Positions 1 to 59,893 of a DNA stretch of 59,893 nt are shown piece by piece. The translations under genes and the position numbers were made by a program. The DNA is from Flavobacteriales bacterium (GTDB lineage: Bacteria > Bacteroidota > Bacteroidia > Flavobacteriales_D > Crocinitomicaceae): positions 8,020 through 67,912 of the forward strand of contig JADFAL010000020.1 in NCBI GenBank assembly GCA_015665275.1, written 5' to 3'. Position 1 is the stretch's first letter. Each line of letters begins with the position of its first letter. Below the pieces are notes generated by a model that was not told the DNA's origin, ran no database searches, and worked only from the letters and a program-made list of their open reading frames with translations.

Positions 1-426
1 GCTTTGAATTCTAGATTGACATTACTCATTCGAGAGCAATACGGTTATGCCTATAATATTGAAGCAGGATTCAGTTCTTATTCGGATTCTGGACTGTGGA
101 GTATCTATATGGGGACGGATCGAAAATACTTGGATAAGGCCCTTGAGCTTATTTATAAAGAACTTGCTACCATTCGTGAAGAAGGCTTATCCGAAAAGGA
201 TTTAGTTCAGGCGAAGGAGCAATTGAAGGGGCATTTGGCTTTGTCGTTAGATAGCAATATGGAGTTGATGTTTAGTCTTGCCAAAAGCGTTCTGATTCAT
301 GGAAAGGTGGATTCAGTGGCAGAGATTTACAAGCAAATAGATGCTATTACGGAGCAGGAAATTGCTGAAGTCGCAAAAGTGCATTTTGATCCAGAGCAAC
401 TAGGGGAACTCGTTTTTGAGTATTAG
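1..426 (+). CDS. M16 family zinc peptidase, C-terminal end (partial)
   Basis: The reading frame is open to the left edge, so only the last ~141 residues are present. They resemble the C-terminal half of M16 (insulinase/mitochondrial processing peptidase-like) proteins: a segment REQYGYAYNIEAGF, then a helix with KALELIYKELATIREEGLSEKDL and an AKEQLKGHLALSLDSN stretch, which in this family is the non-catalytic domain that closes over the HxxEH domain. The zinc site itself would lie upstream, outside the window, so activity cannot be judged. A leucine codon at position 4 could be misread as a start, but there is no reason for initiation there. The next gene starts 81 bases on in the same direction. 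Confidence 0.85.
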   Translation, partial: ALNSRLTLLIREQYGYAYNIEAGFSSYSDSGLWSIYMGTDRKYLDKALELIYKELATIREEGLSEKDLVQAKEQLKGHLALSLDSNMELMFSLAKSVLIHGKVDSVAEIYKQIDAITEQEIAEVAKVHFDPEQLGELVFEY

Positions 427-507
427 AGCGATTTTTTTGCGAATTCAATAATCTTCTTCCAACCGATCCTATTTCTAGCACGTTAGAGTAGCATAAAACT
501 GCTTGTA

Positions 508-1425
508 ATGAAAACTCTGCTATTCTCAATCCTACTTTCGTGGGGCTTTGTATCCTATGGTCAATATGATTTTTATCAGTACTTCGAAGGAGCCGACACC
601 CTCGCTTCCAATTCTGTATTCTTCGAAATCGACACTACAAACACCAATAATATATGGCAAATTGGTCCTCCACAGAAAGCTATTTTCGACAGTCCTTATA
701 GCGCACCTAATGTACTGGTAACCGATACGCTGTTGCCTTATCCTGCTATGGATACGTCTCGTGTCACGGCTACTGTTCAGTCACCGCAAGGTTGGTTCGG
801 TATCTGGGCATTTCAATGGCAACAAAAGCTGGATTATGGTCCTGGGGATGGTGGGATTCTCGAGATCTCTGCGGACAGCGGCGCAACATGGGTCAATGCA
901 TTCTACAACCCTTATGTCTACAATTTCTTTGGTTATGATCAGCAGAACTACGGATATCCCGGAAATGATGAAGGGTTTGTTGGGGTGGATACTACTTGGC
1001 GAAATGTTTGGCTTTGCTTCGATGTTTCCTGGATGAGTATGCAACAAGATTTACATGTACGATTTACTTCAATTAGTGATAGTACGGGCGGCGTGGCTAC
1101 TCCAAATGATGGTTGGATGATTGATAACGTTCTTTCCCAACCAACTTGGGTGCATACAATTAATGAAGTCAAGCCTGACGATTATATGGAAGTGTATCCT
1201 AACCCTGCGAATGAACGCATCCATATTATTACGGAGAAGAAGACCGAATTTCATATTATCGAAAAACTCTCTTTATATGATATGAATGGGAAACAAGTGA
1301 GGTATTTTGAGAACGTACCTACCAAGTTTTTCCTAGATGTGGCAGGTCTTCCCGAAGGAAAATATCTCCTTGAGGTTCAGACCAATTTCGAGAATCGAAG
1401 CTTCGATATCATCGTTCAGCATTAG
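508..1425 (+). CDS. Secreted protein with T9SS type A C-terminal sorting domain
   Basis: 305 residues. A signal peptide (about 1-18, ending VSYGQ) is followed by a beta-rich region rich in Trp, Tyr and Asp of about 200 residues with a jelly-roll look (WFGIWAFQWQ, DGGILEISADSG, NDGWMIDNV), then a C-terminal sorting domain from about residue 228: VYPNPANERIHI, LYDMNGKQV, LPEGKYLLEVQT. This is the type A T9SS signal of Bacteroidota, so the protein is probably exported across the outer membrane and anchored or released. No enzymatic motif is recognised. The stop codon is 2 bases from the start of a diheme peroxidase gene, so the two are probably cotranscribed. Confidence 0.85.
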   Translation: MKTLLFSILLSWGFVSYGQYDFYQYFEGADTLASNSVFFEIDTTNTNNIWQIGPPQKAIFDSPYSAPNVLVTDTLLPYPAMDTSRVTATVQSPQGWFGIWAFQWQQKLDYGPGDGGILEISADSGATWVNAFYNPYVYNFFGYDQQNYGYPGNDEGFVGVDTTWRNVWLCFDVSWMSMQQDLHVRFTSISDSTGGVATPNDGWMIDNVLSQPTWVHTINEVKPDDYMEVYPNPANERIHIITEKKTEFHIIEKLSLYDMNGKQVRYFENVPTKFFLDVAGLPEGKYLLEVQTNFENRSFDIIVQH

Positions 1426-1427
1426 AA

Positions 1428-2489
1428 ATGAAAGGAGTTCTCCTTTTTTTTGTTGTTGCCGTTGCGCTGCTCTCGTTGCAATGGAAAGTTGACGGACCAA
1501 CATTTGTTCAGCTTAAGACGCCCCTTGCCTTTCCTGAAATACCTGTTAGCAAAAGCAATCCTTTGACGGAAGAAGGAATTGAATTGGGACGAAGACTTTT
1601 TTACGATCCAATTTTGAGTGCGGATGAGTCATTCTCTTGTGCGTCGTGCCATCAACAACAATTTGCATTTAGCGACGGAAAATCGAAGGGAGTGGGAATT
1701 CACGGTGATACTTTGGTAAGAAATACGCCGGGGTTGTTCAATCTTGTTTGGTCTCCTCAATTGTTTTGGGATGGGCGTGCTCATTCTTTGGAAGCACAGG
1801 TATTTGAGCCGGTTCGAAAGCACAACGAAATGGATTTGAAATGGTCCGTTGCTGTCAAGAGAATTAAAAAGAACAAGCAGTATCGGGCAATGTTCCAATC
1901 GGTATTCGGGTCGACGAAAATTGATAGCGTAAAAGTTGCGAAGGCGATTGCGCAATTTGAACGATCAATGATTTCGTCCAATTCAAAGTTTGATCAAGTC
2001 CTTCGAGGAGAAAGATTTTTGTCTGAATCAGAGTATCGGGGATTTATCTTGATAAACGATCAGAACAAAGGGAATTGCCTGCACTGTCATACATCCGATG
2101 GCGATGCACTGGGAACGAACGGACAAATTGTCAACAACGGATTGCAGCAATATCGCAATGATAATACTAGTGATAGGGGAATGGCCAACATCACGGGTAG
2201 TGAAAAGGATGTTGGGAAATTCAAGATTCCATCCTTACGAAACCTTGTTTTCACCGCTCCCTATATGCATGACGGAAGATTTGAATCCCTTGAAGAGGTA
2301 GTGGATTTTTACAGCGAAGGGGTAATTAATGCACCTGAGACCAATCCGCGAATGGCAAATGCGAAACAAGGGGGAATGCACCTTTCAGATCAAGAAAAGA
2401 AAGATATAGTCAACTTTTTAAAAACAATGTCAGACAGTTCGTTTGTTTCGAATCCGGCATTTTCATCACCGTTTGAACAAAATGAATGA
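1428..2489 (+). CDS. Diheme cytochrome c peroxidase / MauG family protein
   Basis: 353 residues with an N-terminal hydrophobic signal segment (about 1-20). Two c-type heme motifs are visible: CASCH near residue 71 and CLHCH near residue 217, the spacing expected for bacterial diheme cytochrome c peroxidases. Other family marks are LGRRLFYDPILS before the first heme, RNTPGLFN, FWDGRAHSLEAQ, and FKIPSLRNLVFTAPYMHDGRF after the second heme, where the Met of YMHDG is in the position of the usual heme ligand. It probably acts in the periplasm reducing peroxide, or oxidising another protein as MauG does. It follows the T9SS-exported protein by 2 bases. Confidence 0.9.
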   Translation: MKGVLLFFVVAVALLSLQWKVDGPTFVQLKTPLAFPEIPVSKSNPLTEEGIELGRRLFYDPILSADESFSCASCHQQQFAFSDGKSKGVGIHGDTLVRNTPGLFNLVWSPQLFWDGRAHSLEAQVFEPVRKHNEMDLKWSVAVKRIKKNKQYRAMFQSVFGSTKIDSVKVAKAIAQFERSMISSNSKFDQVLRGERFLSESEYRGFILINDQNKGNCLHCHTSDGDALGTNGQIVNNGLQQYRNDNTSDRGMANITGSEKDVGKFKIPSLRNLVFTAPYMHDGRFESLEEVVDFYSEGVINAPETNPRMANAKQGGMHLSDQEKKDIVNFLKTMSDSSFVSNPAFSSPFEQNE

Positions 2490-2502
2490 CTGAAGAGTAT
2501 CC

Positions 2503-2569
2503 TAACCACAAAGGCGCAAGGTTGCGCGACCGGTAATTATATATAGTGCGCTTTGTGTCCTTGTGGTTA
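2503..2569. repeat. Imperfect inverted repeat, REP-like
   Basis: Arms 2503-2521 and 2551-2569 match as TAACCACAA...TTGTGGTTA with the A/G-rich part after it partly conserved (AAAGGCGCAAG against CTTTGTGTCC). Nested in the left half is a short hairpin, GCGCAA-GG-TTGCGC (2514-2527). It lies between the peroxidase gene and the GNAT gene. The outer arms resemble an intergenic sequence (TTAACCACAAAG...) that I recall as common in Bacteroidota genomes; that recollection was not checked. Confidence 0.6.
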
Positions 2570-2637
2570 ATTACTCAATATAAATCTTCTTCATTCTACT
2601 TTAAGCATTCGCCCCCTCCAATTGTATTATTCTTGAG

Positions 2638-2645
2638 TATTTTTG
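2638..2645 (+). promoter_or_regulatory. Putative -7 box TATTTTTG for the GNAT gene
   Basis: Exact match to the Bacteroidota TAnnTTTG box. It ends only 4 bases before the ATG at 2650, so a transcript from it would be leaderless or nearly so. No well-spaced TTTG -33 element is present. Confidence 0.4.
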
Positions 2646-2649
2646 CCAC

Positions 2650-3183
2650 ATGGAAATTCGCCCAATTACCCCTCAAGATTCCCAACACGATATTCAACGT
2701 TTTTACGACATCATGATTCATGCCTACAAAGTAACCGAAATCGAAATTTGGGGAGCGGACTACAAGCGCATGTTTACCGATGAGTTCCAAGCCATTATTA
2801 ATCAGGGCGATCTCATAGGGGGTTGGTACGATGGAATCCCGGTTGGAAGCATTCACGCTTATCCATTAAATGAAAATACCTACGCTTTTGGTTTGTTTTC
2901 GGTCGATTTTGCCTTCAAAGGAAAAAACATTGGTCGCGAATTGATTGCTAGAGCAGAGGAAACGGCCAAATCGAACGGAGCCTCCTTTATGGAACTCGAA
3001 ATACTGCGTTTGAAAAATAAGGAGTTGGAAGTCAAGCAACATCTCCGTGATTGGTATGTGCGCTTGGGATACGAATATATTTCTACCACCGATTTTGTCG
3101 ATAGAAAACCAGACAAAGCTGAAAAAGCCAAGCGTTTCATAGCTCCTTCTGTTTTTGATTGCTACCGAAAAGTATTGAAATAA
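2650..3183 (+). CDS. GNAT family N-acetyltransferase
   Basis: 177 residues, a single GNAT domain. The N-terminus MEIRPITPQDSQ is typical of this fold, and the acetyl-CoA pyrophosphate-binding segment is seen as VDFAFKGKNIGRELIARAEE at about residues 89-108 (the Q/RxxGxG/A motif appears as GKNIGREL). The C-terminal part contains WYVRLGYEYI, the usual beta strand region after helix 4. The substrate cannot be read from the sequence. The gene stands alone, with its own promoter-like box and a gap of about 160 bases on either side. Confidence 0.8.
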   Translation: MEIRPITPQDSQHDIQRFYDIMIHAYKVTEIEIWGADYKRMFTDEFQAIINQGDLIGGWYDGIPVGSIHAYPLNENTYAFGLFSVDFAFKGKNIGRELIARAEETAKSNGASFMELEILRLKNKELEVKQHLRDWYVRLGYEYISTTDFVDRKPDKAEKAKRFIAPSVFDCYRKVLK

Positions 3184-3294
3184 CTGTTTTGCCTCCAAGT
3201 TGATCAGTTTTAATGGGATTTCAGGACTTATTTACGAGAAAATAGAAAACAGCCCCCTGTTTTTTAGGGGTCTGTTAATAAAAAGTGACATTTT

Positions 3295-3329
3295 TTTGAT
3301 TTCACCCCCTCTTTTTTATTGTAGATTTG
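3295..3329 (+). promoter_or_regulatory. Putative promoter of glutamine synthetase III
   Basis: TTTG at 3295-3298 and TAGATTTG at 3322-3329 match the Bacteroidota -33 and -7 elements, separated by 23 bases, the upper end of the accepted range. The -7 box lies 18 bases upstream of the ATG at 3348, giving a leader of about 12 bases. Confidence 0.5.
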
Positions 3330-3347
3330 CAAAAAAAACTTTTCCTC

Positions 3348-5534
3348 ATGGCGAATCAAAGAATGCAAGCGTACTATGATGTTCTTCACAGAACACCAAA
3401 ACCAATTGATTTTGATGGTAAAATCTCTGAGATCTTTGGAGAAAATGTATTTCACCTTGAAGTAATGCGTGAATACCTTCCAGCTGAAGCTTACAAATCA
3501 ATGAAGCAGGCAATCTACGAAGGAACACGTTTGGATCGCGCCATGGCAGATCAAGTGGCTTCTGCCATGAAAGATTGGGCACTTACCAAAGGAGCAACGC
3601 ATTATACGCACTGGTTTCAGCCATTAACAGGATCTACAGCAGAAAAGCACGATGCATTCTTTAAGCCTGTTGGACCGGGAAAAGCAATTGAACGATTTGA
3701 TGGAGATTTATTGGTTCAACAGGAGCCGGATGCGTCTTCATTCCCGAATGGAGGCATTCGTAATACGTTTGAAGCGCGTGGATATACAGCATGGGATCCA
3801 TCATCTCCAGCATTCGTAATTGATAAAACACTTTGTATTCCAACCATCTTTATCGCCTACACAGGAGAAGCATTGGATTATAAAATGCCTTTGTTGAAAG
3901 CGCTTCAAGCCGTAAATAATTCTGCTGTTGATGTGTGTCGATACTTCGATAAAAACGTTGATAAAGTTACTGCCACGTTAGGCTGGGAGCAAGAGTACTT
4001 CCTTGTGGACAAAGCCTTGTTTAATGCACGTCCTGATTTAATGATGACTGGACGAGCGTTGTTTGGTCATGCTTCTGCCAAAGGACAGCAGTTGGACGAT
4101 CATTACTTTGGTTCCATTACAGCCCGTGTAACTGCATTCATGCGCGAATTTGAAACAGATGCTATTCGATTGGGAATTCCTGTTACAACACGTCACAATG
4201 AAGTAGCACCGAACCAATTTGAATGTGCGCCTATCTTCGAAGAATGTAACTTGGCCAACGATCACAACTTGTTGTTAATGGATATTTTGGAGAAGGTGGC
4301 ACGACGGCATGATTTCCGTGTCTTGTTACACGAAAAGCCATTTGCAGGAGTAAACGGATCAGGAAAACACAACAACTGGTCGTTGAGTACAAATACAGGT
4401 GTAAACTTGTTAGCTCCGGGTAAAAATCCGAAGTCAAACATGCAATTCCTAACCTTCTTTGTAAATACAATCAAGGCGATTCATGATAATTCAGATTTGC
4501 TACGTGCTGCAATTGCAGGAGCAGGGAACGACCACCGTCTAGGGGCGAACGAAGCACCGCCAGCGATTATCTCAGCATTTATCGGGTCTCAATTAACGGA
4601 GGTTTTGGATAAGCTAGAGAAGAGTATTAAGGCTGGAAAAATGACTCCAGAAGATAAAACAGAATTGAAACTGAATATCGGTAAAATTCCTCAAATCCTA
4701 TTGGACAACACAGATCGTAACCGTACATCGCCATTCGCTTTTACAGGTAACAAATTTGAGTTCCGCGCTGTAGGTTCGTCTGCAAACTGTTCTTCTGCAA
4801 TGATTGTATTGAACACCATCATGGCGAAGCAATTACAATTATTCAAGGCGTCTGTAGATGCTCGAATCAAGAAGGGAGATAGCAAGGACGAGGCAATTTT
4901 GAAAGAATTGCAGAAGTTGATCAAAGAGTCCAAAAAGATTCGTTTCGAAGGAAATGGGTACGGAGACGAGTGGGTGAAAGAAGCGAAAAAACGCGGATTG
5001 AGTAACTTAAAAGATACGCCACGAGCATTACAAGTTTGGCATGATAAAGGAGTAGCTTCACTATTTGATGAGATGGGTGTTCTTACTCCACGAGAGTTGG
5101 AAGCACGTCAGGAAATCGAATTCGAGAACTACGTGATGAAGATTCAAATTGAAGCTCGTGTCATGAACGAAATGGTGCGTAATTTCATCATCCCAGCAGG
5201 GGTAGAGTATCAGAACAAATTGATTACAAACGTTCAGGGCTTACAGAATGTATTGGGCGCGAAAGACGGAAAATCTGCTGCAGCCAGCCAAGTTGATGTG
5301 ATCAAAGATATTGCTGAGCATATGAACGAAATGAAATCAGCAAGCGACGTAATGTTGGCAGCTCGAAAGAAAGCAAATCAAATCGATGACATTGAAAAAC
5401 GTGCGATTGCATATTGTGATACTGTGAAAATCCACTTCGACAAAATTCGTTACCACGTTGACAAACTAGAATTGCTTATCGACGATGAAGAATGGAGATT
5501 ACCAAAGTTCAGAGAAATGCTATTTACAAGATAG
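3348..5534 (+). CDS. glnN: Glutamine synthetase type III
   Basis: 728 residues, the usual length of class III glutamine synthetase (about 720-730). It condenses ammonia with glutamate using ATP in the cytoplasm. Characteristic stretches are THWFQPLTGSTAEKHDAF (about 88-105), EARGYTAWDPSSPAF, GWEQEYFLVD, TRHNEVAPNQFECAPIF, and GVNGSGKHNNWSL, which carries the metal- and glutamate-binding residues. The C-terminal third (EIEFENYVMKIQIEARVM and following) is the helical region particular to class III. I chose ATG 3348 because a TTG seven codons earlier overlaps the -7 promoter box. The gene is monocistronic, closed by a strong hairpin at 5588. Confidence 0.95.
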   Translation: MANQRMQAYYDVLHRTPKPIDFDGKISEIFGENVFHLEVMREYLPAEAYKSMKQAIYEGTRLDRAMADQVASAMKDWALTKGATHYTHWFQPLTGSTAEKHDAFFKPVGPGKAIERFDGDLLVQQEPDASSFPNGGIRNTFEARGYTAWDPSSPAFVIDKTLCIPTIFIAYTGEALDYKMPLLKALQAVNNSAVDVCRYFDKNVDKVTATLGWEQEYFLVDKALFNARPDLMMTGRALFGHASAKGQQLDDHYFGSITARVTAFMREFETDAIRLGIPVTTRHNEVAPNQFECAPIFEECNLANDHNLLLMDILEKVARRHDFRVLLHEKPFAGVNGSGKHNNWSLSTNTGVNLLAPGKNPKSNMQFLTFFVNTIKAIHDNSDLLRAAIAGAGNDHRLGANEAPPAIISAFIGSQLTEVLDKLEKSIKAGKMTPEDKTELKLNIGKIPQILLDNTDRNRTSPFAFTGNKFEFRAVGSSANCSSAMIVLNTIMAKQLQLFKASVDARIKKGDSKDEAILKELQKLIKESKKIRFEGNGYGDEWVKEAKKRGLSNLKDTPRALQVWHDKGVASLFDEMGVLTPRELEARQEIEFENYVMKIQIEARVMNEMVRNFIIPAGVEYQNKLITNVQGLQNVLGAKDGKSAAASQVDVIKDIAEHMNEMKSASDVMLAARKKANQIDDIEKRAIAYCDTVKIHFDKIRYHVDKLELLIDDEEWRLPKFREMLFTR

Positions 5535-5545
5535 ATGTAACCGGA

Positions 5546-5570
5546 AGGTCATCGAGCTTAGTCGAGATGC
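5546..5570. repeat. Intergenic element with core GTCGAGATG
   Basis: A short imperfect inverted element (CATCGAG...GTCGAGATG) after the glutamine synthetase gene. The nine-base core GTCGAGATG at 5561-5569 recurs at 7831-7839, 38939-38947 and, inverted, at 43691-43699, each time in intergenic DNA downstream of a stop codon. Confidence 0.45.
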
Positions 5571-5587
5571 CCTTTAGATAAATAATG

Positions 5588-5625
5588 AAAAGCCGCGGTC
5601 AATGACTTGCGGCTTTTTTGTTTTA
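5588..5625. terminator. Bidirectional intrinsic terminator
   Basis: AAAAGCCGC (5588-5596) pairs with GCGGCTTTT (5609-5617) around a 12-base loop, with a T-run to the right and an A-run to the left. It lies between convergent genes: 54 bases after the glutamine synthetase stop and directly at the stop of the minus-strand gene at 5623, so it can serve both. Confidence 0.85.
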
Positions 5626-5922
5626 TCTAGATTTACCCATATTACGAATCTTATCAGGGATGGAGCCATACTGTTCTCGCTCCAAAAATTCGTTAAGGGT
5701 GTTTAGAGCAGTTGTGTCAGAAGAAATTAAAGTGTCCTTGTCCTGATCGATAGAGTCTCCTTCAACGGGTTGATGGTGATTGTATGGCTCGATATAATCA
5801 TCAGGTGGTTTCCAACCCGCTTGTTTCATAAATAGGATCCCCCAAATCATGAATATGGCAAACCCAATAACAAGTAAACCAATTAGTCCCAATACTATAT
5901 ACAGCACAACGTTTTTCTTCAT
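5623..5922 (-). CDS. Small single-pass membrane protein, unknown function
   Basis: 99 residues. An N-terminal hydrophobic segment at about 5-29 (VVLYIVLGLIGLLVIGFAIF) is followed by a hydrophilic, Asp/Glu-rich tail of about 65 residues with no motif that I recognise. The topology suggests an inner-membrane anchor with a soluble acidic tail. It lies 52 bases downstream of the beta-helix lipoprotein gene on the same strand, so it may be cotranscribed. The call as a gene rests on the clear membrane segment, the ATG start and the terminator directly at its stop. Confidence 0.6.
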   Translation of the reverse strand: MKKNVVLYIVLGLIGLLVIGFAIFMIWGILFMKQAGWKPPDDYIEPYNHHQPVEGDSIDQDKDTLISSDTTALNTLNEFLEREQYGSIPDKIRNMGKSR

Positions 5923-5974
5923 TTGGAATTCAAAAGTGCTTGATGGGCATTCGACAATTCAACATTCATGATCC

Positions 5975-7366
5975 CTAAGGGAACTCATAAGCCCCAATGT
6001 CTGGTGCAGCAGGATCTCTTGGATTAACACAAATATCCGTTCCTGGATTCATTCCTAATGTAATTCCGAAAGCACTATCTCCCGCCCCGTCTAATGGCGA
6101 ACCGTTCGCCCAGGTGTATATTCTGTTGCTGATGTCATTGAACAAAGGCTCATCATTCCAGATATTTCCGTTGGTATAGAATGCGTCGGTGAATGGGACG
6201 TCGGCTCGAATTAAATTGCGTTGAAAATTCAATACAATAGTACCCAATGTCGACGTATCCATCGCGACTTCGTAATTACCATTACCGTAGATAACGCTGT
6301 TGGTAATTGTTCCTTCATTTATTGGGCCAATAGTGTCATTAAAGTAATTCGTAATTCCTACTGCAGCACCAACATTATCTCCTGGACCGTAACTTAACAA
6401 GTGACAATGGTTGAAATTGAAATCGCCTCCGCGAAGCAGTAAGAACGCATGGATTCCATTGTCTGAAATCAAGCAATTCTCCGCTTTGACTTTTGCTCCA
6501 TCATAAATGAAGGTTCCGTATCGCGAGCAATTCTGAATGGTTGTATTGCTCATTTCAAGGGTGTAGCCACTATTTCCCGGGTCTTGACTGAAAAGATGCA
6601 CACCAGCAATGCCATTTTTAATGACTGCATGATCTATCGTACTTGGAAGCGCTTCTTGAAAATAGATGCCATAGTACTGTCCAGAGACATCGTCGTATTG
6701 AGCCTCCAATCGATCTCCTTGAAGCGTCACCGGGTCTGTTTTTGTTCCTTCAATATGCAAGGCTCCTTTGAATACGTAGATTAATGAGTTGTTATGCAGA
6801 TAAATGTCCGTTCCCGCAGGTATTGTTAACGTTTGCCCTTCATCGATTCCGGCAAAACCGTAAACAACATGTGGCTTGTCGTTTTGCCATACACCCGATG
6901 TGGTATCATTATAATGGAAGTATGCATCTTGTCCCCAAGCCGCTAAAATCACAAACTGATCCGTACCATTTGTTCGGAAACGAAGACTATCTTCCACTAC
7001 CATAGGCGTGCTTCCTCCGTTTGGATCTACAGTAACTTCTATAAAGATCCAAAGACTATCTTGGCCTTCAATTATTATGTCCTTGTGGATCGCCCCAGCA
7101 ACGCCGTCAACATTAATTCGGTAGTTAGAGTTATCGCCGCCCATCAATTCAATCTCATCTACGCGCAAACTTTCATTGCTGCGGTTGTAGATTTTCAATC
7201 GTTGCGTTGTTGATCCAATAGTGGTGAACACCGTGTCAAAGACTACGGTATCTCTTGAAAAATCAAGATTTCCCTCCGAGAAGAAGGTGTCCTTTTTACA
7301 ACTCGTAAGTTGAGATGCAAATAATGCCAATAAGGCAAATGGAAGTAAGACGGCTAGTTTCCGCAT
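5975..7366 (-). CDS. Lipoprotein with right-handed parallel beta-helix
   Basis: 463 residues from the chosen ATG. The start at 7366 gives a clean lipoprotein signal (MRKLAVLLPFALLALFAS then LTSC with Cys at about 23); an upstream in-frame codon at 7399 would only add a polar stretch before it. Residues about 35-170 form a beta-sandwich-like part with FRTNGTDQFVILAAWGQDA. From about 170 on there are repeated short strands with Asn/Gly turns (IYLHNNSLIYV, VTLQGDRLEAQYDDVSGQYYGI, IDHAVIKNGIAGVHLFSQD, NTTIQNCSRYGTFIYDGA, ENCLISDNGIHAF), the pattern of a parallel beta-helix. The C-terminus INPRDPAAPDIGAYEF-like ending (PDIGAYEF) is common to secreted right-handed beta-helix proteins of Bacteroidota. 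Probably surface-exposed; substrate unknown. Confidence 0.8.
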   Translation of the reverse strand: MRKLAVLLPFALLALFASQLTSCKKDTFFSEGNLDFSRDTVVFDTVFTTIGSTTQRLKIYNRSNESLRVDEIELMGGDNSNYRINVDGVAGAIHKDIIIEGQDSLWIFIEVTVDPNGGSTPMVVEDSLRFRTNGTDQFVILAAWGQDAYFHYNDTTSGVWQNDKPHVVYGFAGIDEGQTLTIPAGTDIYLHNNSLIYVFKGALHIEGTKTDPVTLQGDRLEAQYDDVSGQYYGIYFQEALPSTIDHAVIKNGIAGVHLFSQDPGNSGYTLEMSNTTIQNCSRYGTFIYDGAKVKAENCLISDNGIHAFLLLRGGDFNFNHCHLLSYGPGDNVGAAVGITNYFNDTIGPINEGTITNSVIYGNGNYEVAMDTSTLGTIVLNFQRNLIRADVPFTDAFYTNGNIWNDEPLFNDISNRIYTWANGSPLDGAGDSAFGITLGMNPGTDICVNPRDPAAPDIGAYEFP

Positions 7367-7454
7367 AAGTATTGTACTTTCGTTGGCAAAGTAACGCAAA
7401 AAGAATAAGTTTTATTTTATCTCAATTCGTACTTTATTTTTTAAAAAGTTTATT

Positions 7455-7462
7455 TATCTTTG
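7455..7462 (+). promoter_or_regulatory. Putative -7 box TATCTTTG of rpmE2
   Basis: Exact TAnnTTTG match, followed by CC, 31 bases upstream of the rpmE2 ATG. No clear TTTG lies at the -33 position. Confidence 0.55.
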
Positions 7463-7493
7463 CCACCCGATTTAAGGGAAAAGAAACATTGTT

Positions 7494-7742
7494 ATGAGAA
7501 AAGATATTCATCCAGAAGATTATAGATTGGTAGTATTTAAAGATATGTCGAATGACTATTCTTTTTTGTGTCCTTCATGCGCAGCGTCTAGCGAAACTGT
7601 GAAATGGGAGGATGGAAATGAGTATCCATTAATCAAATTGGATATTTCTCACAAGTCACATCCATTCTTTACTGGAGTTGTTCAGTTCGTGGATACGGCA
7701 GGTCGTATCGACAAATTCAACAACCGTTACCGTCGTAAATAA
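7494..7742 (+). CDS. rpmE2: 50S ribosomal protein L31 type B
   Basis: 82 residues with the L31 signature (MRKDIHPEDYRLVVFKDMS, LDISHKSHPFFTGVVQFVDT, GRIDKFNNRY). The length and DIHPEDYR N-terminus fit type B. A CPSC pair at about residues 26-29 is present, but the second Cys pair of the zinc-binding type A form is missing, as expected for a C-minus or type B protein. The gene is alone, with its own promoter box and a terminator hairpin 20 bases after the stop. Confidence 0.95.
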   Translation: MRKDIHPEDYRLVVFKDMSNDYSFLCPSCAASSETVKWEDGNEYPLIKLDISHKSHPFFTGVVQFVDTAGRIDKFNNRYRRK

Positions 7743-7761
7743 TTCAAGGTATTACATATTT

Positions 7762-7795
7762 GAAGACCATTCCTCTCGGGATGGTCTTTTTTTGT
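7762..7795 (+). terminator. Intrinsic terminator of rpmE2
   Basis: AAGACCAT (7763-7770) pairs with ATGGTCTT (7781-7788) around a 10-base loop, followed by a run of T. Confidence 0.9.
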
Positions 7796-7962
7796 TGGCC
7801 CTTTTTAAGAGTATCATAACGTAAAGAGAAGTCGAGATGTTCATCCCAAGTAATGGCTTCATTGTGCTCGATATAGTCAATCCGATGACGGTTTTAAAAA
7901 ACTGGTGCTGAATTTGCAGTATTCACACTATAAGTAGGTTCTAACAACTATCTTTACAACGC

Positions 7963-10062
7963 ATGCAAGCGCATAAAACTATAGCAATTTTAGTGTTGTT
8001 GTTGCTCTCAGCAACATCATGGGCGGGGCGTATCGAAAAAGGATACAGGTCCTTGGAAGTCTACGATTACTTCACAGCTAAAAAACACTTTACCAAAGCA
8101 CTGAAATACAATGAGTCGCCCGGAGCGCAAGGATTGGCGTTGATCTATAGCAGAAATGACAATCCATTCCACAATTATGATTCTGCATTGGTATACATAA
8201 AACGATCTATTTCGACGTTCGATATGGTAAAAGCGCGCAAAAAACTGAAATATGCGAAATGCGGCTTTACAAAGGATAGTCTATACGCAATGCGCCAAAG
8301 CATCAGTTCCCACTATTACCAAGAAGCGTATAATTCCTATTCGGTGCTAACGCTAACAAAATTCATCGACCGTCATCCGTGGGCTCGTGAAGTTTCCGAA
8401 GCCACTCAATTGCGCGATTCACTCGCTTTCTTCAACGCTGTAGAGGTGAATAGCAGTGTCGCCTACAAAGGATTTATGGACTTGTATCCAAACAGTCAAT
8501 ATTTCGAATTGGCTAAGGATAACTATTACGATGTACAGTTTTTGGAAAGCACCACAGATGGAACGCTCACATCCTTTACCGAATTTATTCGAGCGAACCC
8601 GACAAGTCCTCTTAGAGCGGAGGCAGAAGACAAGATATTTGAATTGGCAACAGCTGATAATTCATCTGAGTCTTATGAGAATTTTATTCTAGACTATCCA
8701 GACAATCCGAACGTGAATAGCGCCTGGTGGAAATGGTATCAACTGGAATTGAGTAATTATTCAACGGACGTAATAGCATTCTTCTTAGATAGCACTGAAA
8801 TTCCTTTCCAAGATGAACTTCTGGAGGATCGATCACTGTTCGATGTTACGTTATTGCCATTCGGTAAAGAAGGAAAGTTCGGCTATATGCGCAATACCGG
8901 AGCTATTCAAATAGAAGCGAAGTACGATTATGGTTCTTTCTTTCAAGAAGGATTGGCCATCGTTGCGAGTGGAGAAAAGTTTGGCTTCGTAGACAAGCGC
9001 GGAGACCTTCAGATTCCGTGTGAGTTTGAATCTGCGAGTGATTTCGTGAATGGACTTTCAATTGTAGAAAAGAACGGTCGATTTGGCATGATAGATCGAA
9101 ATGGAGCCTATGTTTTTGAAGCGATGTATGAAGATTTAGGATTGCTTTCGGAAGGCCTTTCGTACGCTATGATTGCCGAACGATATGGATATTACAACGT
9201 TTCTGGAGAAATGGTAATACCGCATCTCTTTGACGATGCATACGACTTCAAAGGTGGCGTAGCAAAAGTAGAGAAAGACGGGTTTGAAGGATATATCGAT
9301 ACAAGTGGAACATTCATTATTCCTGCCGTGCATGAGTCTATTGAGTGGTATCAGGATACTTTGTTAGTATTTAGCGATGAAGGATTGTACGGAATCATGA
9401 ACGATCAGGCCCAGATATATGTGGAGCCTCAATTCACGTGGATCAATCCCTTACGTGAAGGATTGGCAGTTGCAGAGCTGGAAGATCGAATTGTTTATTT
9501 GGATTCAGTGGGAACTATTGTAATTGACAACGGATTCGAGGTATATCCGAATTATCAGTTGAAAGGAGAATTTAATGATGGCGTGGCTGTCATCAAGAAG
9601 AAAGATGCTTACGGGCGAATTAATGTTAATGGAAAGATTGTAACGGAACCGAAATTTGAAAACCTTGGATTAGGAAAGAATGTCTTCCCGGCTCAGAAGG
9701 AAGATCAATGGGGGTTGTTCAACGAGAAAGGGAAGACGGTTGTATCTGTTCAGTATGACGGAATTTTCAGTACTCCCAACGCTACCTTTGTCGTAAATGT
9801 TAATGATACACTTGGAGTTATAGATGCAGTAGGCAATGAACTTGTCCCTACATCGTTTGAAGCCGTGGAGCCAATTAAGGACGATTTATTCCTAGTGAGA
9901 GCTAACAATCTATTTGGTGTCTATCGTAACGAAGAACTAATCGTTCCCGTAAGATATGATCAGATTGGTCTTTTCAGTGAAGATTACCTATTTTTAAATA
10001 AAGAAGGATCGCTTGCCTATTACGATCTTGTGAATGGTAAGTTGGTCGAAGTCAGGGAATAG
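7963..10062 (+). CDS. Exported WG-repeat protein with N-terminal helical repeats
   Basis: 699 residues. A signal peptide of about 21 residues (LLLLSATSWAG) is followed by a helical part to about residue 280 that looks like TPR or tetratrico-like repeats (VYDYFTAKKHFTKALKYN, FIDRHPWAREVSEATQLRD, GFMDLYPNSQYFELAKDNYY). From about residue 300 to the end there are some 9-10 WG-type repeats of about 35-45 residues: GKFGYMRNTGAIQIEAKYD, KFGFVDKRGDLQIPCEFE, RFGMIDRNGAYVFEAMYE, RYGYYNVSGEMVIPHLFD, QWGLFNEKGKTVVSVQYDG. WG repeats form beta-propeller-like or solenoid structures of unknown binding role. It is the first gene of a compact operon: the next start is one base after this stop. No enzymatic motif is visible. 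Confidence 0.85.
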   Translation: MQAHKTIAILVLLLLSATSWAGRIEKGYRSLEVYDYFTAKKHFTKALKYNESPGAQGLALIYSRNDNPFHNYDSALVYIKRSISTFDMVKARKKLKYAKCGFTKDSLYAMRQSISSHYYQEAYNSYSVLTLTKFIDRHPWAREVSEATQLRDSLAFFNAVEVNSSVAYKGFMDLYPNSQYFELAKDNYYDVQFLESTTDGTLTSFTEFIRANPTSPLRAEAEDKIFELATADNSSESYENFILDYPDNPNVNSAWWKWYQLELSNYSTDVIAFFLDSTEIPFQDELLEDRSLFDVTLLPFGKEGKFGYMRNTGAIQIEAKYDYGSFFQEGLAIVASGEKFGFVDKRGDLQIPCEFESASDFVNGLSIVEKNGRFGMIDRNGAYVFEAMYEDLGLLSEGLSYAMIAERYGYYNVSGEMVIPHLFDDAYDFKGGVAKVEKDGFEGYIDTSGTFIIPAVHESIEWYQDTLLVFSDEGLYGIMNDQAQIYVEPQFTWINPLREGLAVAELEDRIVYLDSVGTIVIDNGFEVYPNYQLKGEFNDGVAVIKKKDAYGRINVNGKIVTEPKFENLGLGKNVFPAQKEDQWGLFNEKGKTVVSVQYDGIFSTPNATFVVNVNDTLGVIDAVGNELVPTSFEAVEPIKDDLFLVRANNLFGVYRNEELIVPVRYDQIGLFSEDYLFLNKEGSLAYYDLVNGKLVEVRE

Positions 10063-10063
10063 T

Positions 10064-10831
10064 ATGCTAGAGGCATTGGATAAATACAAATTTGGACTGC
10101 TCGCAGTCGTTATGGCTTACCTGGTCATTTTTGTGTATTCAAAATCAGCCCAATTTACTTATGTTATCAAACATGAGCCCTTTCTAGCAGAAACAAGAAT
10201 TGAGGATAAAGAGGAAATTCTGGAAATCACACCTGACGATATTGAGGTTCCTGCAGATTTCAACTACAATGCCGAAGTCAAGAATATGGCACAAAGTAAG
10301 AATGATAAGCGGGAGTCTTCTTTTGATGATTACGGACCGCCAAAATCCTCCGAGGAAATTGCTCAGGACATCAAGAGCCTCGAAAATCAAATGAAATCTG
10401 AAGCTGGAGGGTCTGCAGAACGTGCAAAATTACAGCGATTAATCGATCAAAGGAAAGCAGATCAGCAGAAGGCGGAACAATCTGAGAATAATTCCACGCC
10501 GACAACTAATGGTTCTGACAATAAATATGCTGGTTATACCATGGTTGAATGGGACTTGGACGATCGCATGGCGCACAACAACAACATAGAAGCCATTCGA
10601 AATCCAGGATATACGTGTGGCGATAGAGCCAATGGTGTTGTGGTAGTAGATGTCAAGACCAATACGAACGGAAATGTTATTTCAGCTAAGTACAATGCAG
10701 GACGAAGCAAAGGAGCAACTGCCTGTATGATCGAAAAGGCCGTTAAGTATGCGAAGCTTTCTCGTTTCGAGTACAGCACGAAGCCCAATGAGCAAACCGG
10801 TTACATCAAATACACGTTTGTATATAAGTAA
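10064..10831 (+). CDS. TonB-like anchored protein with Gln/Lys-rich linker
   Basis: 255 residues. I placed the start at ATG 10064, one base after the upstream stop; the longer frame would overlap the WG-repeat gene. One membrane helix sits at about 10-28 (GLLAVVMAYLVIFVY), followed by a charged linker (about 35-160) with acidic and Gln/Lys-rich parts, and a C-terminal globular domain (about 165-255) with GYTCGDRANGVVVVDVKTNT, GNVISAKYNAGRSKGATACM, SRFEYSTKPNEQTGYIKYTFVYK. The layout (N-terminal anchor, long linker, small alpha/beta C-terminal domain ending in strands) resembles an energy-transducer TonB, but the domain is divergent. Its place between a WG-repeat protein and an AAC(3)-fold protein suggests a role linked to both. 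Confidence 0.65.
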   Translation: MLEALDKYKFGLLAVVMAYLVIFVYSKSAQFTYVIKHEPFLAETRIEDKEEILEITPDDIEVPADFNYNAEVKNMAQSKNDKRESSFDDYGPPKSSEEIAQDIKSLENQMKSEAGGSAERAKLQRLIDQRKADQQKAEQSENNSTPTTNGSDNKYAGYTMVEWDLDDRMAHNNNIEAIRNPGYTCGDRANGVVVVDVKTNTNGNVISAKYNAGRSKGATACMIEKAVKYAKLSRFEYSTKPNEQTGYIKYTFVYK

Positions 10832-11637
10832 TGCCAACGAAAATCTCAGGAACGTACTTAAATCTAGCCGCATCATTGCAGCTAAAATCAAGTGATAGCC
10901 TCTTCATAGCATCTGATGTCAAGCAAATGGCCTTAGACGCTCGCAATGAAGGGAGTGCATTCAATGCCAATGCTTTTATTGAATCCTTTCAGGAACAACT
11001 TTCGGACGGGACATTGTTGATTCCTGCGTATACCGACAACTTGAAAAATGGCGATACGTTCGATCATGTAAAGTCCAAGCCAACGACGGGAGCGCTATCA
11101 AACAAAGTAGGTAGACGTAAAGATTTCCTTCGTTCCAAAGATCCCTTGCACTCCGCGTATGTCTGGGGAAAAGGAGCATCCGAAATTGCTGAATTGGACG
11201 GGAACAGTTCTCTTGGAGAGGGTAGTATTTTTCATTGGATGCACGATCAAGGAGCCAAAATGATCTGTGTTGATGTACATTTTCAAAACAGTCTGACGTA
11301 CGTTCACTTTGTGGAAGAACGCCGAAAAGTCAAATACCGTAAAGCGTACAATTGGATCATTAAGCGTAAATTCAAAGAGCATTCAGATGAAAAGTCTTTC
11401 GTGTTTTACAGTCGTCAGCCTTGGGTTTTAACAGATTTGGAATTACTTCAGAATCGTGCCATTGAATCTGGGGTTGCAAAAGTCTTTCAATTGAACAACG
11501 CGCAAATCTTGTATTTCGATATTCTTGAAATGCACCAACTTATTGAGACCATGCTCGACAATGGAGAAAAGCTACATCGTGTCAGTCTTATTCACTATGC
11601 TAAGGGTATTGCTAAGAAAATCCTTGGACGCGAGTAA
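10831..11637 (+). CDS. AAC(3)-fold (aminoglycoside 3-N-acetyltransferase family) protein
   Basis: 268 residues. The start overlaps the upstream stop by one base (TAATG). Family marks are LIPAYTDNLKNGDTFD (about 55-70), then GALSNKVGRRKDFLRSKDPLHSAYVWG (given in parts: GALSNKVG, RSKDPLHSAYVWG); the His of DPLHS is at the place of the conserved catalytic His of the AAC(3)/YokD family. It keeps the GEGSIFHWM segment that in the family binds near the acetyl-CoA site. Many members outside resistance act on sugars or unknown amines, so antibiotic resistance should not be assumed. Third gene of the WG operon. Confidence 0.75.
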   Translation: MPTKISGTYLNLAASLQLKSSDSLFIASDVKQMALDARNEGSAFNANAFIESFQEQLSDGTLLIPAYTDNLKNGDTFDHVKSKPTTGALSNKVGRRKDFLRSKDPLHSAYVWGKGASEIAELDGNSSLGEGSIFHWMHDQGAKMICVDVHFQNSLTYVHFVEERRKVKYRKAYNWIIKRKFKEHSDEKSFVFYSRQPWVLTDLELLQNRAIESGVAKVFQLNNAQILYFDILEMHQLIETMLDNGEKLHRVSLIHYAKGIAKKILGRE

Positions 11638-11697
11638 TCTTAAGCTTCCGAGCTTCAACAAGATTAGCTTCAACCACTATTCCTCCTCTCAAATCCT

Positions 11698-11705
11698 TAT
11701 TTTTA
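11698..11705 (+). promoter_or_regulatory. Possible -7 box TATTTTTA upstream of menB
   Basis: One mismatch to TAnnTTTG (A for the final G), 15 bases before the menB ATG. Weak evidence on its own. Confidence 0.3.
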
Positions 11706-11720
11706 CGGAAAACAAATCGC

Positions 11721-12563
11721 ATGAGTGGAATTGATTGGAAAACCGTTAAGGAATACGAGGACATTACCTTCAAAATGGCTGATGGAGTAGCGCGCATAGC
11801 GTTCAATCGCCCGGAGGTTCGCAATGCCTTTCGTCCTAAGACGGTGGATGAGTTGTTGGAAGCGTTGATTATTTGTCACGAAAGTCAGGAGGTTGGTGTT
11901 GTATTGATAACTGGAGAAGGACCTTCACCCAAAGATGGTGGTTGGGCATTTTGTTCTGGCGGAGACCAGCGCGTGCGAGCGAAGCGCGGTTATCAAGGTT
12001 TGGATGGCGTGAATAAGTTCAATATTTTGGATGTTCAGCGCCAAATTCGATTCATGAACAAAGTAGTAATTGCAGTAGTTCCCGGTTGGGCTGTCGGTGG
12101 TGGACATTCTTTACATGTGGTGTGCGATATGACATTGGCCAGCAAAGAACATGCAATTTTCAAACAAACGGACGCTGATGTTGCTTCCTTCGATGGTGGC
12201 TTCGGTTCTGCATATTTGGCAAGACAAGTAGGTCAGAAGCGTGCGCGTGAGATTTTCTTCCTAGGATTTGATTACTCGGCACAGGAAGCGTATGAAATGG
12301 GTATGATAAACAAAGTTGTTCCGCATGATGAATTGGAGCAAACGGCGTATGACTGGGCACAGGAAATCATGACAAAAAGCCCAACGGCGATTAAAATGCT
12401 GAAGTTTGGTTTCAATCTTATCGATGATGGTTTGGTAGGACAGCAAGTGTACGCAGGAGAGGCTACGCGCTTAGCTTATGGAACAGATGAAGCAGAAGAG
12501 GGGAGAAATGCCTTCTTAGAAAAGCGCGAGCGCGACTTTAGTAAATTCCCGAAATTTCCGTGA
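11721..12563 (+). CDS. menB: 1,4-dihydroxy-2-naphthoyl-CoA synthase
   Basis: 280 residues, crotonase superfamily. MenB closes the second ring of menaquinone from O-succinylbenzoyl-CoA. Typical stretches are ITFKMADGVARIAFNRPEVRNAF (seen in parts as ARIAFNRPEVRNAF), a CSGGDQRVR segment with the Asp/Gln of the family, GWAVGGGHSLHVVCDMTLAS (oxyanion-hole glycines) and FDGGFGSAYLARQVGQKRAR, which are hallmarks of MenB rather than of other crotonases. The C-terminal KRERDFSKFPKFP also fits. The downstream lipoprotein gene starts inside its stop codon. Confidence 0.95.
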   Translation: MSGIDWKTVKEYEDITFKMADGVARIAFNRPEVRNAFRPKTVDELLEALIICHESQEVGVVLITGEGPSPKDGGWAFCSGGDQRVRAKRGYQGLDGVNKFNILDVQRQIRFMNKVVIAVVPGWAVGGGHSLHVVCDMTLASKEHAIFKQTDADVASFDGGFGSAYLARQVGQKRAREIFFLGFDYSAQEAYEMGMINKVVPHDELEQTAYDWAQEIMTKSPTAIKMLKFGFNLIDDGLVGQQVYAGEATRLAYGTDEAEEGRNAFLEKRERDFSKFPKFP

Positions 12564-13258
12564 GAGTACTAGTAGCAATTATCCTTCTGGCTGCTTGCCT
12601 CAATGGTTGCAGCAATGTTGATGATGCAAATTATCGAGATTATTTTTCTGCAACGGCCGTTGATGGGAAAACGCGCCACTATGTCTATAATACAGTAACA
12701 AAGGAAGAAGGGGAGGTTTATAATAATAAGGCGATACGAAGGATTTCTAAGATTTCCAAAAATAGAATTGAACTCGTTGAGTACACGTATTTGACGGATT
12801 ATGATACCACAATTCGTGTTGATTCTACGATCATGGAGATGCGCAAAGATGGTATTTATGTGATAAAGTCCTTTATCAATGGCGGTGATGATTGGCAGCA
12901 ATTATCAATGAAGTCAACTTTATCCTTTCCTTATAATTGGGAGAAGGCGCGAGATGTATTTACGTCTTGGAAAAGCACTTACAAAGGTGAACCAATGGAA
13001 TCATCGGGAGAGCAAGCATTTAAGGGGTGTCAGGAAAGAAACGTTACTGGTTACGGTAAAGTCAACGTTGCCATCCGTGAAGGGGTGCAGAAGCGCATAT
13101 ATAAAGGAGAAACGATTACATCTTCGATCGAGAAATGGGATGTTAAAGGGCTTGGTTTGTATCGTTACAAAAGTATTACTGGAGAATCTTCGTATGAAAT
13201 GGAATATGAGTGTGAAATCTCAAAAGAAGATTACGAAGGTTATTTAATTAGGCGTTAA
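12560..13258 (+). CDS. Lipoprotein of unknown function
   Basis: 232 residues, starting at a GTG that overlaps the menB stop (GTGA), so translational coupling with menB is likely. The first 17 residues form a lipoprotein signal with LNGC (Cys at about 17). The mature part is rich in Lys, Glu, Tyr and Thr with beta-strand character (YVYNTVTKEEGEVYNNKAI, IELVEYTYLTDYDTTIRV, YRYKSITGESSYEMEYECEI). I do not recognise a family. It looks like a periplasmic or outer-membrane lipoprotein. Confidence 0.75.
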   Translation: MRVLVAIILLAACLNGCSNVDDANYRDYFSATAVDGKTRHYVYNTVTKEEGEVYNNKAIRRISKISKNRIELVEYTYLTDYDTTIRVDSTIMEMRKDGIYVIKSFINGGDDWQQLSMKSTLSFPYNWEKARDVFTSWKSTYKGEPMESSGEQAFKGCQERNVTGYGKVNVAIREGVQKRIYKGETITSSIEKWDVKGLGLYRYKSITGESSYEMEYECEISKEDYEGYLIRR

Positions 13259-13306
13259 GCATATTCACGTGAGCTCTAGGAGGTTCTCGAAATTGCTGTT
13301 ATAAAC

Positions 13307-13337
13307 AAAAATCCAGCGTTTAAGCGCTGGATTTTTG
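13307..13337. terminator. Bidirectional intrinsic terminator
   Basis: AAAATCCAGCG pairs with CGCTGGATTTTT around a 6-base loop (TTTAAG). It lies between the menB-lipoprotein pair and the convergent small minus-strand gene at 13353 and can serve both. Confidence 0.9.
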
Positions 13338-13352
13338 CTATGCGATAATTCG

Positions 13353-13556
13353 CTAGGAGCGAATCCAAAATTTCCACCATTTTCTGGGTGAAGATTCGGA
13401 ATCATTTAGTTCATGCTCGGATGTTTCCGTTTCAGATTGTAACGTAGCAACATCTACCCATTGGCCTTTGAACCTAACCCACTCCTTGTCAATTCCGAAT
13501 AACGTCAGTACTACTTTGTGCTTTTTAGACACCGAAGTGTTTACATTTTTTTCCAT
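13353..13556 (-). CDS. Small hypothetical protein
   Basis: 67 residues starting with ATG. A Lys/Val/Thr-rich N-terminal half (KHKVVLTLFGIDKEWVRFKGQWVDV, in parts KHKVVLTLFGIDKEW and RFKGQWVDV) is followed by a polar Glu/Ser stretch and a Trp-rich end (KWWKFWIRS). No family recognised. It is bounded by a terminator at its stop and no overlapping gene, which supports it as real; codon use looks normal but the length makes this uncertain. Confidence 0.5.
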   Translation of the reverse strand: MEKNVNTSVSKKHKVVLTLFGIDKEWVRFKGQWVDVATLQSETETSEHELNDSESSPRKWWKFWIRS

Positions 13557-13911
13557 AATTACTTATTTAGGTATTGACTTTCAGTAAGTTATGGTTTTCT
13601 TGAGAGCAAAGAGGTACTATATGAATATTGAAGTAGTAGGAACTCTCCTTTCAGGAGTATGAATGAATATTAAACTTTTGAATTATAATGTGTTAGACAG
13701 TTTTTGTAGCGCATAGATTGACTTTACATTGAATACTAATTCAGTTTTCGAAAGTATAGTCCGCTAGAAGAAATTCAAATTCTGACTTTTCAATGATGGG
13801 GGTTCGCCATTAAAAAAAGCGACCTTCTGAGATCGCCTTTATCTAGTTTTATTAAAAACCAAAGTTCAAACTCACTTATAACAAGTCGGCTTGCTCTAGT
13901 TTCTTACAATC
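13557..13911. other. Gene-free interval of 355 bp
   Basis: No reading frame is supported. It holds a short hairpin CTCCT-TTC-AGGAG near 13645 and a minus-strand terminator at 13812-13838 (listed). The rest is AT-rich without repeats that I can see; it probably contains the promoter of the small minus-strand gene. Confidence 0.6.
13812..13838 (-). terminator. Intrinsic terminator of the LysM/M23 peptidase gene
   Basis: Read on the minus strand: GCGATC, loop TCAGAA, GGTCGC with one G-T pair, then seven T. It lies 73 bases past the stop of the peptidase gene. Confidence 0.65.
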
Positions 13912-14808
13912 TTATTTAACACGGACCCTTTGACCAATTTGGAGGATCGAAGTTCGTGACAGTCCATTCAATTTGCACAAGGCATCAACAGAACGACCGT
14001 GTTTCGCTCCAATTTTTGATAAAGTATCTCCTGAGCGAACAATGTGATAGCGTGCTCCTTCCGTTCCTTTTGAACTTGTCTTTGCTAAAGGTGCTGCTGT
14101 TGCATGACTGTGGTTATGATCATGTTGTTCTTGATCAAATTCGTCAGAATCGTGACATTGCAAACCGCGTGCGTTTTTAACCACCATCGCCAAATCCAAT
14201 GTATCTGTTTTCAAGCAATAGTTCTCTAGATCAAATACAAACTTTGGATCGAATGGAACAAATCCATAGCGAATTTCAAAGTGCAAGTGCGGCGAATAAG
14301 AACGACCAGTCGATCCTCCCAATCCTAATAACTCACCTGCTTGAACCACTTGATTTGGCTCCACCTTGATTTTTGACAAATGTGCGTAGAATGTCTCCAA
14401 TCCGTTCGGATGGCGTACAATTACCAGATTTCCGAATCCACCGGAATTCCATTTCGCGTAACGTACTTTTCCTCCAAAGGCGGCAACTACATTCTCACCT
14501 ACCTCCAATGGAATATCAACTCCTTTGTGATGACGACGGCGTCCTCCAAACCCTGACGTCGTTTCTTTTTCAACTGGAAATGCATATCCGAAAGTCGAAT
14601 CTACAAGTGCAATCATTCCTTCGGGGCTAAAACCAGCCGGAGGATATTGAAACGTTACTTCGTTGTTCCAGTCTTGCGTGTAAACTGAAGCCGTATCGTA
14701 GAATGAAACAGAAGTTTCCTCAGTAACCTGATTGGTATCTGAAGGGTTGTTCGTTGCCATGGTCAACAATGGCATTGAAATTAAAAATAGAATGAGCGTA
14801 TTTCGCAT
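13912..14808 (-). CDS. M23 family metallopeptidase with LysM domain (NlpD/EnvC-like)
   Basis: 298 residues. Signal peptide about 1-18. The M23 (LytM) domain is at about 85-195: FGGRRRHHKGVDIPL with the HxxxD zinc ligands, GNLVIVRHPNGLETFYAHLSKI and SPHLHFEIRYG with the HLH motif. A linker with a His-rich stretch (about 215-240) leads to a LysM domain at about 252-297 (YHIVRSGDTLSKIGAKHG, ILQIGQRVRVK). All four usual zinc and catalytic positions appear intact, so it is probably an active peptidoglycan endopeptidase or amidase activator in the periplasm. The gene is alone, with its own -7 box and terminator. Confidence 0.9.
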   Translation of the reverse strand: MRNTLILFLISMPLLTMATNNPSDTNQVTEETSVSFYDTASVYTQDWNNEVTFQYPPAGFSPEGMIALVDSTFGYAFPVEKETTSGFGGRRRHHKGVDIPLEVGENVVAAFGGKVRYAKWNSGGFGNLVIVRHPNGLETFYAHLSKIKVEPNQVVQAGELLGLGGSTGRSYSPHLHFEIRYGFVPFDPKFVFDLENYCLKTDTLDLAMVVKNARGLQCHDSDEFDQEQHDHNHSHATAAPLAKTSSKGTEGARYHIVRSGDTLSKIGAKHGRSVDALCKLNGLSRTSILQIGQRVRVK

Positions 14809-14831
14809 ATCTGAATTACTGTTTGAGACTG

Positions 14832-14839
14832 CAAAACTA
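14832..14839 (-). promoter_or_regulatory. Putative -7 box TAGTTTTG of the M23 peptidase gene
   Basis: Exact TAnnTTTG match on the minus strand, 23 bases upstream of the ATG at 14808. No TTTG at the expected -33 position. Confidence 0.5.
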
Positions 14840-14881
14840 CCTAATTTTCAATGATCTCCGTGCGGAGCCAATCTAAAATTC

Positions 14882-14918
14882 GTTAAAGATTCGCCTGAAT
14901 ACGTTAAGGTTCAGTTAA
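14882..14918. repeat. Three GTTAA direct repeats, helically phased
   Basis: GTTAAAG at 14882, GTTAAGG at 14903 and GTTAAAG at 14914; the distances are 21 and 11 bases, that is two turns and one turn of DNA. Each copy is followed by TTC or ATTC. Such tandem repeats are the kind bound by OmpR/PhoB-type response regulators. They lie about 45 bases upstream of the peptidase -7 box. Confidence 0.45.
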
Positions 14919-15138
14919 AGTTCGACGAGTTTTAACCGATGTTGTGAATTGAGTCTCGAAAATGTGCTTGGAGTAGATGTTGGTTATTGGCTGACAGTAA
15001 TTCGTGAAAAAGGATCGATTTTTTTTGAGTGAAGGATGCTTTCAGAGCCATTATACTATATAACTAAATGGTTATAAAGGAATATAGCTATTTGTAGGAA
15101 TTGCCGGGTGAAATCACTATTTTATATTATTGAATTCC

Positions 15139-16059
15139 TTAATATTTTTCCCGAATCACCAATCGAACCCCAACAGATAAACTGGGCAAATTCCCCAGCG
15201 GTTCACGCAAGAATTGATCAAATCGATATTCTGCGAATACAAAACCCCAGTCATAGCCCAATTGAGCAAAAACAGAGAAGTCGTTGTATTTGTGCAGTCC
15301 TCGAGTTGTGAATTTGTCGTTTCCTGAAATTCGAGCGTAGCGCGCAAAATAGGGGAGACGGTATCGTGCCCCCAAAGACAAGAGGCGACTTTCTTTTATA
15401 TAAATAGAAGTAACTAGACCTAGGTTTATATCAAAGGTGGTAAATCGTTGTTTTTCATGCATCACTGTTGGACTCTCTAGATCTTCGGGTGTGTAATTCG
15501 CTTGTGTAAATCCAAAACCAAATTCATATCCCAAAGCAACAGGTTTCGTAACCAACCAATCATGACCAAAGATATAATCGAAAGAAAAGTTATTCAGCAA
15601 GTTCGGGTTCACATTCTCATAGTCAATGCCACGGCTGAATTGCCAGCAGACTCCAAAATAGACCGGTACGTATAAAGAATCATAGTAATCGTTGAAGTAA
15701 GGATCAGTATAAGTGTTAGGACTGTAATAATCTGGGCCATTGAATCCATTGTATCCATTGTTTCTAAAATAGATGTAGTGTACTTCATCCTCAACGATTT
15801 CAATCTTCTGGCCGTAGTTGTATGATGTATCGCACGAAAAGAAGGTAGCGTAATACAAACCAACTGGAATATTATCTAGTGTATCATTTGCACGGATGTT
15901 TTTAAAATGAAATGTGGAATCAGCGCCGCTGAGCTTCAGATTGTACGTTGCGCATTGAACGTCTCGCACAAAATCAATGTTGGTGGAAAGACTGCCCTTT
16001 TGCCCATAAGAGACAAATGATAGACAATAGAAGCTAATTAGCGTTAAGAAGTATTTCAT
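15139..16059 (-). CDS. Putative outer-membrane beta-barrel protein
   Basis: 306 residues, signal peptide about 1-19 (LSFVSYGQ). Residues 20-115 form a beta-rich soluble part with several Cys (DVQCATYNLKLSG, YYATFFSCDTSYNYGQ), then a Tyr/Asn/Pro-rich stretch (about 100-130), and from about 130 alternating amphipathic strands (VPVYFGVCWQFSRG, KPVALGYEFGFGF, FTTFDINLGLVTSIYI, LLSLGARYRLPYF, FSVFAQLGYDWGFVFAEYRF, LPSLSVGVRLVI) that suggest an eight-strand barrel like that of PorT or OmpW families. No specific family recognised. Its own promoter is not clear. Confidence 0.6.
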   Translation of the reverse strand: MKYFLTLISFYCLSFVSYGQKGSLSTNIDFVRDVQCATYNLKLSGADSTFHFKNIRANDTLDNIPVGLYYATFFSCDTSYNYGQKIEIVEDEVHYIYFRNNGYNGFNGPDYYSPNTYTDPYFNDYYDSLYVPVYFGVCWQFSRGIDYENVNPNLLNNFSFDYIFGHDWLVTKPVALGYEFGFGFTQANYTPEDLESPTVMHEKQRFTTFDINLGLVTSIYIKESRLLSLGARYRLPYFARYARISGNDKFTTRGLHKYNDFSVFAQLGYDWGFVFAEYRFDQFLREPLGNLPSLSVGVRLVIREKY

Positions 16060-16071
16060 ATGTATAAATGT

Positions 16072-16107
16072 AAAAAAAAGTGCCTCAGGAAACCCAAGGC
16101 ACTTTTC
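16072..16107 (-). terminator. Intrinsic terminator of the hydroxybutyryl-CoA dehydrogenase gene
   Basis: AAAAGTGCCT (16076-16085) pairs with AGGCACTTTT (16097-16106); on the minus strand the hairpin is followed by eight T. It is 20 bases past the stop of the gene at 16126. Confidence 0.85.
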
Positions 16108-16125
16108 GCAAATATGTTGTGTTGC

Positions 16126-17016
16126 TTACTTTTTGAAGTTATCAGCAACAATCAAATCTTTTGTTCCGTGTGACCAAGAGTAGAACCCTTCTCCCGTCTT
16201 AACGCCTTTTTTACCAGCCGTTACCATATTAACCAATAATGGACAAGGCGCATACTTTGGATTTCCGAATCCCTCGTGCAATACTTCCATAATTGCCAAA
16301 CAAACATCTAGTCCAATGAAGTCTGCCAATTGAAGTGGCCCCATTGGATGTGCCATTCCCAATTTCATTACGGTATCGATTTCTTCAACTCCGGCAACAC
16401 CTTCATGCAAAGTGATAATAGCCTCGTTGATCATCGGCATTAAAATTCTATTCGCTACAAATCCAGGATAATCATTCACCTCCACTGGAACTTTGTTCAA
16501 TTTCTTCGAAGTTTCCATGATCAAATCGGTCACAGCGTCAGAAGTATCGTATCCGCGAATAATTTCAACCAATTTCATGATTGGAACCGGGTTCATGAAG
16601 TGCATTCCGATTACTTTGTCTGGACGTGAAGTCACCGCAGCGATTTTTGTGATCGAAATAGAAGATGTATTTGAAGCAAGAATAGTATTTGCATCTGTCA
16701 TGGCATCCAAATCACGGAAAATCTTCAATTTCAGATCTACATTTTCCGTAGCAGCTTCCACAACCAAATCAACGCCTTTTACTCCCGCTTCAAGAGAAGT
16801 ATACGTAGTGATGTTACCGAGGGTATTGTTTTTATCATCTTCACTGATTTTTTCCTTGGTAACCATACGGTCAAGGTTCTTAGTGATTGTTGCCATTCCC
16901 TTGTCTAAAGAGGCTTGCGCAACATCAATCAATGCGACATTATACCCGAATTGAGCGAACGTGTGGGCAATTCCATTTCCCATTGTTCCTGCTCCAATAA
17001 CTGCTACGTTTTTCAT
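16126..17016 (-). CDS. 3-hydroxybutyryl-CoA dehydrogenase
   Basis: 296 residues, the usual length. It interconverts 3-hydroxyacyl-CoA and 3-ketoacyl-CoA with NAD(P). Visible are the Rossmann motif GAGTMGNGIA (8-17), the VEAATEN segment (86-92), SNTSSISIT (115-123) and the catalytic His at about 139 in GMHFMNPVP, followed by NRILMPMINEA and the C-terminal helical domain with GLDVCLAIMEVL. The neighbours do not form a beta-oxidation operon, so it may serve short-chain fatty or amino acid breakdown. Monocistronic: its own -7 box and terminator. Confidence 0.93.
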   Translation of the reverse strand: MKNVAVIGAGTMGNGIAHTFAQFGYNVALIDVAQASLDKGMATITKNLDRMVTKEKISEDDKNNTLGNITTYTSLEAGVKGVDLVVEAATENVDLKLKIFRDLDAMTDANTILASNTSSISITKIAAVTSRPDKVIGMHFMNPVPIMKLVEIIRGYDTSDAVTDLIMETSKKLNKVPVEVNDYPGFVANRILMPMINEAIITLHEGVAGVEEIDTVMKLGMAHPMGPLQLADFIGLDVCLAIMEVLHEGFGNPKYAPCPLLVNMVTAGKKGVKTGEGFYSWSHGTKDLIVADNFKK

Positions 17017-17035
17017 ATGCTGATTTTTTGAGATA

Positions 17036-17043
17036 CAAATATA
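17036..17043 (-). promoter_or_regulatory. Putative -7 box TATATTTG
   Basis: Exact TAnnTTTG match on the minus strand, 19 bases upstream of the ATG at 17016. Confidence 0.55.
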
Positions 17044-17133
17044 GTGTTCCGAGGCGATTTGAAGGAGGCGAGCGTAAGGAACTTCAATTCAATTTTGGTA
17101 TCTTTATTGTAGTATTCAGAAGCAAAAACGACT

Positions 17134-17586
17134 ATGAAAACGTACGCACTTCTTTTATTATTTCTAGGATTTTTTGTCAATGAATCACTTGCACAAAAAG
17201 AAAAAATCAAAATCAATAATGAAATTGCCACAGTAGATGGTGTGGACTTCGTTCAAGTGAAACGTGACTATGTCGCGAATGCTATATCAATTCACGAACT
17301 TGGGTCGGGCGAAGAGGTGATTTTTATGCGCTTTCTCGAGTACAATACTTCAACGAATAATGATCCTTCAACGAAGGTAAGTTGGGTAGAATTGAATTTT
17401 CTAAATCAGAATCAGATTTGTGAAATCAATACAAGGGGACAGAAAGGATTGGTTCGATTCCTTAAGGAAAACAATTTAATCGTAAACGGTGAATTGAATA
17501 CAGAGGCGATAACAAAAGTCATTCGTAAATACGGAACCAATTTTTCCGATAATCGCCCCGACTCTGTGATCATTATCAATAATTAG
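17134..17586 (+). CDS. Exported protein of unknown function
   Basis: 150 residues. Signal peptide about 1-20 (LLLFLGFFVNESLAQ). The mature part, DGVDFVQVKRDYVANAISIHELG, EEVIFMRFLEYNTS, SWVELNFLNQNQ, KVIRKYGTNFSDNRPDSVIIIN, is alpha/beta-looking with no motif that I recognise. The next gene starts 3 bases after the stop, so it is probably cotranscribed with a thiol-disulfide oxidoreductase of the DCC family. Confidence 0.65.
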   Translation: MKTYALLLLFLGFFVNESLAQKEKIKINNEIATVDGVDFVQVKRDYVANAISIHELGSGEEVIFMRFLEYNTSTNNDPSTKVSWVELNFLNQNQICEINTRGQKGLVRFLKENNLIVNGELNTEAITKVIRKYGTNFSDNRPDSVIIINN

Positions 17587-17588
17587 AA

Positions 17589-17993
17589 ATGCCCGAAATT
17601 CCCGATAACATTGTCTTTTACGATGGCGACTGCGGTTTCTGCAATCGGTCGGTGAACTATGTCCTCAAGCACGACAAAACAAACTCCATTCATTACGCAA
17701 GTCTACAATCGGAGATTACCAAAGAAATTTTCCTCAGCAACAATTGGCCTGAAGCCGATTTGAGCACTTTTTATTTCATGAAAAATGGAGAACTGTTCGC
17801 GAAATCTCGGGCGGCATTCAAAGTATTACGATTTTTCCCGTGGTACATGCAGTGGCTCCAAATATTTAGAATCGTTCCGGTTGGAATCCGAGACTGGGGG
17901 TACGATCAGGTAGCCAAACGACGACGTCGTATTTCGAAAGGGTATTGTGTGATGCCCAATGAAAAGGAGAAGAAATTGTTTTTAAATATATAG
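17589..17993 (+). CDS. DCC family thiol-disulfide oxidoreductase (DUF393)
   Basis: 134 residues. The family name motif is seen at about 11-19 as YDGDCGFCN, with the redox-active pair Cys15-x-x-Cys18 (DCGFC). Also typical are the HYASLQSE segment, the FYFMKNGELFAKSRAAFKVL middle part and RRRISKGYC near the end. Predicted to exchange thiols and disulfides; partners unknown. It lies 3 bases after the exported protein gene. Confidence 0.85.
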   Translation: MPEIPDNIVFYDGDCGFCNRSVNYVLKHDKTNSIHYASLQSEITKEIFLSNNWPEADLSTFYFMKNGELFAKSRAAFKVLRFFPWYMQWLQIFRIVPVGIRDWGYDQVAKRRRRISKGYCVMPNEKEKKLFLNI

Positions 17994-18105
17994 GAAACAA
18001 AACGTAGCTGTTCGCTTCTTAATAACTCGGCTTCTCGACACTTAGGCGAGCTCAGTATGTCGCAGTTAGAAGACCGTTGTCAATTATTCAATTGTCACAA
18101 CTGTG

Positions 18106-18996
18106 CTAAAGCTTGACAATACTAGTTCGAACCTGTCTACTATCAGCGAAGATAAATGTTAGATGATAAGTCCCAGGCGAAATGTCGTTGAGTGGAACTT
18201 GGTCTGATTTCGTCAAGGCATTATAAGTCAGAGTCTTCATGAGCCTTCCATTGGTATCTGTGATAAGCAATTTAGATAGCGCCTTACCTTCAGGAACATC
18301 AAACTTCAGTTTTCCTTTAACTGGGTTTGGACGAATATTCAGCAGTGTTGCCACTTCTTCTTCATTTATGCTCGCTTCGAAGAAACAATTCGTTCCTATT
18401 AATATTTGCCCATTCAAACTGAAGCAATTAAATTGATACCCGCAATTCGGTTGTTCACATGTCGGCTCAAAGAATCCACCGGGCCAACCAACTCCTTCAA
18501 TCATATTGCTAAAGGAACCCGTAGTTGTTTCTGTAAAGTAGAATTTTCTGCGTTGCTGCCCTCCGAAAGTGATTTGCTCCAGGCTGTCAAGTACAATGTA
18601 TCGATCACACAGGTTATAAGCCACCGGGAAGGTATCGCCGATAGCAACGTCAAAATCATACAATAAGGTATCGTTTGTTCCATTCCAAATGTATACTTGA
18701 TACCCGTCTTGTCTCACTAGATACTCCAAATTATCATAGGTGGTGAAAGGACCGCATTCAGGACCTGTCGGGCCAACGGTCAATGACGATTGTCCTCGTT
18801 TGAAAAATTTCTTGTAAGACTGAGAATTTATCGTCGAGTCACCATTGACGTAGTAGACGAATTCCCTATAATCATTACAACCATCCGAAATACATGACGA
18901 AGCCTGATTCCATTCAGGATTGTTCGCGAAGTAATCCACTTGCGCAAAGGTGACAAGGGCAGAAGAAACGAAAACAAGTACGATCAGAAATCTCAT
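18106..18996 (-). CDS. Secreted protein with T9SS type A sorting domain
   Basis: 296 residues. Signal peptide about 1-18 (VSSALVTFAQ). The middle contains several Cys (SSCISDGCNDYREF, EPTCEQPNCGYQFNC) and beta-rich stretches with aromatic residues (YFANNPEWNQ, YQVYIWNGTNDTLLYDFDVAIGD); the C-terminal sorting domain starts at about 220 (IRPNPVKGKLKFDVPEGK, LLITDTNGRLMKTL, DISPGTYHLTFIFADSRQ). Predicted substrate of the type IX secretion system. No specific activity recognised. It stands alone on the minus strand with a 112-base spacer before the convergent gene. Confidence 0.85.
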   Translation of the reverse strand: MRFLIVLVFVSSALVTFAQVDYFANNPEWNQASSCISDGCNDYREFVYYVNGDSTINSQSYKKFFKRGQSSLTVGPTGPECGPFTTYDNLEYLVRQDGYQVYIWNGTNDTLLYDFDVAIGDTFPVAYNLCDRYIVLDSLEQITFGGQQRRKFYFTETTTGSFSNMIEGVGWPGGFFEPTCEQPNCGYQFNCFSLNGQILIGTNCFFEASINEEEVATLLNIRPNPVKGKLKFDVPEGKALSKLLITDTNGRLMKTLTYNALTKSDQVPLNDISPGTYHLTFIFADSRQVRTSIVKL

Positions 18997-19192
18997 GAGA
19001 TGAATTTAGTACCAATTTACAATGTTTCCTCAAAACACCTGTTGCGTCGATCTTTTAACATTTTTTATTTGCTCCATATACGTTCATTATCAAATTAGTA
19101 TGATTTAGGAGACTATGTTTGTTAATATTGATTACTTGATAATTCTGAACTGATTGTTCACATTTGAATTAGTATTACAAATTAAGCAATCA

Positions 19193-20425
19193 ATGGCCTT
19201 CGCGATATTTTTCACTGTTCTCATTTTAACGTTGAACAGTTATGTAGTTTTTGCCACATGGAGTCACTTCGGTGATGGGCAGTGGGGATTGATATGGAGG
19301 TTATTCCTTTGTTTTATGATCATTTGGGAGATCTCAACGTTGTTCATAATGAGTTATCAATTCCGACCTGAATATGGCAAAGCGAGCGTCGCATCCAATC
19401 TATTCATGGGCGTCACAATGTCTTTTCTGATAGCCAAATTGGTCATCATTGTATTCTTGTTTATGAATGACGCATATCGATTGATTCGTTGGCCCATTGA
19501 AAGTGTTATCTCTGATGGATCCGTTTCGTTTGAGGGGCGCAGAAAGTTCATGACGAATATTGGTTTGATAACAGCTGCAATTCCATTTACCGGACTTCTC
19601 TACGGAACTTTGAAAGGCAAGTACAATTACAAAGTTTGGAAACAGCAGTTGGCCTTTAATGACTTACCGGAATCATTCAATGGACTGCGAATTGCGCAAT
19701 TGTCAGATATTCATTCCGGAAGTTTGGATAATCCAGATGCGGTAAGGCATGGACTAAGAGAATTGATGTCACACAAACCGGATATGATTCTGCTAACAGG
19801 TGATTTGGTAAACAATTTCGCTTCGGAAATGGATGACTACGTGGACATTTTCCGAGAGGAACTTAGTGCACCTTTGGGAATGTATGCGGTAATGGGGAAT
19901 CACGATTACGGAGAATATGTTCAGTGGGATTCGGACGCAGACCGAGAGAATAACATCTTGGCAGTGCAGGATCGCTACAAACAAATAGGGTTTGATTTAC
20001 TGAACAATGAATCGCGCCAGTTGGAGGTAAACGGAGAAACTATCAATCTCGTGGGAGTAGAAAACTGGGGAGGCAGAGGATTCCCGAAATACGGCGATTT
20101 TGACAAGGCAATTGAGAATGTTTCAGACGACAGTTTCAAGATTTTAATGTCTCACGATCCGGATCATTGGGATTTGAAAGTGTTGGATCATGATGTTCAC
20201 GTGAACCTTACGTTAGCGGGTCATACGCATGGAAGTCAGATGGGAATTGAAATTCCCGGATGGGTGAAATGGTCACCGGTGAAATATCGCTACAAACGGT
20301 GGGCAGGCTTGTATCAAGAAAAAGATCAATACTTATATGTCAATCGCGGATTTGGATTTTTAGGGTATCCCGGTCGCATCGGAATCTGGCCAGAAATTAC
20401 CATTTTTAATTTGAAGAAAGCCTAA
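19193..20425 (+). CDS. Membrane-anchored metallophosphoesterase (YkuE-like)
   Basis: 410 residues from ATG 19193; a TTG 13 codons upstream is less likely because the ATG gives the normal N-terminus (MAFAIFFTVLILTLNSYVVFA). Four hydrophobic helices fill about 1-130. The catalytic calcineurin-like domain follows: LSDIHSGSLDN, LLTGDLVNN, MGNHDYG, SHDPDHWD and GHTHGSQMGIE, which supply the Asp, His and Asn metal ligands. Members hydrolyse phosphodiester or phosphomonoester bonds, some in lipid A biosynthesis or degradation of UDP-linked compounds, but the substrate here is unknown. Monocistronic, plus strand. Confidence 0.9.
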   Translation: MAFAIFFTVLILTLNSYVVFATWSHFGDGQWGLIWRLFLCFMIIWEISTLFIMSYQFRPEYGKASVASNLFMGVTMSFLIAKLVIIVFLFMNDAYRLIRWPIESVISDGSVSFEGRRKFMTNIGLITAAIPFTGLLYGTLKGKYNYKVWKQQLAFNDLPESFNGLRIAQLSDIHSGSLDNPDAVRHGLRELMSHKPDMILLTGDLVNNFASEMDDYVDIFREELSAPLGMYAVMGNHDYGEYVQWDSDADRENNILAVQDRYKQIGFDLLNNESRQLEVNGETINLVGVENWGGRGFPKYGDFDKAIENVSDDSFKILMSHDPDHWDLKVLDHDVHVNLTLAGHTHGSQMGIEIPGWVKWSPVKYRYKRWAGLYQEKDQYLYVNRGFGFLGYPGRIGIWPEITIFNLKKA

Positions 20426-20580
20426 GTTCGCAACAGGCAATAGGTAGAAAATAGAAAATTTCCTTTAGTCTTTTCCTTTCAATCATTTAGTGACGCTGCT
20501 TTATTATTTCGGTGCAGTAATCTTTTTTCTTTTAAGCGCAGGCTGAGGTTCTCGAAGTCAAGCAATGTTTCCCCTTTCAT

Positions 20581-20985
20581 CTAATTATGAAACGTCTTAA
20601 AAATCGAGATCAATTTCTCTGGAGGTAACATCCCGTTCTCGTGTTCTTTCATGGCCTTCAAGACTTCATCCGTAGCTCGTGGCGCTAACCCCATGCGGAT
20701 TCCCATTTGACGAATATGCATCATCTCTTGTTCAGATACGTGCTGATCAACATTCATCATCAAAACCAAGCGCTGAAATTGCACAATCCGATCCAATTCG
20801 TTCTTAGGCGGGGTGAATTCAATGTACTCATCAAAAAGTCGTTTGAAATCATCATCACTGACCTCCAATTGTTTAGCTATGGCGTAAAGGAATTCAAATT
20901 CTGCCGTTCGTAAATTTTTGTCAGCCTTGGCCAATTTGATTAGCTCGGAGAGCAAGCTTAGTTTTTCTTTCAGAGAATCGTTCAT
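20581..20985 (-). CDS. TerB-like helical protein
   Basis: 134 residues from ATG 20985 (the longer frame would overlap the hydrolase gene further). The helical sequence SLLSELIKLAKADKNLRTAEFEFLYAIAKQL, with Asp/Glu clusters and then DQHVSEQEMMHIRQMGIRMGL, fits the TerB fold, an all-alpha domain with metal-binding acidic residues in tellurite and stress-related proteins. Its ATG overlaps the stop of the upstream hydrolase gene by four bases (ATGA), which suggests translational coupling. Role in this organism unknown; no ter gene is nearby. Confidence 0.7.
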   Translation of the reverse strand: MNDSLKEKLSLLSELIKLAKADKNLRTAEFEFLYAIAKQLEVSDDDFKRLFDEYIEFTPPKNELDRIVQFQRLVLMMNVDQHVSEQEMMHIRQMGIRMGLAPRATDEVLKAMKEHENGMLPPEKLISIFKTFHN

Positions 20986-21815
20986 GATTCGAAAAATAAT
21001 AAAGTTTGACGACATGTTTCCGCCAAGGTATCGGGCATTTCCGATTTATTCCATGGGTGAGAAGCATTGAAAGTGTGTTGCGCGTTCTCGATGATTGTCA
21101 GTGGCGTTTTAGTCCATTTTGCTAAATCTTCTCCTTCTGATAAAAGAACAGAAGTATCTTCTCGTCCGTGAATTATCAGACAAGGCTTTTGGTTTAAATT
21201 GCAATACGCTTCAATATTCAAACGGTCTTGGTTCGCTTCAAAATCTAAATACTGATCAAAATGGTGGGCTAGGTCTTGCTTCGTTCGCCCGTTCCTAACA
21301 TGACGATAGGTTTCATTGCGCCATTTTTCCAAGGCGTCGCCTGTCGGAAATCGTTTTTCAATGGAAGAAATGCCAGCCCACGATACCCACTTGGAAATTC
21401 CCGAATGTCCTGATTGCAAGGCAACGATTCCACCTCCTCGAGAATGGCCAATGGCAAAAAATGCCGCTTCCTGTCTTAGATCTTTCAGTCTTACTTCCAA
21501 GGTTTCCAATATGCACTCAAAATCGTCCAATTCCTTCGAATAGGTATTCAACGAAAATGCTTCCATATCAGGGAAATCAAGTGGGGAGTCCACGGTCCCG
21601 CCATTATGACTCACATTGTATTTCACGAAACCATACGACTGATCTACAAAAAACTGTTCTGCGAGATGCCAACAGCCCCAATCTTTAAATCCCATGTAGC
21701 CATGTACGAAGAGAATTAGTTTTCCATTCCAATTTTTTGGAACGGTAATATCATAGAGGCTTTTGCGTCCGTTCGCTCCGGTAAAATGCGTGTTACTTTC
21801 GTGTATTTGATGCAT
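20982..21815 (-). CDS. Alpha/beta hydrolase
   Basis: 277 residues from ATG 21815. An in-frame codon 93 bases upstream only adds unmatched polar sequence. The fold is clear: LILFVHGYMGFKDWG (oxyanion-hole HGYMG), IGHSRGGGIV with the nucleophile Ser in GHSRG, then ENAQHTFNASHPW with the catalytic His. The acid would be Asp in GREDTSVLL. The Arg/Gly-rich nucleophile elbow HSRGG suggests a peptidase or esterase-like member. It is followed by the TerB-like gene with a four-base overlap. Confidence 0.85.
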   Translation of the reverse strand: MHQIHESNTHFTGANGRKSLYDITVPKNWNGKLILFVHGYMGFKDWGCWHLAEQFFVDQSYGFVKYNVSHNGGTVDSPLDFPDMEAFSLNTYSKELDDFECILETLEVRLKDLRQEAAFFAIGHSRGGGIVALQSGHSGISKWVSWAGISSIEKRFPTGDALEKWRNETYRHVRNGRTKQDLAHHFDQYLDFEANQDRLNIEAYCNLNQKPCLIIHGREDTSVLLSEGEDLAKWTKTPLTIIENAQHTFNASHPWNKSEMPDTLAETCRQTLLFFES

Positions 21816-21930
21816 AAGAAATGACTGTTGTAATTGAAAAATAATGATTCTAAGCGAAGAGCGTAAATCATGTGCGGATTTGGTCCATAATTTAACCGTG
21901 ATTTCCACCGTCTTGATTCTTTGAAATGGC

Positions 21931-21938
21931 TATATTTG
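21931..21938 (+). promoter_or_regulatory. Putative -7 box TATATTTG
   Basis: Exact TAnnTTTG match, 23 bases before the ATG at 21962. A TTG at 21913-21915 is 15 bases upstream, slightly short of the normal spacing. Confidence 0.55.
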
Positions 21939-21961
21939 CCCACTTAATCCCGTAATCAACT

Positions 21962-22345
21962 ATGCGGTTTCTACTTTCTCTTATCGTACTGGCTTTCATT
22001 GGTTGTGCCGATTCTTCGGACTCTCAGGTTACTGGCGGTGAATTTACAGTTCATTTCGAAAACAAGGAAGATCACGAACTAGCAAAGGAAATAGTTGAGT
22101 TTTGGAAGGAAGACTCTTTGATGACTGGAAAACCTCAAGATGTGCGGTTGAAACGAACCAACAAAGGCTATGATCTCTTGCTTATTTCCAACAAAATGAA
22201 GAGTAAGAAGGATTTAACTTTTGACGATATCAAATCACTTACAACACTTGAAAATAGGCTGCAAACTAAAGTTTTTGGAAGCGAAATGGTCTCCATAGTA
22301 ATCGCAGATGAGAATTTTAAACCTTTGTTTCGTCCCAACTCGTAA
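21962..22345 (+). CDS. Lipoprotein of unknown function
   Basis: 127 residues with a lipoprotein signal (MRFLLSLIVLAFIGC, Cys at 15). The mature part, QVTGGEFTVHFENKEDHELAKEIVEFW, LKRTNKGYDLLLIS and LENRLQTKVFGSEMVSIVIAD, shows alternating strands and helices but no recognised family. It is the first gene of an apparent operon with the KdsC-like gene, whose start lies 11 bases downstream. Confidence 0.75.
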   Translation: MRFLLSLIVLAFIGCADSSDSQVTGGEFTVHFENKEDHELAKEIVEFWKEDSLMTGKPQDVRLKRTNKGYDLLLISNKMKSKKDLTFDDIKSLTTLENRLQTKVFGSEMVSIVIADENFKPLFRPNS

Positions 22346-22356
22346 TCGATATTAGT

Positions 22357-23037
22357 ATGATCTATTTAGAACAAAATATCAAAGGAATTTGCGAGCGACA
22401 CGGGCTTGACTATGTTGATTTTCTGGACGAACTAGACGTGGATCATCCGAACGACCTATCAATGTATGATTTGGAAGCAATTGCCGAGGAATACGAAGTT
22501 GAATTATCTGCATTGTTGTTCAAACACACTTTTCGTTCCGCCGAATTGAAGAAGCGCTTGGACAAGATCAAATTGTTGATTTTAGATGTTGATGGAGTGA
22601 TGACCGATGGCGGGCTTTATTTCACAGACGAAGGAGATCATATCAAGAAGTTTAATGCTAAGGACGGAATGGCCATTGCTCAACTAACGAAACGAGGCTT
22701 CCAGGTTGGAATTATTTCGTCTGGTTTCTCTGGGACAGCAGTGGAAAAACGCGCACAGTTGTTAGGAATTCAACACTGCACTGTAAATAAAGAGTCAAAA
22801 TTAACGCGCCTCCACGATATTTGTGCATCTTTAAAAATAGCGCCAGATCAAGTAGCAATGATCGGTGACGACATTAATGACCTCGAAATATTTGAGGTTT
22901 GCGGCTTTTCTGCTAGTCCTTCAGATGCAGTGCAAGTGGTCAAGGATAACGTTGATCTTGTGTTGAGTAAGGAAGGAGGAAAAGGAGCCATTCGCGAATT
23001 CGTGGATGAATATTTATTAGAAGAAAGACTGAAATAA
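22357..23037 (+). CDS. KdsC-like HAD phosphatase with N-terminal extension
   Basis: 226 residues. Residues from about 70 on are a HAD-superfamily type C0 domain of the KdsC family, which removes phosphate from 3-deoxy-D-manno-octulosonate 8-phosphate in Kdo synthesis: ILDVDGVMTDG (nucleophile Asp77, acid Asp79), IISSGFSG, NKESKL (Lys of motif III) and IGDDINDLE (motif IV). KdsC proteins are usually about 170-190 residues; here about 65 extra residues precede the domain and resemble a degenerate XRE-type helix-turn-helix. Alternatives are other KdsC-like sugar phosphatases. Followed 8 bases later by the lysine-ketoglutarate reductase-like gene. Confidence 0.8.
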   Translation: MIYLEQNIKGICERHGLDYVDFLDELDVDHPNDLSMYDLEAIAEEYEVELSALLFKHTFRSAELKKRLDKIKLLILDVDGVMTDGGLYFTDEGDHIKKFNAKDGMAIAQLTKRGFQVGIISSGFSGTAVEKRAQLLGIQHCTVNKESKLTRLHDICASLKIAPDQVAMIGDDINDLEIFEVCGFSASPSDAVQVVKDNVDLVLSKEGGKGAIREFVDEYLLEERLK

Positions 23038-23045
23038 ACTACTAC

Positions 23046-24266
23046 ATGGATATTGTGAAAATAGGAATAATTCGAGAGGGGAAAGTGCCGCCAGATAAGC
23101 GTGTTCCACTAACACCAGCGCAATGTAAGTCGCTGATGGAAGAATATCCAAATCTTAAAATTCTAGTTCAACCAAGTCCGGTTAGAGCGTACAAAGATCA
23201 AGAGTATATCGATGCAGGACTCCCAATGTCAGAAGACCTCAGTAGCTGCGATATTATTATTGGCGTAAAAGAGGTGAATATTGAAGACTTGATTCCAGGT
23301 AAAAAGTTCATGTTCTTCTCTCACACAATTAAGAAGCAACCTTATAATCGTGATTTATTGCAGGCGGTCATCGATAAAAAAATTCAGCTTATCGATTACG
23401 AGGTATTGAAAGATACTTCGAACAAGCGAATTCTTGGATTTGGAAGATATGCTGGAATTGTTGGATGCTATAATGGCTTCTTGACTTTTGGTTTGAAGCA
23501 TGGTCTTTACACCCTGAAACCTGCGCATGAATGTCGCGACAGAAAAGAAGTTGAAGAGGAACTGAAGAAGGTGAAATTGCCTAAAAATGCGAAAGTGGTG
23601 CTTACCGGATTTGGAAGGGTAGGCCATGGTGCTCGCGAGATTTTGGCGCAATTGCCCATCGAAGAAGTTGAGACAGAGGCGTTTTTGACACAAGATTTTG
23701 AAGGTCCCGTATTCACACATCTTGACGTTAGCGATTACTATGCAAAACGCGATGGAAGTGATTTTGATAAAAGAGAATTCTACAGCGATCCATCAACATA
23801 CAATTCTACGTTCTCACGCTTCCTGAGTCAAGCAGATATGTACATTCCGTGTCATTATTGGAGCGACAAAGCAGACTTTATCATTACCCGTGATGATTTG
23901 AAAGCAAAAGATGTAAGACTTTCTGTAGTGGCAGATATTTCATGTGATATCGATTGCGCAGTAGCATGTACCATTCGCCCGAGCAAGATTAGTGATCCTA
24001 TTTACGGATACAACCCGCAGACAGAGAGCGAAGGCGACTTTATGGAAGAAGGCGTTATGGCAGTTATGGCAGTAGACAATCTTCCATGCGAATTGCCATT
24101 AGATGCTTCTGAAGACTTTGGGAGTGAGTTAATTAAAGAAGTAATGCCACATCTTTTAGGAGACGATTCTGATAAAATCATTGCGCGAGCAAGCGAAACA
24201 AGTTTGCAAGGAGGGTTAACAGAATATTTCTCATATTTGGAAGGCTATTTAGCCGGAACCGAATAA
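23046..24266 (+). CDS. NAD(P)-dependent oxidoreductase of the alanine dehydrogenase / lysine-ketoglutarate reductase family
   Basis: 406 residues. The N-terminal domain (KIGIIREGKVPPDKRVPLTP, PSPVRAYKDQEYIDAG) is the alanine dehydrogenase/PNT fold, followed by a Rossmann part with VVLTGFGRVGHGAREIL. The C-terminal stretches ADISCDIDCAVACTIRPSKI, DPIYGYNP and MAVMAVDNLPCELPLDASEDFG closely follow the pattern of the lysine-ketoglutarate reductase half of bifunctional AASS and of saccharopine dehydrogenase (lysine-forming, LYS1). It therefore probably makes or uses saccharopine or a related imine, but the substrate is inferred only. It is flanked 8 bases upstream by KdsC and 3 bases downstream by a transporter. 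Confidence 0.75.
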   Translation: MDIVKIGIIREGKVPPDKRVPLTPAQCKSLMEEYPNLKILVQPSPVRAYKDQEYIDAGLPMSEDLSSCDIIIGVKEVNIEDLIPGKKFMFFSHTIKKQPYNRDLLQAVIDKKIQLIDYEVLKDTSNKRILGFGRYAGIVGCYNGFLTFGLKHGLYTLKPAHECRDRKEVEEELKKVKLPKNAKVVLTGFGRVGHGAREILAQLPIEEVETEAFLTQDFEGPVFTHLDVSDYYAKRDGSDFDKREFYSDPSTYNSTFSRFLSQADMYIPCHYWSDKADFIITRDDLKAKDVRLSVVADISCDIDCAVACTIRPSKISDPIYGYNPQTESEGDFMEEGVMAVMAVDNLPCELPLDASEDFGSELIKEVMPHLLGDDSDKIIARASETSLQGGLTEYFSYLEGYLAGTE

Positions 24267-24269
24267 ATC

Positions 24270-25763
24270 ATGGAAAAGGGAAACAAGAAAATCATCAAAG
24301 GCTGGGTCATGTACGACTGGGCCAATTCAGTATATAATTTGGTGATTTCCTCCGCGATTTTCCCCATTTTCTATGATAACGTTACCACGAAAAGATACAT
24401 CGTCGATAAAGTAAAGATTAGTGACGAACAGTTGTCAGCACTTGAGCAGCGTACCGAGGTAGAGACAAATTTCGATTACGATCTAACGCGTGTGTCTGAG
24501 CATGATTACGCTGTAGATACACTCGGAATTACCGAGCAGCAATTCGATGCCATTCCTTCGAGCTTTGACGTAACCAATGCAACCGTTGAATTCTTCGGTT
24601 CGGAAGTTTCTAACTCCGTATTGATGTCGTACGTATTGTCCGCATCGTTTCTCGTCGTTTCCATATTATCACCAATGCTTTCTGGAGTGGCCGACTTTTC
24701 TGGTAACAAGAAGCGATTCATGCAGTTTTTCTGTTACCTGGGAGCGCTTTCGTGTATATCTCTTGTTGGATTCGCTAATGCCCCAATTGAGTTAGGAATG
24801 TTGTCTATCTTTCTTGCCAGCATTGGGTTCTGGAACAGTTTGGTATTCTATAATGCCTATCTGCCCGAAATAGCAGAACCGAAAGATCACGACAGAATTT
24901 CAGCTCGTGGTTTCTCCATGGGATATTTTGGAAGTATGATCTTGCTCGTCATCTGTTTGGCGATCATCATGGGTACAGGCGGACATAATACCAAGTATTG
25001 CTTCATCCTCGTTGGCCTTTGGTGGATTGGTTTCAGTCAAGTGACCTATCGCGTTCTTCCCAACAACCCTTACGGAAAGAAGAAAGAGAAAGGCGTTTTG
25101 GGCAAAGGGTTCAAGGAGTTGAAAATTGTATTTAGAGAGTTCAAAAAAACAAAACGACTCAAGCGATTCCTATTGGCGTTCTTCTTCTACAATACTGGGG
25201 TTCAAACGGTAATGCTTATGGCTGTTCTATTTGCTAAGAAAGAAGTAGATTGGGGGCCTGCAGGAGGAGATACAGGTTTGATTATTGCAATTTTGTTGAT
25301 TCAAATTTTGGGAGCAGGCGGTGCTTTCTTGATGTCAAGAATATCAGGCTACATTGGTAACATTAGGACTTTAGGTATATCTGTTTTGATTTGGATTGGT
25401 GTCTGTGTAGCAGCCTACTTAGTGACGACTCCGTTCCAGTTCTATTTCCTTGCTGCAGCCGTTGGATTAGTAATGGGAGGTGTACAAGCACTATCACGTT
25501 CTACGTATTCGAAATTCTTACCAGAAACACAGGATCATGCGAGCTATTTCTCTTTTTTCGATGTAACGGAGAAAATTGGAATTGTTTTTGGAACCTTTGC
25601 ATTCGGAATGTTTGAGATGCTAACTGGATCCTTGCGTTCTTCTGTGATTTCCGTGGCCGTATTCTTCATTATCGGATTTGTACTCTTGTTCTTCGTTCCT
25701 AGAATGAAAGCTTCTGGAAAGAAAGGTGACGATGAGGAGGTGCATGTTTCTGTACTTTCATAA
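24270..25763 (+). CDS. MFS transporter of the UMF1 (Atg22-like) family
   Basis: 497 residues. The N-terminus GWVMYDWANSVYNLVI is the UMF1 family hallmark, and there are about 11-12 hydrophobic segments, for example LASIGFWNSLVFYNAYLPEI and GGVQALSRSTYSKFLPE, also family marks. A hydrophilic stretch of about 75 residues (about 35-110) separates the first helix from the second; this is longer than in most MFS proteins. The family exports or imports amino acids in yeast vacuoles (Atg22) but the bacterial substrate is unknown. Its start lies 3 bases after the lysine-ketoglutarate reductase-like gene, which suggests an amino acid link by context only. Confidence 0.85.
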   Translation: MEKGNKKIIKGWVMYDWANSVYNLVISSAIFPIFYDNVTTKRYIVDKVKISDEQLSALEQRTEVETNFDYDLTRVSEHDYAVDTLGITEQQFDAIPSSFDVTNATVEFFGSEVSNSVLMSYVLSASFLVVSILSPMLSGVADFSGNKKRFMQFFCYLGALSCISLVGFANAPIELGMLSIFLASIGFWNSLVFYNAYLPEIAEPKDHDRISARGFSMGYFGSMILLVICLAIIMGTGGHNTKYCFILVGLWWIGFSQVTYRVLPNNPYGKKKEKGVLGKGFKELKIVFREFKKTKRLKRFLLAFFFYNTGVQTVMLMAVLFAKKEVDWGPAGGDTGLIIAILLIQILGAGGAFLMSRISGYIGNIRTLGISVLIWIGVCVAAYLVTTPFQFYFLAAAVGLVMGGVQALSRSTYSKFLPETQDHASYFSFFDVTEKIGIVFGTFAFGMFEMLTGSLRSSVISVAVFFIIGFVLLFFVPRMKASGKKGDDEEVHVSVLS

Positions 25764-25820
25764 TCAGATCTTTACGGAATTTATTATTTAGAGGATTGAA
25801 TCAACCCAAAAACACGAATT

Positions 25821-26201
25821 ATGGTTTCTGAACAAGGAAAAACCCGCGCCATTGTAGCTCATATTACTCTAATTGGATGGATTATCGCTGTGGTTCAAAA
25901 CGGTGAGAACAAAGATGAATACGCAAGCTTCTACATCCGTCAAATGCTCGGACTTGTCCTTATGGGGATTGTAGGTTCTATCCTTGCGATTATCCCTATT
26001 ATCGGATGGTTAATTTATCTGGGAATTATAGCCCTTTGGGTACTAAGTTTGGTTTGGGCAGCAGAAGGCGAGAAGAAAGAATTGCCAATTCTCGGAGCAC
26101 AATTTCAAGAGTGGTTCAAGTCATTGAAGGGGAAAGGGAATAGAGAGAATCATAAGCCGAAATGTGAAAAGTTACCTTCAACTTTCAACCTTCAACTTTG
26201 A
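25821..26201 (+). CDS. Small membrane protein, DUF4870/Tic20-like
   Basis: 126 residues with three hydrophobic segments (AIVAHITLIGWIIAVVQ, MLGLVLMGIVGSILAIIPI, WLIYLGIIALWVLSLVWA). The middle motif DEYASFYIRQM, a polar break after the first helix, fits DUF4870-type small membrane proteins. The last 10-12 residues and the stop codon are encoded in a heptanucleotide repeat array (26175-26214), so the C-terminus has probably been altered by repeat growth; the conserved part likely ends near GKGNRENH. It may share a transcript with the UMF1 transporter gene 57 bases upstream. Confidence 0.6.
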   Translation: MVSEQGKTRAIVAHITLIGWIIAVVQNGENKDEYASFYIRQMLGLVLMGIVGSILAIIPIIGWLIYLGIIALWVLSLVWAAEGEKKELPILGAQFQEWFKSLKGKGNRENHKPKCEKLPSTFNLQL

Positions 26202-26214
26202 ACCTTCAACTTGA
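26175..26214 (+). repeat. Heptanucleotide repeat array, unit YTTCAAC
   Basis: About 5.5 copies of a 7-base unit: CTTCAAC, TTTCAAC, CTTCAAC, TTTGAAC, CTTCAAC, then TTGAA. The stop codon of the DUF4870-like gene lies inside it. The same unit recurs in the same orientation at 26640-26678. Confidence 0.85.
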
Positions 26215-26224
26215 ATGGTCTTAT

Positions 26225-26268
26225 GTCTAGCTGGCTAGCGTCTAAAGTCTGGCTGTCTTACGTTTAAC
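26225..26268 (+). repeat. Heptanucleotide repeat array, unit GTCTARC
   Basis: Six degenerate copies: GTCTAGC, GGCTAGC, GTCTAAA, GTCTGGC, GTCTTAC, GTTTAAC, with single-T insertions after the first and fourth. A related array is at 49531-49580. Confidence 0.7.
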
Positions 26269-26277
26269 ATTTCTATT

Positions 26278-26298
26278 CCAATATCCAATATCCAATAT
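26278..26298 (+). repeat. Heptanucleotide repeat array, three perfect CCAATAT
   Basis: Three exact tandem copies ending 3 bases before the ATG of the gene at 26302, that is in its ribosome-binding and leader zone. Confidence 0.85.
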
Positions 26299-26301
26299 CT
26301 T

Positions 26302-26637
26302 ATGCTTGATTCTTTTAAAGAGTTCAACAAGAAAGGATTTCCAATAATCCGATTTCATGATGATTATTTTGAAGTTAAAGCGATCGACTATTGGGAATTT
26401 CGTTCCTTCAAGTACGTCGAGGTAACAGAGATTGATTACTACCACAACAAATACAAATGGTGGAATAATTTCAGCATTACATATTTTGCATTCTCAAGTA
26501 ATGAGCCTCATAAGTTCAAGGTGAAAAAGGAAAATGGAGCAGATTGGATCTATGACGCCCCGAGAAAGTACAGCAAGGAGTTCGCTGAAGTTGTCAAAGA
26601 GTTGCTAAAACGCTGTAATCTGGAGCGTCTGAAATAA
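26302..26637 (+). CDS. Hypothetical protein flanked by heptamer arrays
   Basis: 111 residues, no signal peptide. The sequence is rich in aromatic and charged residues (FPIIRFHDDYFEVKAIDYW, FRSFKYVEVTEIDYYHNKYKWW, FKVKKENGADWIYDAPRKY) with a helical end (FAEVVKELLKRCNLERL). The alternation of strands then a C-terminal helix would fit a PH-like domain, but this is a guess from the pattern only. The gene lies between repeat arrays on both sides, 3 bases after CCAATAT repeats and 2 bases before a YTTCAAC array. Confidence 0.6.
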   Translation: MLDSFKEFNKKGFPIIRFHDDYFEVKAIDYWEFRSFKYVEVTEIDYYHNKYKWWNNFSITYFAFSSNEPHKFKVKKENGADWIYDAPRKYSKEFAEVVKELLKRCNLERLK

Positions 26638-26639
26638 GG

Positions 26640-26678
26640 TTTCAATCTTCAACTTTCAACCTTCAACCTTCTACTTTC
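26640..26678 (+). repeat. Heptanucleotide repeat array, unit YTTCAAC (second copy)
   Basis: About 5.5 copies (TTTCAAT, CTTCAAC, TTTCAAC, CTTCAAC, CTTCTAC, TTTCC) filling the space between the convergent stops at 26637 and 26682. Confidence 0.85.
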
Positions 26679-26681
26679 CGT

Positions 26682-27518
26682 TTACCCATTCATACAACAA
26701 TCCCTGAACTTCTTCCCGCTTCCACAAGGGCACGGTTCAAAGTGGCGCACAGGCTTCATTTTTTCGATGAGTTTTCGGTCTGCCAGTTCGTGCGAGAAAA
26801 TATCTTCAAGAATTGCATACACTTCTGGGTGATTTTCTTCTAGCAATTTGGGGCGCTCAAAAAAGTACTCAGCAACTACAGCCATGAATTCAGACCGGTT
26901 GGTGGCTCCATAACGATTGATATCGCTGTCATTGTCTAGAATTTCTTCCATTTTTTTGTCGATGAGATGTATCCACGGAATTACGTTTTCCCGATGCATC
27001 AAACGTTCCGGAATCCCATCAATACGACCATCGGCCTTGTCAATCAAATGAACAAATTCATGGATCGCAGTGTTGCGCTTGTCTTCTTCGTTATCAAATC
27101 CTAGGTGAAGTGCTTTGCGGGATAGTACCATTTTCCCCTCCATATAGCCGTAACCGACCATACCGAGAATAGCAACATCTTCTACGCGCTGACCGATGTT
27201 GTGCTCGAAGTCAAAATGAGCGGGGTAGAGCAGGACCTCCTTCAAATTGAAATATTCCCATTTCGGAAATGCAAAAATCGGGATGATGGCACTAGCACCT
27301 ATTAACAGGCTATCTTCTTCTTGAACCGTCGTTTGAATGCCGGTAATTTCCATGGTATTCAAAAATTGAAGCATACGAATCTCAAACTGATTTTTCTCTT
27401 CCTCAGTCAACGACCGATAGAATTGAACTTTGTCAGCAAGAAACCTGCGCCAATTTGGAGTAAAGGAATCAGCAAATTTCGGGCGTCTTTTGGATCGAAA
27501 AAAATCTAAGAAGCCCAT
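26682..27518 (-). CDS. MtfA/M90-like zinc peptidase with C-terminal SEC-C motif
   Basis: 278 residues. The M90 (MtfA) family fold is seen as FRSKRRPKFADSFTPNW at the start, FAFPKWEYFNLKEVLLYP, and the zinc site HEFVH in NTAIHEFVHLIDKADG at about 150-165, with the downstream SEFMAVVAEYFFERP helix that supplies further ligands. E. coli MtfA binds the Mlc repressor and is an aminopeptidase. Here the last 20 residues are a SEC-C zinc-binding motif, CPCGSGKKFRDCC, known from SecA and many other proteins, which is not part of classical MtfA. Third gene of the minus-strand DAO-gcvT-mtfA run, 5 bases after gcvT. Confidence 0.85.
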   Translation of the reverse strand: MGFLDFFRSKRRPKFADSFTPNWRRFLADKVQFYRSLTEEEKNQFEIRMLQFLNTMEITGIQTTVQEEDSLLIGASAIIPIFAFPKWEYFNLKEVLLYPAHFDFEHNIGQRVEDVAILGMVGYGYMEGKMVLSRKALHLGFDNEEDKRNTAIHEFVHLIDKADGRIDGIPERLMHRENVIPWIHLIDKKMEEILDNDSDINRYGATNRSEFMAVVAEYFFERPKLLEENHPEVYAILEDIFSHELADRKLIEKMKPVRHFEPCPCGSGKKFRDCCMNG

Positions 27519-27523
27519 GGAAT

Positions 27524-28612
27524 TTACTTTTTATAGAACGGAAGCTTTACTACTTGTGCTTTTAATGACTTGTTGCGCACTTTGATGTAAATTTCTGAAT
27601 CCACTTTGCTGTTGTCCATCGTTACGTACCCTAATCCGATGGCTTTCTTCATCGATGGAGACATAGTTCCGGAGGTAACACGGCCGATAATAGCGCCATT
27701 AGCATCTGCAATTTCGTAATCGTGACGCGGAATCCCGCGATCAATCATTTCAAAGGCAACCAACTTGCGTTCAATGCCATTGGCTTTCAATTCAGTCAAA
27801 CGATCCTTGTCCACAAAGTCAGCGTCTTTCTGCAATTTGGTAATCCAGCCCAATCCAGCCTCCAAAGGAGAAGTGGTATCGTCGATATCATTTCCGTAAA
27901 GGCAGAATCCCATTTCCAATCGAAGCGTGTCACGAGCAGCCAATCCAATCGGTTGAATTCCGAAATCTTTCCCTGCTTCGAATACTTTGTTCCAAACTTG
28001 CTCGGCTTCGTCGTTTTTACAGTAAATCTCGAATCCTCCACTTCCGGTATATCCAGTAGCAGAAATAATTACATGCTCAATTCCAGCGAAATCGGCCACT
28101 TCAAAATGGTAGTATTTAATAGCAGAAAGATCAATGGATGTCAAAGATTGCATCGCTTCTACTGCTTTCGGTCCTTGAATAGCAAGCAATGAATAATCAT
28201 CAGACAAGTTGCGCATTTCAACATCATAAGAGTTGTGTTTTGAGATCCAGTCCCAATCTTTATCCATGTTGGAAGCATTAACAACTAAAAGGTACTGTTC
28301 CTCCTTAATGCGGTAAATGATCAAATCATCTACAATTCCACCTTGTCCATTTGGCATACAGCTATACTGTGCACGACCAATTTCCATTACTGAAGCATCG
28401 TTGGTAGTCACTTTTTGAATCAAATCCAAAGCACCAGGTCCAGTCAATAAAAACTCTCCCATGTGCGAGACATCAAACACTCCCACGCCTTCACGAACAG
28501 TTTCATGCTCTGCGTTCACCCCTTCATATTGTACAGGCATATTATATCCTGCAAACGGCACAATCTTAGCGCCAAGTCCCTCATGTATGTGTGTTAAAGC
28601 TGTATTCTTCAT
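27524..28612 (-). CDS. gcvT: Glycine cleavage system aminomethyltransferase (T protein)
   Basis: 362 residues from ATG 28612, the usual length; the upstream codon would add nine residues overlapping the -7 box. T protein releases ammonia from the aminomethyl lipoyl H protein and forms methylenetetrahydrofolate. Seen are [32 protein letters not shown], a folate-binding part with DDLIIYRI and [17 protein letters not shown], and the Arg/Asp pattern [18 protein letters not shown]. The gene has its own promoter box. No gcvH or gcvP is in the window, so the system is scattered, as is common in this group. Confidence 0.95.
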
Positions 28613-28636
28613 GGTTTGATTCAATAAAATTCGTAG

Positions 28637-28644
28637 CAAATTTA
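28637..28644 (-). promoter_or_regulatory. Putative -7 box TAAATTTG of gcvT
   Basis: Exact TAnnTTTG match on the minus strand, 24 bases upstream of the gcvT ATG. It lies in the 76-base gap after the DAO gene. Confidence 0.5.
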
Positions 28645-28688
28645 CGATTATAGCGATTCTAGAAAACAGCGAAACGAAAAATTCACGC

Positions 28689-29828
28689 TTATTCCATTAA
28701 ATGTGCAAGTTGTTTTCCAACAAGTGAACCGATGGCAACGCCCATTCCTCCCAGTCGAACGCCACAATATAGATTTGGTTGAATTTCCTTTACAATTGGC
28801 TTTTTCGTGGTGCCTACCCCCATAATTCCTGCCCAAGAATGATCAACCGTGAACGGGGTGTTAGGCAGGATAACATCGGACAATAGTTCGAGTAAGGCAT
28901 CTTGAATTTTGTTTGAAATGGCAATGTCCGTTGTCGTTTCCCCTTCAAAGTCAAGATTTCTTCCACCTCCAAGCAAAACTCTCCCATCAATATTTCGGAA
29001 ATAATAATATCCTTTTTGATAATGGAAGGTTCCTTCAAAAGGTAGCATGTCAATTGGGTGCGTTACCAAAACTTGAGCCCTTGCTGGAGCAATGTCGTCT
29101 TCGGGAAGAAATTGTTTGGCAAAGCCATTGGTGCAAATGGCAACTTGAGTCGCTGAAATTTCTCCAAGTTGTGATTCGATAATTACCCGATCACCTTGTG
29201 AATGTATGTTTTTGGCTTCGATTCCAAAAAGAACCGAAATACCTTCGTCTATAACCCGCTGATAATAAACAGCGTTCATTTTTGAAGTATCAATTTGGCC
29301 CTCTAACCGATTTTTGAATCCACCTAAAACGCCTTGGAATCCGAATTTTGAATTGACCCGGTTGTCCCACGAGTACACGTCTTTCTCTCCAGAAATTTTT
29401 TCCAAAGCTTTATTGAACTCGGGTAGATGCTCTAATATTTCCTTTTGAACCTCCGCTTCATCTTCACGAATCAAATCCCACGAACCATTGATCTGAAGGT
29501 CCATGTTCTTTGCGCCAATGATCTCTTCTAAATAGCGCAATCCTTCCAGTCGAAGTGCTACTGTATCCCAAACCGTTGAAGCGTCAAATTGCTGTAAATC
29601 ATCGGCTAACTCAGTCGGGCTTCCGAAACATGTGAATCCGGCATTTTTCGAACTGGCTCCTGAGGGAAGCAGACCACGTTCCAAAATCAACACCTTCGCA
29701 TTTGGATTTGAACGTTTGAAATGCAGTGCTGTACTGTATCCTACAATGCCGGCACCAATAACGATCAAGTCACAAGAATCTATAAAGTGCTTGCGTTCCC
29801 AATAACTGAATGTAGCTCCGTTTAGCAT
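28689..29828 (-). CDS. FAD-dependent amine oxidase-type oxidoreductase (DAO family)
   Basis: 379 residues. The dinucleotide-binding motif is [15 protein letters not shown] (about 22-36) with the acidic end in LILERG, and [10 protein letters not shown] is the DAO-family stretch after it. Further on come [15 protein letters not shown] and [19 protein letters not shown], then [20 protein letters not shown], which binds FAD at the end. DAO enzymes oxidise secondary or primary amines such as sarcosine, glycine or gamma-glutamylputrescine; the substrate is not readable here. It lies just upstream of gcvT on the same strand, which recalls dimethylglycine and sarcosine dehydrogenases, where DAO and GcvT domains are fused. 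Confidence 0.85.
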
Positions 29829-29939
29829 GATTTGAATAGCCCCAAATCGGAACTATTTTCGCATATTTGTTAATTAATTCGATCAAATTTAAACCATTTC
29901 TGTAACTGGTTGTACAGGATTACGTTTAAATAGAGAGGC

Positions 29940-32900
29940 ATGAAATATTTTATACTCGTTTTTGCGTTGCTTACGGCCATTTTTGGATGGTCGCAAGAAC
30001 ACCCTTTTCAATTTAAAGGGAAAATTACCAATCAGGATAATGGAGCAGCGGAAGGCGGAGTAACAATCAGTATAGAGCAAAATGGAGGAAATATCGCTTC
30101 CTCAACATCTGCATCCAATGGAAAATACAATCTCGTAAGTAATATCAATTATAGTACGGCCTTTTTTGTGGTATTCCGAAAGAATGGAATGGTGACCAAA
30201 AAAGTCAAGTTCGATTTCTCAAAAATGAATGAAGAAGATATTCCTCCGGGAGATTATCGACCTGTTGAGAAATTGGATATGGATGTTTTTGCCGAACGTC
30301 CGAATATAAATTTCGACTTCTTGGAATCTGAGCCAGTAGCTAGTTTTGATTGGGACACACGAAATTTTTCACCAAGATTGGACAGCGGAGGGGCTGGAGC
30401 GATGCGTAAGAAGATTTCTGACCTATTAGCGGATGCTGAGAACAAAGAAGCAGAACTTGAAAAGAATTATGCAGATGCCATTGCAAAAGCAGATGCTGCA
30501 TACGATCAAGAAAACTGGGAAGAAGCACTTGGTCACTACGAAGAAGCTTTAGGGTACAAACCGACAGAGAAATATCCGTCGGATCGAATTGTAGAGTTGG
30601 ATGCTTTGATTGCGGCGGCGAAAGAAGATGCTTTGGCACAAGAACAATCCCAAGGAGAATACGATGCATTGATTTCAGCAGCAGATCAATTAAGAGATCA
30701 GGGAGATCTAGAAACAGCTGTGAAACGCTACGAAGAAGCATCAGCCAAACTTCCTTCTGAACAATATCCGAAAGATCAAATTGCAACTTTAGAAGATCAA
30801 ATTGCAGCATTAGCAAAAGAAAAAGAAGCACAAGAGGCATATGATGCTGCCATCAAGCGAGCAGATATTTTTATGGGCCAAGGCAGCTGGAAGGCGGCCC
30901 GTGATGCATATGAAGAGGCTACGGGATTAAAGCCGTCAGAACAATATCCAAAAGACAAACTGGCAGAATTGCAAGAGAAATTGGATGCTGCAGCGGCGGA
31001 AGAAGAGTTAAAGAAACAGTACGAGGAAGCAATTCTTGCGGGTGATGCGGCTTTCGATGCGGAAGATTGGAAGACGGCAAAGGAAAAATACGAAGAAGCA
31101 TTAAGCATTGAATCGGCTTCGTCTTATGCGCAAGGACGATTGGATTTTGTTAACGATAAACTTGCAGATATTATCGCCGCTGAAGAACAGGCAAAGAAAA
31201 TCGAAGAGTTGTTAGCAACCGGACAGCAAAACATCGACGAGAAAAAGTTTGACGATGCCATTGCGAATTACGACGAGGTACTGGCACTAGAGGCTGAAAA
31301 CGAAACTGCCATTGCCAAGAAAGAAGAGGCAGAGAAATTAAAAGCAGATGCCGAGGCAAATGCTGCTGCTGATGAAGAATTCAATGCCTTAGTAGCTGAC
31401 GGCGATGCCGCAGTTGGTGGTGAGAATTACGAAGAGGGTGTTTCGAAATACAAAGAAGCCCTTGCCATTAAAGGCGATACAGAAGTAGAGACAAAACTCG
31501 CGGATGCAGAGGCTAAATTAGAAGCTATAAAGAATGCAGAGGCAGTAAAAGAGCAGTTTGAAGCATTAATTGCAGAAGCTACATCGCTGTTAGAGGCCGA
31601 GAAGCTAGAAGATGCGAAAGCAAAATTTGAAGAAGCAGGAACACTTGATGCATCGAGTGATATTCCACCTACGAAAATTGCTGAGATTGATGCCTTATTA
31701 GCAGATCAAAAAGCTGCAGAAGACAAACAAGCGAATTACGATGCCGCTATTGCCGCAGCAGATGAATTGTTCAACTCTGAGAATTGGTCGGAGTCAAAAG
31801 GGAAATACGAAGAAGCTTTAACTTTCGCGGACGATCCATCTTATGCCAACGGACGCATCGCTGAAATTGATTCTAAAGTTTCCGAAGGTGAAGCTGCGGC
31901 AGAACGGAAGCAGAAATACGAGGAGGCCATTAGTGCAGGTGAAACGGCGGTTGGAGTAGAAGATTACACAACAGCTAAGGCGAAATTCGAAGAGGCATTA
32001 ACTTATACAGATGAGCCCGATTATGCGCAAGGAAAGATTGATGAAATCGATGCGATTTTAGGAGAGCAACTAGAGGTTCTCGCTTTGTTAGAAAAAGGGA
32101 AATCATTGTATGAAGCTGGAAATCTTGAGGATTCCAAAGGAAAGTACGAAGCGGTATTAGCCCTTGAATCCGGAAACGAAATAGCGCAAACGGAGATCGA
32201 TAAAATCAACGCTGAATTAGCCGATCAAAAAGCTGCTGCAGAGAAAGAAGCAGCTTTCTTAAAATTAAAAGAAGACGGTTTCTCATTGGCGGATGAAGAA
32301 AAGTACGGCGAGGCAAAATCGAAATTGAAAGAGGCATTATCGTTGAAAGAAGACAGCGAGATACAAGCGAAGCTAGATGAGATTGAAGCGGCACAAGTAG
32401 ACGCTGCGCTTGCGGAAGAAGTGAACAGCTTGATTATGGACGGAGAAGCATTCTTCGGAGAAGAGAAGTTTGATGATGCCAAAGCAAAGTTCGAAGAAGC
32501 ACTTGCCAAGGACCCAGGAAATTCAGAAGCGCAATCAGGACTGGACAAGACGAACAAAGCCATTGAGGATTTGAATGCATTGGCAGATCAGGAAACGAGA
32601 TTCAACGAATTGAAGACGGAGGGTCTTTCATTGAAAGATCAAGAGAAGTATACGGAGGCAAAATCGAAAATCAACGAGGCGTTAACAATTAAAAGTGATG
32701 CTGAATTAGAGAAAGCCCTTAAGGATATTGCAGCAGCGGAAGCAATTGCAGCGCAACAAAACGAGCAAGATGCGGAATTCAATGCTTTATTGGATGCTGG
32801 GGATGAATTGGTCGACAATGGACAATACGAGGAAGGAATTGATAAGTTCAAAGAAGCAAAAGAGCTTAAGTCGGATTCTAAAATTCCAGACGAGCGCATA

Positions 32901-35696
32901 GCGGATGCAAAAGAGCAAATGAAAGGTGCGGAAGCTCAAGCGAAATTGGACAAAGAATACCAAGCACTGATCGACAAAGGAGATCAATTGGTAGAGGAGA
33001 AGAAATATGTGGAAGCTATTGAGGCTTTTAACGCAGCAGGGGTTATTAAGCCAGAGGCACAAGAGCCAGTGGATAAAGCTTCCAATGCGGAAGAACTTTC
33101 AAGAAACGATCAAAACGATGCCAATAAGGCCATTGAAAAGAACTTGCGCATTGCGGAAGAAAAGATTGAAGGTGGAGATTACGATCGTGGAGGATCCATC
33201 TTGGATCTAACGGAGGGGCTGGTTTCTAGTGCAGAGCACAGAGATCAAATTAAGGAACTTCGTGATCGCATTAAGCTGTATGAAAAGAGAGACTCTGATT
33301 ATGCGAAGCACATGGAGGACGGGCAAAAGTTCTTCGATGATGGTAAGTACGAGAAAGCATTAACAGAGTACAAAGCAGCAAATGTGCTAAACGACCAAGA
33401 GCAAGCTCCAAAAGATAAGATTGAAGAAATCAACGGAATCCTTTCTACTCTCGCTTCATCCAAAGAACGAGAAGCCTTATACCTAGAGTACATGGAGAAA
33501 GGACAGAAGAAGCAGGATGGAAAAGATTTTGAAGCATCGCTATCGGCTTTCCAAAGTGCTCTTTCTGCTAAAGAAAACGATCAGGCTGCACAGGATAAAA
33601 TTGATGAAATTCAACAGATCTTGGATGATATTGCGAATAAGAATGCAGAAGATCTTGCCTTAAGAAACGAGTTTGATGGGATCATTGCCGAGGCGGATGA
33701 TTTATTTGATGCAGATTCTTATTTGGATGCAAAGAACAAATACGAAGAGGCTCTGGCAATTATTTCAACCGACACGTATGCTCAGAATCGTGTAGAGAAA
33801 TGTGTGGAATTGGAAAAGGCACGCGGTATTGTTGAATTCGAGAAGCAATATCAAAAACTACTCAAGGCTGCTGACAACAATTTTGAAGACGAGGATTACG
33901 AAAAGGCGAAAGGTCTCTTTACACGAGCAGTAGGGATGAAAGATACAGACCCCTATCCGAAAAAGAAATTGGCTGAAATCGAAGCAATCTTGAACCCAAA
34001 GAGTGTTGCCTCTGCCAAGCTAAAAGATTTGGGTACACCTATTTCTGGTACATTACTAGACGGTCAAGCCCTATTCGTTCAAGCAGAAGACGAGCGTAAG
34101 AAAATCGAACAGAGCAAAATGCAAGATAAGTTCGATAAATCCAAAGAAGGAATTGATCAGCGTTTGGCTCAAAAGGCTGACGAACGTGATGATGCGCGTC
34201 AGGAGTTAGTAAAAGCGTTAGGCGAAGCTGATGCTTACTCAGAAGGAGCAGTTATGCAACAAAATGAGAACGCTGATATTTTGAAAGAGGCTCAGGAAGA
34301 ATTGAGCGATGTTCGAAACGACGAGTCCAAAATGGATTATAACGTGAATATCAGCGACCAAGAACAATTGAATAACATCATTGATGGCGTTGCGTTGCAG
34401 TACGGAGAAGACCAGAATGTGTATCGAGATAATTCAGAGGCATTATCTACTTATGAAGCAGCGTTAGCTGATGCAATGCGAGAGAATGCAACAAGCGATT
34501 ACGGTGACAACATTACTTCGGATGAGAAGTTAACAGGAGTGAAGAATCAGGTGGTCAGTGAAATGATTGATGATGAACAAGAGCGAGATGGTGTTCGGAA
34601 CGATGTGGTTGAAATTGTCGACGATGTGAACAAAGAAAACGATCAGCGCAACAAAGAAGACTTCGAAACCAACCATACTTCACAGACCGTTATTGATGAG
34701 GTTTACGAAAACGTAGACTACAAGACCGCAGAGGACACTAAAATTTCTGGAGATAACAACGAAGGAATGAAGGTGGTGAATGACGAAATAGCAACTGCGG
34801 ATTACGACCTTGGTTCTTCCGAGTCAGTAGATGTATGGGATGCAAACCTTGCCATCGTTGATATCGAAAAGAAATATTCCACTAAGACGGCGGAAGACGT
34901 TGAAATGGTTTCTCAGAATGGTGAGAAGCTTTACGAATTGGAAAAGGAAGTTCAAGATCGCGCAAAAATGCAAAATGCGGACGAACGCACATTCGCTTTA
35001 CAGGCCGATGCCATGATTGAAGCTTACGAAGAGAAAACACGCTCTGATATGAGTGGCATGGATGACAATCGTATCGAATCTGCTGAGATCTTCAAACAAG
35101 GAGATAAAGAGCTTGCAGATGCTCAGGCGGCGCGGGTAGGTAAAGACAAAGATCAAGCCTACTCCAATAAAGAGATTATCAATACGCAAGTTGTGGTTAA
35201 CAATGACATCAGTGATGAAGACGAGCGTTTGGGGGTTCAGAAGCAACTGGGTAACATTACATTGGAGAACGATGAGAATACTTCGTATACCACTACCAAA
35301 CAAACTAAGAACCAAGAATTGTTGTCTGATTCTAAGCGTGTAACGACTCGGGACAAGCAAGATCGCGACGATGCCAAAAAGGATGAGTTGTACGACAGTG
35401 CTAGTAAGATTAGTAAGATGGACAACTCGCCTGAAAAGAAAGTGAAGGTGGCCAATTCATTGGGCGAAGAATATCCAGAAGGAGTAACAGAAGAGAATTT
35501 CTCCCAAAACGATCAGAATGGTTTGATGACTGCGGTAGTAACGCGCAGGGTTGTGGTAATTGATGGACATGCCGATGTTTATGTAAGAACGCAATCACGA
35601 GGTGCTATCACTTATTCGAAAAACGGAACAGCTGTAACAGAACATGTTTGGAACTCTGAAACGCAAGGTCCTCACCTTGTCAATCACACTAAGTAG
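29940..35696 (+). CDS. Giant secreted protein: regulatory-like beta domain, ~20 TPR-like repeats, charged coil, C-terminal domain
   Basis: 1918 residues, by far the longest gene here. A signal peptide (1-19, ending GWSQ) is followed by a carboxypeptidase-regulatory-like beta domain (about 20-100: [30 protein letters not shown]) and a linker. From about residue 178 to 1352 there are some 19-20 helical repeats of about 55-65 residues, each with a TPR-like core such as [52 protein letters not shown] and [17 protein letters not shown], joined by charged coiled coil. Residues about 1380-1840 are Asp/Glu/Asn/Lys-rich and mostly helical. A distinct end (about 1860-1918) has [17 protein letters not shown] and WNSETQG. 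It is strongly acidic and almost free of Cys and Trp in the repeats. Function unknown; likely periplasmic or surface scaffold. Its end overlaps apbE. Confidence 0.85.
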
Positions 35697-36711
35697 TCTC
35701 ACTCTCATTGTAGGATGTACTTCCACGAACTCGGAAGAAGCCACAAAAGAAGATTGGAATGAAATTCAAGGCAACACCCAAGGAACAACATACGGTGTCA
35801 TCTTAAACGACCCGCAAGGAAAGGTTCAGAAAAAAGCCCTGGATTCTATTTTACATGATTTCGATTTAGCGCTATCAACCTATATCGATTCCTCGTTGAT
35901 TTCTGGTATCAACGACGCATCCATGACCTACATTTTTGATGATGATTTCGGGTATTTTGGTACGTGCTATGAAAAGAGCGCGCAAATTTCCGAGCTAACG
36001 AATGGGGCATTTGATCCAACCGTATTTCCATTGGTGAAAGCATGGGGATTTTTTAAGGAGGAAGCGCCTATTCCAGAGCAAAACGAAATTGATAGCCTGC
36101 TCGAATTTGTTGGGTTCAATAAGGAACTCCATACGTGTATGCTCTCTCCTCCGCGTGTTTCATTCACAAAAAGGAACCCTTCGTTTAAACTTGATTTTAA
36201 CGCAATTGCACAAGGGTATTCAGTAGATATTCTTGCACAATACCTGAATAAAAAAGGAATCAAGAATTATTATCTTGAGATCGGAGGAGAGATTGTTGTC
36301 AAAGGAAAGAACCGTGAAAACAAAAGGTGGCGCATTGGAATCGATTCACCCAAGCAAAAGCAAGGGACGCGCGTGTTAGACAATGTGGTCAATATTTCAA
36401 ATAAGGCCATTGCCACAAGCGGTAACTACCGTAAGTTTTATATCAAAGACGGCGTAAAATACGCGCATACAATCGACCCAAAGACAGGAAAGCCAGTGCA
36501 ACATTCATTATTGAGTGCTACGGTAATCGCAAATTCTTGTGCTGATGCTGATGCCTATGCGACAGCATTTATGGTGATGGGAGTAGAGAAGTCTATGGAA
36601 TTTGTCGAGGCGAACCCGAAGTTGGGATTGGACGTTTACCTTCTTTACGACGACGGAACTGGAGTCATTCAGCGAAAAATGACCCAAGGTTTCGAAAAGT
36701 ATTTGAAATAG
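35644..36711 (+). CDS. apbE: FAD:protein FMN transferase, lipoprotein
   Basis: 355 residues. The ATG at 35644 lies 53 bases inside the end of the giant gene, in another frame, and is supported because it gives a proper lipoprotein signal ([16 protein letters not shown], Cys at about 25). ApbE proteins attach FMN from FAD to Thr or Ser of target proteins such as NqrB/NqrC and RnfG. Family marks are [64 protein letters not shown] and [14 protein letters not shown], with the Mg-binding [14 protein letters not shown] at about 299-312. Likely at the outer face of the inner membrane. No flavinylated substrate is in the window. Confidence 0.93.
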
Positions 36712-36728
36712 GTTTTCCGCATCATACT

Positions 36729-36760
36729 GTGTGAAAGTGTTCGATAGAACTTTCAATCAC
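36729..36760. other. Hairpin between apbE and the four-helix membrane protein
   Basis: TGAAAGT (36732-36738) pairs with ACTTTCA (36749-36755), with one bulged part and outer GTG/CAC. No T-run follows, so it is not a simple terminator; it might be an attenuator or RNA stabiliser in the apbE-mpl transcript. Confidence 0.35.
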
Positions 36761-36796
36761 AAGAGCATTCTGAGTAATTTTCAAGAAACGAAAGGC

Positions 36797-37156
36797 ATGC
36801 GATCTTCTAAATTATTTCATGGTGTACTTCTTTTGAGTCTTATAGCGCTGGCAGTGATGATTGCTCGGTACTATTGGCAAGCAGATGCACTGGATGCCAT
36901 TCGTATGTTACCCAGATACTTGATGTTTTTATTTCTGGGGTACGTACTCTTGCAAATATTGAAGCGATGGTTGTATAAGGATCGCAATTGGTGGGATTGG
37001 ATTTATTACATCGGTTTGGCTTCAGCGATGCTTCCAACCTTTATGGCCTCGGAAGAAAGTGCCCATTTATTCCATTCAATTACCGACTACGGAACCATCT
37101 TTCTCATCATTCCGGTAGTACTAGATTTTTACATATTAATGAAACGAAAAAGATGA
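36797..37156 (+). CDS. Small four-helix membrane protein, unknown function
   Basis: 119 residues from ATG 36797; a GTG 22 codons upstream overlaps the hairpin and gives only polar residues. Four hydrophobic segments: LFHGVLLLSLIALAVMIARY, LMFLFLGYVLLQILKRW, WIYYIGLASAMLPTFMA, DYGTIFLIIPVVLDFYIL. Charged residues face the loops (KDRNWWDW, SEESAHLFHS). No family recognised. The stop overlaps the mpl start by four bases (ATGA), so it is coupled to mpl. Confidence 0.7.
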   Translation: MRSSKLFHGVLLLSLIALAVMIARYYWQADALDAIRMLPRYLMFLFLGYVLLQILKRWLYKDRNWWDWIYYIGLASAMLPTFMASEESAHLFHSITDYGTIFLIIPVVLDFYILMKRKR

Positions 37157-38514
37157 AAGTTCACTTCATAGCTATAGGCGGCAGCGCCATGCACAATCTT
37201 GCAATTGCTCTAAGTAGAAAAGGAATGCAGGTCACAGGTTCCGACGATGAAATCTTTGAGCCTTCGAAATCTCGATTGGCGAAAGAAGGTATTTTACCTG
37301 AAAATATTGGTTGGGACGCTGCTCGAATTACGGATGATTTGGACGCTGTCATTCTTGGGATGCATGCACGCGAGAACAATCCTGAGCTGATTGCGGCGAA
37401 AGAAAAAGATATTCCCGTGTATTCATATCCAGAGTATCTCTACGAGCAAAGCAAGGAAAAAACGAGAGTTGTTATTGGTGGATCTCACGGAAAAACAACC
37501 ATTACCTCTATGATTCTACATATGGTGAATGCTTTGGGACTGAACGTGGATTACATGGTAGGAGCACAATTGGAAGGGTACGACTGTATGGTCAAAATTA
37601 CGCCTGACGCACCCATCATGATCTTAGAAGGAGACGAATACTTGAGTTCTCCTATTGATCGTCGACCTAAGTTTCATTTGTACCAACCGAACATTGCCAT
37701 AATAAGTGGTATTGCATGGGATCATATCAATGTGTTCCCAACCTTTGAGAATTACGTAGAACAGTTCGATATTTTCTGTCAACAGATTCAATCCGATGGT
37801 ACTTTTGTGTACAATTTGGAAGACGAAGAAGTGACGAAATTAGGGGAGAAGTACAAGAGTTCGGTGAATTCTGTTGCGTATAAAACTCCTGATTACGATG
37901 TTACGGATGAAGGAACTGTCGTTCATTTTGACGGCAAAGATTATCCGATGCTGATTTTCGGAGCCCACAACCTACAGAATTTGATGGGAGCCATGCGAAT
38001 TGGTGAGGCAATGGGCATTGCTCCAAATGATTTTCTTACTTCCATGCATTCTTTCACCGGAGCAGGCAAACGCTTGCAAAAGGTAGCGGAATCAAAAGGA
38101 TTTACGATGTACAAGGATTTTGCGCATTCTCCTTCAAAGTTGATGGCAACTACAAAGGCGGTAAAGGAGCAATATCCTGATCGGGAAGTAATTGCTTGTA
38201 TGGAACTACATACATTTTCATCACTGAAAAAAGAATTTTTGCCTGAGTACGATGGAGCAATGAATGCCGCAGACGATGCTTTAGTGTATTTCAGTCCAGA
38301 AGTGGTTGCCCACAAAAAACTGGAGCCAATAACAAAAGATCAGGTTTTTTCCGGATTTGGAGGTAGCGTTAAGGTGGTAAATGAGACAAAAAATGTATTG
38401 GACTTCATCCATTCTCGCGATTGGAACAACAAGGTTCTGCTCATGATGTCGTCGGGTAATTTTGACGGAATTGATTATGAGGCACTCGGTGCGGAAATAG
38501 TGGACAAGCTTTAA
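37153..38514 (+). CDS. mpl: UDP-N-acetylmuramate:L-alanyl-gamma-D-glutamyl-meso-diaminopimelate ligase
   Basis: 453 residues from ATG 37153; the longer open frame would start inside the previous gene. Mpl attaches recycled tripeptide to UDP-MurNAc in the cytoplasm, so this organism recycles peptidoglycan. Seen are the MurC-like start KVHFIAIGGSAMHNLAIAL, GSHGKTTITSMI (ATP P-loop), EGDEYLSSPIDRRPKFHLY, AWDHINVFPTFENYVEQF, and the C-terminal domain with YKDFAHSPSKLMATTKAVK. The order (Mpl not MurC) is supported by the length and by DEYLSSPIDRRPKF. Coupled to the small membrane protein by an ATGA overlap. Confidence 0.93.
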   Translation: MKVHFIAIGGSAMHNLAIALSRKGMQVTGSDDEIFEPSKSRLAKEGILPENIGWDAARITDDLDAVILGMHARENNPELIAAKEKDIPVYSYPEYLYEQSKEKTRVVIGGSHGKTTITSMILHMVNALGLNVDYMVGAQLEGYDCMVKITPDAPIMILEGDEYLSSPIDRRPKFHLYQPNIAIISGIAWDHINVFPTFENYVEQFDIFCQQIQSDGTFVYNLEDEEVTKLGEKYKSSVNSVAYKTPDYDVTDEGTVVHFDGKDYPMLIFGAHNLQNLMGAMRIGEAMGIAPNDFLTSMHSFTGAGKRLQKVAESKGFTMYKDFAHSPSKLMATTKAVKEQYPDREVIACMELHTFSSLKKEFLPEYDGAMNAADDALVYFSPEVVAHKKLEPITKDQVFSGFGGSVKVVNETKNVLDFIHSRDWNNKVLLMMSSGNFDGIDYEALGAEIVDKL

Positions 38515-38589
38515 AACTATCCAGAAGGCGTATTACTGCATTTAAACGGCTCATTTTTTTCGTAAATTATTCAGTAAATACGCACTACA

Positions 38590-38847
38590 ATGAAGCTTCC
38601 GGTTCCTGGTTTTGTATCTCAAGCTCTTTCTTCGATAATCAACAACGATCGACGATCGAAGCGCGTTCCATTTGATAAGTCTGAAGGCGCACGTCCAAAA
38701 GTTCAACTAAAGTACAAAGAGGTGTCGGAGGAAGAACGGGAACGAATTGTTGCCGAAATTATCCGCAAGCGAAAAGAAAGGTTATTGATCGGAACATTGA
38801 TTGTTGTTTTAATTGTTGGTGTAATTCTTCTTCTTTTCTTCTTTTGA
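38590..38847 (+). CDS. Small C-terminally anchored protein
   Basis: 85 residues. The N-terminal 60 residues are basic and charged (LSSIINNDRRSKRVPFDKSEG, ERERIVAEIIRKRKER) and the last 22 form one hydrophobic helix (LIGTLIVVLIVGVILLLFFF), so it is probably a tail-anchored membrane protein. No family recognised. A short ORF like this could be spurious, but the strong single helix and ATG start favour a gene. Confidence 0.55.
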   Translation: MKLPVPGFVSQALSSIINNDRRSKRVPFDKSEGARPKVQLKYKEVSEEERERIVAEIIRKRKERLLIGTLIVVLIVGVILLLFFF

Positions 38848-39043
38848 TAGAGAACTGAAGTGTCCTATCAGCGAGACGTGCGCTTGAGTACAATTCAGGT
38901 CTTCGATCATTTCAACAGAACGAAGGTAATTGGGTGAAGTCGAGATGTTATTTCCTATTCATTCTCATTTCTCTTCCTGATATTCCTCATGTTTTTATGA
39001 GCTAAATCTCATCACCTTTGAATGAACACTAAAAACAACAAGA

Positions 39044-39463
39044 ATGGGACAAAAAGTTGACATTACACCAGGAGAAATCAGCATCGCTTTTGATGCACCC
39101 AAAGCAGGGAAATTAAGTTTGAAGGAGTTGGGAGTAACCGATGAGCAATTGGTATTGGAAGGCGGTTTCTTACGCTTGGTTTTCAACTTGTCGGGTATTG
39201 GAGAGCATAACTACTACCAAATGCCAACAGTAGAATTCGCTTATGCGGAGAACTGTTCGGAGATTCATTGGCAGTGCGATTTTAACGATGAAACAATTCT
39301 AGATACATTAGATCATCACGGTCATACGTCTGTTTTACTATTGAATCGTAAGAAGTTGGAATCACTGGAGCACAGACATGAAAATGTATTGATTGTTCAT
39401 GGGGAATTTCCAGAGCCGGTTCATTTAAGTGCAGCAAATTCGTACATCAACTTCTTCAAGTAA
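39044..39463 (+). CDS. Hypothetical cytoplasmic protein
   Basis: 139 residues, no signal peptide or membrane helix. The sequence MGQKVDITPGEISIAFDAPK, LSGIGEHNYYQMPTVEFAY, DETILDTLDHHGHTSVLLLN, RHENVLIVHGEFPEPVHLS looks like a small beta-rich domain. A His cluster DHHGHTS and HRHENVLIVHG could bind a metal, but this is speculative. No family recognised. A strong terminator follows at 39499. Confidence 0.6.
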   Translation: MGQKVDITPGEISIAFDAPKAGKLSLKELGVTDEQLVLEGGFLRLVFNLSGIGEHNYYQMPTVEFAYAENCSEIHWQCDFNDETILDTLDHHGHTSVLLLNRKKLESLEHRHENVLIVHGEFPEPVHLSAANSYINFFK

Positions 39464-39498
39464 GAAGATCATTTAATAGATAGATGAGTTACAAGTTC

Positions 39499-39529
39499 AA
39501 AGGCAAGCCGAAAGGTTTGCCTTTTTTTT
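39499..39529 (+). terminator. Strong intrinsic terminator with GAAA tetraloop
   Basis: AAAGGCAAGCC pairs with GGTTTGCCTTT (one G-T pair) around the stable tetraloop GAAA, followed by a T-run that reaches the stop codon of the convergent minus-strand gene at 39528. Confidence 0.9.
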
Positions 39530-40127
39530 ATTCCGACTTTTTCTTGGGTGAATCGTACGGCGAAGGTCCCTTAGGCCTTCTGAACACCACGCGTCGATAA
39601 ATGATCGTAATGAAAATGCTGTTCAAAGCGGACATTAAAATCAGCCCGAGCAAGGTCAAGGTCATAGTAGACGTAGAGCTGAGTGCGCCTCTGGCACCGT
39701 CCATTGCCTGATCCTTGATTTCTTCCTTGGAAAGTACCTCAAAGTCTGGGTTTTCTTTTTTGATTTTTTCCAAACCACCAGGCTCGTTCAATTGTTTGTC
39801 AATGAGGTATTCCTGTTCCGCAAGTTTGTGTTGATTGAATTCCGGATCGATTTTCTCGTAATAGAAGTAAAGGAAAACCCCAACAACAAGAGCGTAAGGA
39901 ACACCGGATGTCATTCCATTTTTAATATCACGAAGTCCAGTGCTTTCCTCTGTATCGCGCATTTTTTGCAAGAACAATCCTACTCCAATGGCAATAATCA
40001 ATAAGAAAAGATTGATTAATACGAGGGACGTGATATCATATCCGCTGGGTTGCGTGTAGAAATAAACCATCTTAACGATGATAAATACCGCAGCACTAAT
40101 AAGTCCGGTGAGAACGGTTACGCGCAT
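39528..40127 (-). CDS. DUF4199-like membrane protein
   Basis: 199 residues. Four hydrophobic segments at about 5-24, 31-51, 77-91 and 155-178 (TVLTGLISAAVFIIVKMVYF, SLVLINLFLLIIAIGVGLF, GVPYALVVGVFLYFYY, TLTLLGLILMSALNSIFI), with a charged middle (EQEYLIDKQLNEPGGLEKIK). Layout and RDIKNGMTSG match the DUF4199 family of Bacteroidota membrane proteins. Function unknown. It follows rho by one base on the minus strand, so it is probably cotranscribed. Confidence 0.7.
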   Translation of the reverse strand: MRVTVLTGLISAAVFIIVKMVYFYTQPSGYDITSLVLINLFLLIIAIGVGLFLQKMRDTEESTGLRDIKNGMTSGVPYALVVGVFLYFYYEKIDPEFNQHKLAEQEYLIDKQLNEPGGLEKIKKENPDFEVLSKEEIKDQAMDGARGALSSTSTMTLTLLGLILMSALNSIFITIIYRRVVFRRPKGPSPYDSPKKKSE

Positions 40128-40128
40128 C

Positions 40129-41910
40129 TTATCTGTTCATAGTTACGAGGAATTCCTCGTTCGACCTAGTATTATCCATGCGTTCTTTCAAGAACTCCAT
40201 TGCTTCTACAGGATTCATATCTGCAATAAACTTGCGGATCAACCAAACGCGCTGTAGTACATCTTTGTCCATCAACAAATCTTCACGACGTGTACCTGAA
40301 GAAGTAATGTCGATTGCCGGGTAAATACGACGGTTGGAAATCTTACGATCCAACTGCAATTCCATGTTACCTGTACCTTTAAATTCCTCGAAGATTACTT
40401 CGTCCATTTTTGATCCTGTATCCGTCAAAGCAGTGGCAAGGATGGAAAGTGAACCTCCATTTTCAATCTTACGTGCTGAACCGAAGAATCGTTTTGGCTT
40501 GTGCAATGCATTTGCATCAACCCCTCCTGATAATACCTTACCTGAAGCCGGGGAAACCGTGTTGTATGCTCGGGCCAAACGTGTAATTGAATCGAGTAGG
40601 ATACACACATCGTGACCGCACTCAACCATACGTTTCGCTTTCTCCAAAACCATGTTCGCAACTTTCACGTGGCGATCTGCAGGTTCATCAAACGTTGAAG
40701 CAATTACTTCGGCGTTTACGGAACGTGCCATGTCAGTAACCTCTTCCGGACGTTCATCGATTAGTAATACGATCAAATACGTCTCAGGGTGATTGGCAGC
40801 GATAGCATTGGCTACATCCTTCAAGAGCATTGTTTTACCCGTCTTAGGCTGTGCTACAATCATTCCACGCTGACCTTTTCCTATTGGTGCAAAAAGATCC
40901 ATTACACGTGTTGACATAGTCTCTTGTGCGTGACCAGTCAATTTAAATTTCTCGTCGGGGAACAAGGGAGTCAAATATTGGAAAGGCACGCGGTCTCTAA
41001 TGTAAGAAGGCGCTCGACCATTGATCGATTCCACCTTAACCAATGGGAAGAATTTCTCTCCCTCACGTGGAGGACGAATGGTTCCAAGTACTGAATCTCC
41101 TGTTTTCAAACCAAATAATTTCACTTGGCTTTGAGATACATAAATATCATCTGGAGATGGAAGGTAATTGTAGTCGGATGAACGAAGGAATCCGTATCCG
41201 TCAGGCATTACTTCCAATACTCCTTCAGCTGCTACAATTCCAACAAGGTTGTATTTCTCTTCCTCTTCTTTGGTATTATTGCGCTGATTATTGTTTCCGC
41301 TATTGCGGTTGTTTTTGTTATTGCGATCGTTACGGTCACCACGGTCACCACGGTCACCACGGTCATTACTGTCACCACGATCATTGCGGTCACCGCGATC
41401 ATTTCGGTCGTTGCGATCGTTTCGATCATTGCGATTGTTGCGTCCGCTAGGTTGATTTTTATTCTGTCCCTGATTCTGACCTTGGCTTTTACCTTGATCT
41501 TGCCCTTGATCTTTCGGCGCTTCTAGCGGTGCAGGTGTTGCACCAACTTCTTCTGCTTTTGCTGCAGCTTTTGCCAAAAGTTCCGATTTGATATCGGTCT
41601 TTTTCTTTTTAGGCTGAGGTTCGTCTACTTTAGCTTCTTTCTCCTCTTTCACTTCCTTCTTATCTTCTTTGAAAAGGCTCGGTTGCTCTTCAGCGTCTTC
41701 GCTCATCACTTTACGACGCGCTCTTTTACGCTTGGGTTTATCCGAGTTTTCCGAATCATTTGAAGTATTGGCATCGCCAGAATCTGATCCTGCAGAAGCC
41801 AGTTTCTCTACTATTTCACCTTTCTTGAGTGAAGCAGCATCAATTCCTGCGGCTTTTGCAATTTCTCGTAATTCAGCAACCTTTTTGCCTTCCAATTCTT
41901 TCTTGTCCAT
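40129..41910 (-). CDS. rho: Transcription termination factor Rho with long disordered insertion
   Basis: 593 residues against about 420 in E. coli. A Rho_N domain is at about 1-40 ([22 protein letters not shown]). Residues about 50-210 are low complexity, first Lys/Glu-rich, then Gln/Asn/Gly/Arg/Asp-rich with (N/G)DR tripeptides, as known in Bacteroides Rho, where this region phase-separates. After it come the RNA-binding domain ([20 protein letters not shown]), the P-loop [23 protein letters not shown] and the R- and Q-loop stretch [20 protein letters not shown]. Tandem DNA repeats under the NDR part could let its length change. Next gene starts one base after the stop. Confidence 0.95.
41323..41439 (-). 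repeat. Nonanucleotide array in rho (NDR/GDR tripeptides)
   Basis: About 13 degenerate 9-base units, with three exact ACGGTCACC copies in a row (41332-41358); each encodes Asn-Asp-Arg or Gly-Asp-Arg on the minus strand. The period is a multiple of three, so copy number could change without breaking the frame. Confidence 0.85.
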
Positions 41911-42146
41911 AAATAGGGGTGTGAAACTAAATCTTGTTGGGTAATGTAATTCTGAGATTTTCAGCTTTGCTACTGATGAGCATATCGTGGTACAATGATA
42001 CGAATTATCTTGAACTGACCAAACTTCACAATTAATAAGTTCTGAACATTGAAATTGTTAAATTCTTCAATTTTAGCTGCAATGCATCCAGTAATTCATC
42101 AATCATCGATGATCATTAATAACGCAATATAGCTATCTTCGGACCT

Positions 42147-43586
42147 ATGAGAAATCTGGCTTTGCACTGGAAAATATTGATTGCCATGGCACTAGGTGTT
42201 GTATGGGCTATTGTATCGGGGTATTTTCATTGGAATGACTTCACGATAGATTGGATTGATCCTTTTGGGACAATTTTCATCAATGCGTTAAAATTGATTG
42301 CGGTACCGTTGGTGCTTTTTTCCATAATTACTGGGGTAGCTGGAATGGGAGATCCTCGATTATTGGGTAGAATAGGAGGGAAGACGCTTGGTTTTTACCT
42401 CGTTACCACGATCGTTTCCATTTCGATGGGATTACTTCTAGTGAATGCAATTAAGCCCGGAGCGATCTCGAATGAGGATACGCGCGTCAATCGAAGGCTT
42501 CAATATGAACTTTGGACTGAGGAAGCAAAGGTCGATATCAAAGACGGGCGCCACGAATTGGAATCAGCTACTCCAGAACAAATAGCCAAAGCCCAAAAAT
42601 CGATTAGTAAGTCTAAGGACTCCGACGAATACAAGAAAGCTGAGGATAAAAGAAAAAAGGCCGATGCCGCAAAAACGGGAGACGGTCCGCTGCAGCCTTT
42701 GGTAGATATGGTTCCTAGTAACATTATAGTCGCCATGGGAGATGGACGCTTCATGCTTCAGGTAATAGTTTTTGCCTTGCTCTTTGGCTTTTCACTTGCG
42801 TTATTGCCAAAAAACAATAGATCGGAAGGCGTGGTTAGCTTTTTCGAAGGCATGAATGATGTGTTTATCAAAATGGTGAATCTCATTATGATTGCGGCGC
42901 CGTTTTTTGTATTCTGTCTGATGGCCGGAGTGCTAGCGAAATCCGCAGATTCTCTAAATGAACTCGGTGAAATTTTCTTGCAATTATTGGGATATTCACT
43001 GGTCGTTATAACAGGGCTTGGACTTCTTATGTTCGGCTTCTATCCATCGCTTTTGCGATTGTTTGGTGTACCGATTTCGTATCGAACTTTTTTCAACAAG
43101 ATGAGCCCAGCACAGTTTCTGGCGTTTTCAACAAGTTCGAGTGCAGCTACATTGCCACTCACGATCAACCGTGTAACGAAAGGATTGGGAGTTTCAGAGA
43201 AATCAACCGACTTTGTGCTACCAATTGGCGCTACGGTGAATATGGATGGAACTTCCTTATATCAAGCGGTTGCAGTAATCTTTCTAGCGCAGTATCATGA
43301 TGTTGATTTGGACATTATGCAGCAATTGGGCATCGTACTTACAGCAACGTTGGCTTCCATTGGCGCAGCAGCTGTTCCTGGAGCTGGTTTAATTATGTTG
43401 ATGATTGTACTGGAATCGGTAGGGTTGAACCCGATGTGGGTTGCCATTGTCTTGCCGATGGATCGAATTTTGGATATGTGCAGAACGGTGATCAATGTGA
43501 CGAGTGATGCAACGGTATCGGCTGTCGTGGCCAAGACAGAGAAGATGGAGTTTGCGGAGATCGATCCGAATGAGTCTGTATCGTAA
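42147..43586 (+). CDS. Dicarboxylate/amino acid:cation symporter (DAACS family)
   Basis: 479 residues. Family marks are FINALKLIAVPLVLFSIITG at about 47-66, the serine-rich hairpin AFSTSSSAATLPLTINRVT and the binding-site segment LPIGATVNMDGTSLYQAV, then MDRILDMCRTVINVTSD. These are the substrate and Na-binding elements of the DctA/GltP family. A polar insertion of about 70 residues (about 110-180: NRRLQYELWTEEAKVDIKDG and a Lys-rich stretch) lies between two early helices, making it longer than the usual 420-440. Substrate (glutamate, aspartate, C4-dicarboxylate) cannot be assigned. A weak TATCTTCG box precedes the ATG. Monocistronic. Confidence 0.88.
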   Translation: MRNLALHWKILIAMALGVVWAIVSGYFHWNDFTIDWIDPFGTIFINALKLIAVPLVLFSIITGVAGMGDPRLLGRIGGKTLGFYLVTTIVSISMGLLLVNAIKPGAISNEDTRVNRRLQYELWTEEAKVDIKDGRHELESATPEQIAKAQKSISKSKDSDEYKKAEDKRKKADAAKTGDGPLQPLVDMVPSNIIVAMGDGRFMLQVIVFALLFGFSLALLPKNNRSEGVVSFFEGMNDVFIKMVNLIMIAAPFFVFCLMAGVLAKSADSLNELGEIFLQLLGYSLVVITGLGLLMFGFYPSLLRLFGVPISYRTFFNKMSPAQFLAFSTSSSAATLPLTINRVTKGLGVSEKSTDFVLPIGATVNMDGTSLYQAVAVIFLAQYHDVDLDIMQQLGIVLTATLASIGAAAVPGAGLIMLMIVLESVGLNPMWVAIVLPMDRILDMCRTVINVTSDATVSAVVAKTEKMEFAEIDPNESVS

Positions 43587-43605
43587 GAAATAATAAACCT
43601 ATCAA

Positions 43606-43694
43606 GATGGAAGCAAGTTGCGACCAGGTTTCCGAGGTCAATGGAGATGACTAAATAAATATCAGAAACCTCTTGTGGCCGTCTTGCATCCATC
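43606..43694. repeat. Long imperfect inverted repeat between convergent genes
   Basis: Left arm 43606-43632 (GATGGAAGCAAG...GGTTTC) and right arm 43665-43694 (GAAACC...CTTGCATCCATC) pair with a few mismatches over about 27 bases around a 32-base spacer. It lies between the symporter stop and the OmpA gene stop. No T-run, so not a classical terminator. Confidence 0.6.
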
Positions 43695-43711
43695 TCGACA
43701 GATTTACCTAA

Positions 43712-44923
43712 TCAAAGATTTTGCTTAAAGTCGTTTCTTTTGATTTTGTATTTCCGGTGTATTACCTTGTTTCGTGTACGGATGAACAAAAATTTACTCC
43801 GTTCGGTGGTGGGGCAACTCCCCATATACGTATTGCCATCCAGTTCTGACAAAGGCCGCGTTTCAAATTCAAGTATGTTACCTTCTTTATCAGTCGCAGT
43901 GATTTGTATCAAGGCGGTAGGACAGCAAGTTCTATCCACAATTACCTTTTTGCCTTTTCTTTTTTTTGATGGATACCGAACTCCCGTTAGAGGACAATCG
44001 CAGTAAATAGTTACCGATTGAATCGACAGTCCAGACCTCCACTTACGTTTAAAACGCGTTTTCGGAGGAGGTAGTGTAATCGGTTCCAAACAATCCATGT
44101 TTAAACTTCCAATTCCTGAAAGGCTTACCTGAAAGAAATTTTGACCATCCATGGCTACAGTTGGAACATTTTCAGGTGACACACGCACCCAAGCGCCTTC
44201 TTCGTCCGCTTCCCAGCGCTGCATGTTTTCAACACCACATTCTATTCCACGGGATGGAATAAATACATCAATTGCAATTCCATCGCAGACCTCATAATTC
44301 ATCATTCCACTGGAGACCAATTGATCGCCGTCTTCCGAAACGGTTAACAACCCTTCATCTGCTAATGCTTTTGCCGTATAGAACTCTTCAATCTTCACGC
44401 AGTCCGGATTTTCTAAATAGAAACACTTGTTGATTCTGTACTTCGTTCCCTGAGGAAGTGTAATAATAGTATCCTCAGTGCATTCATCAATTGCTTCTGC
44501 AACTAATTCAGGTTCATCAGGAATAGGTTTGAGCCAAAATTTAATTTGTACACGACGATTGGCCTGTTTTCCCAGGTTTGTGGAGTTGCTTTCCCGAGGT
44601 TCGGACTCACCGACAAACGAAGTGGAGATTAGATTTTCCGGGATGCCTTGCTCCGAAAGGAAATCTTTCACTCCTTCCACACGTTCATTTGATAAATTCA
44701 AGTTGTATGCTTCCGAAGCATCGCTGTCCGTGTGTCCAATTAAGGTGATACGAAATATACTTTCGACAGCGGTGTTCTCGAACAATTCTCGAATATCGGA
44801 TTGGAACTTTTCCTTGATCTCGGATTTATCCGGATCATAGAGTACGTTGTACTCAAACTCTTGAGCATTTGTGGTTGTAGCTGTAAAAGAAATTAGTACG
44901 AATGCAATAATTGCTTTTACCAA
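43712..44923 (-). CDS. OmpA-domain protein with unrecognised Cys-rich C-terminal half
   Basis: 403 residues starting at a TTG (no ATG fits) that gives a signal peptide (VKAIIAFVLISFTATTTNAQ). The OmpA/peptidoglycan-binding domain is at the N-terminal side, about 25-133: FEYNVLYDPDKSEIKEKF, LIGHTDSDASEAYNLNLSNE, GESEPRESNSTNLGKQANRR, with the Asp and Arg that bind diaminopimelate. Domain at the start rather than the end is unusual. Residues about 150-403 contain many Cys (ECTED, CVKIEEF, CDGIAIDV, ECGVENMQ, CDCPLTG, RTCCPTAL, GSCPTTER) and I recognise no family. Probably periplasmic or outer-membrane. Confidence 0.8.
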   Translation of the reverse strand: MVKAIIAFVLISFTATTTNAQEFEYNVLYDPDKSEIKEKFQSDIRELFENTAVESIFRITLIGHTDSDASEAYNLNLSNERVEGVKDFLSEQGIPENLISTSFVGESEPRESNSTNLGKQANRRVQIKFWLKPIPDEPELVAEAIDECTEDTIITLPQGTKYRINKCFYLENPDCVKIEEFYTAKALADEGLLTVSEDGDQLVSSGMMNYEVCDGIAIDVFIPSRGIECGVENMQRWEADEEGAWVRVSPENVPTVAMDGQNFFQVSLSGIGSLNMDCLEPITLPPPKTRFKRKWRSGLSIQSVTIYCDCPLTGVRYPSKKRKGKKVIVDRTCCPTALIQITATDKEGNILEFETRPLSELDGNTYMGSCPTTERSKFLFIRTRNKVIHRKYKIKRNDFKQNL

Positions 44924-45001
44924 AATAGAATTTTTTTGTCGGCCGGTAGGAGCCTCCGTTTTCTATTAATGCATCTCAATAGTAAAAGGTAACCAAGAAA
45001 T

Positions 45002-45448
45002 TCAATTATTTTTTTCTGATTCGCAATATTCCTTGATAGCCAACATATCTTTTTTCAAGGCTCGCTCTAGCATTCCTTTGATCATTCGATTGGTAATTCG
45101 AGCTAAAAAATTTGTTGGAATTGCGGTCATAACTAATCGTAACTGAACACCATCGACTTCAGATTCGGTGGAAAAAGTAGAATCCCAAGTAGTTCCGCCA
45201 GCCTTTGAAACCATTCGGATATGGGAGTTCTTTTCTTGATCGGTGATTTCTAGGACCGTAGATGCTTCGCGTTTGCCCATCAATCTGGTTTCCTTAAAAC
45301 GTGTTCCAGGGCAAGAGTGTTTTTCCGACAGAAACTCGACAGATTTTATGTGTGGCACAGCTTCCATAAATTTTTCAGGCTTTGAGATGGTTTCAAAAAC
45401 CAAATCAATAGGGGCATCAATTATAACTGTTTCGGACCATACGCTCAT
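45002..45448 (-). CDS. SRPBCC (START/Bet v 1-like) family protein
   Basis: 148 residues. The start SVWSETVIIDAPIDLVFETISKPEKFMEAVPHIKSVEFLS (seen in parts: ETVIIDAPIDLVFETISKPE and FMEAVPHIKSVEFLS) is the polyketide cyclase/SRPBCC ligand-binding fold, continued by EVDGVQLRLVMTAIPTNF and a C-terminal helix with RMIKGMLERALKKDM. It binds a hydrophobic ligand that cannot be named. The gene follows uvrA by 11 bases on the same strand and is probably in its transcript. Confidence 0.8.
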   Translation of the reverse strand: MSVWSETVIIDAPIDLVFETISKPEKFMEAVPHIKSVEFLSEKHSCPGTRFKETRLMGKREASTVLEITDQEKNSHIRMVSKAGGTTWDSTFSTESEVDGVQLRLVMTAIPTNFLARITNRMIKGMLERALKKDMLAIKEYCESEKNN

Positions 45449-45459
45449 GGTATTCTGTT

Positions 45460-48243
45460 TTAAGTGAGTTTCTCTTTTAAGTACATTCCCGTTGCGCTTT
45501 CTTTAGAATTTGCCAATTCTTCAGGTGTTCCAATAAAAACCAACTCTCCACCTGCATTTCCTCCACCCGGACCAAGATCAATGACGGTGTCAGCGCATTT
45601 GATTACATCCAGATTGTGTTCAATAACAATGATGGAGTGACCAGCTGCGATAAGCTCGTTAAATGCGATTATAAGTTTGTTTACATCATGAAAGTGCAGT
45701 CCGGTGGTTGGCTCGTCGAAAATAAACAGCGTAGCTGGGCTAGATGTTCCTTTTGCTAAGAATGATGCCAGTTTGATACGCTGCGCTTCACCGCCACTAA
45801 GCGTGCTTGAGGCTTGTCCTAACTGCAAATAACCGAGCCCCACTTTTACCAAAGGCTCAATCTTAGCGGCAATTTTATTCTCAATGCGACCATCAGAAGC
45901 ATCAAAGAATTCAAATGCAGATTGAATATCCATTTGAAGAATGTCAGCAATTGATTTTTCTTTGTATTGAATATCCAAGGTTTCAGCTTTATAACGAGAG
46001 CCGTTGCAATTTTCACACAACAGATGAACATCGGCCATAAACTGCATTCCAACGGTAATTTCTCCTTCTCCTTCGCACACTTCGCAGCGTCCGCCTTCAA
46101 CGTTGAAACTGAAAAATCCAGGCTTGTAATTGCGCGTTCTTGATAGGGGGAGTCGCGCAAATAAATCACGGATATCGTCGAATGCTTTTACATACGTAAT
46201 TGGATTCGATCGTGATGATTTACCAATGGGATTCTGATCTACAAATTCAATTGCTTTAACATGAGCGAAATCACCAGAAATGGATTTGAAATCACCCTGT
46301 TTGTCTCCATAGATGTCCAGATTCTTTCGAACCGCAGGAAGCAGAATTTCTGTCACCAAGGTTGATTTCCCAGAGCCACTCACGCCCGTGACACAAACCA
46401 ATTGATGCAATGGAAAATCGACATCAATATGTTGTAAGTTGTTTTGTCGTGCTCCGACGATTGAAATTTTATTTTTTCCTTTTCGACGCTTCTTAGGAAC
46501 CGGAATTTCTTGTACTCCCGTTAAATATCGCGCCGTAAGACTATTTTTTGCCTTGATTAGGTTTTTGTGTGATCCTTGGAATACCACCTCGCCTCCATAA
46601 ATACCAGCTTTCGGGCCAATATCCAAAATTTCATCCGCAGCCTTCATGATATCTTCCTCGTGTTCGACCACAATTACGGTGTTTCCAAGATCACGCAATG
46701 ATTTCAGTACGTTGATCAATCGCTCGGTGTCTTTTGGGTGCAAACCGATGGAAGGTTCATCCAGTATGTACATCGATCCAACCAAACTACTTCCTAGCGA
46801 AGTGGCAAGGTTGATGCGTTGCGACTCTCCTCCAGAAAGTGAATTCGACTGGCGGTTTAAGGTCAAATACCCAAGCCCGACTTCATCTAAGAAGCGCAAA
46901 CGATTGGCAATCTCCGGTAAAATGCGTTTGATTACCTGACTGTCATATTTGCTTGGCTTAATGCTGTCAAAGAACTTCAGGCTATCTACAACAGGCATCA
47001 ACACGACATCTGTAATCGATTTGCCACTGACCTTAACGAACGAAGCATCTTTTCGCAGTCGAGTACCACGGCAATCAGGGCATTCGGTCTTTCCTCGATA
47101 CCTTGAGAGCATTACGCGGTATTGAATCTTGTATGATTTACTTTCAACGAATTTGAAGAAATCATGAATTCCTTTCACGCCCTTCCTTCCATGCCATAGA
47201 AGATCCAACTGCTCATCATTGAGTTCGGAAATGGGGCGGTGGATCGGAAAGCCAAATTCAGATGATTGTTGTACGAAGCGATCTCGGTATTGACTCATTT
47301 TATCGCCTTTCCAAGCAACAACAGCACCTTCGTAAAGACTAAGATCTTTATTAGGAATAACCAAGTTTGGATCGATTCCGATAACTTGTCCAAATCCTTC
47401 GCAGGTTTGACATGCCCCAAACGGATTGTTAAAGGTGAAGAAATGTTCACTCGGTTCCTGAAACTCCATTCCGTCCAATTCAAAACGATTGGAAAAATCG
47501 GTCATTTTCTTGTTGGACATGTTAAGAACCAAGCATGTCCCATTTCCTTCAGCAAATGCGAGTGCAACAGAATCGCCATATCTTGAAACGTTATCGCTGT
47601 CCGAGAAATCAATTTGAATTCTATCAACTACCAATAGGGCAGAGGCGATGCCTTCCGGCGTTTTCTCTATTATATCTTCAATGAGAACAAACGCATCATT
47701 ATGATACAGCCGCACATAACCTTGTTGTTTCAGAATTTCTAATTGGCGATCATTACCGTATTTCTCAAAGCCTGCCAATGGAGCAAGAATAACTGCCCGC
47801 GATCCATCTTCCAAGGTACGCAAGTGATCTACAACATCCGTAACCGAATGCTTCTTCACTTCATTCCCTGAAATGGGGGAGTATGTTTTTCCGATTCTAG
47901 CGAATAGCACTTTTAGATAATCGTAAATTTCAGTACTAGTTCCTACGGTAGAACGCGGATTGTTTGACGTTACTTTCTGCTCAATGGCAATCGCCGGAGC
48001 AATTCCTTTTATATAGTCTGTTTCGGGTTTGTTCAGTTTTCCAAGGAATTGTCGTGCATAAGACGATAAACTTTCGATGTACCGTCGTTGTCCTTCGGCA
48101 TACAAAGTGTCAAATGCTAATGAAGACTTCCCCGAACCTGAAAGTCCAGTAATTACGGTGAACTTTCCATGCGGAATTTTGACGTCAATGTTTTTAAGAT
48201 TGTGGACGCGCGCGCCTTTAATTTCGATTTCCTTCTGCTTCAA
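45460..48243 (-). CDS. uvrA: Excinuclease ABC subunit A
   Basis: 927 residues, near the usual 940. The damage sensor of nucleotide excision repair. Two ABC modules are visible: Walker A GLSGSGKS (33-40) and GVSGSGKST, signatures LSGGESQRI and LSGGEAQRI, and Walker B regions [11 protein letters not shown] and [11 protein letters not shown]. Zinc motifs are [16 protein letters not shown] and [19 protein letters not shown]. The start is a TTG at 48243, since no ATG or GTG lies in frame nearby and the N-terminus [16 protein letters not shown] sits at the usual distance from Walker A. Upstream lies the 522-base gap; the downstream SRPBCC gene is 11 bases away. Confidence 0.95.
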
Positions 48244-48467
48244 CCCAAATAATTTTTTTGCTAGAGATATAAAGATAGTAGTTCTTTGAGGGGGAATTGC
48301 TTTGTTGCGATCAAATATTACAATGCCATTTGATTTTACCTCATAAACACAAGCAACGAGAAGGGTTCAAATTTTGACTAGCGCGCTAGGGGCGCCTAAG
48401 ATGACCCCTTTATAATCCCTAGTTCCTTCTTTTATGTGGTTAATGATATTTGCAGCCTTGCGGTTAT

Positions 48468-48475
48468 TACCTTTG
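48468..48475 (+). promoter_or_regulatory. Extra -7 box TACCTTTG
   Basis: Exact TAnnTTTG match about 290 bases before the sigma factor ATG. It would start an RNA covering the tiny frames and the hairpin. A TTTG at 48449-48452 is 15 bases upstream. Confidence 0.4.
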
Positions 48476-48637
48476 CGGTGATCAAAAAAAATATTAAAAA
48501 TGAAGCCTCATAAACTACTAACAGTGAAAGGGATATAGGGAGATGCTAAAGAAAAACGAAAAAAATTATCTTTTTTACCAACCCTTTCGGAAATGCTTCC
48601 GTTTAGGTCATGTATGAAGAAAAAAATACTCTACTAA

Positions 48638-48668
48638 TTTGGTAGTCTATTTAATTTTCGTATATTAG
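48638..48668 (+). promoter_or_regulatory. Putative promoter of the ECF sigma factor
   Basis: TTTG (48638-48641), 19 bases, then TATATTAG (48661-48668): the ideal spacing, with one mismatch to TAnnTTTG. It leaves a leader of about 90 bases before the ATG. Confidence 0.55.
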
Positions 48669-48765
48669 TTATTCAATTCAATTATAAAACGCGATAGCCT
48701 ATAGGATATAACATTACTTAAACACAGTTTGAACTCAGGATTTAAACTATTAAATAAGGTAAGTT

Positions 48766-49362
48766 ATGGCTATGGAAAACATCGACGATCGCGTTCTTGT
48801 TAGCGCATACATTAGTGGAAACGAGCAAGCATTTGAGACTTTGCTCATGCGTCACAAGGATAAAATTTACCGTTTCATTGCAATGAAAGTTCGAGATAAC
48901 GCTTTGGCGGAAGATATCTTCCAAGATGCGTTTATCAAAATCGTGAATACTTTGAAAGCGGGTAACTACAACGAGGAAGGGAAGTTTTTGCCATGGGCAA
49001 TGCGTATCGCTCACAACCTTGTTATTGATCATTTTCGTAAAGCCAATAAGGTGAAAATGATTTCAGAATCTAGTTCGCAACGTGACGACTTCAATATTTT
49101 TCACACAATTAAGCAAGAAGATGAAAACGCATTTGAGTGTTTGACGCGTGAGGAATTAGAAGGTCAAATGGTAGGGTTAATAGATCACTTACCAGAATCG
49201 CAGCGTGATATTCTAATAATGCGTATCTTTAAAGAAATGTCTTTCAAGGATATAGCAGATTTGGAAGATATCAGCATCAACACAGCGCTCGGAAGAATGC
49301 GTTACGCGTTGATTAACATGAGAAAATTAATCGATCAACACAATTTGGTCGTACATATTTAA
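48766..49362 (+). CDS. ECF-type RNA polymerase sigma factor
   Basis: 198 residues. Region 2 is at about 15-88 (NEQAFETLLMRHKDKIYRF, DNALAEDIFQDAFIKI, FLPWAMRIAHNLVIDHFRK) and region 4 at about 135-185 (LIDHLPESQRDILIMRIF, MSFKDIADLEDISINTALGR, MRYALINMRKLI). Both are complete. It directs RNA polymerase to its own promoter set. No anti-sigma factor gene is adjacent, which differs from the usual FecI/RpoE pairing. ATG 48766 or the ATG two codons later are both possible. A terminator follows. Confidence 0.9.
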   Translation: MAMENIDDRVLVSAYISGNEQAFETLLMRHKDKIYRFIAMKVRDNALAEDIFQDAFIKIVNTLKAGNYNEEGKFLPWAMRIAHNLVIDHFRKANKVKMISESSSQRDDFNIFHTIKQEDENAFECLTREELEGQMVGLIDHLPESQRDILIMRIFKEMSFKDIADLEDISINTALGRMRYALINMRKLIDQHNLVVHI

Positions 49363-49426
49363 GAAGTTGAAAGTGGTTGTTGCTTTGAGATGAGTCCACA
49401 ATAACTTTTAATGTAGTAAGTATAAT

Positions 49427-49458
49427 AATCCCGGCATGAAGATGTCGGGATTTCTTTT
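49427..49458 (+). terminator. Intrinsic terminator of the sigma factor gene
   Basis: AATCCCGGCAT pairs with ATGTCGGGATT (one G-T pair) around a 4-base loop, followed by TTCTTTTT. Confidence 0.9.
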
Positions 49459-49530
49459 TACAACGCATCTCTAATCCATTAGAAGCAGTGCTACTTTTTA
49501 CTCGATGTGCTGAAAATTAATCTGAATAAT

Positions 49531-49580
49531 ATCTAGCGCCTAATATCCGAAAGTCTAGAGTCTTTGCTCTACCCTCTACT
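49531..49580. repeat. Heptanucleotide repeat array running into a gene end
   Basis: Seven degenerate 7-base units, ATCTAGC, GCCTAAT, ATCCGAA, (A), GTCTAGA, GTCTTTG, CTCTACC, CTCTACT, related to the array at 26225. The last unit covers the stop codon of the minus-strand acyltransferase gene at 49576. Confidence 0.6.
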
Positions 49581-50499
49581 CCTCAATGCGCATGTGACGT
49601 TCTTTCTTATCCTCGTAAATATCGTCTAAGGATACAAGAATAGCCGTTTCTTCAACACTTCCAAAGTCAGGGTTTACTGCTGTGCCGAACGTTTTCATTG
49701 TTGGAGAAAGGTTCATGTATATATTCACTAACGGCGGAATGAATTCTCCGCGTTCTCGAACAAATGAATTCAACTTTTTAAACCCTTCTTTAAAATCCAA
49801 ACCTTCTAGAATGGCATCGAAGGCTGCTTTGTCATAGGACTGTTGTAATTGATGATGTGCTTCCATAAGATTTTCCTCGTCTGGAAAAAAATGGTGCATG
49901 AAGTGAAGTAAGAAGTCACGTGCCTCCGTGTTGTAGGTTGGATACATAGTAACTTTTCCAAAGAAATATTTAATCTCTGGGTGATTCAACACCACTGCGC
50001 CCAATCCATCCCAAATATTGTCCAATGCGAACAATCCTTTTCTTGGATTCACCGCTGGTTGGAAATTGGGTTGTACCCAACTGCGTCCTAATTCAATTGT
50101 ATTTGGTAAGTAATTCTGAACGAACTCTTCCTCGAACTGAAAGTAATTTGCGGTTGAGAGCGCTAACTTTTCATCGTCATTATTCAAAACCTTAGAGCAG
50201 AGAATATAACGGTAGCCCCCAATAATTTCTTCGTCTTCGGGGGACCAAACAATGAGTTGGTCGTAGCAATTTTTGGAAGTATCGTAATCATCAAGATCGA
50301 GCTCTTTTCCTGTTCCTCCACCGGAAGCACGGAAGGTAACTTCTCTTAAACGACCAATCTCGCGAATCACGTTTGGCGCATTGTGTATGTTAACAGCATA
50401 TATTTCGTTGCCGCCCTTGCGCGTTTTCCGTAAGAAACGATCTTTTGATAGTTCTTTCTTTAAAACCGATATTTCCACTGGATCAATGATCTTATCCAT
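49576..50499 (-). CDS. GNAT-fold N-acyltransferase (OlsB/GlsB-like)
   Basis: 307 residues. Stretches such as NVIREIGRLREVTFRASGGGTG, LDLDDYDTSKNCYDQLIVW, IIGGYRYILC, TIELGRSWVQPNFQP and YFFGKVTMYPTYNTEARDFL are those of the OlsB-like family that N-acylates amino acids with 3-hydroxy fatty acyl groups. In Bacteroides the homologous GlsB, with GlsA, makes glycine lipids. Its start overlaps the stop of the PlsC-like gene by 8 bases, so the two are coupled. Glycine as substrate is inferred from that pairing; ornithine or another amino acid is possible. The 3' end sits on a heptamer repeat array. Confidence 0.75.
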   Translation of the reverse strand: MDKIIDPVEISVLKKELSKDRFLRKTRKGGNEIYAVNIHNAPNVIREIGRLREVTFRASGGGTGKELDLDDYDTSKNCYDQLIVWSPEDEEIIGGYRYILCSKVLNNDDEKLALSTANYFQFEEEFVQNYLPNTIELGRSWVQPNFQPAVNPRKGLFALDNIWDGLGAVVLNHPEIKYFFGKVTMYPTYNTEARDFLLHFMHHFFPDEENLMEAHHQLQQSYDKAAFDAILEGLDFKEGFKKLNSFVRERGEFIPPLVNIYMNLSPTMKTFGTAVNPDFGSVEETAILVSLDDIYEDKKERHMRIEE

Positions 50500-51322
50500 G
50501 GTTCAATTCTTTTCGTAAATCGTAGACTTTTTCTTTAATCTGCTGCGCCATATCCTTATCGTCAACAGAAGGGTCCAGTTCAGTGGCGCGAATTGGTTCT
50601 CCCACAACGAACTCAAAATGTCGATCGCGTTGTTTGAACAATTCATTGGCAAGATACAACATTTCAATATTCGTTTTGATTCCAAGCTTTCCTCGAATAT
50701 TCGAGATTCCATAAAAGAACTTCGACAAGCGGCCATCAATGTAAATTGGAACGATGGTACGATCGAATTCCTTCGAGTAGGTTACAAAGGTCTTCTTCCA
50801 AACTAAATCTTTGACTTCCCCTTTTTGCTTGCGACTCACGAGGCCTGCTGGAAAAATGCAAACAGCCTGATCTGACTTGAAAAGGTCTTTGATTTGTTCG
50901 CGTACACTTGCTCTGTTTTTATTGATCTTGTCCACTCCTAAAAACATATCCTTCATGGGTTCAAGATTCATGAGAAGATCGTTTACAATGAACTTAAGGT
51001 CTTTTCTATGGTTTTGCAGCGCGGAAACCAAAATCATGGCATCCATTCCACCTAACGGGTGATTCATAGCCAATACAATTTTCCCGTCTTTAGGAATGCG
51101 CTCAATATGTCGAACATTGATGGTAATATCAAAATAGTCTACAACCGCCTCACACCAATCCGCATTCTTGAGGTGTGCATTGTCTTCAATAAATGCATTG
51201 ATCTCAGCCTGATGCAAAATATGTTTCAGGTAGCTTATGACAAAGCCAGGAGTGCGTTTCAGAGCCTTAGGGTTCTTGCTTGCAATTAGCTTTTCTACAT
51301 CAATAAAGTCTTTGTCACTCAT
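50492..51322 (-). CDS. PlsC-like O-acyltransferase (OlsA/GlsA-like)
   Basis: 276 residues. The acyltransferase site is LAMNHPLGGMDAMILVSAL at about 92-110. The conserved His and Asp are five residues apart (HPLGGMD) rather than the classical four of the HX4D motif. Next come VNDLLMNLEPMKDMFLGVDKIN, CIFPAGLVSRKQKGEVKDL and VPIYIDGRLSKFFYGISN, matching the other PlsC blocks (FPEG becomes FPAG). In Bacteroides GlsA adds the second acyl chain to a hydroxy fatty acid made by GlsB. First gene of the pair; a box TAAATTCG (one mismatch) is 10 bases before the start. Confidence 0.75.
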   Translation of the reverse strand: MSDKDFIDVEKLIASKNPKALKRTPGFVISYLKHILHQAEINAFIEDNAHLKNADWCEAVVDYFDITINVRHIERIPKDGKIVLAMNHPLGGMDAMILVSALQNHRKDLKFIVNDLLMNLEPMKDMFLGVDKINKNRASVREQIKDLFKSDQAVCIFPAGLVSRKQKGEVKDLVWKKTFVTYSKEFDRTIVPIYIDGRLSKFFYGISNIRGKLGIKTNIEMLYLANELFKQRDRHFEFVVGEPIRATELDPSVDDKDMAQQIKEKVYDLRKELNHG

Positions 51323-51449
51323 GTCAGACGCGAATTTACGGCATTCGCTTCATGTAGCGCTCGGTCGGTGCTTGAATTTATTCACATTCAGTCTTGCAAA
51401 AAACACTCGTTTTTAAGTGATTTTGCTTCTGCCTATCTGGACTTTATTA

Positions 51450-51457
51450 TAGCTTTG
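51450..51457 (+). promoter_or_regulatory. Putative -7 box TAGCTTTG of the aminotransferase operon
   Basis: Exact TAnnTTTG match, 28 bases before the ATG at 51486. A TTTG at 51422-51425 is 24 bases upstream, slightly more than usual. Confidence 0.5.
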
Positions 51458-51485
51458 TACTTTGTAATAAACGCAAGCAAGAGAA

Positions 51486-52679
51486 ATGATAGAACTATCG
51501 GAACGACTGCAGTCCATGGAGGAATCTGCAACGATTGCAATGTCTCAGAAAAGTCGCGAATTGCGCGCTCAAGGAAAAGATGTGATTTCATTGAGTTTGG
51601 GAGAACCGGATTTCCATACCCCAGAATTTATTAAGGATGCTGCAAAGCAGGGGATGGATGAGAATTATACGACGTATACGCCGGTTCCTGGATACTTGGA
51701 TCTTCGTGAAGCGATTTCCCGGAAGTTCAAGCGTGATAACAATTTGGATTATCCGGCAGATCAGATTGTAGTTTCAACTGGAGCGAAGCAATCCATAGCC
51801 AATGTGGTAATGAGTATTGTCAATCCTGGAGATGATGTAGTTATTCCGGTTCCATATTGGGTTTCGTATCGTGAAATTGTGCGCGTAGCCGAAGGAAATG
51901 TAGTTACGGTGAGTGCTGGGATCGAGACTGATTTCAAAATTACCGGAGCTCAGCTTGCAGCCTCAATTACTCCAAAGACGAAAATGATGATTTTCTCTAC
52001 ACCCTGTAATCCTACAGGTTCGGTGTACAACAAAGAAGAATTGCGAGAATTGGCGGATGTCATTGTGAAGCACCCGCAAATGGTGGTAATTTGTGATGAA
52101 ATATATGAACACATCAACTTTGGATCGAAGCACGAAAGTTTGGCTCAATTTGATGATGTGAAAAATCAAGTCGTAACAGTGAACGGTGTGTCCAAAGCAT
52201 GGTCAATGACCGGTTGGCGACTAGGATATATTGGTGCAAACAAAAAAATTGCTCAAGCTTGCGGAAAAATTCAAGGACAATTTACCTCAGGAACCTGTTC
52301 GATTACGCAACGTGCAGTAATCGCTGCAATGGATGCGGATCCAATCGAAGTTGCAGATATGGTGAAAGCATTTGAATCCCGACGAACCTTGGTTTTGGAT
52401 GCATTGAATCAAATTGAAGGTGTGAAGACAAATGTTCCTGGCGGAGCATTCTACGTTTTTCCTGATGTTTCGTACTTTTACGGTAAGGAATTCGAAGGTC
52501 AGAAGATTCAGGATGCCAATGATTTAGCAATGTACCTTCTGAATGATGCCTTGGTTGCTTTAGTTTCAGGTGAAGCTTTTGGCGATCCAAACTGCATTCG
52601 TATTTCTTATGCTGCTTCCGAAGAAACATTAACGGAGGCGGTGCGTCGTATAAAAGTGGCGCTTGAAAAGTTGAAGTAA
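51486..52679 (+). CDS. Class I pyridoxal phosphate aminotransferase (aspartate aminotransferase-like)
   Basis: 397 residues. Fold type I aminotransferase of the AspC/AAT I-gamma type: SLSLGEPDFHTPEFIKDAA, TTYTPVPGYLDLREAI, STPCNPTGSVYNKEEL, CDEIYEHINF (Asp that binds the pyridine N), and the PLP-Lys at about 237 in GVSKAWSMTGWRLGY. The closing part RISYAASEETLTEA has the Arg that binds the substrate carboxylate. Probably makes aspartate or glutamate; other amino acids cannot be excluded. The stop overlaps the next start by one base (TAATG). Confidence 0.9.
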   Translation: MIELSERLQSMEESATIAMSQKSRELRAQGKDVISLSLGEPDFHTPEFIKDAAKQGMDENYTTYTPVPGYLDLREAISRKFKRDNNLDYPADQIVVSTGAKQSIANVVMSIVNPGDDVVIPVPYWVSYREIVRVAEGNVVTVSAGIETDFKITGAQLAASITPKTKMMIFSTPCNPTGSVYNKEELRELADVIVKHPQMVVICDEIYEHINFGSKHESLAQFDDVKNQVVTVNGVSKAWSMTGWRLGYIGANKKIAQACGKIQGQFTSGTCSITQRAVIAAMDADPIEVADMVKAFESRRTLVLDALNQIEGVKTNVPGGAFYVFPDVSYFYGKEFEGQKIQDANDLAMYLLNDALVALVSGEAFGDPNCIRISYAASEETLTEAVRRIKVALEKLK

Positions 52680-53665
52680 TGGATATATCCACCATATTTT
52701 CAAAATTCGAATCCTTACGAATTCTCGTTATCGGTGATGTAATGATTGATGCTTACGTAGAAGGAAGTGTCACGCGTGTAAGTCCCGAAGCCCCAGTTCC
52801 TATTGTCAATTTGAAGAACAGAACCCGCCGATTGGGAGGAGCAGCGAATGTTGCGCTGAACCTAGCTGCTTTGGGTGCGACTCCAGTTTTGACTAGCGTT
52901 ATTGGAAATGACGAGGGAGGAACGGAACTGTTGAGTTTGATGGAGGATGCAAAAATGACCACTTCTGGAATGGAGCAAAGTTCTGACCGGAAAACAACCG
53001 TGAAAACACGCGTTATTGGCAATCAACAGCAGTTATTGCGAATAGACGACGAGATCATTGCTGCATTAACTAAAGCCGAAGAAAATCAAGTGATTGCCAA
53101 TGTGGCGAAACATTTGAACGATATCGATGCGATCATTTTTGAAGATTACAACAAAGGCGTTCTTACTTCCAGAGTAATTCACGAAGTGATTAAAATGGCG
53201 CGTGAAAAAGGGGTTATCACCACGGTAGACCCGAAAAAAGAGAATTTCTTTGCCTACAAGAACGTGACCATGTTCAAGCCAAACTTGAAAGAACTCAAAG
53301 AAGGATTGAACATCGATTTGGAATTGCTTCCGAAGGAAAAAATATTTGAGGATGCCATTGAGGCGATGGAAGTGAAATTGCAGAACGAAATTAGTTTTGT
53401 GACACTTTCAGAACACGGTGTGTTCATCCGAAAATCAAATGCAAAGCATTACTTGCCAGCTCATATTCGAAATATTTCGGACGTAAGTGGGGCAGGAGAT
53501 ACCGTAATTTCTGTTGCAACAGCATGTCTGGCGGCAGGAATGGATATAAGAGATGTTGCCGAATGGGCAAATCTAGCCGGCGGGTTGGTCTGCGAACGCA
53601 GTGGCGTTGTACCTGTCGATAAGAAACAATTGCAGGCCGAAATTGAGAAATTAGAAGAAGCATGA
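52679..53665 (+). CDS. D-glycero-beta-D-manno-heptose 7-phosphate kinase (HldE kinase domain)
   Basis: 328 residues, PfkB family. RVSPEAPVPIVNL (about 35-47) is the signature of the heptose kinase RfaE/HldE, with RRLGGAANVALNLAALGA, the ATP site VDPKKENFFAYKN and the catalytic SGAGDTVIS at about 269-277. It phosphorylates heptose 7-phosphate in the ADP-heptose branch of LPS core synthesis. The nucleotidyltransferase half of HldE is absent, so it is an HldA-type stand-alone kinase; the second enzyme would be elsewhere. It overlaps the aminotransferase (1 base) and TrkH (4 bases). Confidence 0.85.
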   Translation: MDISTIFSKFESLRILVIGDVMIDAYVEGSVTRVSPEAPVPIVNLKNRTRRLGGAANVALNLAALGATPVLTSVIGNDEGGTELLSLMEDAKMTTSGMEQSSDRKTTVKTRVIGNQQQLLRIDDEIIAALTKAEENQVIANVAKHLNDIDAIIFEDYNKGVLTSRVIHEVIKMAREKGVITTVDPKKENFFAYKNVTMFKPNLKELKEGLNIDLELLPKEKIFEDAIEAMEVKLQNEISFVTLSEHGVFIRKSNAKHYLPAHIRNISDVSGAGDTVISVATACLAAGMDIRDVAEWANLAGGLVCERSGVVPVDKKQLQAEIEKLEEA

Positions 53666-55491
53666 GGATACGCGACCTTCGAGAGCGGATCAATTTGTTG
53701 ATTTATGATTCAAAGCCGGGCGTTCTGAGAACGCTGTCTTTTTTGAACGTTCTTGTGTCGCTCACGGCCATTGGTGTGCTAATTTATCTCTACGGATTTC
53801 AGATTACTCCAGAGAAGGAAGCCATGTGTTTCTCTATCATTCAGTCGAGTTTTGGATTCTATATTGCCCGATTCCTAATCAAATACATCTACGATTTCAA
53901 TCCGAAGAAATTCCTTCGGGAAAACTGGTTTGAAGCCATAATTATAGCAATCCTGCTCATTGAAGGGGGAGCCTATAATTTCTTCGACCGGATGATTCTG
54001 GAACCGGTTTTTCAGTCGATTGGGTTTGATGAATTTGGAACATTTTCGACCATTTTCGTTCAGCTATATATCTTCATTATAATCCTGAACAATCTCTTCA
54101 AACAACGGAATTTCAAACCTTGGATGAAGATTCACCCTGGTTGGCTATTCACCATTTCCATCTCATTAATGACGGTGCTAGGAGGATTGCTTTTGATGCT
54201 GCCTGAGATGTCTAATGCAGAAGGCGGATTGCCATTCACTGACTCACTTTTCCTATCCATGTCTTCGGTCAGCGTAACAGGACTTTCCACTGTTGATGTA
54301 GCGGAAACACTGACGTTTAAGGGACAAATGGTCGTAATGATTTTGATCAAACTGGGAGGTTTGAATACTATCGCCTTCGGAGCGTTAATGTTAGTGGTTG
54401 CAAAGTTTGGAGTGGGAATCAAATACCACGAGGTGATCGAGGATTTTGTCAACCGTGATTCCATCTTGAAGGCCAAGTCAATGCTGGCGAAAATTGTGAT
54501 TTGGGCGACGGCATTCGAGGTTATTGGAATTGTATTATTGTTTATTGGATTCGGAAATCAAGGGGTCTTCCAAGACTCCGGAGAACGGTTCTTCCAGTCG
54601 GTGTTCCATGGGATCTCTGGCTTCAATAATGCCGGTTTATCAACGTTGGAGGGCGGATTAATGCATCCTGATGTCATCCATAATACCTTCGTGCATACTA
54701 TCATAATGATCTTGTTCTTCCTCGGTGGATTCGGGATGATCTACGTATTTGATGTCTTTGAAATTCGGCGTATTCGACAGCGAATGCGAACCCCGTGGAA
54801 AAGCTTCGAATTCGGAACGAAAATTTCCTTGTACTTCACACTTGGATTGTTATTACTCGGAGCAGTCGTGTTCTTTGTTTCCGAATGGGATGGAACCATG
54901 AAAGGCAAAAATACCTTAGACATGGTGATCACGGCATTCTTTGAATCAATGACCACACGTAACGCCGGATTCAGTGTGGTTGAAACGGGTGATTTGAGTT
55001 TGCCTGTATTGATCATTTTCCTCTTTTTAATGTTTATTGGAGCATCCTCCGGTTCAGCTGGTGGAGGTATTCGAACATCTACCTTTGCTATTATGTGGGC
55101 ATCAGTACTGTCAACAATAAAAGGGAAGAAGCACACGGAATTGTTCAAGAGAACCGTTTCTAATGATTTGGTATTGAAGGCGTATGCAATTTTTATGTTC
55201 TTCGTTATCGGAAATATTATCGGTCCGTTTATTCTCTCGATTTCAGAAGCAGATTTACTGGCAAGAACCGATTATGAGTTCAAAGATTTGGTATTTGAGC
55301 ACGTTTCTGCAGCAAGTACGGTAGGATTATCCACTGGAATTACGTCTGAATTGAGTACAGTTGGTAAATTTGTACTAATAGTGGCCATGTTTATTGGTCG
55401 TGTTGGAACGTTGACCCTCGCATATTTGGTCGGAAAACGCGTTATGAGTAAGAATTATAAGTACCCTTCAGGACATACTATGGTGGGTTGA
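53662..55491 (+). CDS. TrkH/KtrB family potassium uptake protein
   Basis: 609 residues with about 10-12 membrane segments. The four selectivity-filter loops are seen as SVTGLSTVD, GFNNAGLST, TRNAGFSV and STVGLSTG, each with the conserved glycine, as in the Ktr/Trk channel-like transporters. An N-terminal part of about 90 residues precedes the first filter repeat. KtrB proteins of this type usually need a cytosolic RCK partner (KtrA/TrkA); none is adjacent. The start overlaps the heptose kinase stop by four bases, so it is coupled. Confidence 0.88.
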   Translation: MRIRDLRERINLLIYDSKPGVLRTLSFLNVLVSLTAIGVLIYLYGFQITPEKEAMCFSIIQSSFGFYIARFLIKYIYDFNPKKFLRENWFEAIIIAILLIEGGAYNFFDRMILEPVFQSIGFDEFGTFSTIFVQLYIFIIILNNLFKQRNFKPWMKIHPGWLFTISISLMTVLGGLLLMLPEMSNAEGGLPFTDSLFLSMSSVSVTGLSTVDVAETLTFKGQMVVMILIKLGGLNTIAFGALMLVVAKFGVGIKYHEVIEDFVNRDSILKAKSMLAKIVIWATAFEVIGIVLLFIGFGNQGVFQDSGERFFQSVFHGISGFNNAGLSTLEGGLMHPDVIHNTFVHTIIMILFFLGGFGMIYVFDVFEIRRIRQRMRTPWKSFEFGTKISLYFTLGLLLLGAVVFFVSEWDGTMKGKNTLDMVITAFFESMTTRNAGFSVVETGDLSLPVLIIFLFLMFIGASSGSAGGGIRTSTFAIMWASVLSTIKGKKHTELFKRTVSNDLVLKAYAIFMFFVIGNIIGPFILSISEADLLARTDYEFKDLVFEHVSAASTVGLSTGITSELSTVGKFVLIVAMFIGRVGTLTLAYLVGKRVMSKNYKYPSGHTMVG

Positions 55492-55504
55492 TAAAGTGAA
55501 GTAG

Positions 55505-56254
55505 ATGGAAGAGAAGAAAGTAGAAGAGAAGAAGGTAGTAAAGCCTTACAATGATGGCGACACCTCCAAAAAGGAAGAAGTCGCAACAATGTTCAACAAT
55601 ATTTCGAAGCGATATGATTTTCTGAATCATTTCTTGTCGTTAGGGATTGACAAAATCTGGCGTAAAAAAGCAATTAAGTTGCTCCGTGAAATAGAACCGA
55701 AGTCGGTACTAGATATCGCTACGGGAACAGGAGATTTCGCAATTGCGGCATTAAAATTGAAACCAGAAGAAGTTGTAGGGGTAGATATTTCCCAAGGAAT
55801 GCTGGATGTTGGGATTGAAAAAATGAAACGAAAAGGCTTAGATGACATTATATCTATGCAGTTGGGGGATTCAGAAAAGTTACCATTTGAAGACAATCGT
55901 TTCGATGCGCTTACAGTAGGTTTTGGAGTGCGTAACTACGAAAATCTGGAAAAAGGATTGTCGGATATGTTGCGTGTGTTAAGACCGGAAGGAAGGGCTA
56001 TCATACTTGAGTTTTCGAAACCGCGGAAATTTCCGGTGAAGCAAACTTTTGGTTTTTACTCCAAAAGAGTGATTCCGTTTCTAGGTAAAACGATTTCAAA
56101 GGACAAACGAGCCTATGAGTATTTGCCTGAGTCTGTGGAAGCGTTTCCAGAAGGAAAGGACTTTCTCGATATCATGTCGAAGGTCGGATATAAAAATGTA
56201 GATAGCCAAATGGTCAGCGGTGGGATTGCCACGATTTATTGGGGAACAAAATAG
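55505..56254 (+). CDS. ubiE: Demethylmenaquinone methyltransferase (UbiE/MenG)
   Basis: 249 residues. Class I SAM methyltransferase with [17 protein letters not shown] (motif I), [49 protein letters not shown] and a C-terminal [20 protein letters not shown], all UbiE features. It makes the last step of menaquinone synthesis, in line with menB upstream. The first 15 residues are Lys/Glu/Val-rich ([12 protein letters not shown]), an extension. The next gene (PorT-like) starts 50 bases after its stop. Confidence 0.95.
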
Positions 56255-56303
56255 GTACATGCAAGTAAAACAATATTCATCAAATGTCAGCGTTTCTAGG
56301 GCT

Positions 56304-57005
56304 ATGAGAGTCTTACTCATTTTCCTATTGATCTCATCGTATGGTTTTTCGCAACGCCAGAAACCAGAGAATTACAAGCGCTTTGATGAAAAATTGTTGC
56401 ATTTCGGTTTCATGTTGGGAGGAAATACCTCTGATTTCACCATGCTTCGTGAGTTGAATGCTTACGAACAATTTGGTGTAACATCATTGACCAATCAATC
56501 GGCTCCGGGTGGACAGTTAGGAATTGTAATGACGATGAAATTAGGAACTCCTGTAGTTCGATTGCGTTTTATTCCAACGCTGTCATTTCAGGAGCGCATT
56601 TTGAATTATACCTTCATGCCGAATGATACTACGGAAATTTTCAATGAGGAACGAATCAGTTCTACGAATTTAGATTTCCCGTTGATGTTCCAATTCCGAA
56701 CGCTGCGTGTGAACAATTTCGCATCTTATTTTTTGGTGGGAGGTCAATACACTTTGGATTTACAGTCACAGCAAGATGCCAGTCAGAATTTTACCGATCC
56801 GTTCATTAAACTCAATAGACATGATTGGGGCGGCCAATTAGGTGTTGGAGTGGAGTTTTTTGCTCCATATTTCAAATTCGGAATGGAGGTAAAATATCAA
56901 CACGGTTTCCGCAATGCGCATGTAAAAGACAATGCTGCCATTGCGCAGCCTATTGATCGCCTTTACAACAAAGTTTGGTGGTTCTCAATTATCTTTGAGG
57001 GCTAA
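56304..57005 (+). CDS. PorT-like outer-membrane protein
   Basis: 233 residues from ATG 56304, which gives the signal peptide VLLIFLLISSYGFSQ; another ATG at 56259 gives no signal and 15 additional polar residues. The mature protein is a likely eight-stranded barrel: LLHFGFMLGGNTSDFTM, GGQLGIVMTMKLGTPVVRLRF (in parts), FASYFLVGGQYTLDLQSQQ, GGQLGVGVEFFAPYFKFGME and VWWFSIIFEG at the end. It matches PorT, a component needed for type IX secretion in Porphyromonas and Flavobacterium. ubiE next to porT is an arrangement I recall from other Bacteroidota; unchecked. Confidence 0.75.
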   Translation: MRVLLIFLLISSYGFSQRQKPENYKRFDEKLLHFGFMLGGNTSDFTMLRELNAYEQFGVTSLTNQSAPGGQLGIVMTMKLGTPVVRLRFIPTLSFQERILNYTFMPNDTTEIFNEERISSTNLDFPLMFQFRTLRVNNFASYFLVGGQYTLDLQSQQDASQNFTDPFIKLNRHDWGGQLGVGVEFFAPYFKFGMEVKYQHGFRNAHVKDNAAIAQPIDRLYNKVWWFSIIFEG

Positions 57006-58549
57006 TGAATCCAGAAATCCTTCAATTTCAAATGACGCCTGAGCAGGCGAAAGACGACGCGTACTTAAGAAAACGGATCGCGAAAGAACTGAATCTTAGT
57101 GAAGATGATTTTCAATTTCGTTGGAGAAAACGATCTGTTGACGCGCGAAAGAAGGCAATTAAAATCAACGGAGCATTTGAAGTAATAGGATTAAAAGAAG
57201 TCTTTCCTGAAAATCCGAGTTTTCGGCCAAAACCTGTTGATACATCCAAGAAGATTGCAATTATCGGAGCCGGACCTGCTGGATTATTTGCTGCATTGCA
57301 AGCACTCGAGCTGGGATGGAAACCCGTGATTTTTGAGCGTGGGAAAGACGTTCGAGCGCGTCGTCGCGATTTGGCCCTTCTGAACAAGGAAGGAATTGTC
57401 AATCCTGAGTCCAATTATTGCTTCGGGGAAGGAGGCGCAGGAACGTATTCCGATGGAAAACTCTACACCCGATCTAAGAAGCGTGGAGACGTTCAAAAGG
57501 CATTGGAATGGTTTGTTCATTTCGGAGCAAAGCGCGATATCCTAGTAGATGCGCACCCTCATATTGGGACCAATGTTTTGCCTACGATCATTATAGAAAT
57601 GCGTGAGAAAATTTGTGAATACGGCGGAGAAGTGCACTTTGAAAGCAAGGTAACGCAGTTCCTCTCAGAATCAGGGCGAATTACAGGAGTAGAAATTAAC
57701 AATGCAGACGAATACCTATTCGATCATGTTATCGTAGCTACGGGGCATTCTGCAAGGGATATCTTTCAGTTGTTTCGAGACAACAATTGGGAATTGAATG
57801 CGAAGCCTTTCGCATTAGGGGTGCGAATTGAACATACGCAAGAATTAATCAACAAGATTCAATATCACGGCCGACAAAGTGATGATTTTCTTCCTCCTGC
57901 GAGTTATTCTCTCGTAACCCAAGTAGAAGGTAGGGGAGTGTACTCGTTTTGTATGTGTCCTGGTGGGATTGTAGCGCCTTGTGCTACTGAGCCGGGAGAG
58001 GTCGTAACCAACGGGTGGTCCCCTTCGAAACGAAACAATCCAACTTCGAACTCAGGCATAGTGGTGGAGATACACCCAGAAGATTTCGATGATCCTAGCG
58101 ATCCATTTGTTTGTCTCGATTTCCAAAAATCAGTTGAGAAAGCATGCTGGGAAGCAGCAGGAAAAACACAAAAGGTCCCCGCTCAACGAATGGTTGATTT
58201 TGTGCAAGGAAAGAAGTCGGAGGCCTTACCGAAGTCTTCTTACCAACCGGGAATGACATCGGTTGATTTGAATGAAGTACTTCCAGATCTGGTTGCGCGA
58301 AGGTTGCGGAAAGCCTTCGAGGATTTTGGTAGAAAACTACATGGTTATTTGACCAACGAGGCCGTTTTACATGCACCAGAATCACGTACATCGTCTCCTA
58401 TTCAAATTCCTCGAAATGAAGACTTACAGCATCCGGACGTGGCTGGTTTGTATCCTTGTGCGGAAGGGGCCGGATATGCCGGAGGAATTATTTCTGCCGC
58501 TATTGATGGAATGAAATGCGTGAAGGCTATAGCAGAATCAAATCAATAG
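57005..58549 (+). CDS. FAD-dependent protein (COG2509-like dehydrogenase)
   Basis: 514 residues. An N-terminal ferredoxin-like extension of about 85 residues (EQAKDDAYLRKRIAKELN, FRWRKRSVDARKKAI) precedes the FAD motif IIGAGPAGLFAALQALELGW at about 80-99. Further on are NYCFGEGGAGTYSDGKLYTR, VDAHPHIGTNVLPTII, VIVATGHSARDIFQL and YSFCMCPGGIVAPC, with conserved Cys. These match uncharacterised COG2509 FAD-dependent dehydrogenases. Substrate unknown. The start overlaps the PorT-like stop by one base (TAATG). Confidence 0.85.
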   Translation: MNPEILQFQMTPEQAKDDAYLRKRIAKELNLSEDDFQFRWRKRSVDARKKAIKINGAFEVIGLKEVFPENPSFRPKPVDTSKKIAIIGAGPAGLFAALQALELGWKPVIFERGKDVRARRRDLALLNKEGIVNPESNYCFGEGGAGTYSDGKLYTRSKKRGDVQKALEWFVHFGAKRDILVDAHPHIGTNVLPTIIIEMREKICEYGGEVHFESKVTQFLSESGRITGVEINNADEYLFDHVIVATGHSARDIFQLFRDNNWELNAKPFALGVRIEHTQELINKIQYHGRQSDDFLPPASYSLVTQVEGRGVYSFCMCPGGIVAPCATEPGEVVTNGWSPSKRNNPTSNSGIVVEIHPEDFDDPSDPFVCLDFQKSVEKACWEAAGKTQKVPAQRMVDFVQGKKSEALPKSSYQPGMTSVDLNEVLPDLVARRLRKAFEDFGRKLHGYLTNEAVLHAPESRTSSPIQIPRNEDLQHPDVAGLYPCAEGAGYAGGIISAAIDGMKCVKAIAESNQ

Positions 58550-58651
58550 AGGAAGGTCGTCGAAGTTCTAATTTTCCAGTGCTAAGTGTTAAAATATTCC
58601 TTTTCGATAACAAAAAGTTCCCGCTCGCGTTTCAAGGACAAATCACTATTT

Positions 58652-59539
58652 ATGAAGTCGCTTATATTTGTAGTGTTCTTGCTACCATTCACATTATTAT
58701 CTCAAAATGAAGTCTCTTGGAAATGGCAAAGCTTCGACGCAGCAGTAGAATACAATGTGTACTCCAATTCTAATTTGGCCCTAAATAAATTTGTAAAAGA
58801 CCCGAGTCAAATTGTAAGCAATACGCCTTATTTTCTTCCATCGAATTATTTGTTTGGGCTTAATTTCAATTCATGGAATTTTTCGGGTAGCGCAACACTC
58901 AGCACGAAAAAGGCGCATCAATTTTTTAGTTTCGGAGCCAGTTATAGTTCGTATACAAATCAAGCAACTTCGTCATTTATTAATGGAACCAGAACGGTGG
59001 TAGATTCTTTCGAATTGGTTTCTCAGAACTCGTCGACCACAATTTTAATTGACAGCGTTTGGTCCGATAATGAATTTTTGACTTTTAGGCAGCATGCTGT
59101 TTCAATTCATGCTGAATATTTGATTAAAACCAAGAGAACGCGCGTATCAGGTTCCATAGGAGGAGGCTTTAGGGTTGGGATGACGTTAACACCGGAAATG
59201 CGCTACAGTAGATATCAAAGCTATCGATACCGCTACACAGATACCAATGGTTATGAGGTTTTAGCGCCTCAATTTCAAGTGAACTCAGGAATACCACCGT
59301 ATCGTGAAACCATTATCGATTCTAAGAGAAGTTCAATTGAATCGAAGAGCTCGCTCATACTTACTCCTTACATTCCAATTCAATTTGAATACACGCCATT
59401 CCTTCATCGGAATATACTAAGCAAAATTTCTATTCAGTTGAGAGGTAAGGCTGGGTCGGAGTTTCAATTTATTTCGGGTGCCAAAACATCTATACGTCCC
59501 TTCTTTAGTGTAGGTTTGGGCTTGAAGTACTATGTCTAA
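58652..59539 (+). CDS. Probable outer-membrane beta-barrel protein
   Basis: 295 residues from ATG 58652; the frame is open further upstream but this start gives the signal peptide (SLIFVVFLLPFTLLSQ). Alternating aromatic strands follow (LFGLNFNSWNFSGSATL, HQFFSFGASYSSYTNQA, HAVSIHAEYLIKTKRTRVSG, SIGGGFRVGMTL, IPIQFEYTPFL, ISIQLRGKAGSEFQF, RPFFSVGLGLKYYV), typical of a barrel ending in an aromatic residue. No family recognised. Confidence 0.6.
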   Translation: MKSLIFVVFLLPFTLLSQNEVSWKWQSFDAAVEYNVYSNSNLALNKFVKDPSQIVSNTPYFLPSNYLFGLNFNSWNFSGSATLSTKKAHQFFSFGASYSSYTNQATSSFINGTRTVVDSFELVSQNSSTTILIDSVWSDNEFLTFRQHAVSIHAEYLIKTKRTRVSGSIGGGFRVGMTLTPEMRYSRYQSYRYRYTDTNGYEVLAPQFQVNSGIPPYRETIIDSKRSSIESKSSLILTPYIPIQFEYTPFLHRNILSKISIQLRGKAGSEFQFISGAKTSIRPFFSVGLGLKYYV

Positions 59540-59572
59540 AAAAAAATCCCGCCCTCAGAGCGAAAGCGGGAT
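59540..59572 (-). terminator. Intrinsic terminator of the edge gene
   Basis: ATCCCGC (59546-59552) pairs with GCGGGAT (59566-59572); on the minus strand the hairpin is followed by nine or more T. It lies 9 bases past the stop of the minus-strand gene at 59581 and just after the stop of the plus-strand gene. Confidence 0.85.
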
Positions 59573-59580
59573 GCACATAA

Positions 59581-59893
59581 TTAGCGGTTAGGGGCGTTTG
59601 GAATATGCGTTATATTCTTGTTGCGCTCGTTATCGCGACTTTTTCTTCGTCCTCTAAAGAACAAAAGCAGGTTTACGAAAAGCATAATACCTAGATAAAT
59701 AGAGAATCCTCCGAGTTTCTTGCTCAATGCTTCAATCGTCTCTTGAGCAGATGTAGGTTCCGTAGACATCTTCAGAATAAGAAGGGCGAAGCCAATGTTG
59801 AGAAGATAAAATCCCATTTCAAACAAGCGATTGGTAGAAAATGCAATGTCTTCTTTGCCATGGAAAATATCCAACATAAACACGCGTCCGTTC
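59581..59893 (-). CDS. Membrane protein, 5' end beyond the window (partial)
   Basis: The frame is open to the right edge, so at least 103 residues are seen and the true start lies outside. The visible part has RVFMLDIFHGKEDIAFSTNR, then two hydrophobic helices (MGFYLLNIGFALLILKM and FSIYLGIMLFVNLLLFF) around a helical linker TSAQETIEALSKKLGG, and a basic, Asn-rich end (RGRRKSRDNERNKN). A GTG at 59883 and an ATG soon after could be misread as the start. Not recognised, possibly a conserved Flavobacteriales membrane protein. Confidence 0.6.
   Translation of the reverse strand, partial: NGRVFMLDIFHGKEDIAFSTNRLFEMGFYLLNIGFALLILKMSTEPTSAQETIEALSKKLGGFSIYLGIMLFVNLLLFFRGRRKSRDNERNKNITHIPNAPNR

Follow-up and report, generated by a model that had tools for sequence, protein, structure and literature searches.

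What might a 1918-residue exported protein that consists mostly of repeats be doing in a member of the Crocinitomicaceae? The gene lies in a stretch of Flavobacteriales DNA of 59,893 nucleotides (the window, below), and a reading of that sequence alone had put it forward as encoding an undescribed envelope scaffold. The protein has a single 100% match across the whole source genome, and its parts are as follows.

29940..35696, + strand: gene of the 1918-residue exported TPR protein, translated from ATG
29940..29996, + strand: signal peptide, residues 1-19 (end placed by eye; N-termini are hydrophobic across the family)
29997..30419, + strand: CarboxypepD_reg-like N-terminal domain, about residues 20-160 (weak Pfam match, together with relatives)
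30465..34028, + strand: TPR array, 19 scored 60-residue units, residues 176-1363 (Pfam, a self-built repeat HMM and autocorrelation)
33138..33296, + strand: degenerate repeat slot within the array, residues 1067-1119, below scoring by the repeat HMM
34029..35429, + strand: acidic linker, residues 1364-1830, with a weak 54-residue period (periodicity and conservation)
35454..35693, + strand: undescribed C-terminal domain of about 70 residues, given as 1839-1918 (profile searches, Pfam and NCBIfam scans)

An exported protein with no enzymatic family

The architecture proposed by the sequence-only reading (a signal peptide, an N-terminal domain, about 20 TPR-like repeats, an acidic stretch and a separate C-terminal domain) was borne out. 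Read by eye, the signal peptide is of type I, without a lipobox. Among the 125 proteins whose start is uncut, 120 begin with an export-like hydrophobic segment according to our own heuristic for N-termini (109 signal-peptide-like, 10 hydrophobic only and one with a lipobox) and five do not; note that genes were called as greedy longest open reading frames and that starts are approximate. For the window protein alone the match to CarboxypepD_reg in Pfam is weak (E 0.014, 16.1 bits against a cut-off of 32.3), and the same model is matched at E<=0.01 by 29 of 45 class-level relatives. A profile of the N-terminal domain recognized it in 105 of the 125 proteins with an uncut start; since that profile was built from family members, the independent part of this count is 19/20 at the level of the order and 33/42 at the level of the class.

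The absence of a catalytic motif, also claimed earlier, agrees with the Pfam scan, which returned no enzymatic family for the window protein at E<=1. The one weak NCBIfam enzyme match, to the homoaconitase small subunit, scored 14.4 bits where the cut-off is 230 and was dropped as chance. It is likewise fair to call the protein undescribed: the C-terminal domain and the architecture as a whole fall outside all curated Pfam and NCBIfam families, a full-length match to a characterised protein (named beforehand as a refutation) was not found in Pfam, NCBIfam or PDB chain searches, and the open-licence PMC literature yielded no published description of the family.

A TPR array of variable length

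Several lines of sequence evidence favour the assignment of the repeats to the TPR fold, as first proposed. Pfam TPR_2 scored 72.4 bits on the window protein, above its curated cut-off of 27, and a repeat HMM made from the protein itself located 19 units, spaced by about 60, from residue 176 to residue 1363; autocorrelation at lag 60 gave a z of 18.8 relative to shuffles. Positions 8, 20, 24 and 27, which we take to be the small or aromatic diagnostic positions of TPRs, fit in 19/19 units, and position 32 (P) fits in 5/19. Moreover, a profile of the N-terminal 480 residues matched consensus designed TPR proteins in the PDB (best E 1.3e-13), although those have units of 34 residues as opposed to 60 here. 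The units share 24% identity on average and 47% at most, which upholds the view that the repeats are old rather than recently amplified.

Between the conserved ends, relatives carry from 0 to 25 scored units. Of the 125 proteins whose start is uncut, 114 have at least one unit; at class level 10 of 42 relatives have none. Protein length follows unit number (r = 0.85). Length varies even inside the genus, where the open frames of seven relatives run from 1360 to 2024 residues (an eighth relative had no match), and such unconserved length speaks against a role as a strict ruler.

TPR arrays commonly bind peptides, and the array here is acidic and alanine-rich (25% D+E, 17% A). These properties, and the fact that the gene is single copy in most Crocinitomicaceae genomes with a match, would suit a periplasmic chaperone or holdase whose repeats hold on to parts of outer-membrane proteins during their assembly while its ends dock on the assembly machinery. 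We regard such a function as improbable, however, given that none of the outer-membrane assembly families known to us is among the 25 commonest of the 161 Pfam families found in 126 neighbour proteins.

A conserved domain that closes the chain

The C-terminal domain is distinct from the linker that precedes it, because over 49 family sequences the mean share of the commonest residue is 0.72 in the domain and 0.31 in the linker. In 141 loci, selected for matching the domain, all 145 gene-called domain proteins carry it 0-24 residues from the stop codon; eight of them show extra internal matches, all at E>=0.4. It is thus a wider, strictly C-terminal module of exported proteins in related bacteria. 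Searches for its identity gave nothing below E 0.29 in the PDB with the domain profile, and Pfam and NCBIfam scans of 25 C-terminal domains gave scattered weak matches (best E 0.0016), none of them in more than two of the 25. Phage and plasmid collections, with one query each, returned no match; a PHROGs match at E 0.014 to an unnamed family was set aside. (Glyoxalase Pfam matches in five of 45 class-level relatives are odd and were also set aside.)

Profile searches with the C-terminal and N-terminal parts taken separately, the check that the sequence-only reading had proposed, found the N-terminal domain in most relatives, as described above, and the C-terminal domain in genomes of the order and class. 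Of 100 sampled Crocinitomicaceae genomes, 92 contain the C-terminal region (81/83 among those of high quality). The domain itself is present in 242 of the 299 genomes sampled from the order and in 134 of the 296 sampled from the class, the last with 1-8 copies per genome. Three of 296 genomes in the phylum sample carry the domain, all three from the same order. (A match in genome G277 in the first phylum search, E 3.3e-4, was missing from the profile search matches obtained with the same settings and was set aside as chance.) Since it is absent from 293/296 phylum and 162/296 class genomes, the domain is no general envelope component. A cultured relative, Taishania pollutisoli CZZ-1, carries the gene.

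A strictly C-terminal domain of about 70 residues borne by exported proteins could be a new sorting or anchoring signal similar to the C-terminal domains (CTDs) of the type IX secretion system (T9SS), in which case the TPR protein would cross the outer membrane and be fixed on the surface as a fibre or adhesin. Of the 134 class genomes that carry the domain, 133 have SprA, the T9SS translocon, in a search with identical sampling settings (the exception being G659); this co-occurrence is uninformative, because SprA is present in 288 of the 296 class-sample genomes anyway. Membership in signal types A and B was rejected, as the window protein matches neither the type A model TIGR04183 nor the type B models PF13585 and TIGR04131 at E<=1, and it is absent from the genome's listed TIGR04183 matches (150 of 234 candidates scored). 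A sorting signal should also have varied cargo, but the only families that recur in at least six of the 45 class-level proteins, among the 25 of 40 families listed, are CarboxypepD_reg types, TPRs and SdrD_B. The copy number of 1-8 per genome likewise counts against it. We consider this explanation unlikely.

Gene neighbourhood and upstream element

The genes around the TPR gene, and a conserved element in front of it, are listed below.

28689..29828, - strand: FAD-dependent oxidoreductase of the DAO family, divergent, with 111 nt between it and the TPR gene, a neighbour conserved beyond the order
29889..29928, + strand: conserved upstream element TTAAACC-N3-TCTGTAAC...GTACAG...CGTTTA, ending 11 nt 5' of the ATG, present once in the genome
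35644..36711, + strand: ApbE family (FAD:protein FMN transferase) open reading frame, overlapping the TPR gene by 53 nt
36731..37156, + strand: small membrane protein open reading frame, 141 residues, likened by position and by eye to a family of 95-146 residues in 48 family loci
36988..38514, + strand: Mur ligase of MurC/Mpl type, start uncertain (the MurC score exceeds the Mpl score, both under cut-off)

The deepest conserved neighbour is the divergent FAD oxidoreductase and not apbE or mpl, the partners named in the sequence-only reading. By blastp clustering (raw counts whatever the distance to the contig end), 67 of 80 family loci have the Mur ligase and 13 have an apbE-type gene, and neither gene was found in any of 40 class-level loci; the partnership is thus a local one. 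The DAO gene, on which no NCBIfam model scored at its cut-off, lies directly next to the TPR gene and points away from it for 45 of 59 testable family genes, 11 of 19 order genes and 6 of 42 class genes. Its label requires 11 changes on the tree of the C-terminal domain, compared with 20.3 in shuffles, and the adjacency has therefore often been gained or lost.

This arrangement raises the idea of an envelope protein tied to the cell wall or to redox chemistry, in partnership with the oxidoreductase and, in the Crocinitomicaceae, also with ApbE and the Mur ligase, as the conserved adjacency, the Mur ligase in most family loci and the ApbE overlap in the window might indicate. We find such a link rather improbable: the neighbours are general metabolic genes, an old gene order does not necessarily mean a shared function, and the DAO label comes and goes on the tree.

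The upstream element is near-invariant in the Crocinitomicaceae. As for a possible RNA hairpin, the leader holds nested inverted repeats in which 0/11 pairs changed on both sides and 4/11 never vary, its covariation score is not above that of shuffles, and no Rfam family matched within the window. The leader's TGTAAC-N16-CGTT resembles an ECF-type promoter, which would be expected to come with a regulon; this reading was rejected, as the motif occurs once in the genome, fewer times than its backwards control (4). Together, the single-copy element and the conservation of the divergent oxidoreductase gene suggest that the TPR gene may be under regulation of its own, and the element, being gene-specific, could provide a route to the regulator.

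A tentative explanation

It may be asked whether this is simply a long TPR protein of the usual kind that belongs to no particular system. TPR proteins are common, and Pfam finds TPRs and little else here; yet conservation across most of the order, conserved ends and a gene-specific upstream element exceed what a generic protein would need, and we think this answer very doubtful.

The best explanation, which we hold tentatively and at a little under an even chance, is that the window protein represents, in the Crocinitomicaceae, a family of exported Bacteroidota scaffolds or tethers with two binding ends. A periplasmic or cell-surface scaffold, as originally suggested, is plausible. The domain plan of the family comprises a Sec signal peptide, a small CarboxypepD_reg-related domain, a TPR solenoid of variable length, a linker and the C-terminal 70-residue domain. 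Each conserved end would be a module that binds one component of the envelope, and between them the solenoid would form an arm of adjustable length that keeps the two apart or recruits partners along its course. The protein's site would presumably be the periplasm or the inner face of the outer membrane, a point on which we are less sure.

A bolder proposal, which we offer as speculative and unlikely, is that the C-terminal domain is a new envelope module of the Bacteroidota for targeting or docking and defines an unrecognised system by which CarboxypepD_reg-TPR solenoids, adjustable in length, all reach a common site, the gene being under dedicated control in the Crocinitomicaceae. Either way the domain makes a clear target: it always closes the chain, occurs in nearly half of the class genomes sampled, terminates a giant protein found in most of one order and is unnamed in both Pfam and NCBIfam.

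Comparison with known systems

PorW/SprE (NF052312), a TPR lipoprotein of the T9SS, resembles the window protein in being an envelope TPR protein, and NF052312 is touched by two of 45 class-level relatives, presumably via their TPRs; the window protein differs in matching NF052312 nowhere at E<=1 and in having no lipobox. Another such protein is PorE (PG1058) of Porphyromonas gingivalis, a periplasmic T9SS lipoprotein with a lipoprotein signal, three TPRs, a beta-propeller, a carboxypeptidase-regulatory-like domain and, as its terminal envelope domain, a peptidoglycan-binding OmpA_C (PMC5053529). The two share export, TPRs and a terminal domain, and the N-terminal domain of the window protein, under the Pfam cut-off when taken alone, is similar in kind to the carboxypeptidase-regulatory-like domain of PorE. 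The window protein differs in its 19 scored TPR units and its C-terminal domain, and neither Pfam at E<=1 nor inspection by eye detected a beta-propeller, OmpA_C or lipoprotein signal in it.

The T9SS CTDs offer another parallel. Similarity to the ChiA C-terminal domain marks a type C of such domains; the type is named in PMC10202324. Those of types A and B (TIGR04183, TIGR04131) are likewise strictly C-terminal on Sec-exported Bacteroidota proteins, and TIGR04183, at 72 positions, is close in length to the domain described here. Their numbers differ, in that the source genome has one copy of our domain as opposed to at least 150 type A matches. If the domain is indeed a docking or sorting module, it would represent a second C-terminal address in the Bacteroidota beside the T9SS signals.

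Repeat units of the giant protein

The gene under study is present as a single copy in its own genome (3.64 Mb in 115 contigs, 96% complete):

29940-35696, + strand: giant TPR protein gene, open ORF of 1918 aa

With an HMM trained on the repeats of this same protein, we located 19 units between residues 176 and 1363 with a spacing of about 60, the slot at residues 1067-1119 being left unscored; the autocorrelation maximum fell at a lag of 60 (z 18.8). The small and aromatic residues of the TPR occupy positions 8, 20, 24, and 27 in 19 of 19 units (background frequency of these residue classes, 0.20-0.29), and an N-terminal 480-residue profile of 43 family members matched designed consensus TPR proteins in the PDB. 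Thus, judged from sequence, the repeats are assigned to the TPR type. In Pfam the match to TPR_2 was well over the cut-off and that to CarboxypepD_reg was weak; NCBIfam gave no match close to any cut-off. Residues 1-19 look like a signal peptide of type I. The linker that follows the array (residues 1364-1830; window 34029-35429), previously described as an acidic coil, bears a weak 54-residue repeat of its own (autocorrelation lag 54, z 5.1; lag 108, z 4.3).

Constant ends and a variable middle

A scan of public genomes turned up 105 relatives, of which the best 80 were retained. The loci analyzed comprised these 80 from the family, taken to be Crocinitomicaceae, 20 at the level of the order, 40 at the level of the class, and the window. 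Across 49 long sequences from the family, the share of the most frequent residue averaged 0.72 in the C-terminal domain (reaching 0.7 in 46 of 80 columns), 0.50 in the last TPR units, and 0.31 over the linker (19 of 467 columns). In all 145 gene-called proteins with the domain, it ended 0-24 residues from the stop; extra internal matches occurred in 8 of the 145, all with E of at least 0.4. No curated family covers the domain, nor does any PDB chain.

For the 125 domain proteins that lie wholly within their locus, a simple heuristic classed 109 starts as signal-peptide-like, 10 as hydrophobic only, one as a lipobox, and five as none of these. For these last five, inspection by eye suggests that the starts of L205 and L206 were called too far upstream and that L052, L056, and L230 are truncated. 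The CarboxypepD_reg-like N-domain was found in 105 of the 125 and at least one TPR unit in 114, with a range of 0 to 25 units, and unit number accounted for most of the variation in length (r 0.85). The fact that 10 of 42 class-level members had no scored unit argues that it is the array that varies while the ends stay constant. Minimal forms, 243-254 aa long (L208:6413-7144 and L257:3174-3938), are reduced to a signal peptide, a single TPR unit, and the C-terminal domain. Short tandem paralogues with the same C-terminal domain occur as pairs or a triplet in L207, L218, L222, and L229; in the first three they adjoin a membrane protein family of 180-187 aa, probably DUF6580, which Pfam found in 4 of 126 neighbour proteins of the class loci.

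Distribution of the C-terminal domain and its relation to T9SS signals

The C-terminal region (query residues 1721-1918) was present in 92 of 100 family genomes, a count that includes some short or cut frames, and in 81 of the 83 of high quality. The domain was found in 242 of 299 order genomes (59 of 64 genera) with the family profile, and in 134 of 296 class genomes (69 of 166 genera; 1-8 copies each) with a broader profile of 25 sequences. In the phylum sample it was found in only 3 of 296 genomes, all from the same order; thus many well-sampled families are without it. Beyond the phylum, single-sequence queries of phage and plasmid collections gave no match, and two peptide patterns made at the family level were run against all genomes.

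The main rival explanation is that the domain could act like an address tag. SprA, the T9SS translocon, is present in 133 of the 134 class genomes that carry the domain; it is also present in 288 of the 296 class genomes overall. The window protein's own genome (3.6 Mb) holds at least 150 matches to the type A T9SS C-terminal domain (150 scored of 234 candidates) versus one copy of the domain described here. Membership of the domain among the T9SS signals was rejected, as the window protein had no type A (TIGR04183) or type B (TIGR04131) match at E≤1.

Gene neighbours

The most conserved neighbour is a divergently oriented gene for an FAD-dependent oxidoreductase (DAO). Of 79 genes examined in the family, 17 were cut and 3 lacked enough upstream sequence; the oxidoreductase gene was directly adjacent to 45 of the 59 that could be tested. 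In the order the figure was 11 of 19 (20 examined, of which one lacked enough upstream sequence), and in the class 6 of 42 (45 examined, of which 3 were cut). The gap was mostly 50-130 nt in family and order. DAO was also the top Pfam family, with 8 members, among the neighbour proteins of the class loci. On a tree of the C-terminal domain (73 sequences, of which 11 represent the family after manual thinning, and 72 columns, which is few for that number of rows), adjacency required 11 changes versus 20.3 in shuffles, with 0 of 500 shuffles as low. Adjacency is clustered on the tree, yet was repeatedly gained or lost. By blastp clustering, with contig-end loci counted in, 67 of the 80 family loci had a Mur ligase, 48 had a small membrane protein, and 13 had an ApbE gene; each of the three was found in 0 of the 40 class loci. 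Of note, the apbE ORF starts within the end of the giant gene, with a 53-nt overlap (window 35644-35696) that may point to translational coupling.

A conserved element upstream of the gene

A short, near-invariant element lies close to the start codon, on its 5' side, here and in the corresponding genes of other Crocinitomicaceae:

29889-29928, + strand: 40-nt conserved upstream element, ending 11 nt 5' of the start codon

Among the 53 long family genes for which upstream sequence was available, it was visible in 45; together with the window these gave an alignment of 46 sequences. Mean column identity is 74%, with invariant TTAAAC, GTA, and GTTT cores, whereas the proteins encoded behind the elements often share only 25-50%. 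A pattern of the element had 45 matches in 2.02 Mb, one per locus. It preceded the window gene and 44 of the 53 long family genes, a figure that is partly by construction, given that we fitted the pattern visually to the same 46-sequence alignment; its absence before 9 of 9 short family genes, 20 of 20 order genes, and 42 of 42 class genes is not so affected. The element is absent from eight family genes of 678-692 aa (L089, L092, L093, L097, L100, L106, L107, and L112), which have two scored TPR units and no N-domain. In its own genome it is single-copy even when three mismatches over 25 specified bases are allowed. Covariation gave no support for pairing within the element. We infer that it is a dedicated control site, acting more likely as DNA than as RNA.

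A candidate scaffold and its nearest analogue

Because the ends are constant and the middle varies freely, the family best fits an exported scaffold or tether, whose two ends would bind two partners. For the window protein we tentatively prefer a periplasmic placement, since we found in it neither an outer-membrane export signal nor a lipid signal of any known kind. Its nearest known analogue is PorE (PMC5053529), which combines TPRs with a carboxypeptidase-regulatory-like domain and, at one end, a domain that binds the envelope; the order of the domains and the terminal domain itself differ from those of the window protein.
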